From contig OY783217.1 of assembly GCA_963678705.1 (NCBI GenBank), positions 9,362,001-9,426,000 of the forward strand: a stretch of 64,000 bases of DNA, in the 5' to 3' direction. The stretch is from Panorpa germanica. Taxonomy: Eukaryota; Arthropoda; Insecta; Mecoptera; Panorpidae. The notes under the pieces are model-generated. The model was not told the origin of the DNA. It searched no databases and worked only from the letters and a program-made list of their open reading frames with translations. Numbering within the stretch: the stretch's first letter is position 1; each line of letters begins with the position of its first letter. The position numbers were made by a program, and so were the translations under genes. Positions 1-64,000 of this stretch are shown one piece after another.

Positions 1-159
1 AATTCTTTGCAGGGGTGTGCGGGGTGTTTTGCATCCATTTTGATTAGGTTTTAGTATTTTGCAATAAATTTCATTTCAATATAACGGAATTTTAAAACTT
101 TGTATTTTCCTCCCACCCTCTGGTGAGCGCTTATCGTTGAATTTTGGAACGCCCTGTAT
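1..159. repeat. Partial DNA-transposon-like repeat, right end only
   Basis: The segment ends near 145-159 in GGAACGCCCTGTATA, which resembles the CAGGGYGT-type terminus flanked by TA seen complete at 38099-38661. The rest of the element would lie to the left of the window. No coding frame is visible. The class is inferred from this short terminus alone. Confidence 0.3.
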
Positions 160-163
160 ATAT

Positions 164-297
164 AAACTTATTAGGCTGCGGTCTAGTATCTATACGTATA
201 TGAGGCCACGACACCTCAAAAACTGCCAATGTAATAGGAGGTTGTCTAAGTTAGAACTTAGCATCGGATATAGACTGACGTTAAACAAATTATATAA
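164..297 (+). repeat. SINE 3' body, 5'-truncated
   Basis: This is the 3' part of the SINE family seen at 1348 and 26795. It shares the blocks CTTATTAGGC(A/T)GCGG, TATGAGGCCACG, CTGCCAATGTAATAGG and CTTAGCATCGG, and ends near ACGTTAAAC. The tRNA-like head is absent. Copies differ by many substitutions and small indels, so this is an old insertion. Confidence 0.6.
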
Positions 298-325
298 AAA
301 AGTGGTCAGCAGTAAACATTATCTA

Positions 326-575
326 ACTAAGGCTCCTATTTTGTAACTGCCTACCTGACGTCTGTTAACTCCTGACGATTTTTCAAAGGCATATATTTTC
401 TAAATTAAGCTATGTAAGTTTACACAAAACTATCAGGAGACCTTAAATAAAGAGCAAAATGGATCCCATACCTTGAAACTGGCGTAAGTAGCCTAATTTG
501 TAAATTATAGGGCTTTGACAAATCGTCAGGAGTTAACAGACGTTAGGTAAGCAGTTACAAAATAGACCCCTTAGT
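326..575. mobile_element. 250-bp foldback MITE with 65-bp terminal inverted repeats
   Basis: Positions 326-390 pair with 511-575 without any indel. I count 7 mismatches in 65, about 89% arm identity. The arms begin ACTAAGG and contain TCTGTTAACTCCTGACGAT. The centre (391-510) is AT-rich with no coding frame. No clear target duplication is visible, so the superfamily is unknown. It is a non-autonomous element whose RNA could fold into a hairpin. Confidence 0.85.
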
Positions 576-1347
576 AATGTAACAGTGTTTGCAGATTATA
601 CAAAGTTATATTTTATAAATCATGAAGAATCTCTTAATCTCCAAATAGTATTCTCTCAATATAGGTGTAAATTTCAAAAATGTTATTAGTTCCAAAATTA
701 ATATTTTTTCTTGTAAAAGAAGATATTATTTTTCATAGTTTCAAGGACAATAACAAAACATCAGGTTGTCACTTGCTAAAGTTACATAATAGTTTATTGG
801 TTATAAAGTTGCTCGCATCCGGATTCCAAATATATAATGCTGGGCTTGATTACAACATTTTTATTGTATTACAGATACTTTAATTTAATAATTTAATTAC
901 ATATTACATTTATTGTGCACTGTAGAGTAACATCTGATAATATTTGTTCAGGATATTTCAATATGCCCTATATCATTATGTATTTATTTTACAATTTAAT
1001 CCTCCTGCCCTAGTTATACTAAATAGGTCAGTAATTATTTAAACAATAAGGGCAACGTGTGATATAATTATACGTCATTTCGTAATTATAGACATGTGGC
1101 ATCCAGGTGAGAGGGATTAGGGTGCTAAGGTCGTTTGTTTAAGAGTGTGGGTAAAATTGTCATGTGTGCTTAAACATAATAAAAAGGACATCAAAGGAAA
1201 AAATTAAAGCATCGTACATACACAGTAAGACCAAGCAGTCGATAAGTTAACTGCACTGTTAAAAATGTTTTTAAATTTAATAGACAAATGCATGTTTGAA
1301 TTAGGAACCGAGTAGGTATAATAATTATTTTTAAAATGCATTATTTT
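576..1347. other. Stretch without recognisable gene
   Basis: AT-rich sequence between the foldback element and the next SINE. A 67-codon frame at 680-883 has no recognisable motif. CCAG|GTGAGA at 1103-1112 resembles a splice donor, but no acceptor or open exon accompanies it. Confidence 0.5.
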
Positions 1348-1556
1348 GAATATTTGTCTGTGTCTTCGGGTTCGATTCTCGGAGGCAGAATTATATTTCC
1401 AGGGTTTAGTTGTTATCAAAATAAATAGATTATGTGCATACTTAATCGTAGACTTATTAAGCAGCGATGGAGTATACATATATGATGAGGCCACGTTACC
1501 ACTACACACATAATACTAGGTCGTCCGTAGGTAATAGGACTTAGCATCAAGAAACC
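1348..1556 (+). repeat. tRNA-derived SINE, nearly complete
   Basis: This copy keeps the 3' half of the tRNA-like head. GGTTCGATTCTC near 1369-1380 matches a pol III B box. It then runs through the family body: AATTATATTTCCAGGGTTTAG, TTGTTATCAAAATAAATAGATTATG, CTTATTAAGCAGCG, GATGAGGCCACG and GGTAATAGGACTTAGCATC. A-box sequence is missing, so the 5' end is truncated. It is one of the best guides to the family consensus together with 26795, 27976 and 43008. Confidence 0.75.
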
Positions 1557-1989
1557 CTATTGTACAAATAATAAAAATAAGATTCAACTTTTATTAAAAT
1601 TTTCCCACCTGTTTATTGCCCTACCACCTTGTCTATGTTTTAACTACGGACACCTTGCTTATGTTGGGCCTTGCTGGTTCGTAGTAGATATATTGGAAGT
1701 GTGAACGCGCTCCTAATATTTTATTAATGGTGTTATTCATCAATAGCACGCAGCACGCCAAGTCTTAAATCCTTCAATAATATTTAGGTAATTATAAATC
1801 GATTTAATGTAAAATTAATAACAATGTATTTGCTGGTGTATTATTAACGTCAAAAGTAAAGTTATAATAAAGGGTGAATACATCCCTTACCTATTTGTTG
1901 ATTTTATTTGAGGAAATATTTGGTGTTATATGTATAAATTTTCCATTAGATTAGTCACTACAATGATATTATTATTTTTTATTTAAAAT
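1557..1989. other. Stretch without recognisable gene
   Basis: AT-rich sequence. CCACCTTGTCTATGTTT and GGACACCTTGCTTATGTTG near 1625-1660 look like a weak internal duplication. I see no exon, ORF or repeat family that I can name. Confidence 0.4.
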
Positions 1990-2040
1990 GTATTTAACGC
2001 CGGCCTATTTTCGATGCTAAGTCCTATGTTGACTGTATTC
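1990..2040 (-). repeat. SINE 3'-end fragment, reverse orientation
   Basis: GGCCTATTTTCGATGCTAAG and CCTATGTTGACTGTATT are the reverse complement of the SINE tail blocks (CTTAGCATCG and CTGCCAACATAG), with an internal deletion of about 18 bases. The adjoining LINE and the SINE remnant at 2425-2474 suggest that these pieces were once a single reverse-oriented SINE. Confidence 0.55.
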
Positions 2041-2058
2041 AATTTTAATCAATAACCA

Positions 2059-2424
2059 ATTTTTTTTTTTAAATTTGAGATGGTTTCAACGTCAAGGTCA
2101 TGTTCGCCTGAAGTTATTTTATTCTAGTTTAGTTATATATTTATATCAGTTAGAAATTCGACCACTTTTTGAACTTCTTCTGTATTGTCTGAAAGCATGT
2201 CTTTTAGTTCACCACTGATGCTGTGTTTTGTTCGTTGAGTTTGATATTGTGGACTGGTTACTAGTAGATGATGGACTGTTATTTGCGTCTGATAGTTGCT
2301 GCACTGTGGAGCTGTTGTTTTACTTATTAAATGTTGATGCGTCAACCTCGTAAGTCCTGTTCGTAGTCTGAAGATGGCTTTTTCGAACTTTTTTGTATTT
2401 TCCTTAATCAATCTCAATTTGTTG
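2059..2424 (-). pseudogene. Non-LTR retrotransposon C-terminus and 3' tail (LINE family B)
   Basis: Read on the minus strand, 2417-2133 is an open frame of 94 codons carrying the tail of a LINE reverse-transcriptase polyprotein. It has RLRTGLTRLTHQHLI, then TVHHLLVTSPQYQTQR and EVQKVVEFLTDIN. This is the usual pattern F.RLRTGHTRLTH.HL...C..C...TV.H.L..C, a CCHC-like knuckle at the end of Jockey/I-type ORF2, here with its cysteines partly lost. An untranslated tail follows, with GGCGAACATGACCTTGACG, ending in a poly(A) (poly-T on +) at 2059-2070. The reverse-transcriptase and endonuclease domains are absent, as in a 5'-truncated dead copy. A relative of its 3' tail is at 57459-57525. Family assignment rests on motif recognition, not a search. 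Confidence 0.75.
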
Positions 2425-2474
2425 CTACTTATTTTCTTCCAGCACCATAATCAATTTAATTTGATAACAACTAA
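2425..2474 (-). repeat. SINE body fragment, split by LINE insertion
   Basis: CCATAATCAATTTAATTTG and ATAACAACTAAACCC are the reverse complement of the SINE block that reads GGTTGTTATCAAGTTAAATT. The other half of this SINE resumes at 2772 beyond the inserted LINE. The join runs through the duplicated target ACCCAAAAAAATA, so the interruption is direct sequence evidence for insertion order. Confidence 0.7.
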
Positions 2475-2487
2475 ACCCAAAAAAATA

Positions 2488-2758
2488 CTCTAAATGCGAA
2501 TGTGGTGAAGAAAAGGCAGACCCTGACCAAAATACAGCAATGGCAAGAAATGGACTCCAACGGGCGGTACTACAGACTTCGCAGACGCTTCCTGTTAACA
2601 CCGCCTTTTTGATTGAGAAACCGAAATTTATAACAGCAGTAGCCATGAATAGATCATTCTTGTTATCGGGATACAAAGTATAAGAAGAAGCAGAATATAT
2701 TAGGGGCGATAAAAGGCTACGTGCATAGGAAGCCCGAGAAACTCTATTAAAAAAAAAA
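2488..2758 (+). mobile_element. 5'-truncated LINE 3' end (family C) with 13-bp target duplication
   Basis: The insert is flanked by ACCCAAAAAAATA at 2475-2487 and 2759-2771 and ends in a poly(A) run at about 2749-2758, the signature of target-primed reverse transcription. The frame starts KCECGEEKADPD, the start of a CCHC-type C-terminal knuckle of a non-LTR polyprotein. Compared with the copy at 10557-10976 it lacks 18 bases that would encode HILWQC. Downstream it keeps LIEKPKFITAVAMNRSFLLS before a stop. It is a dead fragment inserted into a reverse-oriented SINE. Confidence 0.85.
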
Positions 2759-2771
2759 ACCCAAAAAAATA

Positions 2772-2860
2772 TAACTTTGGTGCGGAGATCGAACGCAGCA
2801 GTCTCGCGTTAAGTTTCATCGCCCACTAATTTATAGCAAAAAAACCTTCCTTGCTGAAAT
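2772..2860 (-). repeat. SINE tRNA-like head, reverse orientation
   Basis: On the minus strand the piece reads GCGTTCGATCTCCGCACCAA then AGTTATATTTTTTTGGG. GTTCGATCTCC is a pol III B-box-like core, and the following block is the SINE head-body junction seen in the copies at 21625 and 43008. It is the 5' half of the SINE interrupted by the LINE at 2488-2758. Confidence 0.65.
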
Positions 2861-4394
2861 ATTATATTGCGAAACAGTTGAGCGAATGAAGGAGAGGGAG
2901 AGGATTGAGATAATGATAAGGAGGTGAAGAGGATTACGATAACGTATTTCTGCGATGAACTACTGTGTGATGAATTACAACTAGATAAACTAGTAGACAT
3001 TTTCTATATCCCGTTTTAGATAGTAGGCAACATTCTTCCATAACTTGAACACTGAAATAATGGAGACAAAATTCATCACCATTTTAACGATTTCGGTTGC
3101 GCTATCGAAAACTTCTTAAAATAATAAAATATATCTTTTCACTTAAATTGAATTGAATAATTTTATTTGCTTGCAGAACCACTTACAATATATTTACATT
3201 TAAATTACCAATAAACTAGCATCTAAATATTGAAGCAACTTGTACTATTAACTAGAAAAATATAAAAATGTTTCTGATATGATAAAGGCCGCTACTAACA
3301 TTTTTACCATAAAAAAATAAACCTTTACAATTATTTTGAAATTGCTTTGATATAATAATCGTATATTATTTTATATAATAAATTATTTACAAGCGTTACA
3401 TAATAAACATTTAATATTATTATTATTACCCCGATGTAACACGAAATGAGTGTCCTCTCTCGTTTTATGTGCCGTAAATGTTGCTGTTAACATAAATATA
3501 TTTTTGTAATTCTCAGTTTTTAGGTTTTGAAGCACCAAAGTTTCTAGGTCGTAGTGTTATTACAGTTTTAGTTTTATCCGTACTCGTATGTCTCACAGAA
3601 AAAACAGAAACTTTTAAATGAAGAAATAGTGTCTTATTAGTGGAAGCGTACCGAGTAGGGAGGGGGGTTGTCACAGACCGCAAATCAACATAGGCCTTCA
3701 AGGATTCGGTTCAATTATAGGTAAATACAATTGATGATGCGTCAGATCAAAAGGAAAATGTATTTAAATGAAAACAAGCAGAAAAGCAGTTGTGATTAGA
3801 TACTATTGCGTAGGAAATAAAAAAATGACGCTCCAGATACCCATAATTCTCCTACAGCACTGCTAACAGCTCATTTCATCATTTCATTACGGTTTATTGC
3901 AGACGATGGACAACTATCTTAAATCAATTTTATCTTTGTAGTAAAAAATACACAATTACTAAAAGCAATCAATGTTAACAATTTTATCTTAATACAGTCT
4001 TGTTCTCATGCCCTAAACTGCTACAGTCCTGTGTTCAGCAGACGATCGCTCAAGCAGTTGTATTATACTTCAATTTATGCGAGATACTCGTATAACTAAG
4101 TAGTACAAATCGCAGTAATATAATCAAAAAAGTATTCTTGAAAAGTATACAATACTTTTTTTTACTTATGGAGAATTACTATAAAAATAAGCATTAGTTT
4201 AAACCAGGAGTAGTAGAAGGTTCTCTTGGGTATTTCCTAAATATAATCGTTTGTATAAAATTTGTTCAAACATCTTTTAAAAACATAATTTGTTAAATGT
4301 ATTTCTATGTAAAGTACAATGATAAATATAAAATATAAATAAAAAATAGTAAGTATAGCAGACAAGTAATAATTTCTAAACTAATTTTTTTTAC
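2861..4394. other. Stretch without recognisable gene
   Basis: AT-rich sequence with short ATT-type runs near 3415-3428. ORFs of about 60 codons at 2809-3000 and 3513-3701 (minus) show no family motif. An acceptor-like TTTGCTTGCAG lies at 3167-3177 but no exon follows. I see nothing else to annotate. Confidence 0.4.
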
Positions 4395-4515
4395 ATCAGC
4401 CTATTTTCGATTCTTGCTCCCATCACCGCCAATCTCCTACTATGTTAGCAGCATTTATGCATCGTGGCTTAATACATGTGGAAAACATCGCTGCTTTATA
4501 TGACTTATATACTAA
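4395..4515 (-). repeat. SINE 3' body, reverse orientation
   Basis: CAGCCTATTTTCGATTCTTG, then CACCGCCAATCTCCTACTATG, then GCATCGTGGC and CATCGCTGCTTTATATG follow the reverse complement of the SINE 3' body block by block. The head is missing. Divergence is moderate. Confidence 0.55.
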
Positions 4516-5164
4516 GAGTTTCTTTGACATTGATTCATTCGAGCTGTAGTTCACGGTATAAATATTTTCACAAGAAACACTCAAATTCAGTACATTTTCA
4601 ATGACAGTGTAACCACGTGTAACATAACTTCCGGATCCGCCCCTCCAATGTACTTATGAATTTATTATGTATATAACAATATAAAAGCATCTTAGAATGA
4701 ACATTTTACGCACTTTTATGTTATCTTTTCATAAAGAAGAATAATTTTTTTATATTTTTAAATTAAATTTAAACATTTTTATGTTACTAAATCTAAAGTT
4801 GAATAAATTAAATTCGTATAAGATATTATTCTTTTATCAAGTTCGTTTTTATATCACCTTTATATTTCTAAAATATAATACAAACAAAACTAAACTAATT
4901 TATTCTTATTATGAGTATACAATATACATGTTTAGTATGATGTGTTTGTGCTGAATACAGTTGAGTGGTGGGGGAAATCAAATGTTAAATCAAATTATAT
5001 GTTATTTGTAATAGTATAAATGTTATACGTTCTTATCTACATGGTTACACCATTCATTCTCAAAATTTCAAGTATTGATAGTATCGTTTTGCCATTCAAA
5101 AATTATTTTATTATTAACAATAAAATTATTATTTTTAAACATTTACAATACAAAATTTAGAACT
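4516..5164. other. Stretch without recognisable gene
   Basis: Very AT-rich sequence with many short A and T runs. No ORF above 60 codons, no clear repeat and no exon-like segment. Confidence 0.4.
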
Positions 5165-5451
5165 TATAGAAACGAGTTTGGTATTTAAAATAAAGAGATT
5201 TAATTAGTTTTATTGATATATCAAGCATATTAGAGCCTTATCTGTACAACGAGTATCTTGAGCAACGTAGAATAATATGCTTTACCGTTAGTGGACTGTT
5301 CCATTGTTCATATATTGGTTGTGGTTCTCTTTTGAATAAGTATGTATGAGTAAGACTTGTATGACCTCTCATAAGTCTACATATTACTACTTCCAGTTTT
5401 CTATTTAGTCTGACTGGTAACTCTTCAAATGTTTTAAATAAACCTTGGTCT
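5165..5451 (-). pseudogene. LINE family A, C-terminal remnant and 3' UTR
   Basis: The minus-strand frame from about 5450 down to 5243 encodes NRKLEVVICRLMRGHTSLTH, then TYLFKREPQP, then SPLTVKHIILRCSRYS, then a stop. This is the C-terminal RLRIGHT.LTH...LTVKHI.L.C signature of Jockey/I-type non-LTR elements. Cysteines of the knuckle have decayed (EQW where EQC is expected). The 3' flank shares the block GGTATTTAAAATaaAGAGATT with the copy at 40950-41135. The upstream (5') end stops exactly where the large inverted repeat at 5456 begins. Confidence 0.8.
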
Positions 5452-5455
5452 CATT

Positions 5456-6188
5456 ATAGTCCAAGATCCCAGAGCGATCTGACATAACTTATTTTCAAAA
5501 GCATAGAACTTTCGGTTCTAAGTAGTCTCTACATGTACTTTTAATACCTGCGTATTTGTGGAGTTCGCTCGGTGACACCTGGGCAGGTACCAGGTGAGAA
5601 AGGTAACTAAAAATCAGAGTTACTTTACTTAAATTTGTATGACTGATTTTTAAATATATTTTGTAGAATGTTATTTCTGAAGTAAAATTAAAAGTGTCAG
5701 ACGCTTTCCATGGGCCAGAACTTTATAACTGACAAAAACATGTTAGTGGTCTCATAAACACAACTACACTGTATACTATATACTGTATATAATACGGTGC
5801 GCGCAATAGTATATACGCATACGTATAGACTGAAACAGATTGTGAGTTTAGGAAGGGGAACCGAGTCACCATGGATGTCAAGTTAATTTATTTTTTACAG
5901 AGCTTTAAAGCGTCTGACAAAAGTTCTGGCCCATGGAAAGCGTCTGACACTTTTAATTTTACTTCAGAAATAACATTCTACAAAATATATTTAAAAATGA
6001 GTCATACAAATTTAAGTAAAGTAACTCTAATTTTTAGTTACCTTTCTCACCTGGTACCTGCCCAGGTGTCACCGAGCGAACTCCACAAATACGCAGGTAT
6101 TAAAAGTACATGTAGAGACTACTTCGAACCGAAAGTTCTATGCTTTTGAAAATAAGTTATGTCAGATCGCTCTGGGATCTTGGACTAT
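5456..6188. repeat. Large inverted repeat: 269-bp arms, 195-bp loop
   Basis: Positions 5456-5724 are the reverse complement of 5920-6188 with no indels and only 3 mismatches that I can find (98.9% identity). The loop is 5725-5919. Beside the loop, AAAGCGTCTGACA occurs twice on the right side (5908-5920 and 5938-5950). The arms contain CACCTG and CAGGTG motifs around 5577-5596 but no recognisable coding domain. A 92-codon frame at 5871-6149 runs across loop and right arm and is probably incidental. No target duplication is obvious. If transcribed, either strand would fold into a dsRNA of about 270 bp, a possible Dicer or ADAR substrate. It could be a foldback transposon or a recent inverted duplication; the sequence does not decide between them. 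Confidence 0.93.
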
Positions 6189-6544
6189 TACTCGTCTTCT
6201 TGGTGAGAAACAAATAATAAATTGTAATCGGAGTTTCCACGCATGGGTTTTTTGATTGTCAATATAATGATAAAAACATTCACCATCTAGAGGCCGCTTG
6301 CCTCAAAAAACTGCTATAAAATATTGCAATTCATTCCAGTATTTTGTTATGTGTATATTTTATATGTATTTATGTATTTTTGCTCGCTGTCCGTAGTAGA
6401 CTCGTATATATTTTATAACTACGACCTATTTTCAGAATGACCATTATTCCAATAGAACGGAATATATAACAAGTATAAACAAAAAGCTATGCGAACAATT
6501 AGTTAATCGATTTCTACATTAAATTTATGGCTTTGGTATATGTA

Positions 6545-6765
6545 CGAGGTGTATTAAAAAAGTAATGGAAATTTATAATTTAAAAAATCCCGCGCATTTA
6601 TTTTAAGAGATTTTATAAAAATCCTTTTTTTTACTTAAGTTGGTAAAACTGTACTCAATTTATATGCCAAATATGAACAAGATCGGTCAACCAGCTGATT
6701 GCATCAGTATCAGTTAAAAATTCTGTTCTATTTCACGAACTAGTAAGTTCACAAATATATATTGT
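6545..6765 (+). mobile_element. mariner-like element, 5' end only
   Basis: After a TA at 6543-6544 comes CGAGGTGTATTAAAAAAGTA, close to the CGAGGTGTGT..AAAAAGTA terminal repeat of mariner transposons. It is followed by TATGCCAAATATGAACAAGA and TCGGTCAACCAGCTGATTGC, which resembles the usual 5' untranslated segment of these elements. No matching right terminus was found, so this is a truncated relic. Confidence 0.6.
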
Positions 6766-8586
6766 TACAATTTAACTGAACGACGGCGTGTGTGCGTAGC
6801 AACTATCCTTCGATGTATGTGCCGTAGTACGCCTGCGACTTAGGTTCTCATAATTACAGAGCGGAGTAATTATTTTTAATAAATTACGCAATTTACGTAA
6901 ATTCGTAACAATATTAAATAAAATGATTATTTGCAAACAGTAATCCCTTTACTACTCTCACTTGAATACCCCTCACCAAGGAACTGCTAGGGGGTGAATT
7001 TTGTTCTAAGTTATGCATCTATTTATGGGAAATTTGTGATAAAGTACATACATATAAAACGGTGAAAATGTTCATTTTATGATTTAACTAATCCTTGAAA
7101 AGGTATAATAACACTTTTTACGTAAACGGTAAATAAATCTTTTATATTAAGTAAACCTTGAAAGTGTATATCTGTGCTTAGCAAGTTACTGACAGCTGGA
7201 AAATTAATTTAAATTGAATTCTGTTGATTGCATTACAACTTACTTAATTAGACCAGTCTGTATTTGATTTTTGTGTTTTAATTGAACTTGATGCAAAGTT
7301 TTAAATTAAATAAATATTTGACACTGATGTTAGACTCCAGTCTCTGGGTTTATGAGTCTATTACATCACTTAAGTCAAAAATTACAACTTCTATCACTGA
7401 CGACTTTTACAATTGTATAATAAAACAGATTTATACTCGAACGTCTTAGTAATGCTTTAAATACCATGGTAGAAATTGTCTATATTACAATATATTTCCA
7501 GAAAGTTTTATTCAGAGACGATTCGGAGAGTCACATTTAATGGGTTAAGATCTCTCAATTTAGCAATTTATTTGTATTACTTTCAAACGGAATTTTATGT
7601 GAGAGTTGATTCTATTGATATTACAGACAGTATAGACAGATTGGGTCGTTAAGACCCATGTAGTTGTGGTCATATAGACAGACTATGCAAATCTCAATTA
7701 CCAATTTAAGTGACAGAAACTCTGAATTAAAATAAATGACAAAATAGATTTTTAGGACACTTCATAGAATTGAAACGTGATCTATAAGCTGGGACATTTA
7801 TACATTTGCTTGTTCATAATTTAATAAATTTATTAAATTATTCTCTTATTAACCTGATTTGGTCTTAGCACACTTTCAAAAAGTGTTCACAGCCTAAAGA
7901 GGCTACGCAGTTACCCCACCTCTGAGATTTAAGAAAAAACCACATGTTTATTACGGTTAGATTTATTTATTTTACTTGGAGAAAACTAGCCGAATATACT
8001 CATTAGAGTATTGCATTAGCGGAAGTGAAGTCTAACTTTTAAATGTCGTAGAATTGATCTCAACTAAATTATTTTCTTAACAGTAGAAACTTGTTTATTG
8101 GCTTCCATAATACTTAAGTTGATCCAAAAAAAAATTAAAATAAATAAAAGATGTAGCAATTGAATTCATAATCAGAGTATTTTTCTTGTTACTGATGCTT
8201 GCCTAAGTAAGTTGTTACAATACTAGTGATAATGTCACCGAAATTACAAATCGATTGAATGTAGGTTCTCCTAAAAATGGGGAAAGAAATACATCGTTTG
8301 ATAAACTATGACACTGAAGCACGAAGGTTAATTATTTTCTAATTGTTATCTATATGAAAGCAGCAATTAGCAGGACTTGAACGTGGTTAAAAAGCTAGTT
8401 CATAAATAATATTAAGGTGAAACATTACTTCATGGTTATATAGTTAGATATAGATGGTAACAGTGTACTAAAATGACAATCGATTTGAAACTTTGTACTA
8501 GCACTCCATGTTTTCAAATATAAAAACGTTAAAAACTTTGCACACGATTGAGCGATTGACTACGTATACTTGAACAGGTTAAAAAT
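6766..8586. other. Stretch without recognisable gene
   Basis: A slightly CpG-richer patch at 6780-6850 lies within otherwise AT-rich sequence. No ORF above 60 codons, no named repeat and no splice-site pair of note are present before the ratchet site at 8646. Confidence 0.4.
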
Positions 8587-8735
8587 ATTAAAATTATGTA
8601 TCTCTAACTTTATATATTATTAATTATATTTTTTGTTTTGTTTTAGGTAAGTAACCAGCCAGTTCATCTTATTATATAGTAATAAATCAATGGAGGTCTC
8701 TTCCGTGTCCATTTTTCCAGTACAGTCTAAGGTGA
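8587..8735 (+). promoter_or_regulatory. Candidate recursive splice (ratchet) site with cryptic exon
   Basis: A pyrimidine tract ATTTTTTGTTTTGTTTTAG ends at 8646 and is joined directly to GTAAGT at 8647. An acceptor and a strong donor therefore abut with no exon between them. CTAAC at 8604-8608, about 39 bases upstream, fits an insect branch point. A second donor, AAG|GTGAGA, occurs at 8731|8732, which would define a cryptic 85-nt recursive exon. This architecture is known from long introns of insects, where it removes the intron in steps. It implies that a transcript crosses here on the + strand. Confidence 0.6.
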
Positions 8736-9386
8736 GAAGAATATTTACATATTTTAATGACTTCTAGTTCTGAGTATGACGTCACAGAAAAAATAAAAAA
8801 TCGAGATTAATACCCAGCTTTAAGTAATAGCTGATTGATATTTTTTGATATCAAGAATGCTGAAAAAACTAAAGCCACAATAAAAAAATATATATTACAT
8901 ATAATTGAAATTTACTACGCTTTTAACTAGGTTTAACTTAGATTCCCATTTGTTGATCCTTTATAAATTGTACAACACATATAATTAAATACTTTTTCAC
9001 ATCTGCAATCAAAACTAAAGCATTGACTGTAAAATTGGTGTATTTACAAATATTATTGAGTAACGCATCTATTTAACTCTTTCTATTTTTGCATCCTAGA
9101 CCAGAGTGATCGACAGTACCTTCTTCCCCACAAACGCAATCCTCTTTCAAACTTTAAAACATTTTTTTTTTGTATGAAATAAAAAAATCTATTCCACAAC
9201 TAAAATCAGAATTTCATTGTTCATGATAAACTTGAATAAATAATTGTTAGTTATTTTGTATAGAACAATTTATCACCGGAAGCTTTGACACTGCTAATAA
9301 AATCTGACTTGATTTTATTTGAGAAAGTTTCATTGTAATCGTTTTGTGGTGTCAAATGTCACTCAGATATAAATTTCAGGATGAAA

Positions 9387-9387
<1 letters not shown>
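8736..9387. other. Stretch without recognisable gene
   Basis: AT-rich intron-like sequence. TATGACGTCACAG at 8776-8788 contains a CRE-like TGACGTCA but stands alone. No ORF or repeat family was recognised. Confidence 0.35.

Positions 9388-9423
<36 letters not shown>
9388..9423. repeat. (AG)n microsatellite
   Basis: An almost uninterrupted AG dinucleotide run of about 30 bases, preceded by AGAGATAGAG. Confidence 0.95.
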
Positions 9424-9425
<2 letters not shown>

Positions 9426-9477
9426 CATCTATTTAAAACATTACACAGAGCTGTCTAGTGTCTACTATACATTGACG

Positions 9478-9532
9478 ACAATGTCAGCGTCGGCGTCGGT
9501 GTCGTCGTCAACGATCAACGACGTCAGTTAAC
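9478..9532. repeat. Imperfect GTC trinucleotide repeat, CpG-rich
   Basis: GTCAGCGTCGGCGTCGGTG then TCGTCGTCAACG and ACGACGTCAG form an imperfect GTC/GAC array. It stands out from the AT-rich surroundings by its CpG density. No open frame supports coding. Confidence 0.6.
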
Positions 9533-10542
9533 TATAAATTATTACTTTTTATGTCACATTGAACACATGCTCACTGTTACCTGTCTGGTGTTCCAAGTGT
9601 ATGTACAAATAGTTTATGCTCGTATGTTTATTTTCATGTTACAACTTCAGGTTAGAGTGGTTTCCTTAATTGTCTTTCTGTTTTTGATTTATTTCAAGTA
9701 ACAGCCTTAATTATTTAAATATTTAATTGTTAAACAACAATAGTTGTGCAAAGTTTTAGGCAGAGGCTTGGAACCGAAATGATGTTTATTTTCATTTAGA
9801 TCCGAAAGTGATTTTCTTTTTGCTCCTTCTTTTTGCTGTCCTTCAGTTTGTGCCATAATTATATACAGAGCAAAACGTTTCTTTTATCAAAATAGTAAAC
9901 ATATATTAGCATTACAGTGATCGTTATTTTTCAAACTCGTTATTTTCATAGTCTCACCAGCTAATTTTTTAAACTGACTTAAGAGTACACTCAAAAAATA
10001 CTTCATGTGTCATTCATTTATTTTTAAATAGTGCACTTCAATATTTAGAATTGTGATTGAATGTGACAAATTGATGTGAGGACTGATAAATAAACTTTTA
10101 TGACTAATTTTGAGCGTTGATTCTGGTTTTTAATGATTTATTCCTCCATTTAAAAAAAAATGGCGACCTAGAAACTGTTTCTCTTTTTGAAATATCTCCA
10201 AAACAATGAATCCTTAGATAAAATCGTTATTATAGTAGTCATAGTTATTGCAATTGTTAGTTAAAAATAACTTACTTAAATAGAAATAACTGCAAATCGT
10301 TCTGCCGACTTTATACCAAGGATTAAATTGCCCGAACAATTTACCATTATTAGTCTCTAACTGTCCAAGTTAACTAAACCATTGCGATAACTATAAGCAA
10401 CCAACAACAGGCCGTTAATCTGATAAGGACACAATTTCCTTCAATTTGTAGTGTATACAACATTTTTTTGTATATTTGATAAATACTGATCGGCTCTTCA
10501 CAAATTGAAAATTATAATGATTTACAGTTAAATTAAAAGAAA
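9533..10542. other. Stretch without recognisable gene
   Basis: AT-rich, intron-like sequence. I see no ORF above 60 codons, repeat family or hairpin worth naming. Confidence 0.35.
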
Positions 10543-10556
10543 TTATAAAATTCTTT

Positions 10557-10976
10557 TTTTTTTTTTTTAATATAGTCTCTCGGACTTCCTAGGCACGTAG
10601 CCTTTTATCGCCCCTAATATTGTTCTGCTTTTTCTTTTACGTTATATCCAGACAACAAGAATGATCTATTCATGGCTACTGCAGTTATAAATTTCGGTTT
10701 CTCAATCAAAGACTCTGACTTTAGACTCTCTGTTAACAGAAAGCGTCTGAAAAGTCTGTAGCACCGCCCTTTGGAGTCCATTTCTTGCCATTGCTGTATT
10801 TTTACATTGCCACAGAATGTGGTCAGGATCTGCCTCCTCTTCACCACATTCGCATTTAGAGTTTGGAATGATTTTGTTTCTTGCTAGATGTTTCGGAGCT
10901 CAAGTATGATTCATTCTTAGTGTTGAGGTCATTGTTATTAATCTTCTTGGCCATCTTAACGTTTCAGTATTGGTTG
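10557..10976 (-). mobile_element. 5'-truncated LINE 3' end (family C) with 14-bp target duplication
   Basis: On the minus strand the frame encodes APKHLARNKIIPNSK then CECGEEEADPDHILWQC, the C..CG....D..HIL..C knuckle ending many non-LTR ORF2 proteins. After a frameshift it continues LIEKPKFITAVAMNRSFLLS to a stop and then a poly(A) (poly-T on + at about 10557-10568). The insertion is bounded by TTATAAAATTCTTT at 10543-10556 and 10977-10990. Clean target duplications and good similarity to the copy at 2488-2758 suggest fairly recent activity of this family. One TGA and one frameshift show this copy is dead. It shows where the copy at 2488 carries its 18-base deletion. Confidence 0.88.
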
Positions 10977-10990
10977 TTATAAAATTCTTT

Positions 10991-11336
10991 ATTTAATAAA
11001 TTTGAAATTAATAATTGTTATAAATTTTTAACCACTTTGAGGCACGCAATAGGTTAACTTTTAAACTTTTAAAAAAATTACCATTTACATACTAACCCGA
11101 AAAGTACCATATTGTACTCCTATATAATATAAAGCGATTGATAAGACAAGCCTAATAAACTCTCATTATCAATAAACAAATTTAAGTAAACAGTATTATT
11201 CCTGAAAATATTTCCTTTTATTTTTACCAGCGAGTGTACGCGTGTTTTTGATAGAGTTACTTTTTATGAATAATAAAATGAACAGTTTCCTACCACAGCG
11301 GTACGTGAATTACATAACCAACAAAACAAATAAATA

Positions 11337-11339
<3 letters not shown>
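10991..11339. other. Stretch without recognisable gene
   Basis: AT-rich sequence between the LINE insertion and a TA tract. The 75-codon minus-strand frame at 11264-11491 is mostly Tyr-Ile translated from the TA repeat and is not a gene. Confidence 0.45.

Positions 11340-11404
<65 letters not shown>
11340..11404. repeat. (TA)n microsatellite, about 65 bp
   Basis: Uninterrupted TA dinucleotide run, one of five long TA tracts in the window. Confidence 0.97.
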
Positions 11405-11407
<3 letters not shown>

Positions 11408-11769
11408 TCGTATATATTTACTTCTGTTAGAATGTTTTCTGAAAGCTTCGTATTTATCTTTAAGTACATAGTCGAGCTTTTTGCGGAACACTGCAGATAT
11501 ATTTATTGACTTGGACTTTTATTCAAGGTATAATTAAAAACTTAATTACATACCATAATCCTTTTTTAATTAGGTAACTCTTTTTTAACTATTTTCGTGG
11601 ATTAAATTTACATTAGCAAAATGTTTATTATAAAATAGAAAAAATGTTTTTAAAGAATTATGTACTTTAGAGTGTTTTTTAAATATTTTCTTAAATATAT
11701 AATTTTCACTTTATGTGTTGGTATTTAGCAGAACTAATGCGAAATATTTAATGGTTTTTTTTGTAATAA

Positions 11770-11860
11770 TTAATATAACGTCTGCCTATTTTCGATGCTG
11801 AGCCCTATCACCGACGACCTCTTACTATATTGACTGCAGTTGTTGTTTCATATGTGTTTA
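11770..11860 (-). repeat. SINE 3' body fragment, reverse orientation
   Basis: TAACGTCTGCCTATTTTCGA, then GCTGAGCCCTATCACCGACG, then ACCTCTTACTATATTGACTG match the reverse complement of the SINE tail closely. This includes the TAACGT at the 3' extremity. Confidence 0.65.
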
Positions 11861-13261
11861 CTACATTATAGTTTACTTATCAAATCAAAATATTTAATAA
11901 CTACAGATATAAGTCTTTACTCAGCAAATTTACAACAGACAAACTTACAAGATTCAAAGATCGCTACGTTTTTATACTCTATTGGAAATTCTCTCCACTT
12001 TGTACAACTATAAATTAGCTTATAAATAGTTATAAGTAAACTTGTTTAATTAATCAGGATTACACATAAAACTTTATTCTTAACAGTTATCATTAAACAA
12101 ATAATTCCAATGGTTATTTCTTGACATGATTAATTTTAATCTGACCTTCGTAGACCCTGGTATTTCTAATTATACTAACATTTTAAATATTGTAAACTAT
12201 TTTATTTTAAAAATTATAAGAACTATTTTTGTGAGATTTGTGTGTACCATTTCTAACATGTATGTGTGTGTGTGTGTGTGTTTTCTGATAACTGTAGACT
12301 ACTAAAAATAATTGAATGAAGTTCATTCTTCTGTTTTCTGTTTTTTCATAGTTTCTTTTATGGCTCTCGCTCGCGACAAATGACGAAGAATAAATTGGAC
12401 TCGTGTAAAATTATGATTTGAAGTGACAGTTCAGTAAAAGTTAGACTTAACTCGCAGTCCATGTCACAAATGTCTTAATTTTAGTTTTCATGTTAAATTG
12501 TAAAAACTTTATAAATAAAATGAAATTATTTTTATGATTAAAAATTTTTTTATATGAAAATGGGTTAACAAATAAATTCAAGTTTCAAACTTTTTAATGT
12601 CTGTAAAGTTAATTTAAACTAATTGAAATTCTAATTAGTACTTTACTTATACCTTGCTTGCTCTATGTTATATTTATTACATTATGCAAGTATAATTTGT
12701 TCTTTCAAGTTATTAACATAAAAAATAAAGTGGTCACACACAGTGTTCAAAATAATGAATCTCAAATAAAATATTTAATTCATTCAGGAATAGTATTTTA
12801 TTTTAGTATTCACTTATTCACAAATGAAAAAATACTCGTAGGTAATAATTATTCGTTCTTTAAATAAATGTAGTGTTTATGGAATAAATATTTATCAAAA
12901 AAGCATATTTTATTATATCAATAAAAGGGTAATAAATTAAAAACAAATCTTATTTCTTATGGTTAGATCCTCAAGAGAAAATTATGAAGTTTCACTTCCA
13001 TAGTGCACAATTGTAATAGGTCTCGAATTGTCTAGCTGATATACGGTACGCATTGTCTAATGACATGTTATAGAATTAAATTTGTGACAAATTTATCAAT
13101 GTACCTAATTTTTCATCTTGAAGAAAATTAGTTTTTCAAATGTCCTTTCAATTACAATTTGTTCTGGTGTTGAATTTGGGTAGTCTGCAAAGTTTTCGTT
13201 TCTTCATTGATTTCCTTAGCTACCTCAGATGGAAAATGCATTTTAAAATTATCTTGCGGTA
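11861..13261. other. Stretch without recognisable gene
   Basis: AT-rich sequence containing a short (GT)n run at about 12257-12281. A 69-codon frame at 12658-12867 has no recognisable features. No splice-site pair or repeat family was identified. Confidence 0.35.
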
Positions 13262-13309
13262 AGTTAGGAACTAAGCTACTTTGCACTGTGAGACAATTTT
13301 CTACCTGGG
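13262..13309 (+). repeat. Copy of the 81-bp repeat family
   Basis: AGGAACTAAGCTACTTTGC, then ACTGTGAGACAATTTTCTAC, then CTGGG follow the family order. That order is: AGCTTGTAGCAAGCTAG-like start, GCACTGCAAGACAATTT core, and TTTCTACCTGGG end. The copy is shortened at its left side. Confidence 0.5.
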
Positions 13310-14303
13310 ACATTACCGTCGATTATTGTCCTTTTGTAATTTGTTATAAAGTACGTTTCTTGACTAATCATAACTTAATCTTGACTATATCATCTACAAT
13401 GATATGTTGCAATTCATATTTCTCGTTGCGTTTTTCTCGGATGGCTTAATTAATTTTTGCCGAATTCCGCACAAACGATTCCCGTATTTAACTTACAAAT
13501 GTTCACTCCTATTCAATGTTATAATGGACCAATGGTCTACAAAGTCGATGAAATCAATAAAAAGATATTAAATAGTTACAAACTAGTAAAGTTTTTAATG
13601 AAAATAAATCGTTAAAATTTCTTTACGATAATGATGCGATCCTACCATTTTATCGTAGTCAATCTCGTAAACAAAAGTTATGTTTTCCATAACAACACCT
13701 GGCAGTATTTTAACAAAAGTTATTATCAAAAAAGAATCAACTACTATGTCGCTACAGAAATGTATTTAGCATATCCATGGGACTAGATATTACAACTCTG
13801 TAACTTGCGTTGACAAAAGTATATTAAAAAAATGTCTACTTTAAAATATTTGAAAAACTTTTTAGTATCATCCTAAAACTATGTTTGTCAAAATACTAAA
13901 ACCCGTAGTCGTCATCTTAGCGTGGTTTTATGAATCTGTATCTCAGAAAATAAGTACAGCGGCATCATTTAATCTCATCAAAAATAACTATAACATAAAG
14001 TAAAGTATACATTATAAAAGCTGTATTTTTTTTACTGAATTATTACAAACGAGAAAAGTTACTGGCCAATTTTTAATAACGAGACCTAAGGGAAAGATGA
14101 TGGTGCAAAATACTTTAAGACGAATGGTGAAACGCAGGAAGGAGAGATAAATATGTTGGTGAAAGTTGTTGTAAGGATAGGAAGGGGTGAAGGGGTTATT
14201 TAAGAGAGACGCAGGGTTTAGTGCTTAGTGGGAATGGTCAATTGAGATGGATAGAGTAGATAGATCCAAGTGAATTCACTGGCATCGTATTAAACCCAAA
14301 GTA
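13310..14303. other. Stretch without recognisable gene
   Basis: AT-rich sequence. A purine-rich patch at 14090-14230 (GGAAAGATGATGG, GGATAGGAAGGGGTGAAGGG) has strand asymmetry but no open frame. Nothing else was recognised. Confidence 0.35.
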
Positions 14304-14306
14304 TAA

Positions 14307-14736
14307 GGCCGGTCTCACACTGCATCTGTTTATTTACGATATCGTTTCACATTAGAAATTATCCATAAATTACGTCACAAAAATTGCATGTTCTTTTTAA
14401 ATATATTGCGGATCTCTCACTTCTGTTTTGACGTTACACTTTTAAAAAATATATAATTCATTAGTCTTATTTTGTTGTTTTGATTTTTTTCTTTTTTTTA
14501 TATAAAAGTCGAATTTTGGGTTAGATGTCACTATAGTTACGACTCCTCTCCTCTTTTCATGTGTAACTGTTGGATGACCCCTTGGTGCACTTGTATTAAA
14601 TTTAAGAACATTTTTAAAATTGAATATAATGAACTTTGAAATAGAAAATGTATCTCACGATAAAGTGTGCCAATGTGACTGCATCCTAGCGAGAAAAACG
14701 CAAGTAGCAAGAAATCGGTACAGTGTGAGAGAGCCC
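14307..14736. mobile_element. 430-bp Harbinger-like MITE with TAA target duplication
   Basis: The left end GGCCGGTCTCACACTGC (14307-14323) is matched in inverse orientation by the right end, which reads GGGCTCTCTCACACTGT from 14736 inward. About 13 of 17 positions agree, including TCTCACACTG. TAA flanks both sides (14304-14306 and 14737-14739). G-rich termini and a three-base TAA/TTA duplication are typical of PIF/Harbinger elements. The interior lacks transposase coding. Confidence 0.65.
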
Positions 14737-14739
14737 TAA

Positions 14740-14985
14740 ACCATCGTTCTGTCGTTGGTGTATCTATGGGCGGGCTCGGATGGGAGATGAACCCAGCCAG
14801 TGTGGAAGATATCTTGTACCAACTACTGGAGCTATAATTTATAGAAGAAAAGCCGAAGCAGCCGCCGCGACTAAGACGAATGTGTTTTGGTATGTGTTTG
14901 TTTAGTTTATTGGTCTTTGGCCAGGGGCGTACGTAATGATGGGAAACCGATTTTATTACCACACCCTTGCTATTAAAATTTGCGG
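14740..14985. other. GC-richer block of unknown origin beside the MITE
   Basis: GGGCGGGCTCGGATGGGAG, GCCGAAGCAGCCGCCGCGAC and GGCCAGGGGCGTACGTAATG make this patch clearly richer in GC than its surroundings. The longest open frame of the window (141 codons, 14537-14962 minus) covers it but runs through the MITE terminus, so I do not call it a gene. It may be part of an older transposon into which the MITE inserted. Confidence 0.4.
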
Positions 14986-16865
14986 ACGCTTATGGATACG
15001 GATATGTGCTTTGACGGATGAGTTTCGTTGATTACGGTAGACTGATAGCTTCATTGAATTTAATTAAAATATATTAAAACAACGACCTTAAATATCAACA
15101 ATACGATCCACTGCCACCAACATTTTACTTCCATTAGTTAAATTCTATTAGCTTTATAAAATAAGAATAAAAGCTATGAAACATATTCGTATTCCCTCAA
15201 AATGAGAACATCTTTATGAATTAACATTGTGTTGTGACACCTGCAAATTTAGCACAATTTCATTTTTATTCCAGAACCGGTTTAGCTTATCTACTGACAG
15301 TAGCCGAAATTGGATTAATCTATTTTTTGTAACAGGAAGTCGGTAGAAAATTACGGTTTTTAGTAAGAAGGCCGCAATTAGAAAAGAACAGCAGGTAGAA
15401 CTACATATTACTTGAGCCAAGTATTAAGAAAATCCAAGAGGGTAACGTTTTGAAACTGAGAAATTTTTAAACATTTAAGACGAAATGACTTATATACTAA
15501 GATCCTGTTCAGACTTTATATTATTTACGATATACTCTTATCACTTAATTAGCGTCGGTGTATTTCCGGATTTAGTCTTTGCAGTAATGTCCTATTAACT
15601 AATTTTGTTTATTTTTTTCGTAACGTAAGTTTATTTTAATCCAATTTCTATTCTTTTCTGTGCCAGAAAATATATTTTGTATCTGAACACGTTTTAGCCT
15701 TAGAACAACAGTCAGAAATGATCTGCACATATCATCAGTCATAGACCTTATACCCATACGAAGCGGAAAATACCGGTGCCCATAGACTTATTCCCAATAC
15801 AAATACCGACTAATTAATATATAAAAATAAATTACATACAATTATAATTTAAAGTAGGAGGAAGTAGATCACAGGATCCACTACTAAAAACCCAGTAGTT
15901 CAGTGTCACAAAATTTATCTAATATCATTAGGTTAATAGTACGTAAATTCTAAAAGTTAAATAGGAAAAAATAAATTAAAACGTTCACTTGAAATTGGGT
16001 AAGAAATGACCAACTAGAACTAGCTTTGAAATAGATCAAAGCGATCCTAGTGGAAGAAAACATGAACCATTCGTTCGAAACCTCTGTAAGAGCATCACTT
16101 TAAAACCGTTGCAAGACCTTTCTTTATTTGTATAGTTTATTTATTTATAATCATTTTAATAAAGTAAACCCAACACATACTTACGCATGTTATAATCTAA
16201 TTCAATAAAACTTTATTTACTACAGTACGAGTATGTATTTAATAGGTTCATATATCTGTGTAAATATATAGAAAATGATCTTTAACCTCCAACAACAGAA
16301 ATACTTTACCATTACTAATCTGTAGTAAAAGTGAAGCACCAAAACTTTTCGAACTGTTTATTTACTTGGCAACCCTATTCCACCCCATCCCCTATCTTCA
16401 CTATCTTGTACATACACAACTACAGCTAGAGATACAACACAACACAACCCTTGCAGACTAACATTGGGTAAACGTTAACCATACTAGAGGAAGCCCTCAT
16501 TCTCGTTTTGTACCCTTCTTATACTTATACGAGTTGTTTTATATCGCACAGCAGAACAATTGTCAATATATCTAGAACGAACTACGAGCAACGAGCAACG
16601 AGCTATATTACATTTGTTTTAAACTTTAAATGTAAATAAAGTTGATATTTATAAATGAGTATGAGACGAGTTTCTACTGTGTTTTTACTTGTAGGTTTGT
16701 AACGGATATCGTAATGGATTTATAAATTAATTTAGTGTTATCATTTTTAATGACTTACAACCGGATATTGTGTTGGTTTTACTTTAAGTTAAATAAAAAA
16801 GAAATATCAAGCATTCAGAGTGTTTTATTTATGTTACTTTACGTGTACAGGAAGAATAACACTTT
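14986..16865. other. Stretch without recognisable gene
   Basis: AT-rich sequence. CTACGAGCAACGAGCAACG at 16578-16596 begins a small ACGAGCA tandem run. A pyrimidine-rich patch at 16375-16410 has no exon beside it. No gene or named repeat is visible. Confidence 0.35.
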
Positions 16866-16920
16866 AATTAGCTTGTAGTAAGCTAGTAAGTGTAACACTA
16901 CAATACAAGACAATTTCTTG
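16866..16920 (+). repeat. Copy of the 81-bp repeat family
   Basis: AATTAGCTTGTAGTAAGCTA, then GTAAGTGTAACACTACAATA, then CAAGACAATTTCTTG match the family core. It is a single module without a second tandem unit. Confidence 0.6.
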
Positions 16921-17757
16921 AAGATGTATTTGACAATTTATATGCAACACTGGCAACAGTAAACTTGACACTTAACACGACCCGTAAAACCTTAGCGTGT
17001 TTAAATTATACGTGTTTAAATGATATTTAGAAGGCATTGAAGATACACCTACATGTATACATGCACTTCACATTTAAACCAGTTTTTATGTTATTTCTAA
17101 TATTAGTTTATATTGTTATTCCAAACTAGTTAGTGTACTAAGATCTTGGTATAATCTACGTAAAAGACGAAAATATTGTAAGAGCATCCTTATGAATCAG
17201 TAGCGAAAATTTACTACTACACACCAATAAGAAATTTGAAACGGAAAAATACAATAGACTTATCTGTATACATATTATTAATCGTCGTATAATATGATAA
17301 TCAAAAGAGTTCCTCATCGATTGATGGCAATCTCCCCTTCGCTATTTATATCACCTTCTCAGGAAAATTTGATTATTTCATCTCAGGACACATTTTAAAT
17401 TATATTAATCTTAATAAAAAAAATTAAAAAAGTTTTTATTATGTAAAAAATTTAAGTACAACTAAGAAAGTAAATACATATAAGTTTCTTTTATGATTAC
17501 ATCGACGTCTTATTTCTACGAAATCCTTTGATGAAGATCTTTTTTACCTTTTTGTTATTAAAGCTTCTAAGAATCACCGTATCTAGTTAATACCAGTAGA
17601 ATTTTGTTTAAGATAAAAAAAAACCATTATTGAAAATTATATACTTTGAAAGATGACCCGTGAAAATAAGCGTGTTACTTAGTCTTCATTTGCCCCTATA
17701 AATATATATTCAAAGTTAGTATTAAATAAAACACAAAAATATTAAGTCGCTTATCTA
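16921..17757. other. Stretch without recognisable gene
   Basis: AT-rich sequence with a short direct duplication of CGTGTTTAAAT at about 16997 and 17012. No gene or named repeat was recognised. Confidence 0.35.
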
Positions 17758-17969
17758 TATTTGTTTGTCCCACTAACTGCGAAGCATATTATTCTTCAAT
17801 GCTCCAAGTACTCATCACACAGACAAAATTGTAATATTTCTGAAGACTATAAGCTGATACTTGAAAGCAGAGAAAGTATAAAAAAAACTTATAAATCTAA
17901 CTTACTGTCTATGTATAATGTATTTATACATTACATACATTATAAATTATATATTACAAATGATTATAA

Positions 17970-17970
<1 letters not shown>
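17758..17970 (+). pseudogene. LINE family A, extreme C-terminus and 3' UTR
   Basis: The frame encodes VPLTAKHIILQCSKYSSHRQ then NISEDYKLILESR, matching the end of the LINE copies at 5165 (LTVKHIILRCSRYS) and 40950 (CSKYSSHR, NMPEDYKQIFESS). The sequence after the stop, TACATTATAAATTATATATT, is shared with the 3' UTR at 40950. The copy then runs into a TA tract, perhaps grown from its 3' tail. Everything upstream of the C-terminal knuckle is missing. Confidence 0.7.

Positions 17971-17972
<2 letters not shown>

Positions 17973-18039
<67 letters not shown>
17973..18039. repeat. (TA)n microsatellite, about 67 bp
   Basis: Uninterrupted TA run immediately downstream of a LINE tail. Confidence 0.97.
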
Positions 18040-18043
<4 letters not shown>

Positions 18044-18394
18044 TTACTGTAATAACACTGCACTCAAATAACTATTTTAAAAAATATATATATTCCTTTG
18101 TGATTAGAAAAATTTCAACTACTTGTGTACATTGTAATAAAGCTGCAATGAAATTCCTCGAATCTCTGCTTTGTGATTTAAATATGTACTATATGATCAA
18201 TATGTTTATTTACACACCATATTCATTTCGCCGTATTGCTGTGCAAATTGATTATTCCCAACTGGTAAATAGTTTTCAATATTTCCACTAAAACATTTTA
18301 AACAAAAATACCATTTATTCGAGGTCTTTAAGTGAAAGAATAGCATTTAAGCTGCATGACATAAATCATAAACGACAAAAAGCGATATGATAAT

Positions 18395-18530
18395 GATCAG
18401 TGCCGGATTTGGAAGTGTGGTGGCCCTGGGGCAACGAAGAAACGGGAGCCCCTAATTATTTTTCGAATAAACGGAACAATTTTTTTCCGTCGTGTAGCAC
18501 CGCCTGCCCGCCCTCAAATCCGGGCCTGAT
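18395..18530. repeat. Short element with inverted CCGGATTTG ends
   Basis: ATCAGTGCCGGATTTGG at the left and CAAATCCGGGCCTGAT at the right are inverted copies with small differences. They enclose about 100 bases with GGCCCTGGGGC and GGGAGCCCCTAATTA. Similar GC-rich sequences ending in CCGGATTT are common dispersed repeats in arthropod genomes. I do not assign a superfamily. Confidence 0.5.
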
Positions 18531-18676
18531 AGTGATAGTAATAACGGTAAAACAAAATGTTGCCCTAACGTAGAAACACTGTAATCATAACAACTATTCT
18601 ACACATCAATTACTACAAAGAATGTCTTTTTTAAATTGTTAGTTTTGTGTTACCATTTAATTCATACGAAGACAAG

Positions 18677-18718
18677 CACGTGCTCGCACGTGTTGTCGCC
18701 ATGACATACTTCCACGTG
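18677..18718. promoter_or_regulatory. Cluster of three CACGTG E-boxes
   Basis: Perfect palindromic CACGTG sites lie at 18677-18682, 18687-18692 and 18713-18718. The first two are spaced exactly 10 bp start to start. CACGTG is bound by bHLH factors such as CLOCK:CYCLE and MYC:MAX. Function here is inferred only from clustering. Confidence 0.35.
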
Positions 18719-19271
18719 TTTGATCGCATTGACCCATAAAAATATAAAATTGGAAACTATCGTGTCAAAGGGACTCCATTCAAGGGACAAATTTATAATT
18801 ATAGTTCAACAAATATAGAATTATTATACACTAATATTTACACAAATTCTCGTTGTATTATTAAAGTTTATGAACATAACTATTCGGTCAATGCGACCTG
18901 GAAATGTCGCCTTGTTATTTGACTGGATATAAATTAATGTCAATATATCTCGTCAATCATACTATTTATGGAACATTCTACTTATCTTAGTTTTCATAAT
19001 TTTTGTACTACATATACTTTTTTAATTTTAGGATTAAAAGGGATTTCGCTTTGTCACGGGCACACAGGCGCTAATAATAAATTCGACTAGGTAGAAAGAA
19101 AATACTTTTTTACCGTCAGTCGATTTACGACATTATTCCTGCTAAAGGTAAACTTCTACGCAAAAAGAGAGTAAACAAACATTAATGGTCTTGAGAAAAT
19201 GTTAATAACAAAATTTAGTTAAAGCTAAATATACTCATTTTGCGTTCTATACATTAGTACTTTATATTTAT
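18719..19271. other. Stretch without recognisable gene
   Basis: AT-rich sequence with no ORF of note, no splice-site pair and no repeat I can name. Confidence 0.35.
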
Positions 19272-19605
19272 ACTAGCTGTTCCGGCCACGCGTTGCTGTG
19301 ACTAACGTTTTTGTCATATTACATTACATAGCGCCATCTATTGAATATTTACTCAATCTACTCAACAGAATATTTACTCAATCTAGTCAACAGATGTCGC
19401 CATCATCGTCGCCAGATGTCATATGTCATATACAGATAATTAATAGACAATAAGATAATTTTGCAATCATAAATTGAGATGTAAGCTATCCTATCTTTCA
19501 AGTTGGATCAAACTGCACACGGTGTATAAATTTGATTAAAATCGGTTAAGTAGTTTAGGAGTCCATCGCGGACACACAACGTGACACGTAATTTATATAT
19601 ATTAA
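19272..19605 (+). repeat. Dispersed arthropod repeat (ACTAGCTG...CCGGCCACG type)
   Basis: It starts ACTAGCTGTTCCGGCCACGC and ends with AAAATCGGTTAAGTAGTTTA, GGAGTCCATCGCGGACACAC and a TATATATT tail. This layout (CTAGCTG..CCGGC head, ATCGGT.AAGTAGTTT..GAG, ACACAC, short AT tail) is familiar from many insect genomes. I leave the class open. An internal 25-bp duplication lies at 19343-19392. Confidence 0.6.
19343..19392. repeat. 25-bp tandem duplication
   Basis: GAATATTTACTCAATCTA followed by (C/G)TCAACA occurs twice in direct succession (19343-19367 and 19368-19392) with one difference. Confidence 0.9.
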
Positions 19606-20363
19606 GATTACAGCCGCAATCGGTGCAGACGTTCGTGGCAGTAACAGTGTTTCTTTAACGTGTTTAGAAGAGTCGTCTCAACTTTTAACAAATTTGCTTA
19701 AATAAAATGATAGTTTGATACTTGCAAATCTTGTGACTTTGGTGGTGACTTATGCTTAATAGAGGTTGTTTTGTATAAATCTACTATGCAATGCAGGAGC
19801 ACTGTCTCACTAATTTTTTTAGATGTATATAACGAATAAGTATATATTTATACAGCTCATATAACCTCTTTTAAGCATGAGTCACCGCTAAAATCTCCGT
19901 ATTTGAACTATACTAGTCCACAAACTCTACAATATTCCTCTTTTCCTAGATGGCTAAGTAAACAGCAATGTTAGAAATGTTCTAATTCTACAGAAAATCA
20001 CACTGAGTTGCTTCTCATTCCAGGAGCTAAAGAGTTAGACTTTAACGAGATATCAGAATGTAATTTGAAGCAATTAGTAGGGTAGTTGTAGCATCAAATT
20101 AGTATCTCGTTACACAGTCAGTTATTTATGCTTTTGTTGGTACCCCTGCCCTTGTATAATGGTAAATCAAAAAGGGGTACAAGCTGTTACAATTATAAAT
20201 AATTTTTAATATCGAATTTCCAACATAAACGTTATTCTTGTAACAGTCTGCACATTAAAATTTTAATTAATTTCTGAACTCATTTTGTTAGAGCAAATTA
20301 GAGAAAACCTTAACAATTATTTTGTATTAAGTTTCTTAATGGTGTGATACATAATATGTATAC

Positions 20364-20365
<2 letters not shown>
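19606..20365. other. Stretch without recognisable gene
   Basis: AT-rich sequence between a dispersed repeat and a TA tract. No gene or repeat was recognised. Confidence 0.35.

Positions 20366-20414
<49 letters not shown>
20366..20414. repeat. (TA)n microsatellite, about 49 bp
   Basis: Uninterrupted AT dinucleotide run. Confidence 0.97.
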
Positions 20415-20425
<11 letters not shown>

Positions 20426-21624
20426 CTGACATTATCACCCATTTTGATAAAGTTTTCCCCTAAAATAAAGTTTGTAATATATAACGAATTGAAAATCTTT
20501 CTACATACATTGTTCTAGTTCTATTGTCTAATCAGATTCTCTAAAGGAAACTTTTCTTTCATTTTCTAAGCATTGGTAATTTAAAAGTTTGCATTGGAAC
20601 GTGACCACAAATTTCATTAGAGAATTAGTTTCTGTACGCATCATCATATACTGGTATGTACATATATACGTACATACTTAAACACAAACGTATGTATAAA
20701 CATTCATATATAGCACAGAACAAAGTTCAGTACAAGAAAACGAAACTGTAACCTGTACCAAATTTCAATCATTGATGTCTATAAAGCTACACCTCGTACA
20801 ATCAATTAAATAACCTCTTTAGCATCAAATAATAAACAAGGTAAACTGTACTATACCCCTCCTACTTAATATTGTAACAAAATGTATCAATAACATAAAT
20901 AAACTGAAACTTTAGATAACAAAAAGTTAACAAACAAACAAAACAAAATAAATTTTATTTAATAATTCATCAATAGTACGTATCTTTACCAACAGAGTAC
21001 ACCACCGTACAGCTACACGCACGCCTCCTATGTTGAGATACGGCTTACAGGCGTAACTACTCAGTAAAATCGTAAAAAAAAGTTTATTTTCTTATTTTCT
21101 TTTTAAAATGCAATCTATATTCATAATAAAACGAATTAAAAAGTCTTTAGAGAAAAACGTGTACAAAGTGTAGATATGGTTGCCTAGCTGCCAGGTTGCC
21201 AGTTACGTTGTTTGCTTGAAAAGAGTTTAAATGCGTCAACTAAATAACACGATGGTAAGTGAAGGGGAAGAGGAAAATGTCATGAATATTTAACTTCATA
21301 TATGTGAAACTTAAATGGGTTAAGTTGGTGACTTATATTAAGATTGAAAAGCTTAAAACAAAGAGAGGCAAGGGGATTGTGTTTTACCTCTGCACATAAA
21401 TCAATTAATAAATATATATACAAACACATACGAGCATTTTTTACAAGACACCATAAACTGTACAAATAGAAAATTATATTGTTAAAATATTTACGCATAA
21501 GCTCGATAGTCTCTCATTGAGACGTATCTCACCAACAAGCTATGAAAGACAATGCTAAACTAAGAGAACAGTATAGTTGATTGGCGAATATGAACAAGTA
21601 GTTGAAGTCGCCGTAAAACGAGAG
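20415..21624. other. Stretch without recognisable gene
   Basis: AT-rich sequence. GTATGTACATATATACGTAC extends to a 24-bp near-palindrome at 20654-20677 (22 of 24 positions). A 72-codon minus frame at 21280-21498 has no recognisable features. Confidence 0.35.
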
Positions 21625-21700
21625 CAGAAAATATAACTTTGCTCCGGGGATCGAACGCGACATCACAGCAGTGGAGTACGAGTTATACACTACACTGTGT
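21625..21700 (-). repeat. SINE tRNA-like head, reverse orientation
   Basis: On the minus strand the piece reads GTCGCGTTCGATCCCCGGAG then CAAAGTTATATTTTCTGC. GTTCGATCCCC is a strong B-box match and the junction to the SINE body follows at once. The 3' body is missing. Confidence 0.65.
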
Positions 21701-22766
21701 TCATTAAATCTCAGTTGTTTTTTTCTCCACTCCTAGAGGTTTGCGATGCCAGCCTTTATTGGTCATAAACTCGCGAAGTTTTGTGCAGAAATTGCATCTG
21801 CATGTGTACATGGAAGGCGGAACTTTAGGTATATAGCATGGGCAGAACATCCCAAACTAATATGGATCACTGAAGCGTGAAGGGGGAAGAAATTATGATG
21901 GTGAAGCGAGGACTGTTCACCGCGGGCACGAGGGGTGCAATGTCCACGGATTTACCCTCAACAACACAGCGTCAAATATCATTGCTCTCGCACATTATCT
22001 ATACTACTATTTATATATATATATATATATTCATGAACACGAGACAACTAGTCTATATATTTCTAAGTCAATGATTATAACCTATAAATCAAAACAATAA
22101 ATTAAACAAAAATAATATACAATTAAATACCATTTATATAATCCAAGTAGTTTATAAAACTAGTTTATAATTAAAAGTTAACTAAATATTCATAAGAATA
22201 AAGTGCTTTACAAATTTTCTAGTTGTAAATTTGTCATTTAAAAACACATTAAGTTTAAAAGTCACCAACATTATGTATGGTACGAGTATATAAAAAGTGT
22301 ATAATCCTTTAAGCTTTATACTTTCATAAAAACAGTACGTAAATTAACATATCTAGTGGTCGTTAATGAAATTAGTTTTCATCTAGCTTGCTGCGGAACG
22401 TCATTTAATATGTGGTATTTACTAACAAAGTAGCTTTTCCGTCAAACAGCGGTAGTTCGTTCTCACATACTAAGGTATACACAATTTTCTATTTCATGTG
22501 TGTATGTATATGTACTCTGAGTTCACTAAAGAGGGCTTTTGCGTTTCAACAAGAGATGGAGTAAATAAAGAGACTGAAAGCCTTATGTTTCAGTTCGTAT
22601 ACTTAGCTATTATATTAAATTATAGCAAAACTAAATGGTTTATTTTCATTTGAGCTATGTGTATGTACTGCGTTATTTCTTAAAAACATTGAGAGAAAAA
22701 TTAAGCACATTTGTTTTTAATGTATGAGAGTAACTTTATTTAAGATCTAGGTTATTCATTCAATAA
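21701..22766. other. Stretch without recognisable gene
   Basis: A somewhat GC-richer patch at 21745-21960 (GGGGGAAGAAATTATGATGG, CCGCGGGCACGAGGGGTGC) has no domain I recognise. A 65-codon frame at 21877-22074 ends in TA repeats. The remainder is AT-rich. Confidence 0.35.
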
Positions 22767-23066
22767 GTAGCGGACCCGACAGACGTTGTCCTGTCCAAAT
22801 ATACTGAATCAATTTTTCGTCATATTATCTTAATTCACAATTAGACAATCAGCTTTCAAAAGATATTTGTGCATATAGTAGCAAAAATCTCATAGAAAAA
22901 AACAGTTCCAGTTTTTCCACAATTTTTAGGGCAAATTTTCCAATTTTTCTTTGCCTAAAAACCTTATTCAGACTATTATGAACATTAAAAAAAAAGTTAG
23001 CCAAATCGGTCCACCCGTTCTCAAATGATGCGCTAATAAGCAGCATTTAATTTTTATTTAAATAGG
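22767..23066 (+). repeat. Dispersed arthropod repeat (GACCCGACAGACGTTGTCC type)
   Basis: It opens GCGGACCCGACAGACGTTGT and closes with CAAATCGGTCCACCCGTTCT, CAAATGATGCGCTAA and a T-rich tail. This head and tail combination is a widespread insect dispersed repeat. The 65-codon minus frame at 22849-23046 is its reverse strand and not a gene. Confidence 0.6.
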
Positions 23067-23472
23067 TGATTAAATATTAATATTGTGGAATGGTTCATTA
23101 ACAAATCACGTGGCTTTGTCAAGGGGTGGAGCGAAGGGTATACTACATTATAGGCACAGTGAAAATAGTTTACAGAATAAGTGACAGTATATGGATATTT
23201 ATTTCCATGGGGTGATTACTTTTATATTTTAGGTACGCTATACACTTGTATGTATTGCACGTATGATTCAAATAACATGCTCTGAACGCGGTCCCGCTAT
23301 TTAGTTTGGTTATACACTACCGCGACCTAATTATAATTTTTAATTTATACCGTTTATTATTAAGTCGATAGATTGTAAATTGACCTAGTTGTTTAAAAAA
23401 TAAATAATTATATCGCCAATAATTTATAAATTGATTTATTAACAGAAAGAACAAAATCCATCTGGAGCTAAT
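23067..23472. other. Stretch without recognisable gene
   Basis: AT-rich sequence. A weak ratchet-like junction, TATATTTTAG|GTACGC, is at 23232|23233. Its pyrimidine tract is short and the donor is poor. Confidence 0.3.
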
Positions 23473-23528
23473 AGGAAAAAACTACGTTCCATCCAGAGGA
23501 AGGAGGTCATGAAACGTAGTTTCTTCCT
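23473..23528. repeat. 56-nt hairpin, 18-bp stem
   Basis: AGGAAAAAACTACGTTCC (23473-23490) pairs with GAAACGTAGTTTCTTCCT (23511-23528) with two mismatches, leaving a loop of about 20 nt. No TE boundary is evident. The stem is shorter than that of a typical animal pre-miRNA. Confidence 0.6.
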
Positions 23529-23611
23529 TTTATGTTTTTAGATGACTTCTTGGAAGCAAGAACATAAGAATACCATACTAACACTTCAGAATTTATTTAT
23601 TTAGAATGATT

Positions 23612-23655
23612 GTTAAATTGTTTTGCAGCGCAGTTTCACACTTTCCAGCTTACGA
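23612..23655 (-). repeat. Copy of the 81-bp repeat family, reverse orientation
   Basis: TTGTTTTGCAGCGCAGTTTC then ACACTTTCCAGCTTACGA is the reverse complement of the AAGCT..AAGTGT..AACTGC.CTGCAA core. It is a single partial module. Confidence 0.45.
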
Positions 23656-26600
23656 TATTATTCTGTAGTGTTACTTAGACATACATTAAAGAGATTATAC
23701 AGTGAAGGAAAGCGAAGGGTAACGGAGATAGAGGGAAAGAGTGAGGAAAGGCAGAGTAGAAACAGAACGGTGAAGTAGCATAAAGAGAGAAGCAGTAGAG
23801 GTTTAAATTTATCTGTTTTGTTTGTATTTTTCTCCTTTCTTTTAGAAGGAGTGAGAATGGGTATATGGTATAAAATTAAGCATAATAATATGTTATTTAA
23901 TAGCTTGATATAATTCTTTACAACGTATTGTAAAAACTGGTCCATGGACCTCGAAAGTGATCAAACGTAGTTATAATCCGAACAAGCAAATTATAAAACC
24001 ACAACATTTCCAAACACAAGCAAAATGAACGAACATTCCAAAATATTTTAATTAACCTAATCCGTTTTTCCTTTCGTTGCGTAGCTTTCTCTTTCTCTTT
24101 TTCTGTCTATTTTTACATCTAAATATAATGACCTAATAAATCATTTCAACGATATAAGCGGATACAATTATGAATTAAATGCCTGTAATAAATTATAGTC
24201 TGTAATTAGGAAATTGCCCAAAGTAATTTATGGTCTCACAAAAGCTGTATATAATTTTATAATTCTATTGGCTCAAAAACATTTCAAAAAGTTTATTTCT
24301 CAAAGTAAGTACGTTCTGTACAATACTCGCTCCATTCGAACCGTGATGGAATGCTTTCAAATATTTTATAAAACTTTTAAAATATAGAAGTACTACACCT
24401 TGTACATTGAAATCAGGGGTGGATTGAGAGATTTGTGAAATATGACACAACAATTATTTTTAAATTGTTTTAATAATTTTTTAATAATAAATAAAAGGTA
24501 ACACAATAAATTAAGGTGATTAGTCATCGTGGTCTATATTTAAGATTGTATCAACAAAATATTAATATATTAATTAGTGGAATATTTAAATTTGTAATTA
24601 TTATATTTTGTAAACTGTATACTATAATGTTTGGTGTACCTATGATGGTCCACGACTCAACAGATGAAATTAATGGGGATGAAACCGGGATACTTATTTC
24701 GAATTCATGGAGGCGCAAAATTCCTAAGGGCACTGCGTACACTTTTAGTTTGTTCAAAAAAATTCTACTTTGGGGATTTTTTACCTTTTATCAACAATGA
24801 AAAAGGGAGAATTTAAAAAGAAATCGAAAAATTTGCAGTACGTAAGAGGTACGGGACGCCAATGTCAAGTTCTTACCCTGATTCCAAAAATCGTAGATAC
24901 GGTACTGTCAAAGAGTACATATTTAGTATTATGAAAAGATCATAATTTTTTAGATGTCAGCGTTCATTAATTGAAATAATATTTTAAAACTTTATCTTGT
25001 AAAAATTATCAATAAATTTGTTGCTGTGTTACTATTACTAATATTCTTGTATCTGTTTTGTTTCTAATGTATATTGCAACCTGTTGATTAAATTTGTGTT
25101 TATCGTGTATTATTCCATATATATTGAACCCCGATGTCTAGAAAACTATGACACTTTGTTCAATAATGTAAAGAACATATACATATACATTTTTTTCTTT
25201 TTTATATTTAGTTTTAAATTCATTCATAATATTAGCTATTTAGAAAAAAAATTGGTTCACTGCATTAGGAATGAGAAAGTTTTTAACTTCTCAGGGCAGG
25301 TGTGATATATCATTGAATGGTTTGAGACTACTTTCTTAACTTTGCAGTTACAGGTTATATACTACAGGTAGCCCACTTATTTATGCACACTGGCGCTTTA
25401 TGTCATTCCTCACCAAAGTGACGTTGATGTTGCAAATATTTTAATAGCGCAGAGAAAAATAGAAAATAGTAAAAAATTCTTTATTTTGCTACACCTGTAT
25501 AAACAACAAAATATAAGCATGGAGGTATTTAATCTTATCTTTGCAGCGGTACTTCTTGATACCTGATTTAACAATTATGCAAAAAGTAAAGAATTATAGA
25601 ATCAATAATATTTCTTCTTACGTCAAATCCACCACTGATTAAAATGAATAAATAATAAAGCTGTATAGATGAAAAGGAAATACTAAGAATGAAGAATCAT
25701 CTTTACAAGTGAATGATCAATTCAAAACATATTTTTAAATATATTATATATTGAACTTTGTTGATCACTACCTAACTTTAAAAAATATAAAACAAAATTA
25801 TACAAAAGAATGCGCACAGGAAAATAAGCAGAGCTTAAAGCTGTTGATATTTAATTTTAAAAGTTAAGTTCACGAAGCTTATAAGAAAAAAGAAAGTTTC
25901 ATTTTTTTTTTTTATTAAATAATATAAATTTTTTTTTATTATACATATTTTTTAAAGCGTAATAAAATATTTAAAGTGCTAAGTAGGAAAGCCCTAAATA
26001 ATATAATATAATATTGTAGTATCTTATTCTACCACGATGTGTCACCACTTTATATTTAAAAAGGAAGATATAAAAATGTTGAGTCTATAAAGTGTATTGA
26101 AAAGTAGTTGTTCATAGATGCGCTGGGGATAAACTCCTGTGGGAAATTTGTGAAAATTTATTTAGAATGATATATCGTTAAAAATAGTTAAAAAGTTGCA
26201 TGAATCATTGTTATTTAAATTGTGATCGATTTGGTATTGATGCAGTTTTACATCTGCGACAAACTGCTGCATTTTTATACTACACAAAATTCTCTCTTCT
26301 TAGGAAATAAAAATGAAAAACGAAATTTACGCTGTCTGCATTTTAAATTTAGAGTACTGAGGATTCTTAAATATTTTGCGGGGCTTGTGCAAACTATATA
26401 CTGGTTTTTGTCTTTATCTTTGTTGATGTAAAAGTAACTTGACATTAGAAGTAATTTTTTTTTATTAATAATTTACCGGGCCTTCTAAGACCACGGTCTT
26501 ATTAGGAGTTATTTGTATCTTGCGCGTAGAACTTGAAATAGGTAAAGTAGTGCGTTTTGACGTACGTATTTGTTATTAAGATATGGCGTTGGCGTGCCCC

Positions 26601-26689
26601 CTAGCTACGGCACTGTTATCAACAAATATCTATAACAATTTTAAAAGGGACATACTCGGATGGTTATATATACTATTTTAATTTAATTT
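23656..26689. other. Long stretch without recognisable gene
   Basis: A purine-rich run at 23690-23800 (GAAGGAAAGCGAAGGG, GAGGGAAAGAGTGAGG) is strand-asymmetric. Overlapping open frames at 24516-24800 (+) and 24551-24757 (minus) lack any motif. The patch at 24640-24900 is less AT-rich and might be a decayed element. Acceptor-like TTTGCAG occurs at 25340-25346 and 25540-25546 without an exon. The rest is AT-rich. Confidence 0.35.
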
Positions 26690-26750
26690 ATTTAATGTCG
26701 ATCTATTTCCGATGCGGAGTATTATCACTGATGACCTGCTCTTATTTTAA
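26690..26750 (-). repeat. SINE 3'-end fragment, reverse orientation
   Basis: GTCGATCTATTTCCGATGC, then GGAGTATTATCACTGATGAC, then CTGCTC is the reverse complement of the SINE tail. It lies head to head with the forward copy at 26795. Confidence 0.5.
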
Positions 26751-26794
26751 GAGTTCCTTCCGTGTAGTGACCCGATAATCGTCTCAAAACGCCA

Positions 26795-26998
26795 GGTAGA
26801 ACCAGAGGTATACTTTCTGTATTTGCTTGCCATAAAGTTATATTGATTATGTTCATACATAATCGTAAAGTGATCAGGCAGCGAAGTAGTTCACATATAT
26901 AAAGCCACGAAACCACAAATACTGCCAACATAGTAATAGGTCGTGAGTGATAGGACTCAGTATCGGTAATAGATCAACGTTAAATAAGTTAAATTAAA
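26795..26998 (+). repeat. SINE body, nearly complete, lacking the tRNA head
   Basis: The copy runs from GAACCAGAGGTATACTTTCT through ATATTGATTATGTTCATACA, CAGGCAGCGAAG, AAGCCACGAAACCACAAATA, CTGCCAACATAGTAATAGG and GACTCAGTATCGGTAATAG to ACGTTAAATAAG. It gives the clearest view of the SINE 3' half. Confidence 0.7.
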
Positions 26999-27975
26999 GA
27001 ATAAATGAATAGTTATTTAGTACCTCACCATTAGAAAAGTGAATAATATATTTAATTAACATTGAAGTATTTTATTTATTGAGTGCATTTGCATATAATT
27101 TATATTCCACATAAATAAATTTACCTATCTGTAATTGAAATATATAGAACTACAACTGATTCATATCATTGTGTTGTTAGGCCAATTATAAAGCAGTAGT
27201 TAAAAATTATACGGAAATAAGTAATAATCCAAACTAAATTGCAAATCCAAAATATTATAGAATGGCGAACAATAAATAATTTAATGACGCGAATGAAATA
27301 TCAAACGAAAAAATAATGTAACGGTATGAATATAAAACAAAATGCTGAATCCATCGTTTTCCCACCACAATTTTCCAGATATTTGGACGCAACTGTTACT
27401 TCACAATGTATGGTAGCAAACCATATACTATAAATATCATTCTTTTCCTTTTTTTATAATTTTTTTTATATATTTAATAAACGAAGCAACTTTAAAGGTA
27501 CGGTATTTTTTAAATTAAATAAAACTTTGTTGATCTTATTAAGGGGAGTGTACATTATTAACATCCATAATAAGACATGGCCAACGCGTTTATATTTAAC
27601 TCAGTACTGAATTAATAATTCACCTGTTTTTAAGCCCTATTTTATACAATTACTTCTTAAAAAGTAAAACGTTACATAACAAAAATAAGAAGAAAAAGAA
27701 AAAGTTAAAAGTTATACTTTCTTTATACAAAGCAGAATTTTTTGTTTTTATTGTAAATTATATATGATTCCACGGCGTTTTAATCGCTAGATCTTATTCT
27801 TTTCTTAGAAAAGGTAAAAATGTTCAAAATGATTATTTTAACTTAAATCATCTCTTGAAATTGTTGGATATAATTTCTAATACTTTTAACACTCAAGAAG
27901 TGTTATTTTTAAATGAAAATCGCTTTGGAAAAAAGTTGATTTTTAAATTATTTATTTATTATATAATTCTAGCCG
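26999..27975. other. Stretch without recognisable gene
   Basis: AT-rich sequence with T-rich runs near 27450. Nothing supports a gene or a named repeat. Confidence 0.35.
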
Positions 27976-28080
27976 ACATTGTGGCAGAGGGCGAGGGTGT
28001 TTATATTTGACGTATATTGGTTGCTATGTCTTTGGATGCAATCACCGGACCAGAATTATATTTTCTGGGTTACAAGAGTC
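27976..28080 (+). repeat. SINE 5' half with A-box-like start
   Basis: TGTGGCAGAGGGCGAGGG near 27980-27997 resembles a pol III A box (TGGCnnAGnGG). It is followed by TTTATATTTGACG and then CACCGGACCAGAATTATATT and TTCTGGGTT, the head-body junction of the family. The body then stops, so this is a 3'-truncated copy. Confidence 0.6.
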
Positions 28081-28143
28081 TAGAAGGTTAAAAAAAATAT
28101 ATTTTTTAAATATAATAAAACCCAGGTTGAATATAAAGCTTAA

Positions 28144-28287
28144 AATTAGCTTGTAGTCAAGTAACAAACATGAACTTTGCACTAAAAGACAATTTTTATA
28201 TGAGATGTAAGAAACTAATCCTAGAATTAGATTGTAGCAAACTAGCAATTGTTAACCTTACACTGCAAGACAAGTTTCTACCTGGGG
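28144..28287 (+). repeat. Two tandem copies of the 81-bp repeat
   Basis: ATTAGCTTGTAG at 28145 and ATTAGATTGTAG at 28226 start two modules exactly 81 bp apart. Each carries the GCACT..AAGACAA core. The second module ends TTTCTACCTGGGG, the same end as the copies at 13262 and 60981. Confidence 0.75.
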
Positions 28288-29707
28288 AAAATTAATTTAT
28301 TAACACTTTTAAGAATATAAAAGAGCAACACAATATTTTAAAAAATATTAATTTAAAAATTTTGATAATTGAGCCGTTGTGAACTGGCTTAGAAGAAAGC
28401 CGATCATATTAAAGTTTTGCACACTTCTTCTAGATAGGAGTATCCAGTGATTAAACTTAGGTTTATTTTTCTTTGATCACAACTTATTTGGCAAGACAAT
28501 ACGTGATGTAGACTTTACCGAAAATTGTACTTTTTTGCTAACAATTCTGCCAAAAATTTAATTTTAAATATTTTTGCTTTGTTTGAGTCTTTCTTGCATA
28601 TAATTTAATCTGCGTGAATTTTACTGTCTCATTAGTCTTTGTGATAGCCTTTGCTTTTCAAATCAATTTTTACTTTGTATCACATAATTCGGTTTAAACT
28701 ATATTAAATACTATAAAGGAGACTTCTGTAAGGCATGCACGCGGTTTTTATAGTCAACAGCCAGTCTGTCTAAAGTGTCTACAATAAAAATGTCGCAAAT
28801 CGTCTTTGAAAAACAGGTTTGGATCTTCAAGAATTTTTTTTAATTATATTAAAACTTTGTCAGCAAACAATTCTTTTTTTATCAAAGAAAATATATTCAG
28901 AATTCTAAGAAACCCTTTGGTCATTAAAATATAATATATTAAATATACAAATTTAATGTCATTATAAAATAATTAAATTTTCTTAAGACGTAATACCTAA
29001 ACTTAATCAAGTCGTACAATTCGGGAGAAGCTTACGCTTACGTTTACGTCGCGTCGGGTTCTTGCGTGTCAAGAAAATACTCTTAGTCCAACCTGGCTGC
29101 GTGTAACCTGTGAAATAAAGCAAGAATGGTGCCCCAAAGAAAATAAAGGGGTGTCAGTGGGCGTAGCAGCAGAAGGGTTGGGTTTTATTTATATTTTAGG
29201 ACATTATATAGGATGGAATTAAGGTTTGGAGCTATGTATATAAAGAACGATAAGAAAAGATGACGGTAATAGGTTTTCACTGTAAAATCTTTTTGAAGGG
29301 TTTGTCGGCTGGTTAGAACTCTACTTCTCCTTGTTTCTTGTTAGTGAAAGCTGAATAGGCTTGTGCTTGTCTAAGGATACTTGATCTTAGTAGTCGGATC
29401 CTTTTAAATAGTAATGAAGGATCTAGAGATTATGTATTCAATGCAATCAAAATTTTCTTCGTTCATTGTATAAAAGTTCGTTGGTTTTACTATTTCTTAA
29501 GTCTGCTTTTGAGAGCGGTAGAGATTACTTATTACTATGACATCAATTTTAATTTCCTGTTCAAAAAGATTTATTATTTTTTTGAATAAAAATATTAAAT
29601 ATTCTGAATAAATAAAATTGTAATTGCATTCATTCATTGTGAATTCTTGCGTAATTATGCAAATGCATTCCAATAGAGGATTGTCTAACTTTAAGGAGTG
29701 CATGCAC
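28288..29707. other. Stretch without recognisable gene
   Basis: AT-rich sequence. A small CpG patch at 29035-29060 contains TTACGTCGCGTCGGG. No exon or named repeat is evident. Confidence 0.35.
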
Positions 29708-29768
29708 ATGCTAGTAGGTAGCACGAATTCAGCTTTAAGGTTATCGAGAATATTCTACCTACTAGCAT
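29708..29768. repeat. 61-nt hairpin, 14-bp perfect stem
   Basis: ATGCTAGTAGGTAG (29708-29721) pairs perfectly with CTACCTACTAGCAT (29755-29768) around a 33-nt loop. Outside it GCAC and GTGC can extend the pairing with offset. Resemblance to the let-7 seed is superficial and the rest of that miRNA is absent. Confidence 0.6.
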
Positions 29769-32322
29769 ATAGTACGTGCTATTTAGTAGCTGCTTTTTAT
29801 GTGTGTATTTTTCCATATTTTGCTATTCGTACTCGAATGCTCAAAAGACCGAAAATGTTACAAAATTCGTCTTGAACCGACCGAAAATGTTGATGGTCTG
29901 TCTTGAGGCGATGAAATGTTGAATTTGTAGTGGACTGGACTTTGTAATTTTATATAAAAATGCGTTTATTTACTTCTATAAACTTCACTTCACAGATACA
30001 AATAAAAAATATTTTAATTAATCGAAGAACAAAATAGATGTGTATTATAACTGGATAATTGATTAGGTTATAATTACTGGATATTAAATTTAATACTTAT
30101 TAGGTTAGGGTCTGAGAAAATTCTGTCGAATTGTATCAACTAATGTTTAGAAGAAAACAAAACAGAAAGAGAAATAAATATGTAATGGAAAGAGATGTAA
30201 ATAATAACTAAATTTAGTGATAACAGGTACATCTAGCATAAAACCTATTTACATAGAATAAAATAATATAACTAAATTACTATTTCATAATAATAAATAC
30301 GAAAAATATAAAAATATATATTATAGTTAAATTTAACCACGTACAAATGGGATCATGCTTTTCAAATAGCACACGTGATTATTATCTATTAGTTTATTCA
30401 TCCTTCTTATCCATATTTGTAAAATTTCTGACGTATGACGCACCTACCTCAGCTCTTCTAATCAATTACTATCTCTGTTATACAACCGTATGCAAAAGAG
30501 ATAGCATATTTATATTACAAATATGTCAAATATTATTTACAGTTGTCTCGAGCAACACTTGAAGTTTGGATATTATGTAATTGGTAACAACTTAAATAAC
30601 ATACATTGCTCAATACACTAGAGCTACATTTACTTCTTTAATCCCTGTTAACTTTTAAATTTTAAAAAATACCAATAAACAATTTTTCATATAACAGTAT
30701 ACAAACATAACATGAATATTGTTGTTTGTATTGAAATTGGTTTCTTTCTATGAAAAATAATTACCTAGTCTAATAAAATAAAAACAAACTCGTGTACAAC
30801 GAAACATGTTTCAACTTGCAAAAAAGTACACTCAAGCTAAAATTACTTCTAACACAATTATTAATAACAACCTAATTAAATTTATTAATTTACAAATAAA
30901 TTACTTTAAAAATAAAAGAAATAAATTTAAAAAAATAATACCTCCGTTCGAATATATGCATGTACATAAGTTTAAATCATTATTTTAAAAAAGAAATTAT
31001 TTAAATAAATATAATAAAAATTAATTTTCTAAACGTCATTACAACGATTATTGAATTTAACCATAATACATTAGGGTAACACTTCAGTGTACCGGGAACT
31101 GCCCAGCAGAGCAGGTTGTATGTGCAGAAATATTTGCAATTTTGTTTGTTATAATTACATAATTATAAAAATAATATTGATAGTGTCGTAGTTATATTAA
31201 AACATAAATAAAGTGTTAGTTTATTAGTAAGTGCATATTAATTAATAAATATGTGTTCAATTAGATATTTAATTATAAACTAAATAATTGTTTTAATAGT
31301 GCGGTCGTTTCTAACCTAACTTTATTTATGTCGCGTCGCGTTCTGGCTCTAATAAAATTCAATCATAGTACGTAGTCGTGTAGCTATAGTTAAAAGTTTC
31401 GCAGATGTTATAAACATGCTTAGTGTATAGTGTATTCAATTATCCATTGTACAATTGAATAGTGTTGTGTTTTTATCAATATCATAATATTGTTAATACA
31501 TTTATTACTTTAAAATATTTAATTCTATAAATCACCTGATGATGCAACATCTGTAAGATCGTTTTCTAACGAAGCTTCTCGAGCTTAGCCGAATTCTTAT
31601 GCAGTGTGTTAGAGTGAGATAGATAGATACTATTTATTTAGAAGTTTTAAAAAAGTGTAGGTGCATATGTACTGGATTTCCGGGTTCAATGAACGAACAC
31701 CTGTGCAAAATTGGTGAGTTATTTTTATTTGTTATGTTTTAAAATATACTTCGATTCTAAAAATATTCAAAAACATATTTAAGATTTAGTTCAATGTATA
31801 TTATAACACTTTGAAAACCCCATTCAGTAGAAACAAACCCATAAAAACAATTACGAAAATATTAATGTCATTTTTACACTAGCAATTTTCTCAAACATTT
31901 TCCTTATTTCATCTTGTTAGCAACAGTGAACAACAGTTATTTTTAATGTTTATTTTATCACTCAGTTACGAGTAGCATGTTAACTATATCTTACAATTCT
32001 ATATAAATGGATCTTGAGACGGCATCTATTTTAAAAACGAAATTACAAATACTTAAAACCGCTAAACTTCAAGCATTACACATTATAATCAAAAGTAGAA
32101 TCTGTTTTTGTGAGGGGTCGCAAGGGGGAGGGGTTAGAAACGTAGATAGTATATAACATGCGTACACTAAGCTTCTGGAAAATATGAAACTGGGGTCGGA
32201 AAATAAGGGTTGAAATTATGTATATGCAAAACTTGATCTTGTTGGAAGATGGTCTAGTGTCATAAGAAACAAGAATCAAGTTTATGTGTTTTAAGAATAT
32301 TTACATAGCGTGGGAGCAGAAG
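29769..32322. other. Long stretch without recognisable gene; possible exon near 31.7 kb
   Basis: AT-rich sequence with several 60-80-codon frames lacking motifs (for example 30347-30562 and 30806-30988). At 31668-31714 an ATG opens a frame (MYWISGFNERTPVQN) running into a good donor, TTG|GTGAGT at 31710-31716. No convincing acceptor or core promoter was found upstream. Confidence 0.3.
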
Positions 32323-32335
32323 TGGGGGGGGGGGG
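32323..32335. repeat. G13 homopolymer
   Basis: A 13-base uninterrupted G run, preceded by GTGGGAGCAGAAGT. Such runs are rare in this AT-rich sequence and can form G-quadruplex-like structures. Confidence 0.9.
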
Positions 32336-33489
32336 AGTATAAGAGTCACTAGGCTCTTAAAGTTGTAATACTGACAAAGACCTATACTGATAGGTATTAG
32401 TAGGTTTGATAGAAATCGCGGTTTATTAGAAAGGGCTCACCTTTTGCAACGCTTGACTTTTTTAATCTATTTGAAGTGCCACACAAATGTAAGTGAGCGT
32501 TCTCTCTCTCACAACCAGTGGTGTAACATCAACAGTGCGGTTGAAAATCTGTAAATGTGACTCAAAAATACTGTTTCTGTCTCACTAGACATATAATTGT
32601 ATTCAGTCAATATTGTACTTTTTGTCGTTGCTATTTTTATACGATCACATGCTTTGTGAATACACGAAATTGTGATTTTTCCATTGTTTTAAAAATTAAG
32701 TGGCGTCACTGTAACTTGTCAACTAATGGTTGTAATGTCATGAAATTTAGACATATATCCTTTGATGGTTGGTCTTATCTAAAAATCATATGGCTCAGCC
32801 AATATTGGCATTTTGTCTATGTCATCCTACAAACTTATTGAGTGGTATATATATATATATATATGCATATATCGGATATGTAAAATTTATGTTTATATGT
32901 ATATAATTGTGTTATCCGATGTGAATGCTTGGAATCAAAGTTATTTGGCAGTATATCTTTTTATATGGCCGTTGGATAAATGTAAGCAATTTTAACCTTG
33001 CGTGTTAGATTTCCATCGTAGTTACTGAAACTGAAATAACACATTCATACATACATACATGTCTAAAATAACGTTGTAAAAAAAGAATAATATATTGTAA
33101 TTTGATAGCAATAAAAATAAAAGTAATGTATTGTAATAAATGTAGAAGCCTAATACGGATACATAAAACGACGCCCGTTGGGTGATGTCGTACATAGATC
33201 GACGCTAATACCGGAATAATTAATTTATGTCATTGTGGTTGTAACTAGAACATTTATATCCGATTAAGAAAATGACGTATAGTTAAAATTACGAGAGTAT
33301 AGCGGTGATTCATGCTTAAAAGTGGGTATAACAGCTGTGTAACTAAATTTAATAAAGCCGTAAATTTTATCTTATTTATGTCTATATATATTATAAAAAA
33401 ATAGTAAGATAGTGCTTTTGTGATAGTGCAACTGCTTTTAATAATGAGTTTCATAATTCGCATGTAGCGCCAAGGTCTCCTTTAAATTT
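32336..33489. other. Stretch without recognisable gene
   Basis: AT-rich sequence with short TA and CATA runs (32845-32866, 33045-33060). A 94-codon frame at 32557-32841 has no domain I recognise. Confidence 0.35.
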
Positions 33490-33790
33490 TTTTTACATTA
33501 CTTTCCATTGGTCGCCTTTCTCTTCCAATTCACCACACCCATGCTCTTTAGGTCCTCTTTCACTTGTTCCTTCCTAGGTCTTCCTCACACAATTGTACCG
33601 TCTGGATTCCTTTCTATAAGTCCTTTAGTAGTTTTGTCTCCATTCATTCTTTCTACATATCTTCTAATATCTTTCTTCTAATTTTTATCACTATATTGCT
33701 TTCTATATAACTCTTATATTTCTCTAATTGATCTTATGCTTCACTGTCTCCTTTTATAAGTTTCATAAGTTATCGTTTAGAAATACTAGC
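33490..33790 (-). pseudogene. RTE-type LINE C-terminal remnant (family D)
   Basis: On the minus strand the frame reads DIRRYVERMNGDKTTKGLIE, then RNPDGTIV, stop, GRPRKEQVKEDL, then KSMGVVNWKRKATNGK and a stop. This is the common tail of endonuclease-reverse transcriptase LINEs: HV.RM......K.......P.G.R.RGRPR..W.......D......G..W...A.DR. One in-frame stop replaces the Arg before GRPR, and the residues between GRPR and EQV are compressed. No catalytic domain remains. The T- and C-rich look of the + strand here simply reflects the Lys/Glu-rich protein. Confidence 0.72.
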
Positions 33791-36210
33791 CGATTTTAAA
33801 TGTAATTCAGAATAAGAAATTAAGGCCATAGATATTAGATAAAATTACGTTATAACTTTATAATGTTAACTTAATCTTCTCATGTCAATGAATAGCCTTG
33901 GCCTAGGGTTAAATAAAATATTCTAGAAGATCAATAGATGTCATTATTTTTGGATTAAACCATCGGTTCTGTTAAACCGATTGCTCGTTAAATTTGTCAA
34001 CATTGAGAGATGTTGTTTGGCTTAGAATTACTTTGGAAAATGAAAACAAGTATCCTGAAAATCTGGGAGCAGTAAAATTTTAACATCCTCCTCTTTCTTT
34101 CGTATAAACGGAACACGAGATGTAACAAAACAATAAAACAGGACGATGATTAATGCTTTCGAGCCGCCTTTCTATAAACTTTCTTAAAGATATATCATCG
34201 ATATAATCGAATAATTATTTATTATCATTTTTTAGAACAAAGTTAATTTTGATGTTAAATAACAATGAGATGGAACTAACTAATAACGAATTATTTTCTA
34301 TTGTTTATTTTCTTAAATCATTGAGACCATTGTTAAAGAAATTCATTTGTTTTCTCAGACTTAAATCGCCCGGAGAATGTTTACAGAATTCACAAAGTTC
34401 AGATTTATAATAAATATTAATGCTGTATGGTGCGTCTAGACTGTAGACCTACCAAATATCTTATTATTTCACATTAATTTAAAAAAAAAGACAAAGAAAA
34501 AAAAAAGATTTACTGTAATAACAGCATAACAACGCGTGAAGATAAACCAAAAGTTATTACAATTTGTAATTAGCTTTGTTATATTAGTACAGGGTGTGCT
34601 ATAAAGTACACCATTTTTAATTAAGATGGCTAGAGATAAAAATATAATTACAGCATTAGTGTTATACTTGGTTGAACAAAATTGTGCGAAAAACAGATGG
34701 TAAATATTATTTAGATAGAATCATGTTAGCTGCTGATACCTATCTTAAAGCAATTTGATTTATATGAAATAAAAGTATATAAGTACAGGCAGTCAGATAA
34801 AATATTAACACACCATTAACGTCCATTTGTCACATTAAGTGATTAAGCGACACCTTTCTGTGCTTGTGTGTAATCAATAAGCAAATTTTTCTACCTGCAG
34901 TAAAGTATTGTGCTACGTATTTGGCATAAATAGGTGTATGTGTCTATTTCAATATCACACTACCACACTACCAAGAAGGTATGCTATATAACAATCCATT
35001 AAAAGGTATATTTAACATGTTTTAGACAAATTGAATAGTAACATGATATTTTAATATTAGATTGCTTGAAAAGCGTCTACATTTCAGCATTAAATATCGC
35101 CAATATCCACCATTGTAACAAAGTTGTTTCCACTTTATCCATGCACCACTCTCCCCTCCCACTCGCACACTCCATCCCTTCCCCCATACATTTCTCTTTG
35201 CCGTGTCATGAATATTATTATGTCGGAGTGTATTATATCGTCATCCTAATATCAGAACATTGAGAAGGACCTACAATATAGAGTTACCATTTCAACACAT
35301 TCTCCCGTTGTTAAATTGTATTGGGGGTACAGGCACCGGCACAGGATGAGAATCGTGAGCCCCTTGAGGTAGCCTGGGGTGCTCTTGTTATCGGATACTG
35401 TTAGTAGGAGGAGTTTTCGTAGATGTGAGAGTGGGAAAGCTACAGATGGGGTTGAAAAGAGACTATTCAATGTTTTGCTTCAGACACCCACAGTATTAAA
35501 ACAATGGGTCCATGCATTATTCATCTTCATAGGAGCAACGTCTGATGCTGTTCAATTCTAATAGTACCGTGCCAGCCTACATGTTCTTATGGATGTATCC
35601 AATATTTCACATATCAAAGATTCTAAACATTTTTATTAATTGAATAAGATGAACATATCGGCAGTCTTCATAGCTGGATTTCTTAACTTATTAATAAATA
35701 GTGCCCGGTAATATATCTCTTTTTTACACATGTGCTTTATATTTAAACTTTATTGTTTTCTATTTTCTATTTCGCAAAAGTAAGTACATATTATATGAAA
35801 ATATTTAAGTATTTTTAATACATATAAATCTGAGCCCCATTGATAAGTACAGCGTTTCAAATCAAAATTATTGACAAAGGTGAAAACCATCAATAACTTA
35901 TGTATACTCGTATATTATTAAGAATCATAATACCTTTCATAATATCATGTTAAGTCGACTTAACCTTAACGTTTGCTGTTAACTTGCTAAGAGACTTGGC
36001 TTACTGTAGATAAACAACGACTGCTATTTTTCTTATGGTTCTCTATATTTACGAGATAATAATTGCAACTAAACTGCAATAACTTCAAAATAACGGTAGT
36101 TTCATTTTGTCCCTTTTGTTATAACAATTTAAAAATTGCTGATTATCGCACACAGGCTTATTCTGTCATTAACAAGAAAAATACGTCCGTTAGAGTGGTA
36201 TACACTCACT
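33791..36210. other. Long stretch without recognisable gene; GC-richer patch at 35.27-35.58 kb
   Basis: TACAGGGTGTGCTATAAAG at 34590-34608 resembles a CAGGGTGT transposon end without partner. The patch 35265-35580 is visibly less AT-rich (GGTACAGGCACCGGCACAGG, GAGCCCCTTGAGGTAGCCTG). It carries overlapping 60-72-codon frames on both strands, none with a motif I know; it may be a decayed transposon. The remainder is AT-rich. Confidence 0.35.
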
Positions 36211-36251
36211 TTGCGGTTGATTGACAGTTTATGCAAACTTGTCAATCAACC
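36211..36251. promoter_or_regulatory. Hairpin/palindrome containing a Runt-like and an Exd-Hth-like motif
   Basis: GGTTGATTGACA (36215-36226) pairs perfectly with TGTCAATCAACC (36240-36251), with four more pairs toward a tiny loop. The left arm contains TGATTGACAG (36218-36227), the exact PBX-MEIS (Exd-Hth) composite sequence, next to TTGCGGTT (36211-36218), a Runt-type core. Regulatory use is inference. Confidence 0.35.
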
Positions 36252-37113
36252 AGAAGACACAAGATAGTTTTTCGGGTTTGTACACAGCGTCGATTTATTC
36301 ACAGTTTAGTCTTCTGATAAGAAAGATCGCTTCACAGTTTAGACGCCCATAAGATGTCAACTTTATTACCACTTTCATTTCATTTTATTAATATTCATTA
36401 TAATCTACACGCGTTAAATAACTATGATCCTTATGAAGAAAGCGATGTCTTAGAACACCTACATTTAAAGAAGTCTTCTTGTCTAATTGTATATTATATT
36501 GTCTATTTGTTGTACCAGTAATATCAAATAAATGTATATTCTATTTCTTTATTAGGTATATACGTATCTTTAGGTTTAATAAAATTTGATGTTGGAAATG
36601 TAATCAATTCGTTAGTGACAGGACGTATATAAAAAAATTACCCAACTTTATATACAATTTTCAAAAGCTAAAAGAATACTGCACAGATTTAGAAGCACTG
36701 ATCACTGGAATCATATAAAATACAAGATTTATACATGACTCCGTAATAGAATGATGTTTCCCTTAGTTTCAGTTCATTTGCGACCACATATTCCAGGAAT
36801 TCCTGGTCTCCGTGAAGGATAGGGTAGGATAGGGCCAAGGGGTTGTGGATTTTTATTCCTGCGTATAAATCACAGCCTGATAACATAAATGCGGTAACAT
36901 ATTTTTTATACCCAAGTATAATTATATATAAACGAATCACAAAGAGTATAACATGTTTAATGCTAATAATGTACTCCTATATAAAATTTTTTATGCTTTT
37001 GTAAATGAAAAATAAGAATGTGAATATATGTTTTCCAGTTTTTATGACAAATGGAAAAGTATTCTCACGAGTTTTTAAATTATACGTTTACACACATATC
37101 ACATATTCATATC

Positions 37114-37118
<5 letters not shown>
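36252..37118. other. Stretch without recognisable gene
   Basis: AT-rich sequence. An 83-codon minus frame at 36689-36940 has no motif. TTATTAG|GTATAT at 36555|36556 is too weak to call a ratchet site. Confidence 0.35.

Positions 37119-37171
<53 letters not shown>
37119..37171. repeat. (TA)n microsatellite, about 53 bp
   Basis: Uninterrupted TA run. The next bases (CAGCCTGTCTCAAAAG, 37180-37195) look like a transposon end, but no partner was found. Confidence 0.97.
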
Positions 37172-37174
<3 letters not shown>

Positions 37175-38096
37175 AGCACAGCCTGTCTCAAAAGAAATTT
37201 TTGATTCAATTATTGAACCCAACAAACTAGAGTGGCATGAGTGCCGATAGTTTGGCTTGTGAGAATTCAGTCGCTATGAAGGAAATGTATCGTCCATTTA
37301 GTGTTCGACATTCGTCAAAACATTTGTCGATGCACCGAGAATGAACATGGCTATTGGTCTCACTTCAAGTTGCCAAAAGAGGAGCACTCGATCTCGCCTG
37401 TCTGAACTGCCGGCATAACAATATCTTTATAACTAAATTAAGAATCAAATGTATTTCCTACTTATAGACATTCTAACAATAGTATTATTAAAAGAGATCA
37501 CATTCTAAATAAGCGTACCATAAGCATCCATTCTGTAAACGGCCATTTAATTGAACGAATTAATATGGAATTATTATTCTAAAGTTGTAAGCTCTATGAA
37601 TGAGTAGCGACGTAGCGTGTTTTACAAGTTTGATTATAATGTGAATTGAAATTTCTGAATAAATTAAAACTTAATATTGTAAATGTATTCCATCATTTTA
37701 TAAACACGATGGCTGTAAGTTCAGTGAACTTATTCATTTGTGATTAAATTCAGATTTAAACTCAATGGTTCAACAAACAACAACGAAAATAACTAAATCG
37801 TTTACGAAAATGTCAACTTCTACAAGCTAAATATAGACTTACTTGCGTTAAAAAATAATTATACTCGTAATTCATTGGAGTAGAATGTAATTTTTGAATT
37901 ATTTATAAAAGAAACATATTTATAGGACTATTAATTTGTTAAGTTGATAATGATGCATGGTTATTCTGTTTCATGGAAATCAATAAGCGATAATTATGAC
38001 TATAGTAATTGTTCTTCTATTCTATAAGAATTTCTGATATGAAATACTTTAGCTCGTCTCAAATTCTAAAATAAAAAAAATAAATAAAAATATATA
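37172..38096. other. Stretch without recognisable gene; possible decayed element at 37.18-37.42 kb
   Basis: The patch 37180-37420 is less AT-rich than its flanks and begins with a transposon-end-like CTGTCTCAAAAGAAA. No frame shows a transposase motif. The rest is AT-rich. Confidence 0.35.
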
Positions 38097-38098
38097 TA

Positions 38099-38661
38099 CA
38101 GGGTGTCCCAGAATTCGACGTCAAGCCGGAAGTGGCTCATAGGCCAAGTCATAATAGTTATCAGAAAAATATGAAAAAAATTCTACGGCCTTTAGAAAAG
38201 CTTTGGATACACTATAATCATTTTTAAGTTAGTTAGAAAAATTGGTTAAAATCTGGGTTACTTTGCAAAAGAAGAAATTGTCCAAAATTTAAGAAATATT
38301 CTAGCAAGTGTCATACCATTTTGGAATCCTTGTTACTTGCTAAACTCGCATAGTACCTTTTTTTTTCAGTACGGTCACTCAAAGTTGGGCGAAGAATTTA
38401 TCTTGAATATTTGCTTGGAAAAAAAGTGTCAATATCTTCCAAGCTGGAGCAGTTGGTTTTACATTTTAGGCATTACATTTAGGCAAATTATTTTAAAAAA
38501 AGTTAAGATTTGTAGCAACAGAAGTGAAAAGACTGTCACAGGGTACAGATTTTCCCGATTTTTTTTTAAATACCAATAATTTTTAAAATATTCAACGTAG
38601 AATTTTTTTAATATTTTTCTGATAATTGTTCCGGCTTGACGTCTATTTCTGGGACACCCTG
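38099..38661. mobile_element. 563-bp MITE with CAGGGTGTCCCA termini and TA target duplication
   Basis: The left end CAGGGTGTCCCAGAATTCGA then CGTCAAGCCGGAA is repeated inversely at the right end, which reads CAGGGTGTCCCAGAAATAGA then CGTCAAGCCGGAA from 38661 inward. After an indel the inversion continues through TTATCAGAAAAATAT and AAAAAAATTCTACG. TA flanks both sides (38097-38098 and 38662-38663), as expected for Tc1/mariner-type integration. The 80-codon frame inside (38337-38579) shows no transposase motif, so it is non-autonomous. Confidence 0.85.
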
Positions 38662-38663
38662 TA

Positions 38664-39377
38664 TATATATTAGTACCTTAATACATGACTCAGTAGTTTT
38701 TGCTGTATATTGCACACAGTGTAGAAAACCGTAAACACCCTGTATTTATTATTCTGTAGTTAACAAGGAGCGCATTCTTGAATAATGCAATTTCCAATCA
38801 ATTTCAGATAGATCACGTACGAAACACGTGCATTGTTATATTTACTGGTATTGTTTCACCCCTCGCTTATTGTTAGTATCAAGTATTGAATACTGCAAGT
38901 AATTTCATTATTACAATTTTGCAACTTTGCATTATTTTGATCAAGGGTTCCGCAAAGTTGAGATGTAGTCTTCGGATAAGCTACTTTACTTACTTTTGAC
39001 GTTTAGAACAAATAAACCCGAATGAGCCCTCGAGTAAATTATTAAAATATAATTAGATCCAAATTTCCGTTATGTTTTACAAAAGTACCAATAACGAAAG
39101 TGCGTTATCAATAATGTTCTGCGATTTTTGGATTATCAGTGTTAAAGAAACAATTAAATATTTATCTTTTATTAAATATTTATAAATTTCTTTTATTATT
39201 AAATTATTTTATTATCTAAGTCAGCTTATCATTTTGTAAAATTACATCACTTTAATAGTTTTTAATAGTTACCATAGTATGTTCATTTTTTATAATAATA
39301 AAGGTTATGTAAAATAAAGGTTAAATAATTTTCAATGGTTTTATTAAACGAAACATCAACAAATTTATACACATTAA
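38664..39377. other. Stretch without recognisable gene
   Basis: AACACCCTGTATTTATT at 38726-38742 looks like another CAGGGTGT-type end without partner. Otherwise AT-rich sequence. Confidence 0.35.
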
Positions 39378-39418
39378 TTTGGGTGTTTACTTAAATGTAT
39401 AAAATATAAACACCCAAA
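39378..39418. repeat. 41-nt hairpin, 12-bp perfect stem
   Basis: TTTGGGTGTTTA (39378-39389) pairs with TAAACACCCAAA (39407-39418) around a 17-nt loop. No flanking T run on either side supports a terminator-like role. It is probably a small foldback relic. Confidence 0.6.
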
Positions 39419-40949
39419 GAATCAGAATGTTAAAATTTCTTTTTTTGTTTACTAGAATCTTAAGATAATCGTTTTAAAAATTAAATGATTACGAAGCATC
39501 TTTACAATCATAAAATAAATTGATTGTAATCAAAATTGAAATAGATTTAGATAACTTAACCGCAATTCACATATTCACCCTCTTTATCCCCCACTATTCA
39601 TTGCCACACTTACAAAATTATCTCAACTTCTAAAATGTTCTTGAACCCACTTTGTTACTCTACTTATTACGTATCAGCTAAGGTATACAATATTTTGTTT
39701 ACTTTATTTCATTAACATTTTCATCTTTCTATTAACAATTTATAATTTTCTAAAAAGTTTTCCATCAGACTGTATCATTGTTTTATTGAATAATTTGCAT
39801 TGTAACATTTCCATGAAATTTAAATATTGTTATTCTCTTCCGTGTGGTTAATAGCTTTCCACAACGCTCACTAGTTCATTACACTTGTGCCAATGTGAGA
39901 ATTTAAAGTCATGTGTTACCAACAGCAGTGAAGACACATCTCGACTATCGTTGTGAAGTTATCAGCGTGTGGAACGTCGAACACTTTACTCTGCAACTTC
40001 CTGCTAATGGTGGAGTTGAATGCTTTAAAAGCTATGCGATCATTTCTCCTGCAAGATACATTTAGAGTTGGCTGGAATAGCTGGAGTGGAAACATAACCC
40101 GCAATATAGTCAATTTTCTCGAGTGTTATTTGGCTAATCTGTTCCATATATGAAGAGTTTTATAGTGCAAGTTAGGGAAAGAGTGAAAAACAAAGAAGAA
40201 GAGCTGCTCAGTGATTAAGGGAGGTGTAAACAGAGGAGAAATCACAGAAGGAGAATTATGTAATAATTTTACGAGAAATGGAATCTATGATAAATTTACA
40301 CTATATAATATAATAAGCTAACAAAAGAAAATCTGCATCATAACTTTCTTTATATTTATATATTTAATTGACTTTGTTTCTATTGTTTTGTTTTATTTTA
40401 TATTATATTATTGTTATTAATTTATTACCTATAATTGTAAGAATGTTTCTCTATTATAATTAAGCAAAATTAATAAATATAAATAAGAAAAACGTTGATC
40501 AAAACTCATTTTAAATTCAAAAATGATAATATTTTAAGAGGATTACTTTATGTAAAACTCAGATTTAGAAGTTTCTTAATGAACTTTGAACTGTCAACAA
40601 ATTCCTAACCTGCTGCAACTTCACAAAGTTTGAGGAAGTTTAATCCGTTTCGTATAAAATCAATTACTTGATTAAAAAGTCTAATTTTGATCTGATGGTT
40701 CAGTGGAAAGCATAAGAGAAATTAATTATTGAAGATAAAGTTATTTTCATTTATGAGTGGATTACGGGAATCAGTTGTAATGTATTCATGTGTAATGTAG
40801 TGTTAGAACATATTATGTATACATATTGTATTAGTAAGATATTTATAGAATTGTACAGTATATAAGATAGAAATGTTAATGGTAATATTTTTAGGTATAT
40901 CAACTTTTGATAGTTATTAGCACTTAAAACAATATGTACATTTATAAAC
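39419..40949. other. Stretch without recognisable gene
   Basis: A base-balanced patch at 39900-40150 has overlapping 65- and 66-codon frames on opposite strands, neither with a motif. A purine-rich run follows at 40165-40260. The remainder is AT-rich. Confidence 0.35.
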
Positions 40950-41135
40950 ATTTGTAATACATAATTTATAGTTTATAGATACGAGTATGGGTATTTAAAA
41001 TGTAGAGATTAAATTAGATTCATTGATAAAGTCAATTAGGTTTTTTAGACTGCTTTCAAATATCTGCTTATAGTCTTCAGGCATATTACAGTTTTATCTG
41101 TGTGATGAGTACTTGGAGCAGCAAAAAAACTTATG
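40950..41135 (-). pseudogene. LINE family A, extreme C-terminus and 3' UTR
   Basis: On the minus strand: CSKYSSHR, stop, NCNMPEDYKQIFESS, then LKNLIDFINESN. It aligns with the copies at 5165 (CSRYSLYR, stop) and 17758 (CSKYSSHRQNCNISEDYK). The 3' UTR block GGTATTTAAAATGTAGAGAT (+ strand) is shared with 5165-5200, and CATTTGTAATACATAATTTA with the 17758 copy. The upstream part is lost. Confidence 0.68.
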
Positions 41136-41639
41136 AGTGTGGAATAATACAATTTTCTTGCATTTATTGTTACAATTATATTACCTGACTCTTCCTGTTT
41201 TTACAAAAATACCATCTTTACACTATTAATACGAACTATAGTTGGTTTGAAACTCGTTTTGAGAGCTGACGGGAGGGCTGTGGCTACCCTTCATCAGGAA
41301 GTGTTTTGGATAGATGCCTTAAGCTTTTTCATAAATTTGTCCATCATATTCTAATTCGTCAATTACTATAATATACAATTCTGAGAATGGTTAAGATATC
41401 AGCTTAAATGATATATTAAAAGAAAGGCCAATAACCGAGCATGTTTTTAAAAAGGTTTAAACGATCCAGGCTATTTTATTTATTTTTTTAAATGCCATAA
41501 ACTGCGCAGTTTCTTTTTAATTTTAAAAGTTTTTACAACTTCAAAAGCGTCTAGTTTTTTTTTTAAATAACGCAGATGCTTGAAACTTGGTTTATTATAT
41601 TAAATACATATCTGACAAACCCTAAAAAACTAAACAATT
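41136..41639. other. Stretch without recognisable gene
   Basis: A GC-richer patch at 41255-41320 (GAGCTGACGGGAGGGCTGTG) is embedded in AT-rich sequence. Nothing further was recognised. Confidence 0.35.
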
Positions 41640-41835
41640 AACATACCAATTTAAATTGGGCCACTGTTGGCATTTAACTCTCAGAAATTGTGTTTTTATA
41701 AAAATAACATAAAAATAGCAGTAAAAAATAAATAAGAAAACTTCGCCTAATACATGTATGGCTCAAAGTGTTCGAAATGGTGTCAACTATCATCCCTTTA
41801 AGGCTTTGCACCTTGATACCAAACACCCTGTATAT
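41640..41835 (-). repeat. Partial element with TACAGGGTGTTTGGTA end
   Basis: On the minus strand the right border reads TACAGGGTGTTTGGTATCAA then GGTGCAAAGCC, a terminus style shared with CAGGGTGT elements of insects. No inverted partner was found within the window, so the left boundary is approximate. The 66-codon minus frame at 41674-41874 overlaps it and is not a gene. Confidence 0.35.
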
Positions 41836-42594
41836 CCAAATATACAACTTAGTAAAGAAATCAATTTCGTACAATAAATAAAGTTGATCAACTTGAAGTC
41901 TTTCTCTTTCTATATTTAACTAATGTTCTTGAATTTACCTAATGGATAGCCATCAAGGCTATGTGATGTAAGTAATTGGATAACATTTTTCAATTATTGT
42001 CACATTATCTTTTAGTTAACATATTTGTTTCAGCATTTTTTAGCTATGTACTTAATATCAACTTTTAATACATAACATTTTTATTCGTAACATTTTTTAG
42101 ATTTAAATTTATTGCTGCTTTTATACATTTTACTATACGAATATAATAGATCACATCATATAAAAAAAGCATCGAACACGCAAAAATATAACCCAATTCA
42201 TTGGCGATAGGGTGAGTCTCCTTCTACCCTCCACGTAGAAGCAGCAGTAGAAGATGGCAGTGGTGGAGTGTTTCACTTATATTTGTATTACGTGACAACT
42301 CCTGCCATATTCTTGAATCCAGTCATCTCGTTTTTTAACCCCAAACTCTTTTACTTTACTGAAACTACTTCTTGTGTCTTCACCCCTTCACCCCCAGCCG
42401 GCATACATCGCAAGACTAGAGACTCGAGCATGGAATTTGTCAGAGATGATTTTCGTGCTGTTTCATTTGTTATTTAATACATGTAGCTAGCATATTTCTA
42501 GATAAATCTATTGAACGATGATGAAGTAATAATATACTGGTTATATTATTGGTAATGTTTTTTTGACGCATTCAATTATCCAGTACACAGTTAA
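41836..42594. other. Stretch without recognisable gene
   Basis: A 69-codon frame at 42268-42477 lies in a base-balanced patch (42190-42470) but has no family motif. The rest is AT-rich. Confidence 0.35.
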
Positions 42595-42632
42595 AAATTG
42601 TCTAGCGGTGCAGTTTCACACTTGGCTAGATG
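42595..42632 (-). repeat. Copy of the 81-bp repeat family, reverse orientation
   Basis: AATTGTCTAGCGGTGCAGTT then TCACACTTGGCTAGATGG is the reverse complement of the core (CTAGC.AGTGT.AAACTGCAC...AGACAATT). It is a single partial module. Confidence 0.45.
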
Positions 42633-43007
42633 GTTAAAGTTTTACTACTTTACTACTTTTTGAAAAATTTATCTACCCTTTTGCGCATGCTCATAAAACT
42701 TCTTAAGAACAATTTTCAATTATAAAACTAACGATTTATAAAATTGTAAGAAATCCTTTTTAAGGAATACAACTTTTGAAATAGCTGTAAAATAAAACAC
42801 TTTTACGTTAAATATAACTAGGCTTTGCTTAAACAAAATATTGCGTGAATATAAGATAACATCTATGGTTTTCTGTGGCTATTCAGAATAACAACAAAAG
42901 CAACTGCAAATAACAGTTTCATAATTATCGCTACTACTTCCTGTCAACAAGCCTTAGAAAGAATGTTTTTTTGTCAGGATATAAAATTTAATAAAATCAA
43001 CAGTTTT

Positions 43008-43150
43008 TTGGTGGCACAGTGGGCAGGAGCATTGATATTTGTCGCTGGCTGCTGTGTCACTGGACCAGAGTTATATTTTCTGAGTTTGGTTGTTATCAAG
43101 TTAAATTGATTATATACATACATATTCATAAAATTAACGGGCAGTGGTTT
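43008..43150 (+). repeat. SINE with A-box-like tRNA head
   Basis: TGGCACAGTGGGCAGGAGC at 43012-43030 matches the pol III A-box pattern TGGCnnAGTGG. The B box is decayed (GTCACTGGACCAG). The body block TATATTTTCTGAGTTTGGTT then GTTATCAAGTTAAATTGATT follows before the copy fades near 43150. It supplies the 5' half of the family consensus. Confidence 0.7.
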
Positions 43151-43274
43151 AGAACACATATGAATATACTTTATGACGCAACTAAGTCTGCATTATTAAG
43201 TGCGATAAATGGCTATTTCCCTAAGAAGCCTAAGTAGTGATAAACTTTATAGAAATCTCTATGCTTCAATTCAT

Positions 43275-43420
43275 TAAGACGGCATAATGATTAAGAGGAT
43301 TTATGCTTGACTCTGAACTAATATAATTGGGGATTCGATCCCCGGACGCTTGGTATAATATCTAGTATTCATATAGTCATAAAAGTTATTAGGCAGCTAT
43401 CTAGTATAACTTATAAATAA
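43275..43420 (+). repeat. tRNA-headed SINE with internal deletion
   Basis: The head has AATGATTAAGAGG and a perfect B-box core, GGGATTCGATCCCCGG (43329-43344). It is followed by a shortened body with TTATTAGGCAGCTATCTAG and an A-rich tail. Acceptor-stem halves do not pair, so it is not a functional tRNA gene. It may represent a second SINE subfamily with a different tRNA head. Confidence 0.65.
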
Positions 43421-44038
43421 ATTTAAAAAAAAGATAAACTTTTTAAAAAAGGTAGATGTTGCAATAATCCCTACAAATTCATTTTACAAAACACCAGCCT
43501 TGCAGAATGAACCCTACCATTTCCTCATTCACCTCACCTTATGCAACCCCTACTGAATGGTGTATACTGTATAGCGAGAGTACAGTATGGTATGGAATTG
43601 TACAGAGTGGTTTTAAAATCCGGTCACGAAACGAAAAACGCCACTTGCAGATTACTGCTGCCTTATACCGTTATACGAACCCTACGTGGTCCACATTTGT
43701 CAGAGTCGAATTAGATCTCGGAATTAAAAAATAATATAAAAATATTATGTAAGGATTTTCTAAATGGTCTCACATTTTAAACTTGTTCTTTTTTTATATG
43801 CACTCTCTATGTTAAACAAAGTGCATTACAATTCCAAATTATTATGCATTACACTGTTATTTTATCTTGGAAATAATTTTTAATACAATTATTATGTAAC
43901 TACGTACATTGTTATTATATCCTTACGCTGTTATATTTTATTATTATATATTTTTACTTTTTGTTCAACAAAACTTAAATATTGAAGCTAATTTCCTTAT
44001 ATCTTAATTTATCTTCGTTGCGAAGAATCTTAGTAGGT

Positions 44039-44041
<3 letters not shown>
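43421..44041. other. Stretch with one unexplained 75-codon frame
   Basis: The frame at 43507-43734 (FKIRSRNEKRHLQITAALYR then YTNPTWSTFVRVELDLGIKK) occupies a base-balanced patch and ends in a stop. Its composition is protein-like, but I recognise no family. The rest is AT-rich. Confidence 0.3.
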
Positions 44042-44097
<56 letters not shown>

Positions 44098-44112
44098 GTG
44101 TGTGTGCGTGTG
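44042..44112. repeat. (TA)n followed by (TG)n microsatellite
   Basis: TA run of about 52 bp, then CATGTGTGTGTGCGTGTGT. Confidence 0.96.
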
Positions 44113-45983
44113 TATTTTAAAATTAAGTAAACTCATTGTGTCAGTGATATAAATTATATGCCAGCTCTGGGTAAATATTTACATATTTAACATATTACGC
44201 AATCTGTAGGATTACAAGGGATTTAAAATGTCCACAAGGACTTAGGGAAAGAATACTGTTGTTTACAAAATTAACTCCTGCCAAAATAATTCAAAAAATT
44301 GTAAATGTAAATTATGTATGCGTATACAAAGTCACATTGAGTTGTTAACAAACTCTTTCTATTATCAAAAAGTATTTCAAGTAAATTTATTTAAAATTAT
44401 AAGAAGATATACCAACTGTGTTTTATGTTCAACAGGCTTAGTCTACAGTACTTTAATTGTCTTCACATTTGTTGTTATTGGCCTTCGTTTCTTCGTTATT
44501 TCTTAACTTGTCAGTTTTCTTATTGTACATATTAGCTTTCTTCACCCAGGAAAAAATTGTCTTGAAATACAATGCTTGATAAACTTATAATATTATGATG
44601 AAATATCAGTTTGGTTTCTTTTTGATTTTGATTTGTGAGATCTTCGGTGACTTACTAAGTTAATTTAACTTTATTTTAAATTAAAAAAAAAAGTCCATCG
44701 TCACCATTTCGAAAAATATTGGTCAACTTTATTTGTAGATTGTAAAACCAGAACGCAAAACAATTAGAAGAAATACAAGCAGGTGCTATCATAAATTATA
44801 TGTCGTAAAAATCAAACTACATTTAAAAAGTAATTTAGTTACCTTTGTAAAAACGTAAACCTCTCTTTAATCTGACATATTTGAGATCACGACCATACCG
44901 GATTTGCAATTCTATAGGATTATTTAACAACAATAGAGTTTTATCGAAAATACCAAAGATAAATTAATCTAGATAAAAATACAAACGATTAAAACCAGCG
45001 AAGTTCAAAGAAAAACATAGAACATAAAAATTTAATTGAAACATTGAATACTTATTTAATTGAATCACACTTTTGTTGATTTTATTTCACTCTAGTACTG
45101 CAACATAGCAAGAAAGGATAAAAAAATATTTTAAAATGACTTCATCAGTGTCAGATTACAGATTGCCAAATTGTGGAACGCCGGATTGAAAACATGATAC
45201 TGTATTTGAGGAACGGAAACATAAGCTTTTAAATAAACACACCTAAGTCCATGAATGTTTCGATCAAGACCAACCGTTCCATCTAAGTTAATTACCGGCT
45301 ATTGCCTTAGAACAATAATAGTGGATTATTATCAATTTTCTTGGTATTAATTTAAGCTTTCCTGGAAAACTTTTAGAGCTTTTGATATATACCTAACTGG
45401 TATCATATTCCTCATTCAACATTTATTGATGCTGAGAGCTTTTGAACTGTTTGCTTATAGGTACATCATTGAAGTGGTATTGTATATCTTGTCAAGAATT
45501 GGGTGGAGGAAAGGGAGGAGTTGGGTTTATTTGTTTACATTTCTCATATTATTACTACGCAGCCATATTTGGGGGGCATTGTTGATAAATATCTTCTACA
45601 GATTTTGACAGAAGAACTCGTATATCTCCTCGAGCTAGAGTATACCATTTAGTCACCCTCCTATCTATCCTATATTCCTATCCATCCATCCATTTGCCTG
45701 CGGCTAGAATTCCAAGAAAACCAATATAGAGAAAAATGAATCCTGTGATGAAATATGAAACTTATTGATTGTCGAAATAACGTTCCAAGACGTAAAAGTA
45801 ATATTAAAGATTATCGAAATTTCAAAAATATGACCTTTTATCTTAGTTTTTTCACATACTAAACTAAATCTTTCTTTTTCCTTTTTTGTTGAAGCTAGCT
45901 ACTTCATAATATCATAGCTATCTACATGACATTTAGCATATTTATTACAGTTATATATATAATTCCAAATCTAATAATATCCG
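44113..45983. other. Stretch without recognisable gene
   Basis: AT-rich sequence. A short (CCAT)n run lies at about 45680-45695. Frames of about 60 codons at 44318-44506 and 45426-45608 lack motifs. Confidence 0.35.
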
Positions 45984-46222
45984 GGTAGAAAATATATCTT
46001 TAATTAGGTTGTACTAAGCTAGCAAGCATAAAATTGCACTGAAAGACAGTTTTTTATATAAGAAATAGATATTTGACCTTTGCATTAGCTTGTGTCAAGT
46101 TAGCACGTGTAATACTAGCGTAATACTACAAGATAATTATATATTAATTTTTTATACTCTATCCAGTTTAAAAGTTTTCTTGCAGTGTAGTTTCAAGTTT
46201 GCTACAAGCTTATAACCAAGAT
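45984..46222 (+). repeat. 81-bp repeat array: two tandem units plus one inverted unit
   Basis: After a GGGTAGAAAATATAT start, ATTAGGTTGTA at 46003 and ATTAGCTTGTG at 46084 begin two units exactly 81 bp apart. A third, inverted partial unit (TTTTCTTGCAGTGTAGTTTC then AAGTTTGCTACAAGCTTA) lies at about 46184-46222. The joining sequence between the two forward units (TATATAAGAAATAGATA) resembles that in the 28144 array. Confidence 0.75.
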
Positions 46223-47319
46223 TATTTTTTCAATATCACATTGAAATTGTAATTTAGTCTGCAAGATTTAACTTACTAGCGCACTACAAACTCAATTGTT
46301 ATACTTCTTCCTGAGATCCTTCCACTTACATCGTCCTCCTGCCACTGGTGGTTGTTTTCCTTCTTTCTTCTTTATCAACTACTGTTTCTCTACTTCTAAC
46401 ATACTTCAAAACTCACAATATCATACTTACTATACTACTATTACTACAATACTACTCCAATTATCATAATTTGTTCTCAGAAAATTAAATAACGCAGTAC
46501 TGGCGGCATTTTACTAATTAATGAATAATATTATTAATAATATTTATTAAATTTGAATGCAAAATTATTTTCGTTGGTCCCTCCATTTGCTTAACACTTC
46601 ACTGTAAATAAATTCAATTCAATAAGCATTTTAAGATTACTTCATTTTATAATTTCTCTGCTAGTAGAAAATTATCGTGCTATTCGCTTTAATTTTATTT
46701 AAAAAATAAAACAAACATTTAAATTGCATGCACAAAGTAACTGAGTTAATATTTATTTAAATGTAATAATAATTACATTACTACTGGAAAAGTAGTAAAA
46801 ATAATTATAAAGAAAAAAGTAATGGTGACATCGGTCGAACCTAAGAGTCGTGACTAGAATACTTAATCCACTTAAGTTATAATTATGAAAATATTAAAAT
46901 GATCGTAAATACCAATGTAACTGTATTGAAATAAAACGAGCTTGAAATAAACGTTGTAGCACGGAGCGGTGCATTGACTTCATAGAATTACAAGAAATTA
47001 AAAATGAATAAACCGACGAGTATAGTAACGGTTGTTTTAGTGTTCCAGCGAAAGTGATGTGATTAGTATATGCGTTTTTATAAAAAGTCATCAAAACCGC
47101 CAAAGTAGCTAATAAAAATAAACTGTGTTTTACTGTTATAAATAAAGGTGATAAGCTTTTATATTTGAGTAGTAGTCAAAGTAACATCATTTACATAGTT
47201 TATATTTTATTCATTTGACTCACATGGTGACTTAAGCAGCCCAGCCTGCCAGGTAATCGGTGCCGAGTCAATTCAGTATCGCTACGAGTGAACAGAATGT
47301 ACTACCGTCTGTTGCGCAA
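46223..47319. other. Stretch without recognisable gene
   Basis: AT-rich sequence. A 69-codon minus frame at 46894-47103 has no motif. Confidence 0.35.
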
Positions 47320-47610
47320 CTCATCAATATATGTTTTCTCGCAACGAAGGTGTGAAATCAAGTAAAATTTCGAAGAGACTCCAAGTACAGTTCCTTGATA
47401 CTACTCTAAGTAAAACCCAAATGTTTCATAGTGCTTAGACATTTTGAATTGGTCATGATAGAGTGGAAAATGAAAGCCATAAACGTTGTTATTCTAGGAC
47501 AATATTCAGGCCATGCGTGAGCTTGTTGAAAATGATCGCTGCATGACTGTTACCTAGATTTCATCTGAGGCTGCGTATCGCAACAAACAGTACATACGCA
47601 ATTGATTAGT
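47320..47610 (+). pseudogene. Decayed mariner transposase, N-terminal DNA-binding region
   Basis: The frame encodes EGVKSSKISKRLQVQF, then DTTLSKTQMFHSA with stops. After a frameshift come VENESHKR and then MRELVENDRCMTVT, stop, ISSEAAYR. This follows the mariner/SETMAR-type helix-turn-helix region (EGVK..EI..RL...YG...LS...V..W...F..GR....D......V..LV..DRR.TV..IA). At least three stops and one frameshift interrupt it. The DDD catalytic core is not visible downstream. No terminal repeats were found, so the 6545 fragment is not shown to be the same family. Confidence 0.72.
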
Positions 47611-47666
47611 ATGGCATCTTATTTTCTCCAAAAAGGGATCAAACACCTTCCTATTTAATGAAATAA

Positions 47667-47690
47667 ATATTATTATTATTATTATTATAT
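47667..47690. repeat. (ATT)n microsatellite
   Basis: Short ATT trinucleotide run of about 24 bases. Confidence 0.9.
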
Positions 47691-47809
47691 TATGTTAATT
47701 GTATGCCTTTCGTCTTTACAATCTACAGTATTATTTTTCCTAATACATTTCATTCTTATATTCAAACTTACAACTAAACTTAAACAATTCTAGACTTTTA
47801 TTACTTCCA

Positions 47810-48015
47810 GAAGTACTTTCTCCTTGTTCTTCTCTTGACCCCTCTCTCTCTTCATATTTCCTAGTCCTCCTTCATTCTCATTGTTTCCTCACGTCTTGTC
47901 TTCTTTGTCTCCTCTCAACAAACCATCTATTATCTTTGCACTATTCTTCTTCCTTTCTGTCTTCATTTTCACTTCTCTCGCTTTTTACGTCTATCACTCT
48001 GTTTCTTTTGTCCGA
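47810..48015. repeat. Pyrimidine-rich strand-asymmetric tract
   Basis: About 200 bases with very few purines on the + strand (CTTGACCCCTCTCTCTCTTC, CTCCTCTCAACAAACC). No LINE-tail frame is visible on either strand, unlike the similar-looking 33490-33790. It may be a low-complexity tract. Confidence 0.5.
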
Positions 48016-49699
48016 CCATTGAATTGATACTAGGAAAAATATTCTCTCCACATTCACTAATAAATATATTTCTGTTGTAAGAAACTATATATAAAAATAA
48101 GGCCCTCCATTTGTAATTTTATGAAAGCACCAATAAATCTGTATTAAAATATTTAGGATTATTTTTGAGTGACGCTCGATACAGTAGTCACCTGTACGTG
48201 GATTAGGAACATCAGATTGAATACGTCACTGCTCAATATTCCCTTGTAATTCTCAGCTGAAAAAATATTCTATGTACACAACAAGGAACGGCGAACAAAG
48301 TACAACGAACGACCGAACGAACGAACAGTAATAAATTTGTAAAGTTTCATTGAAACGCCAGAGTTTAAACCGTTTGAATGATTTATTGAAAGTCTTAGCA
48401 ACGGATTAGGGCGAGGCGTTCGGATTATCGCCTCATGTCTTGCGCCGTCTGGAAAAAAACACTCACCTTGTGCAGTAAGAAGCTGTTACATCAAAACGAA
48501 GGAGATATTTCGTTGCTAGATTTAATAGAAGACATTTATCAACGAATTATTACCAAGAAAAAACAACGTTCTATTTGAATGATTCTATTTCTTTTAGCAT
48601 AAATGTGTAAACTACATTTTCTTCTAAATTTCATTTTTACTTTATTGCATATAATGCCACCTTTTGACTAGACTTATTTGTCAGTAACATCGTCCTTGTC
48701 CAAACGCGTACCATTTCAACATACGACATCAAACATTTATATATTTTCAATCATAAGTTGACGTTTCTTTTAGATATTAATGAAATAAATCCAAACTAAT
48801 TTGAGAAAGTATACAATAATCAATAAAATCAATAATAAGTACAATACTTTACACATCATTACATGAAGGAACATAAAAGGAAATCATTATATGCGATTGC
48901 ATTATAGTACATGGGACATAAAACTGCAGCTTGAAAAAATTAAATAAATGTTTCATTTGTATACCACAGAAAAATGTCTGTAGTATACAATATCTTTATC
49001 TAACTTGAAAATTGATAAATGATTTTTTTTCTAAACAAATTAAACTATTTAAACTATCTAAGGGAATTCGTAGTATGGATAAAGAATGCCAATGTATTAA
49101 GTTACATGTTGTTTTGGTGTAGACATGTTGTATAATCTCTTCCAACAAATGTTGCAGTCGCACTGGTTTGAACGAGGCATTAAATAAGCAACTAGTGAGA
49201 AAGAGTTGAAAGCTGGTATATCGAAAGTGAGTAAACTTAAAATGGCAAGATTTACTAATAAAAATACAAAGAGCACAGATCTTATATAGATCCGACTTAA
49301 AGTATTTATACATTACATACATATTTATACATATCTAACGATTCTTAACTAGTGCTCAAAGGAAAAAAACATTTGATCTTACTTTTCTCCTAATAATTAT
49401 TTTTCGCATACTGTATTTTAGCATGAAGCAACCAAACTGTGTGTTACAATTTCAACGTTTACTACTTTCCTTTTCCATGTCGACGTCAGGAATTGTTATA
49501 TATTTTCTTGAGTTGTAAAAGATTTGACTTGTTTTGTATGGGAATCTTCCATATGTTTCAAACCGTAAAAAATACTCACTTTTGGTTTTAACATTCTCAA
49601 CCCCCAAAAATAAATGTAAAATATAAATATTGGAAAGAGGAAAAAGGAAATGAAAGGATATCCATGAATTTGTGTTATATTGTATTGTATAGGTCGGAT
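48016..49699. other. Stretch without recognisable gene
   Basis: A short (CGAA)n run lies at 48310-48326. CGAGGCGTTCGGATTATCGC near 48411 forms a 6-bp-stem hairpin. A 108-codon minus frame (48996-49322) and a 94-codon minus frame (49452-49736) lack recognisable domains; the latter ends in an AG repeat. Confidence 0.35.
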
Positions 49700-49722
49700 G
49701 AGGGAGAGAGAGAGAGAGAGTG
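49700..49722. repeat. (GA)n microsatellite
   Basis: Short AG run. Confidence 0.9.
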
Positions 49723-49830
49723 AAGATGAAATTCACTTTGTATAGATGGAAACAAGGTGTAAGAACTCGTTTAGAATTTCTGATATATACCTACTATACA
49801 ATATACAATCCTGTACGTACCATTCTTACC

Positions 49831-49900
49831 AGGGATGGGGAACTTTATTAATGTGAGTTTTCAAAAACAACAGCTGGTACCACTTAGTCATAACAGCTAT
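49831..49900 (+). mobile_element. hAT-like left end without partner
   Basis: CAGGGATGGGGAACTTTATT resembles the CAGGGGTGGGCAAACTT-type terminus of hAT transposons. No inverse copy was found downstream, so this is at best a solo end. Confidence 0.3.
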
Positions 49901-52616
49901 TATAGAATCTTAAATAATATTTTAAAAATTAGGAGTCGTAACACTTCCTTAGAGGCTTCTGTATAAGGGGATAATAAACAATACAAGTTCATATACTTGA
50001 AAATAAAATAATCAATTTGAATTTATAGAAAAGTGCGCTAAATATAATTGTTTTTTAAAGTACAAAGATGATTTGTACATATTAAGTAAATGTTCTGTCG
50101 ATTTTCTGTAGTCTATTTTATGCTAATCGTTCGAGATGAATAACATTATAAGACAGGTTTATGTAATAATAGGCGAATCTTCAGGCCATCAGAACACACT
50201 TGCGATAAGTCTGTTTCAAGATAAAATTGTTAGTATTGTATCTGTTTTGTTAATGTGTTTTGTATTGTGTTATCCCTATCTATCTGCGACAAAGACAAAC
50301 CACTTTTCAATAGATTTCTTTTTAAATTTTGTTTATAGACTAAGAATAACGTTTACGAATAAAGCTCAAAGAATTTTTAAAAGAACTGTTTAAAATCCGA
50401 GATAATTAATACCAAAGTTAGCAGTTTTCATGCACACCTCCTATTTGAAGCATATAAAATTTCCTGCCCGTCCAACTATTTTCTATTAGACACAAAAATT
50501 TATCGATAGAATTTTGAAGAAATTTTTAAACCTTTTTTAAACAAATGAAAAATAAAATAAAAATTCACCGTTTTGTATTCGATTGTTCTTAAGGCAATCG
50601 TGAGTTCAATATGCAATCGTTCTATAAAATATATCGATTGCAAAATCGATTGATAAAGCATAAACAAATTAAAACATTTAATTCTTATAATTTGCTGAAG
50701 TTGTAAACACAATAAATTATAGTATTCTAAATAAGCACATGACATCGCCATTGATTTATCTTTTGTCAACTTGTATATAACACAAATTAAAACAGGGTTA
50801 AGTTCATTCAACAAAGACAGCCCTTTGGCATTAGGTTTTCAACCTACGACTGTATAGTACATATTATGTGCTATGTACAGTATGGGTGAAAATACAAAAT
50901 GTTTAAATATTTATTTTATAAATGATTAAATTATATAAATATAAATTTTATATTCAAACAAAAAGGTATATGGAATATAGGTACTCTTATGGCACGGCCG
51001 TACCAATAAAGGGATGAAAATATGTGTTGGTATTCTGAATATCAATCAGAAAGGGTGATTTAAATATGAATATTTAATTGGGTCTTTGTTTATTTATAGA
51101 TGTTTTGAATATTTAGTGAAATATCTTCACACCACTACCAACCAACTCTTTGTAACCGAAAAACGATATTTTGTTCGTATTGTAAACCTTTGTCTTAAAT
51201 TTAATTTGAAACATAGAATAATGGCAACGTTGACACGATCTGTTATTTGACAATGTGTGTTTGTGTTTGTGTAGGACTTAAGGGCAACCATTCAAGAACT
51301 GTATAATAGCAAATCCTTTGCCAGTAGCTGGCAATGTTCGAGTATTGTATTAGAACGTCAATCTATTTTAGAATGTTCGTTATGGTTATTGAACGTTCCA
51401 TGGAAAAGGATTATTTTGATTTACCTTCTGATATCATAGCGTAACAGGTACATGAACAATTTAAGGTGGTAGCTGAAATTGAAGTAGGTGGCAGAAGATT
51501 TCTTTCTCACAAAGTCATAACATAGAAAATTGTGTATAATATGCGGAGTATACTTTGCAGTTCTTCAACTCTATACCTGTTAGACATACAAAAAAAGTAC
51601 TTAAACAAAACTGTAGATAATTTTGCACTCTATAAAATTGATAATAGCTATATTTATCGTCGCACCCACTAATAAAGAGATATTGCAAAAATACTTTTTT
51701 CTCACCATTTTTTCAAGATGGCAACGCATGCCGTTGTCGCCAGAGGTCAAAACCTTGGAAGTTTCATGAATTAGATCTACCAACTATTTTGAATGCCTTC
51801 TTGAATAACTTCTTCACGAGTTGACATACATTTTGCGGTCCAGCAGTTTTTCATTTACTACATCGTAGTAATAAACGTCACAATTTCATACTAGCAGCCA
51901 GATGTGCAGAATTCTTGAGCTATGCTACTCCACTAATATTCTTAGCATAATGATATTAAGTACTCCAGTTACTAAGGTACTAGTTAATCATTGGTTAAAT
52001 TCTGCGGAATCTGAAAATCTCAATTAACAGTTACATTCAAAATAATAATTTTTTTATAATAATTTATTTAATACATAAAGAAAATACAGTTATAAATATG
52101 AAATACAAAATTATCAAATGAAAAATAATCTGCAGTAGTAATACCAAACTATAGTTTTAAAAACCGCTTTGTTCCCTCCCTCTACGAAGAAACACTGTAT
52201 ATTTTAATGTGGAGTTAGTACTACGATAAGTAGACTTGGATGTTTTTTATGTAACGGATAAATACTACTCTAAGAAATAGTATCTTTAGTAAAATTTACT
52301 CGTTATCAAAAAGCGGGGGGGAGGAAGGAGGTTATAGCACTTTGTTTTCTCCTCCCTCCTAATTTGTTGTTTATTTACTCAATGTCTAGCAAATAACAAT
52401 TTTGGCCAACCACAAATGATACGTGTCAAAATTAACAAAATTATTTTACGGTAGAATGAATAAATATAGAATTATTGAAGCGTTATGTAGGTTATCACTC
52501 ATAGGTTTAATTGTACACTCAATTTAATAAACTCCTTTTATTATAACGAATCTAACTGATGTATATGTCAAACAACAATTTGTCTAAAAATTCACCACCA
52601 TTCTGCTAAAAATTAC
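49901..52616. other. Long stretch without recognisable gene
   Basis: AT-rich sequence. An 85-codon frame (50136-50393) and a 104-codon minus frame (50500-50814) have no motif. Two nGAAnnTTCn palindromes lie 20 bp apart at 51370-51379 and 51390-51399. A GGGGGGGAGG run is at about 52316-52325. Confidence 0.35.
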
Positions 52617-52795
52617 TGAGCGAAAATAATTCGGGATATATCTCTGTCGTATCGGGACCGTAGTGCCGATGAAAACAGTTCTATCTGGAAACGGCGTGAA
52701 AGGATCCCGGGGAAACTGGGAAAACGTTTGTCGTTATGCGGTTGTTGTCCGGAAATGAAATCGTTGACAGTCATTGCAGTTTCGTAGGAAATCAA
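52617..52795. other. CpG-dense patch of unknown function
   Basis: About 14 CpG dinucleotides in 180 bases (CGTATCGGGACCGTAGTGCC, GGAAACGGCGTG, GATCCCGGGG) against an AT-rich, CpG-poor background. A 60-codon minus frame spans it without any known motif. It could be a conserved regulatory element, an old exon or a transposon fragment. Confidence 0.4.
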
Positions 52796-54547
52796 GATTT
52801 CAACTCAACTAGATGCAGTGTACTAAATGGATCAAATGGAATGTTGGTAACACTTGCTAAGCGAGAATGATGAGATAAATTTGATTATTTTGAAGCTCAT
52901 ATATCATAAAGGTAAAGTGCTACTTACACTAAGACCGTAATTTTATAACTTTTGATGGAGCCCATTAATTTTAGTCATATATTATCTAAATGAAGCTAGT
53001 TAAATTTATCATTATTAATAATTAATAATTAAGTTTTATTAATAATTCGAAAAACTATCTATGTATCTTGAAATAAAGTTCTGGAAATATCAAGTGATGA
53101 AAAACATGTGATTATAGCTTACACTTTTATAAAAAGACGACGAATCAGACGTAGAATGTATTGGTTTTATCCATACATCGAAAAGAACATTAACCGCAGA
53201 TTGTTTGTTGCTGCAAGAGAGTTATCAGAGAATGATTCAGTATTTTAATCAGTGTACCGAATGATTATTGTTCAATAATGTAACTTCAATTGACTGCCGA
53301 GTTCTTCATTTTTTTAAAAAATATTGCGTCAATGCGTCGTGCAGTACACTAAAGCATGACGGTTGCTTGCCAGTAAGCAAATGCGACGTTGCAACTCTGT
53401 GGACAAAGCCGCCGTTGTTTAAATGCAAGCTACAAGAAAGCGTACGACAAGCGTGACAAAACCGTGCGTATGAAATGATGCTTCGTGGACGTAAGTCTTA
53501 TTTTTACGTTACTTTTACGCTTTTCAGTTCAAGGGTTATATATATGTAATGAAATTATATTTCTTTAGTTGGTACGAAGCTGGTCTGTCGGTAAAACAGT
53601 GACAATATACTCATGGACTCCATAGAGGACGTTGTGAGAACAAAACTTATTATAAAATTAGATAAAAAGGAATTGACAATTTAAATGTCGTTTTTTTATT
53701 TTAGGTAGGATAGTATCATTAAGTTTAAGTTAAACAGTGTAATTATTATAATGTGTATTTAAATTACTAAAATTGAATACTTTGATTTCAGAGCAACACA
53801 TAGGTTTGATTAAAAATTTACAATTCCTAATAAAATTGGAGATATTGTCTTATATATATTTAGATTTAAATGTACATAGAATTTCACACATTATATGTCT
53901 AATTATAACTTCATCGTAAAGTGCTGTTGAATGAAATCAAATCGATTATTAAAACACTTAGTAAACAAACTTTGTTCTTTAAAGTATACTTAATATTACT
54001 TAAATTCATTGATAACGAGACAAAAAACTCTTTTCAATATTTAGAAAAGTTTTACGATTCCTGTTCCTATTTTATTCATGTAATCCAAGCACGTGTCCTG
54101 TTTTCCTGCTTCCCGTTAAAGTTAGTTGTTTTTAGGGATTATTATCACTTTTTTAACGACTAAAATCATGGACAAGAAAGAAATAAAAACATGGTGAACA
54201 AAAAATAAATGGTGTGAGGTTTATTAAGTAATGTAGAGAATGAGCAATCAAATACCAATTCCCGTATTACATAACAAAATCAATCATGTTATTGCTGTCT
54301 TTTTCTTTCACTTTGTGTAAGTAATTATTGTTTCTCTCTCTAATGGTTTTCGTAATTTAAAGACTATAAATATAATACACTAATTGACTTTGTAGCACCT
54401 TTTTTGTTCATTTTGTTTAATGTTTTACATTTTAGCCAACGTTTTTCTGGTTTGGTTGTTAATGTTGTACGACTTTTATATTAATTAATGTAGCTTTATG
54501 TTAAATAGGAAACCACGTTTCATTATACTCTCAAACTGCTTTCCTTT
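52796..54547. other. Stretch without recognisable gene
   Basis: A second less AT-rich patch lies at 53320-53500 and ends in a donor-like GAC|GTAAGT at 53488-53496. TTTTTTTATTTTAG|GTAGGA at 53704|53705 is a weak ratchet-like junction, and TTTGATTTCAG at 53781-53791 is acceptor-like. No open exon connects them. Confidence 0.35.
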
Positions 54548-54606
54548 TGTCGGTGTGCGGGTGCGGTGTAGGGTGTACGGTGTACGGTGGGTGGTAGGTG
54601 GTGGTT
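54548..54606. repeat. G-rich degenerate tandem repeat
   Basis: GGTGTGCGGGTGCGGTGTAG, GGTGTACGGTGTACGGTG and GGTGGTAGGTGGTGG form a GGTGTA(C/G)-type array of about 60 bases. It is entirely purine/T on the + strand and has many G doublets and triplets. Confidence 0.8.
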
Positions 54607-55411
54607 CTAGTTATTATAAAACGGGTACTTATTTTAAATATATGAACTATGAATATTACGTACTTATTTGAACTTGTGAGGTTATGGTTATATAATTATA
54701 CTACAATGGTGTTTAATTGTATGGCTTTTGTTAGGTAATGGCTTTGTAGAATATTATGTGCATAATATTATACGTAGATTGTCGGTCCCGCATTTATTTG
54801 AACAAGAACTGACTAGGTGGTTTTTTAGTTAAGTAATGTATGTTGAAAGTTGTATGTTTTTCTTCAGTTTAAAATATTGCGTTTTTTCTTTTCTTTTAAA
54901 AACAAATATAAAATACAATTTTTGATTTAGTTATATTATATAACTAGTACTAGTTATGGAAAAGTTAATAGTGAATTTATAATCCATTAATTACGGAGAT
55001 GAGAGAGTCCACAAAATGTGACAAAAGGAGTAAAAGAGTCACATGTTTTGTGACGTCACACCTAATGTAAAATTCGACTTCCAAAAAAATAGAAAAAAAT
55101 TATGTGTTACAAAACGTGACAATGTAGAGGGGACGGGGTTAAGAAATAAGGAACTGTGTGACTTATTTTTTATAACCATTATGTTATTCAAATTCTATCT
55201 AATGTAAATTTGACAATAAACATCAATAATAGATATAATATAATATATGTAGTATTGGATAGATGAACATTGTAATTAGAATATCCAAAAAATTAAATTA
55301 AAAAAAGAAAAACAATAATAGAAAAATCTGCAAAAGAAATAACACGGTTGTTTTGGCATCCATGTAATATTTTGCTTCTAATAAGATAACCTGATACCCT
55401 GGTAAAAATGT
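54607..55411. other. Stretch with a possible dispersed repeat at 54.99-55.16 kb
   Basis: TGTTTTGTGACGTCACACC (55044-55062) followed by ATGTGTTACAAAACGTGAC and GAGGGGACGGGGTTAAG (to about 55142) resembles a widespread insect dispersed repeat. The class was not determined. The rest is AT-rich. Confidence 0.35.
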
Positions 55412-55560
55412 TAGGCTTGAGTTAGGTTGCAGCACTCTAGCAAGTTGATTCCAGCACTCTGCGTAATTGTTTCTATGAATATCGCGAGTTGAAAAAAAGG
55501 AATCTCGTAATAAGCATGTAGCAAGCTTAGGAGCTTTCTTTATGAGACAATTGTCTATCT
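55412..55560 (+). repeat. Two diverged tandem copies of the 81-bp repeat
   Basis: GTTAGGTTGCAGCACTCTAG then CAAGTTGATTCCAGCACTCT start a first unit at 55421. AAGCATGTAGCAAGCTTAGG with GAGACAATT form a second, about 89 bp further on. CTGGTAAAAATGTT just upstream matches the CAGGTAGAAATAT start of the family. More diverged than the other arrays. Confidence 0.5.
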
Positions 55561-55969
55561 GATATATTAATATTTATTATTCTACAAGCTTTAAATGGAT
55601 TTCTTAAAATATTATAATCCGAACGAAAAGAAAAATCAACAATCCGACTAAGACAAAAATACATTTCATAAACTTGATACTACAAAATCTGTGCTACATA
55701 TATATTGGTCTTAATATAGTCTCTGTACTTTTAGAGTCTTATATTTTAAGTCTTGCAAGCACTCACAACGAAAAAAGTGTTATAACTTTTTTGCAAACAT
55801 ATAAATATTTATTGTTTTCATCAAATGCTGTTATTAATATATGTTATTATGTATAAACTTTTCTGTTGTATGAATTTCGCCTTTACTTACTATTTAGTTT
55901 ACATACGTAAATCGAGAACTACTGTATATGATTTAAACTTTCATAAACATTGCATTTTAATTTTTCTTT

Positions 55970-56046
55970 ATATTAATTTATGTTTTCTTTTTTTTTCTAG
56001 GTAAGTCGTCATTCCAGCTCTAATAATATTCACATGGAGGTAAGGT
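55970..56046 (+). promoter_or_regulatory. Candidate recursive splice (ratchet) site with cryptic exon
   Basis: TTTTCTTTTTTTTTCTAG ends at 56000 and abuts GTAAGT at 56001, so acceptor and donor share one junction. TTAAT within 55970-55980 could serve as branch point. A second donor, GAG|GTAAGG, follows at 56039|56040, giving a 39-nt cryptic exon. The segment after the junction resembles that at 8647: both run GTAAGT, CCAG, TAATAA and then ATGGAGGT. Same strand and architecture as the first site. Together they support + strand transcription through the window. Confidence 0.65.
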
Positions 56047-57156
56047 AATCCAAAATACCTATTTGAACTATAAACTGTTGTTTATAAAATGTTTGTATTC
56101 TATCAGGCAAAAGATATTCCACAAAGCATAGCTTACGGTTCATAGTTCTATTAATTGTGTGACACTTTAAACCCCAACAATGATCGAATCCATTTAGAAC
56201 ACTTATCGCACTGTTTTTCAATAAACACACTTTTGTCGTTCCGTGTTGTATGTCATCAATTCATCAGCTAATGTGGCGCGCTTTTTAAACAAGGTCCAGC
56301 CATTAATACCTTTGTTTATTCAACAATGTCAACACCATCAAAATCTACAAAGCTTTTATCTTTCGATACCGACGATGAAATGGCGAAACGGTGTCACGTT
56401 TATGCACAAAGTTCACGCAGAGTGTTATAGTCGAGTGTTTTATAATTACACAATTTCATAATAATTAAACTTCCACTCCGTGTGTAATATCATCCATATA
56501 TGAATTTAATGAAATTATGTTATAATTATTAATTTAAATTAATTTAAGTTATATTTTATTGTCGGTTTTATTAGCTAAATGTATACCGAATGGGTTTTAA
56601 AGTAATTAAAATGTCATAATGTGTTTGGTTAGTAGTAGAGTACGCTGGTAACACTGGAACACCCAAATAGCAAAACTTCAATCAGAGCTTTATTACCTCC
56701 ACATTTATTTATACATTTTATGGTTTCATTATAACAGTTATGGGTAAAGTTTTCTAAACACATATAAGAGTTCTCGGCTCGACTTGGTTGGGCTCGGCCG
56801 ACGTTAACTCAAAGCTGTGTGGGATTATAATATTTGCTTCCTTTATTACTTAAAACAAACACATTCTGAGAATTTATAATATTATGTTTGTGATATATGT
56901 ACATGCTTTTAGAGGATATTCATCAAGACAATACTTGAGACTCAAATTTGTTTACAAAGAGTGAGTGTGTTTTACAGAAAACGTCGACAAACTACGGCCT
57001 GTTGTTTAATGTTGCTTTACATGAAAAAGTTTATCATGTATATTATAAATTAATTAAATTACATCACTTAAATTAATAAAATCAGAAATTGGAAATAATA
57101 CGTCAATTTAATAATGCCCGTACTAAAACATACGCTTCAGGGACGTCTCACTTAGA
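56047..57156. other. Stretch without recognisable gene
   Basis: A 66-codon minus frame (56030-56230) and a 72-codon frame (56243-56461) lack motifs. GCTCGGCTCGACTTGGTTGG-type CpG patch near 56770-56800. Otherwise AT-rich. Confidence 0.35.
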
Positions 57157-57330
57157 ATAAAATTCCTCGACACGAAAAAAACCGCTTTTCTCCAGATTCT
57201 CTATTTTCTTTGAACTGAAATTCTCGACGACTCAACTTAAAAGGGGAGGAAGGGGGAAGGGTACATTTCACAAAACCGCTTTTAGTGACATCACTGGATC
57301 TATGAATTAAAATTCTCAGCGACTCTATGA
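57157..57330. repeat. Degenerate direct repeats (AAATTCTCGACGAC and AAACCGCTTTT)
   Basis: AAAATTCCTCGACAC, GAAATTCTCGACGAC and AAAATTCTCAGCGAC recur at about 57159, 57218 and 57310. AAACCGCTTTT occurs at 57178 and 57273. A G-rich run (GGGGAGGAAGGGGGAAGGG) sits between. Class unknown. Confidence 0.5.
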
Positions 57331-57338
57331 GCGTATGT

Positions 57339-57456
57339 AAAGTTCAACTTTCTGTACGAGAAAAATGTAGTCAGTGGTAAATTAAAAGTAAAAAATATTA
57401 TGTTATAACATGTGGTACCACTGACTACACTTTTCTTGTACAGAAAGTTGAACTTT
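57339..57456. repeat. 118-nt hairpin, 41-bp stem
   Basis: 57339-57379 pairs with 57416-57456. Only two positions differ: one would be a G-U wobble and the other an A-C mismatch when read as + strand RNA. The 36-nt loop contains the palindrome ATGTTATAACAT. The size is compatible with a small MITE or a long pre-miRNA-like hairpin. The right arm directly abuts the poly-T of the LINE tail at 57457. Confidence 0.85.
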
Positions 57457-57525
57457 TTTTTTATTTATTTCGAATTTGAGGCGATTTTAACGACAAGGTC
57501 AAAATCGCCTAAAATTGAACTATTT
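57457..57525 (-). mobile_element. LINE family B 3'-tail fragment
   Basis: On the + strand: a poly-T, ATTTATTTCGAATTTGAGGC, GATTTTAACGACAAGGTC, AAAATCGCCTAAAATTG. This parallels 2061-2112 (AAATTTGAGATGGTTTCAAC, GTCAAGGTCATG, TTCGCCTGAAG), the 3' untranslated tail of LINE B. AGGCGATTTT and AAAATCGCCT form a perfect 10-bp stem, possibly a 3'-end recognition hairpin for the reverse transcriptase. No coding part is identifiable upstream. Confidence 0.5.
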
Positions 57526-58854
57526 GATGTATTATTTACTTAACATCCCTTCATAATTCTTAGTTCATTTTAATTTACTGCAGTAACTCATTAAGGTCTA
57601 TTCTTATAAATTTTTTTGTTGTAAAATATCAAACATTTTCTTTAGTTTTTCTTTGGATGTTGAAATGAGTTTCTCGTTAATTAATAAAGTCATTAAAATA
57701 CGAAAACAATACAGTAGAAAAACAATTAGTCGAACAATCTTCAAAACTTCGACCCTTTTACCATAGCACACCACGCATTTCATCTTATCTGGCATAATTA
57801 TCATATTCTTGTGGTTTATAGGGGTTTCTTTAACCCTTCAAGGTTGGTTAGGGAGTACAGTGAGTGGAAGAAGATTGGGGATGGAGTCACAATGTATTGG
57901 CTCAGATTTCCATTAATCGGGATAATCTATTGTTTATATTTTTGGTATTGTTTTCTTTAAGCTGACAATCTTTACATAAAATTTCTATTTCCTGCGTACA
58001 TTGTTCTTTATTGTTTTATTTTCAATTAAATTGGAGCCTAAGATTCCTTTTTAAACATTTTTCTTTTATTGCATACTTCTTTTAACCTGCTTTTTATTAA
58101 GTTTTAAGAAATTCTTTTCCAGGTTTGATAAAAATACAAACTACTTGTCCAATATGCCTGAAAATTTCTTTGTGTAAAGTATCGTACACATACGTGCGAC
58201 TTAAACATGCGATATCCAATATTTGTTGTAAGAAGTTGTACAACACGTCCACACTAATGCGACATTCAACCTGCTTTAGAAAAATAATATATTAACAAAA
58301 AAAGTAATAAAACTACAAGTTAAAAGTACAACATATTTAGTACACTCATGTCTAAATAATGTCAACCTATAAATTAATCTTGGATGTAGCATGTTTAAGT
58401 CGCACCAGTGTGTACTAGACATTGGCTTCTAGGCTAGACTTTTATATAGGTATTTACCATTTTTTAGGTAGTTCTGGTACTGAGGGGGAGTGAGAGCGTA
58501 AGTTCATTGTAAAAATGGCATGCTTATGTTTAAAATATGCCCGTAATTTTACTATTAAACCAGGATGCAAATTAAATAAATCATTTAAACTAACTTGCAA
58601 AATTCTCAATTATTATTCAAATTCAGTTATTATTTATAGTGAGAGTTAACGTAATATTAAAGAACTCCTCTTCTATCATTAAGATTTTTCAATTATTCAA
58701 TTTTCTTCGCTCATTAAATACGAGCATAAAGATATTTTTGAAGCACTTAAATTTTATTAATTCTAATTACACAAACACGATTGCGTTTGCATTTCCAAAA
58801 GTTTGAATAACTTTTAATCCACATCGTGAACAAGTACGAGTACTTATGTCAGGC
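57526..58854. other. Stretch without recognisable gene
   Basis: AT-rich sequence. A 66-codon minus frame (57604-57804) lies just upstream of the LINE tail but shows no LINE motif. TTTTTTAG|GTAGTT near 58465 is a weak ratchet-like junction. Confidence 0.35.
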
Positions 58855-58903
58855 ACGTTGCGTTAAGTTGCGTTACGTTACTTTACATTACGTTACGTTT
58901 TAA
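58855..58903. repeat. (CGTTA)n-like pentanucleotide array
   Basis: GTTGCGTTAAGTTGCGTTAC then GTTACTTTACATTACGTTAC and GTT: a degenerate CGTTA/GCGTT tandem run of about 50 bases. Confidence 0.85.
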
Positions 58904-60980
58904 TATTCAAATAATTTGTGTAACATTACTAAGTGTTATTACAGGGATATAAAATAAAATGAATTTAATATGAGAGTGGTACTTACAACGTCTTTTAAGA
59001 GGGATTTAATGTACTGGGAGTGTTTGTGTTATTAAGATATTAACTAAGATGCCAATAAACTTTGTTTCTAATGCTAGTACGTACTACAAGTACATAAATC
59101 TATATTATTATATTATTTATATGTTATATTAACTTTTACTTCATTATGAAATATGTTTGAAGAGTTAAATAAGTCGTAATGCTATTATTCTTAATGACTT
59201 AAATTAACTCCACTCTTATGTATATAAATCAAACAACTCTAATGTACTGTTTTAGTTTTAGATTTGTATTGTCTTGATAAACCATTTAGGTTTATCTTTA
59301 CGACTATTTACGGCTTGCATATGTTTTTAATAACTTGGTTATAAATTTTTAGGAATTAGGAATAAGAAATTGTGCAATTTATTTCAGTACCATTTGAAAA
59401 TTAAAACCGTTTTCCATCTTTTTAAAGTAAAACTTTTTCAAGCGGTCTACTGCACTTGAAAGTGTTTTATATTTCATTTAACATATGTTTCACATGCAAA
59501 TTGCACTTCCTGCATACGACGGAAACATATGACACGATTCCACACCGTATTGTGACTCTCTGAAGCGAGAACTTTTCATTTTAAATTCATCCTAATATAT
59601 TCAAATTATTTTGTGTAGAATAATCATGTAAAATGGTGTATTAAAATTTAAAACCGCGTCGCGTTGTGTCGTGCCAGGCCGTGGGTTTGGAACTTTGCTT
59701 ACATTGAAATGAGAAAATTACTATGCAAGTCATTGAATATGACTTTGTAAAACACTTGCTCTTAATCTTTTTGAAGTAACACTACAAAATCCATCAATCA
59801 AAGGCATGTGCCTTATGAACTTATTAATTTAACGAAGAGATTGCAACCAAGTGACAATGGTAACCTCAACCGTTCTCTCATCATCATTTCTTAGCGGATT
59901 CTTCTAATTTCCATCTCTATATCGCTTTCTCAATACCTATTTATATTCTTATATGTTTATATGTTTGGTTCTAATTTTGTATGGTAGCTCGAAAACGGCT
60001 CGAGGGAAGTTTTTGAAAATTTCCTATTTCGTAGAGAAAAAAATTCTAAGACTTTTGGCGTCCTCGGATTTTTCCCTGAATTTCCTGGAAACCCATAATT
60101 TTGGAAATACTGGAAAAAAAAGTGGGCTTTTTGCTGTGTAACTCTGTATTCGTAAAAAAAAGAAAAGTGAAATTTTGCATGTGTATTACACTATGCGAAC
60201 ATATTTCACTATTTTGTAATGCAAAATTTTATAAATGAGGCGCCGAGAAAATTAGGGGGCCCGGCAAAAAACTTTGGAAAAAGCTCAAATTTTGGATTTT
60301 GTAATAATTGAATATCATATAAAAAAAAAAAAATTCAAAATTTTATTTGGGGTTCACAAACAAAGGACAGTCGTCGCTTGCGACGGGGGTAAACTTTATA
60401 AATATATATAAATTACCACCACTCAAAACATTTTAACTTTTACAACTAAATTACTAAAATTTCTACCAAATGTCGAAATGTTGAAAAACAGAAACAAAAC
60501 ATTCTTGTTCCCATCACTCTTGCATAATTTGTGTCCTACTACATTCAGTTTGTGATTAATAATTAATAGCATTATTTAATTAGGTGTGTGGGGTGCATGT
60601 TAATATGTCGCATATAATTTATTTGTTCAAATTATTATGGCTTCAATCACGGCTAATCAACTAAATTGCTTAACACAATAAAACAATTACATGTTATAAT
60701 TACATGATCTGATCTAATCCATCGCTGGTCGGTCGTAGGGGTCGTAAGCAGGTCAATATCCGTAGGTAGAACTAGATGGGAGTGATAATAATAGCTGAGC
60801 TGTGATCCAGATAATGAAGACCAATCAATGACTAGCTTCACGGCTGGAATCAATTTCAATTGATGGTCAGATATTAATAGAGATAATGATGAGAAACACT
60901 TTAAGAAATTCTAAATTAGTATTTTAACAAAATTGAAAATATTTTTAGGAAGTAGATATCTTATTACTTTCGCTATATCT
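58904..60980. other. Long stretch without recognisable gene
   Basis: CGCGTCGCGTTGTGTCGTGC at 59653-59672 is a CpG patch. The region 59985-60390 has unusual low-complexity text (AATTAGGGGGCCCGGCAAAA, CGTCGCTTGCGACGGGGGTA) that may be a decayed repeat. No frame shows a domain. Confidence 0.35.
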
Positions 60981-61060
60981 CAGGTAGAAATATAATTTTT
61001 GTGTTAGCTTGTGGCGCGCTAGTAAGTTAAACTTGCACTGCAAGACAACTTTTTACCTGT
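60981..61060 (+). repeat. Single complete unit of the 81-bp repeat family with inverted termini
   Basis: CAGGTAGAAATATAATTTTT at the left and CTTTTTACCTG at the right form short inverted ends. Between them lie TTAGCTTGTGGCGCGCTAG and AACTTGCACTGCAAGACAAC. This 80-bp copy defines the unit boundaries of the family. Confidence 0.65.
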
Positions 61061-64000
61061 GGTGTCTTCCGTTTATTAAATGTATTTTTCAAAGTAAAAG
61101 ATATTTACGCTTAAGAGTTCTTCTCTTTTTTGCGATTTGTATTTACCATTAGTTTATATTTGATATTAATTTTATCACGTCAAGTATCTGTATTCTTCTA
61201 AGCAGATTTATTGTGCAGAGATCAAATATTTAAATTCAAAGTTCAAGTTTTATTACGTATTTAGTAAAAGCGTATTCAATACCACTTAATATTCAAATCT
61301 ATTAAAAAGTAATCTACAATTATTATTTCTTCATATTTTTGCCCACCACTTTGAACCACTTTGTAGTTCCTCTTGTCCCAACTTACTTTTAATTAAAAAC
61401 AATCAATCTACTTAACTTTATAAACCAGGAAATATAAATATTCTTTTTGATGTAAATCTCTGACGTCAGAGGTATCATGTTAGAATGCATAGCTTTTTCT
61501 TTACAGGGGTATTCGTCATATATTTTCCTTTTATGTTTTTCCAGTACCTGCCTGACTCATGTCTGTCTTGTTAGCTGAAGTTGAAGGTTTCACTCACTAA
61601 CCTTTTGTTTCTTTAACCATAACATTTCTATTGTTGGAAACATTTGTTTGTGGCCGAAGTGTATATTTGAGCCTTGCCATTGCTATGAGTATATAATTAT
61701 TAGCAAGTAATTCCTACATTTAAAATTATAAAACAACTGAATTTAAATATAAGTTTTCTCAATCTGTTCCGGAATATTTTCACAGCGACCCTTAATTTGG
61801 CAGTCACTGGTATAAACCTTCATCCTTACCAGTAATTACAAAAATGTGAAACTCATAATTTTGACTGATATTAAAAATAAAGACAGACACCTGATGAATT
61901 TTGTGATTTAACTCATATGTGTTATGTGTGTTGTAAATGCATCAGGCGTTCACTATTCACCCCTTTTTTTTCGTTTTGTATATATAAATGAAAAACCCCC
62001 TTTTCATTTATCTCACGGGGATAATATCTTTCTTTTCTTCGGTGCCCATTCTGTACAATGTAATACTCAGTACACCCATTACTTCATGTAGAAGTATTTT
62101 AAATGTGGATACCGTATATGCACGAGTGTCTACCTCTCTATGTCACCCCAACCCCACTCCCACTTCCACTCGCAACGAAGCGAGGGTTTTATATATTGTC
62201 TCAGGTACATTCAAACAAATTAAAACATTATTGTAGTGGTTTTTCGGTATAATCATCCTACAACTTGCTTTCGTTTATAATAGGGGTTTATTTTTTATAT
62301 AAAAAAGAAATTAATCACAGTCGACATGTTGTAGAACAGAGTGCTTAACTTACGCGACTTGTTTTTTTAAATATGAATGCATTCATTATGCTCATATATG
62401 ATTTTTGTATATGAGTATTGAATCAGGTAGAGGACACAATTTTACATATAACTGCATATCCAACTCGAATATCTTTGTCTCACTAATTAACTGGATGATT
62501 GAGATGATGTTTATAAAGGTTAAAACAGTCTTCCTAGTGTTGAGGATCTAGATCGGAACACTATTTATCCTGAGAGATCTTGAAGTCACCGTCAACGCAT
62601 ATCTTAGTGGTATTAGCAAATTCATTAACAGTGTATTAAGGTAAGCGATTACAGATAGGTATGGGTCGCTTCAAAGACATTGGATTTATCGTCTCAAATA
62701 CGTCCGAGAGGAGTAACGAGGGGAGAGGTAGGCTACGGACAATAACTGGAATCGGTTTCCCTCGTTGAAAACGCAGATGATGACAAATTTATACAGATAA
62801 ATACGGCAGTGCTCGTTGTACATGCTTTCCTTCCTTCATTTCCGCGTTTCATACGATAAATGCAATATAAATAGACATTGGGGAGACTTAAAACTACTTT
62901 ACAGACAAAGCAACCCACGTTATCTTGATGCAAATTTCATTCGATCCATATTTCCTCGTTAGTAGAGAGACCGATGATAGTAGAGAGACAAAGCATGTTC
63001 TGGGACAGTTTTAAGACGAGATGATTTTAGTGGTGAGGCATTGATGGAAACACGGGACTGTAGTTGAAGAAGCGTCCACTTGTATAATACTAAATGAAGC
63101 GATCTACAATGACGGGCTAAAACATATTCAGTGGTTACTAGTTACATACCCTCTTGACAAAATTATTAATGAAACATGTCATATAGTTTAATGCTTCTAT
63201 ACTGATTGATCAAATTAACTTGTATTTCCTTCTGTTGGTAAGCTCGATGTGCGGTTGCGATGATGACTTTGATATTGTTGCTACTGCATCATATCTTAAG
63301 ATGAAGAACATTGTGCTCTTACGAGAACATATAAGCTTCCGTAATTATCACGAGAGCTTGTTGCCAAGTTACTGACAACTAGTAGTTCATCATTATTTCA
63401 TTAATGCATCTAATAGACAAACATTGTACAAGTCAGTGGTATTAAGGAGTTATAGAACTTGCAAGTGAACTACTTGTATTTGTTGTGATGCTTGCCTCTG
63501 CTTGACTGATGCATTAATAATCTTGTTGAAGTTCATTGGAAACACTTAAGTCATATTCTGTCTGTAATAACTATAAGTCAAGGAGGAGAATCGCTTGAGA
63601 ATTAATTCTCTTAATGAAGTCTTAAAGATTATTGAATCTTCTTTCTATTATGTTTGTTTGTTTCTTAGTTTTTATACTGTAGGTATTTGTGTTGGGCAGT
63701 AAATTTACCTTCATTTTTATAAGAAGTACTTCTTCTTTATCGAAGTCTTACTAATACGTATTTTCTTTGTGAAGAAATTAACTTCTACTATTTTTTTCTG
63801 TATCGTCTACATCCGGCGTTCCTAAATTTCTGTAGACCACATTAGAGCTTAGAAAGTAAGGTATGTCTTAGGGAATCAGGTAATATAAATCTGGATGTCT
63901 TCTTTAAATGTAGGTTGCAGTAACATTTGGATGGTGGCCGATATTCGATTTTTTGAACGGTAACCAATAGCACTTTCCTCTAATTTATGTAAATAGTGTA
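61061..64000. other. Long stretch without recognisable gene
   Basis: The first part is AT-rich. From about 62430 to 63650 the sequence is more balanced, with AAG|GTAAGC (62642|62643) and TTG|GTAAGC (about 63238) as donor-like sites. All frames are closed by stops. An 82-codon frame (61988-62236) and a 66-codon minus frame (62733-62933) have no motif. Confidence 0.35.

Follow-up and report, generated by a model that had tools for sequence, protein, structure and literature searches.

A near-perfect inverted repeat of Panorpa germanica as a copy of a MITE-like transposon family with a tRNA-Arg-bearing branch

The 64,000-nucleotide stretch of the Panorpa germanica genome considered here (GCA_963678705.1, contig OY783217.1, C14:9362001-9426000 in our numbering; designated the window) contains two nearly identical arms in opposite orientation, and the question raised by this locus is whether the structure represents a source of hairpin RNA, a palindrome maintained by gene conversion, an artefact of assembly, or a mobile element. 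Based on an analysis of the window and on searches of the 464-Mb assembly (249 contigs), we conclude that the segment 5457-6187 is very probably a non-autonomous cut-and-paste DNA transposon, belonging to a MITE-like family that spread recently and has long terminal inverted repeats (TIRs). The family is characterized by its ends, its long repeats, its 3-bp target duplications, its dispersal at high identity, its size classes, whose interiors are rearranged, and a branch that carries a tRNA-Arg gene.

Structure and limits of the element

The inverted repeat described in the initial annotation, i.e. 269 paired bases with three mismatches and a 195-bp loop (arms 5456-5724 and 5920-6188), was reproduced, the only mismatched pairs being 5519/6125, 5615/6029, and 5645/5999. 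It is the longest one reported for the window, in which the next-longest inverted repeats have 94-96 nt (73-84%; 25 longest of 205 pairs). As the outermost pair, 5456/6188, belongs to a TTA target site duplication, the true terminal repeat has a length of 268 bp (Table 1). A second copy of the element was not detected in the window by blastn, the other element matches comprising 13-35 bases. The absence of transposon coding sequence noted previously was corroborated, since neither the open reading frames nor Pfam revealed a transposase coding sequence in 5457-6187. In the whole window, 125 open reading frames of at least 62 amino acids were present after low-complexity filtering, 88 of which were run against Pfam; those overlapping the element (75, 106, and 74 amino acids) matched no transposase family, and the complete set of 88 yielded two weak matches (E 0.0025 and 0.0062). 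A search of the entire window against Rfam at gathering scores gave no match.

Table 1 Features of the element in the window (positions refer to the window)
Feature	Position	Strand	Remarks
MITE copy, non-autonomous DNA transposon, 731 bp, TAGTCCAAG...CTTGGACTA	5457..6187	.	Locus L008
Left terminal inverted repeat, 268 bp	5457..5724	+	Equals the consensus of 53 aligned arms (arms collected for their similarity to this one)
Right terminal inverted repeat, 268 bp	5920..6187	-	3 differences from the left arm, of which that at TIR position 189 is shared with 10 further arms among the 53
Target site duplication TTA, left copy	5454..5456	.	
Target site duplication TTA, right copy	6188..6190	.	
Family-specific internal sequence	5725..5880	.	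40 genome matches including the window copy (67 candidates, best 40 scored)
Homologue of the inner extension of the relatives' longer terminal repeats, on one side only here	5881..5919	-	

Further repeats were observed elsewhere in the window. A second, less similar hairpin is located at 319-412/489-582 (94-nt arms, 84% complementary, 76 nt apart), and inverted copies of one repeat, composed of pieces that are 85-93% alike, are found at 2529-2777 and 10540-10802. The minus-strand open reading frame 2136-2450 matched no Pfam family; we presume that it resembles the tail of a non-LTR retrotransposon. A 53-nt repeat occurs four times (1975-2027, 4371-4423, 11756-11808, and 26673-26725), three of the copies being 62-79% identical to the first; these might possibly be SINE ends, which is a guess.

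Dispersed copies and target site duplications

A genome search with one arm had been proposed in the initial annotation, in which many dispersed copies with target duplications were named as the mark of an ordinary transposon, and this is what was found. The left arm gave at least 41 matches on 13 contigs with 99-100% identity (best 40 of 217 candidates scored); of the 41 that were listed, 40 cover at least 264 of its 269 bases. Likewise, the internal segment 5725-5880 was recovered with 94-100% identity in at least 40 matches (67 candidates, best 40 scored). Among the loci L001-L028, the element is present as a paired copy in 25 cases and as a lone arm in three (L005, L012, and L025). The common TIR is found in elements of about 710, 719, 731, and 750 bp as well as in one copy each of 318 bp (L034), 904 bp (L026), 1126 bp (L010), and 1358 bp (L009); the size classes presumably originated by internal deletion.

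The first set comprises 26 paired copies (25 of L001-L028 plus L034), all of which start with TAG and end with CTA. The sequence TAGTCCAA is present at most of their ends, with the variants TAGTTCAA at one end of L020 and TAGAGTAA at one end each of L026, L027, and L028. Each of these 26 copies is flanked by a 3-bp duplication, which in no case extends to 4 bp; on the fetched strand, the duplications read TTA (8), TAA (6), TAT (4), ATA (4), and TGA, TTG, TAG, and TCA (1 each). In control comparisons, the left flank of one copy was equal to the right flank of another in 110 of 650 cases. At 27 further loci, a pair was identified by the exact end motif in 15 cases, 13 of which have equal 3-bp flanks, and the 12 loci lacking such a pair stand outside the duplication count. 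Together with eight further tRNA-bearing pairs, all with equal flanks (8/8), 47 of 49 paired copies show the duplication, the exceptions being L040, which has an interrupted arm, and L057, a compound array. Since L001 (C20) and L007 (C16) share identical flanks on both sides, they represent one insertion that was duplicated together with its surroundings, and hence 48 distinct sites are left, of which 46 show the 3-bp duplication. This was the only positive case of the shared-flank test among the 49 paired copies, which for the eight tRNA-bearing pairs covered only about 10 flanking bases.

The repeat looks young, in agreement with the previous assessment, as its dispersed copies are 99-100% identical to the left arm, an apparent youth that is biased because the loci are mostly best-scoring matches. 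Two of the three differences of the right arm occur in no other of the 53 aligned arms, and the third, at TIR position 189, is inherited, because it recurs in other copies (Table 1).

The search for relatives outside this genome was negative: exact 20- and 22-base patterns of the element were absent from the viral contig collection, and the exact 22-base pattern gave no match in the searched collection of genome contigs. Similarity to phages (E up to 1, 180 records) covered at most 8% of the query in the 20 listed records and was taken as a chance effect of AT-rich DNA. At L005/L029 (C17 near 1091404), a lone arm directly adjoins an exon which we take to be esterase-like. Gene capture was considered for this locus and rejected; as more such exons continue beyond the arm, in an apparent gene cluster, a rearrangement beside the copy is likelier.

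Alternative explanations and transposon superfamily

The near-perfect hairpin is probably due for the most part to recent spread from a source element that already had two nearly identical arms. The initial annotation had also considered that the arms are kept alike by gene conversion. Ongoing conversion within the element is quite unlikely: the two 458-bp arms of L009 are identical, and the same two variants recur in each arm of L009 and L010, but the arms of one element differ on average at 2.28 of 268 bases (25 pairs, 25 elements), a value close to that for arms of different elements (2.64 of 268 bases; 1353 pairs), and therefore recent spread accounts for their similarity and conversion is not needed. 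Moreover, the window copy retains at TIR position 189 an arm difference that is common to other copies. A dedicated hairpin-siRNA locus, i.e. a transcribed inverted repeat whose Dicer products silence matching transcripts, is still less probable. When folded in silico as RNA, the element reached -515.4 kcal/mol compared to -159.6 on average (sd 8.6) for shuffled sequences, none of 20 folding as well, so that a transcript across it would be predicted to form a duplex of about 268 bp, as anticipated in the initial annotation; in addition, read-through of any near-identical copy could give siRNAs against the whole family. However, among the best 40 of 217 candidates that were scored, the fetched arm matches correspond to further copies of the element and not to a distinct gene, and thus a gene-targeting hairpin received no support; besides, nothing observed sets the window copy apart from its relatives. 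An inverted duplication or a foldback misassembly confined to this one locus, a kind of structure that long-read assembly can produce, is hardly credible, because the element is found with the same ends at 48 differently flanked sites, and the 3-bp duplication is present at 46 of them. What stands of the initial reading is a young repeat devoid of coding sequence and with the potential to form dsRNA, whereas gene conversion is not needed and a targeted gene found no support among the best 40 of 217 arm candidates.

The window element itself is an ordinary young MITE, of a known kind. It shares with MITEs its small size, the terminal inverted repeats, a target duplication of constant length, many near-identical dispersed copies, and the lack of transposase coding sequence. 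Typical MITEs have terminal repeats shorter than 268 bp, whereas those of the present family, with 268 bp here and about 458-476 bp in relatives, take up most of the element. As judged from its anatomy, the element would be moved in trans by a transposase encoded elsewhere that recognises the TAG...-type ends, and it would have inserted at AT-rich sites with duplication of 3 bp.

For an assignment specifically to the PIF/Harbinger superfamily, the chances are about even. PIF/Harbinger elements prefer TWA as target duplication, and other superfamilies with 3-bp duplications include Zator and EnSpm. In the present family, 22 of 26 duplications consist only of A and T, and TTA or TAA accounts for 14 of 26, which is a preference and not a rule. 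DDE_Tnp_4 (Harbinger-type) transposases are abundant in the genome, with at least 151 matches (381 candidates, best 150 scored), and dozens of these loci on many contigs score the same or almost the same and contain open frames of about 325 amino acids, which suggests recent activity. Against the assignment, the TIR ends TAGTCC/TAGAGT are not known to be typical of this superfamily, and L084, the one representative examined of one numerous DDE_Tnp_4 family, has no TIR of the MITE type within 2401 bp; an autonomous partner with the same TIRs was thus not found at this representative, and no transposase is linked to the MITE family as its partner. A 3-bp target duplication, as observed here, is described for PIF/Harbinger (PMC2213677).

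The long terminal repeats also call to mind Tetris and Galileo, in which such repeats likewise make up most of the element, and target duplications in the P superfamily are about 7-9 bp long. Galileo is presented as a member of this superfamily, and both elements as foldback-type transposons of Drosophila (PMC4079207, PMC4168063). Membership in a foldback or P superfamily (Galileo-like) group was rejected, since the MITE family duplicates 3 bp and 0 of 26 duplications extend even to 4 bp.

The tRNA-Arg-bearing branch

In L009 and L010, the TIR is extended to 458 bp, and each arm contains a tRNA-Arg(TCG) gene pointing inward. A probe derived from the inner region of this longer TIR gave at least 42 genome matches (53 candidates, best 40 scored), 40 of which were fetched: 38 arms begin at the TIR end of the family and form the tRNA-arm alignment, the match at L059 is truncated, and L062 has no TIR. 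The tRNA-bearing loci (L009, L010, L056-L061, and L063-L083) are all situated outside the window, L056 being on the same contig about 52 kb past the window end, and the window copy is without a tRNA gene. Fourteen elements have tRNA-bearing arms at both ends (L009, L010, L056, L058, L060, L061, and eight pairs among L064-L079), and because each of the 14 has its own 3-bp duplication, they moved as units. The compound array L057 (C1:15724180-15727600) contains five tRNA-Arg genes within 3.4 kb.

Locus L062 (1001 bp), which lacks the TIR, is 88% identical over 333 bp comprising the tRNA and its flanks. At tRNA position 7, it has a G, whereas 18 of the 19 element-borne tRNAs detected by ARAGORN have a T and the 19th a deletion. 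A TTTTT, the usual Pol III stop, is located shortly 3' of the tRNA gene in L062 as well as in the elements. The Rfam score is 71.6 bits for L062 and 38.6-62.8 bits for the 19 element-borne tRNAs, a set outside which the 20 arms of L064-L083 lie, and all are above the 29-bit cut-off. Judging from these sequence comparisons, L062 is likely a host locus resembling the donor of the tRNA-Arg gene. As a separate observation, a 25-bp unit is present about two times at 19343-19394 of the window, and it may be a dispersed repeat, because a nearly identical doubled unit is found near the host tRNA-Arg gene in L062.

There was no sign of selection on the element-borne tRNAs in the 38 arms: the tRNA part has no fewer substitutions than the adjoining TIR, and therefore nothing shows that these tRNAs are kept for function. 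Hypermutation of the tRNA was considered on the basis of a first set of 18 arms, some of whose loci had been chosen for lower identity, with singleton columns at 16 of 74 positions in the tRNA (8 from one deletion) versus 4 of 353 upstream. It was dropped, as the 38 arms showed 8 distinct substitutions in 73 sites versus 18 in 353 (Fisher p 0.10) and the second batch alone gave p 0.27.

Pack-type elements are gene-capturing transposons, and the longer branch similarly carries and multiplies a foreign fragment, in this case host DNA with a tRNA-Arg gene. Unlike in Pack-type and MER6 elements, the cargo is a whole tRNA gene that is covered by the extended terminal repeat and is consequently present in two inward-facing copies where both arms are intact. 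Within the literature found, the nearest precedent is a SINE domain described as spread by the MER6 DNA transposon (PMC6887750). In titles and abstract openings of the open-licence literature, no description of a tRNA gene carried by a MITE or another transposon was found, and as far as this search shows, the tRNA branch is new. For the cat flea, many tRNA genes are reported, with Arg among the raised families, and the part of that account available to us names no transposon carrier (PMC7305587).

It is conceivable, if doubtful, that the family multiplies a host tRNA-Arg(TCG) gene, terminator included, by carrying it within its own terminal repeats, and that at least some of the dozens of extra genes are transcribed by Pol III, thereby altering the pool of tRNAs or tRNA fragments or helping the element. 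The window MITE serves as a warning that a near-perfect hairpin can turn out to be a recent transposon copy, and its tRNA-bearing relatives would inflate tRNA gene counts in genome annotation. The tRNA branch presents a DNA transposon that spreads a short Pol III-type gene by its inclusion in the terminal repeats.
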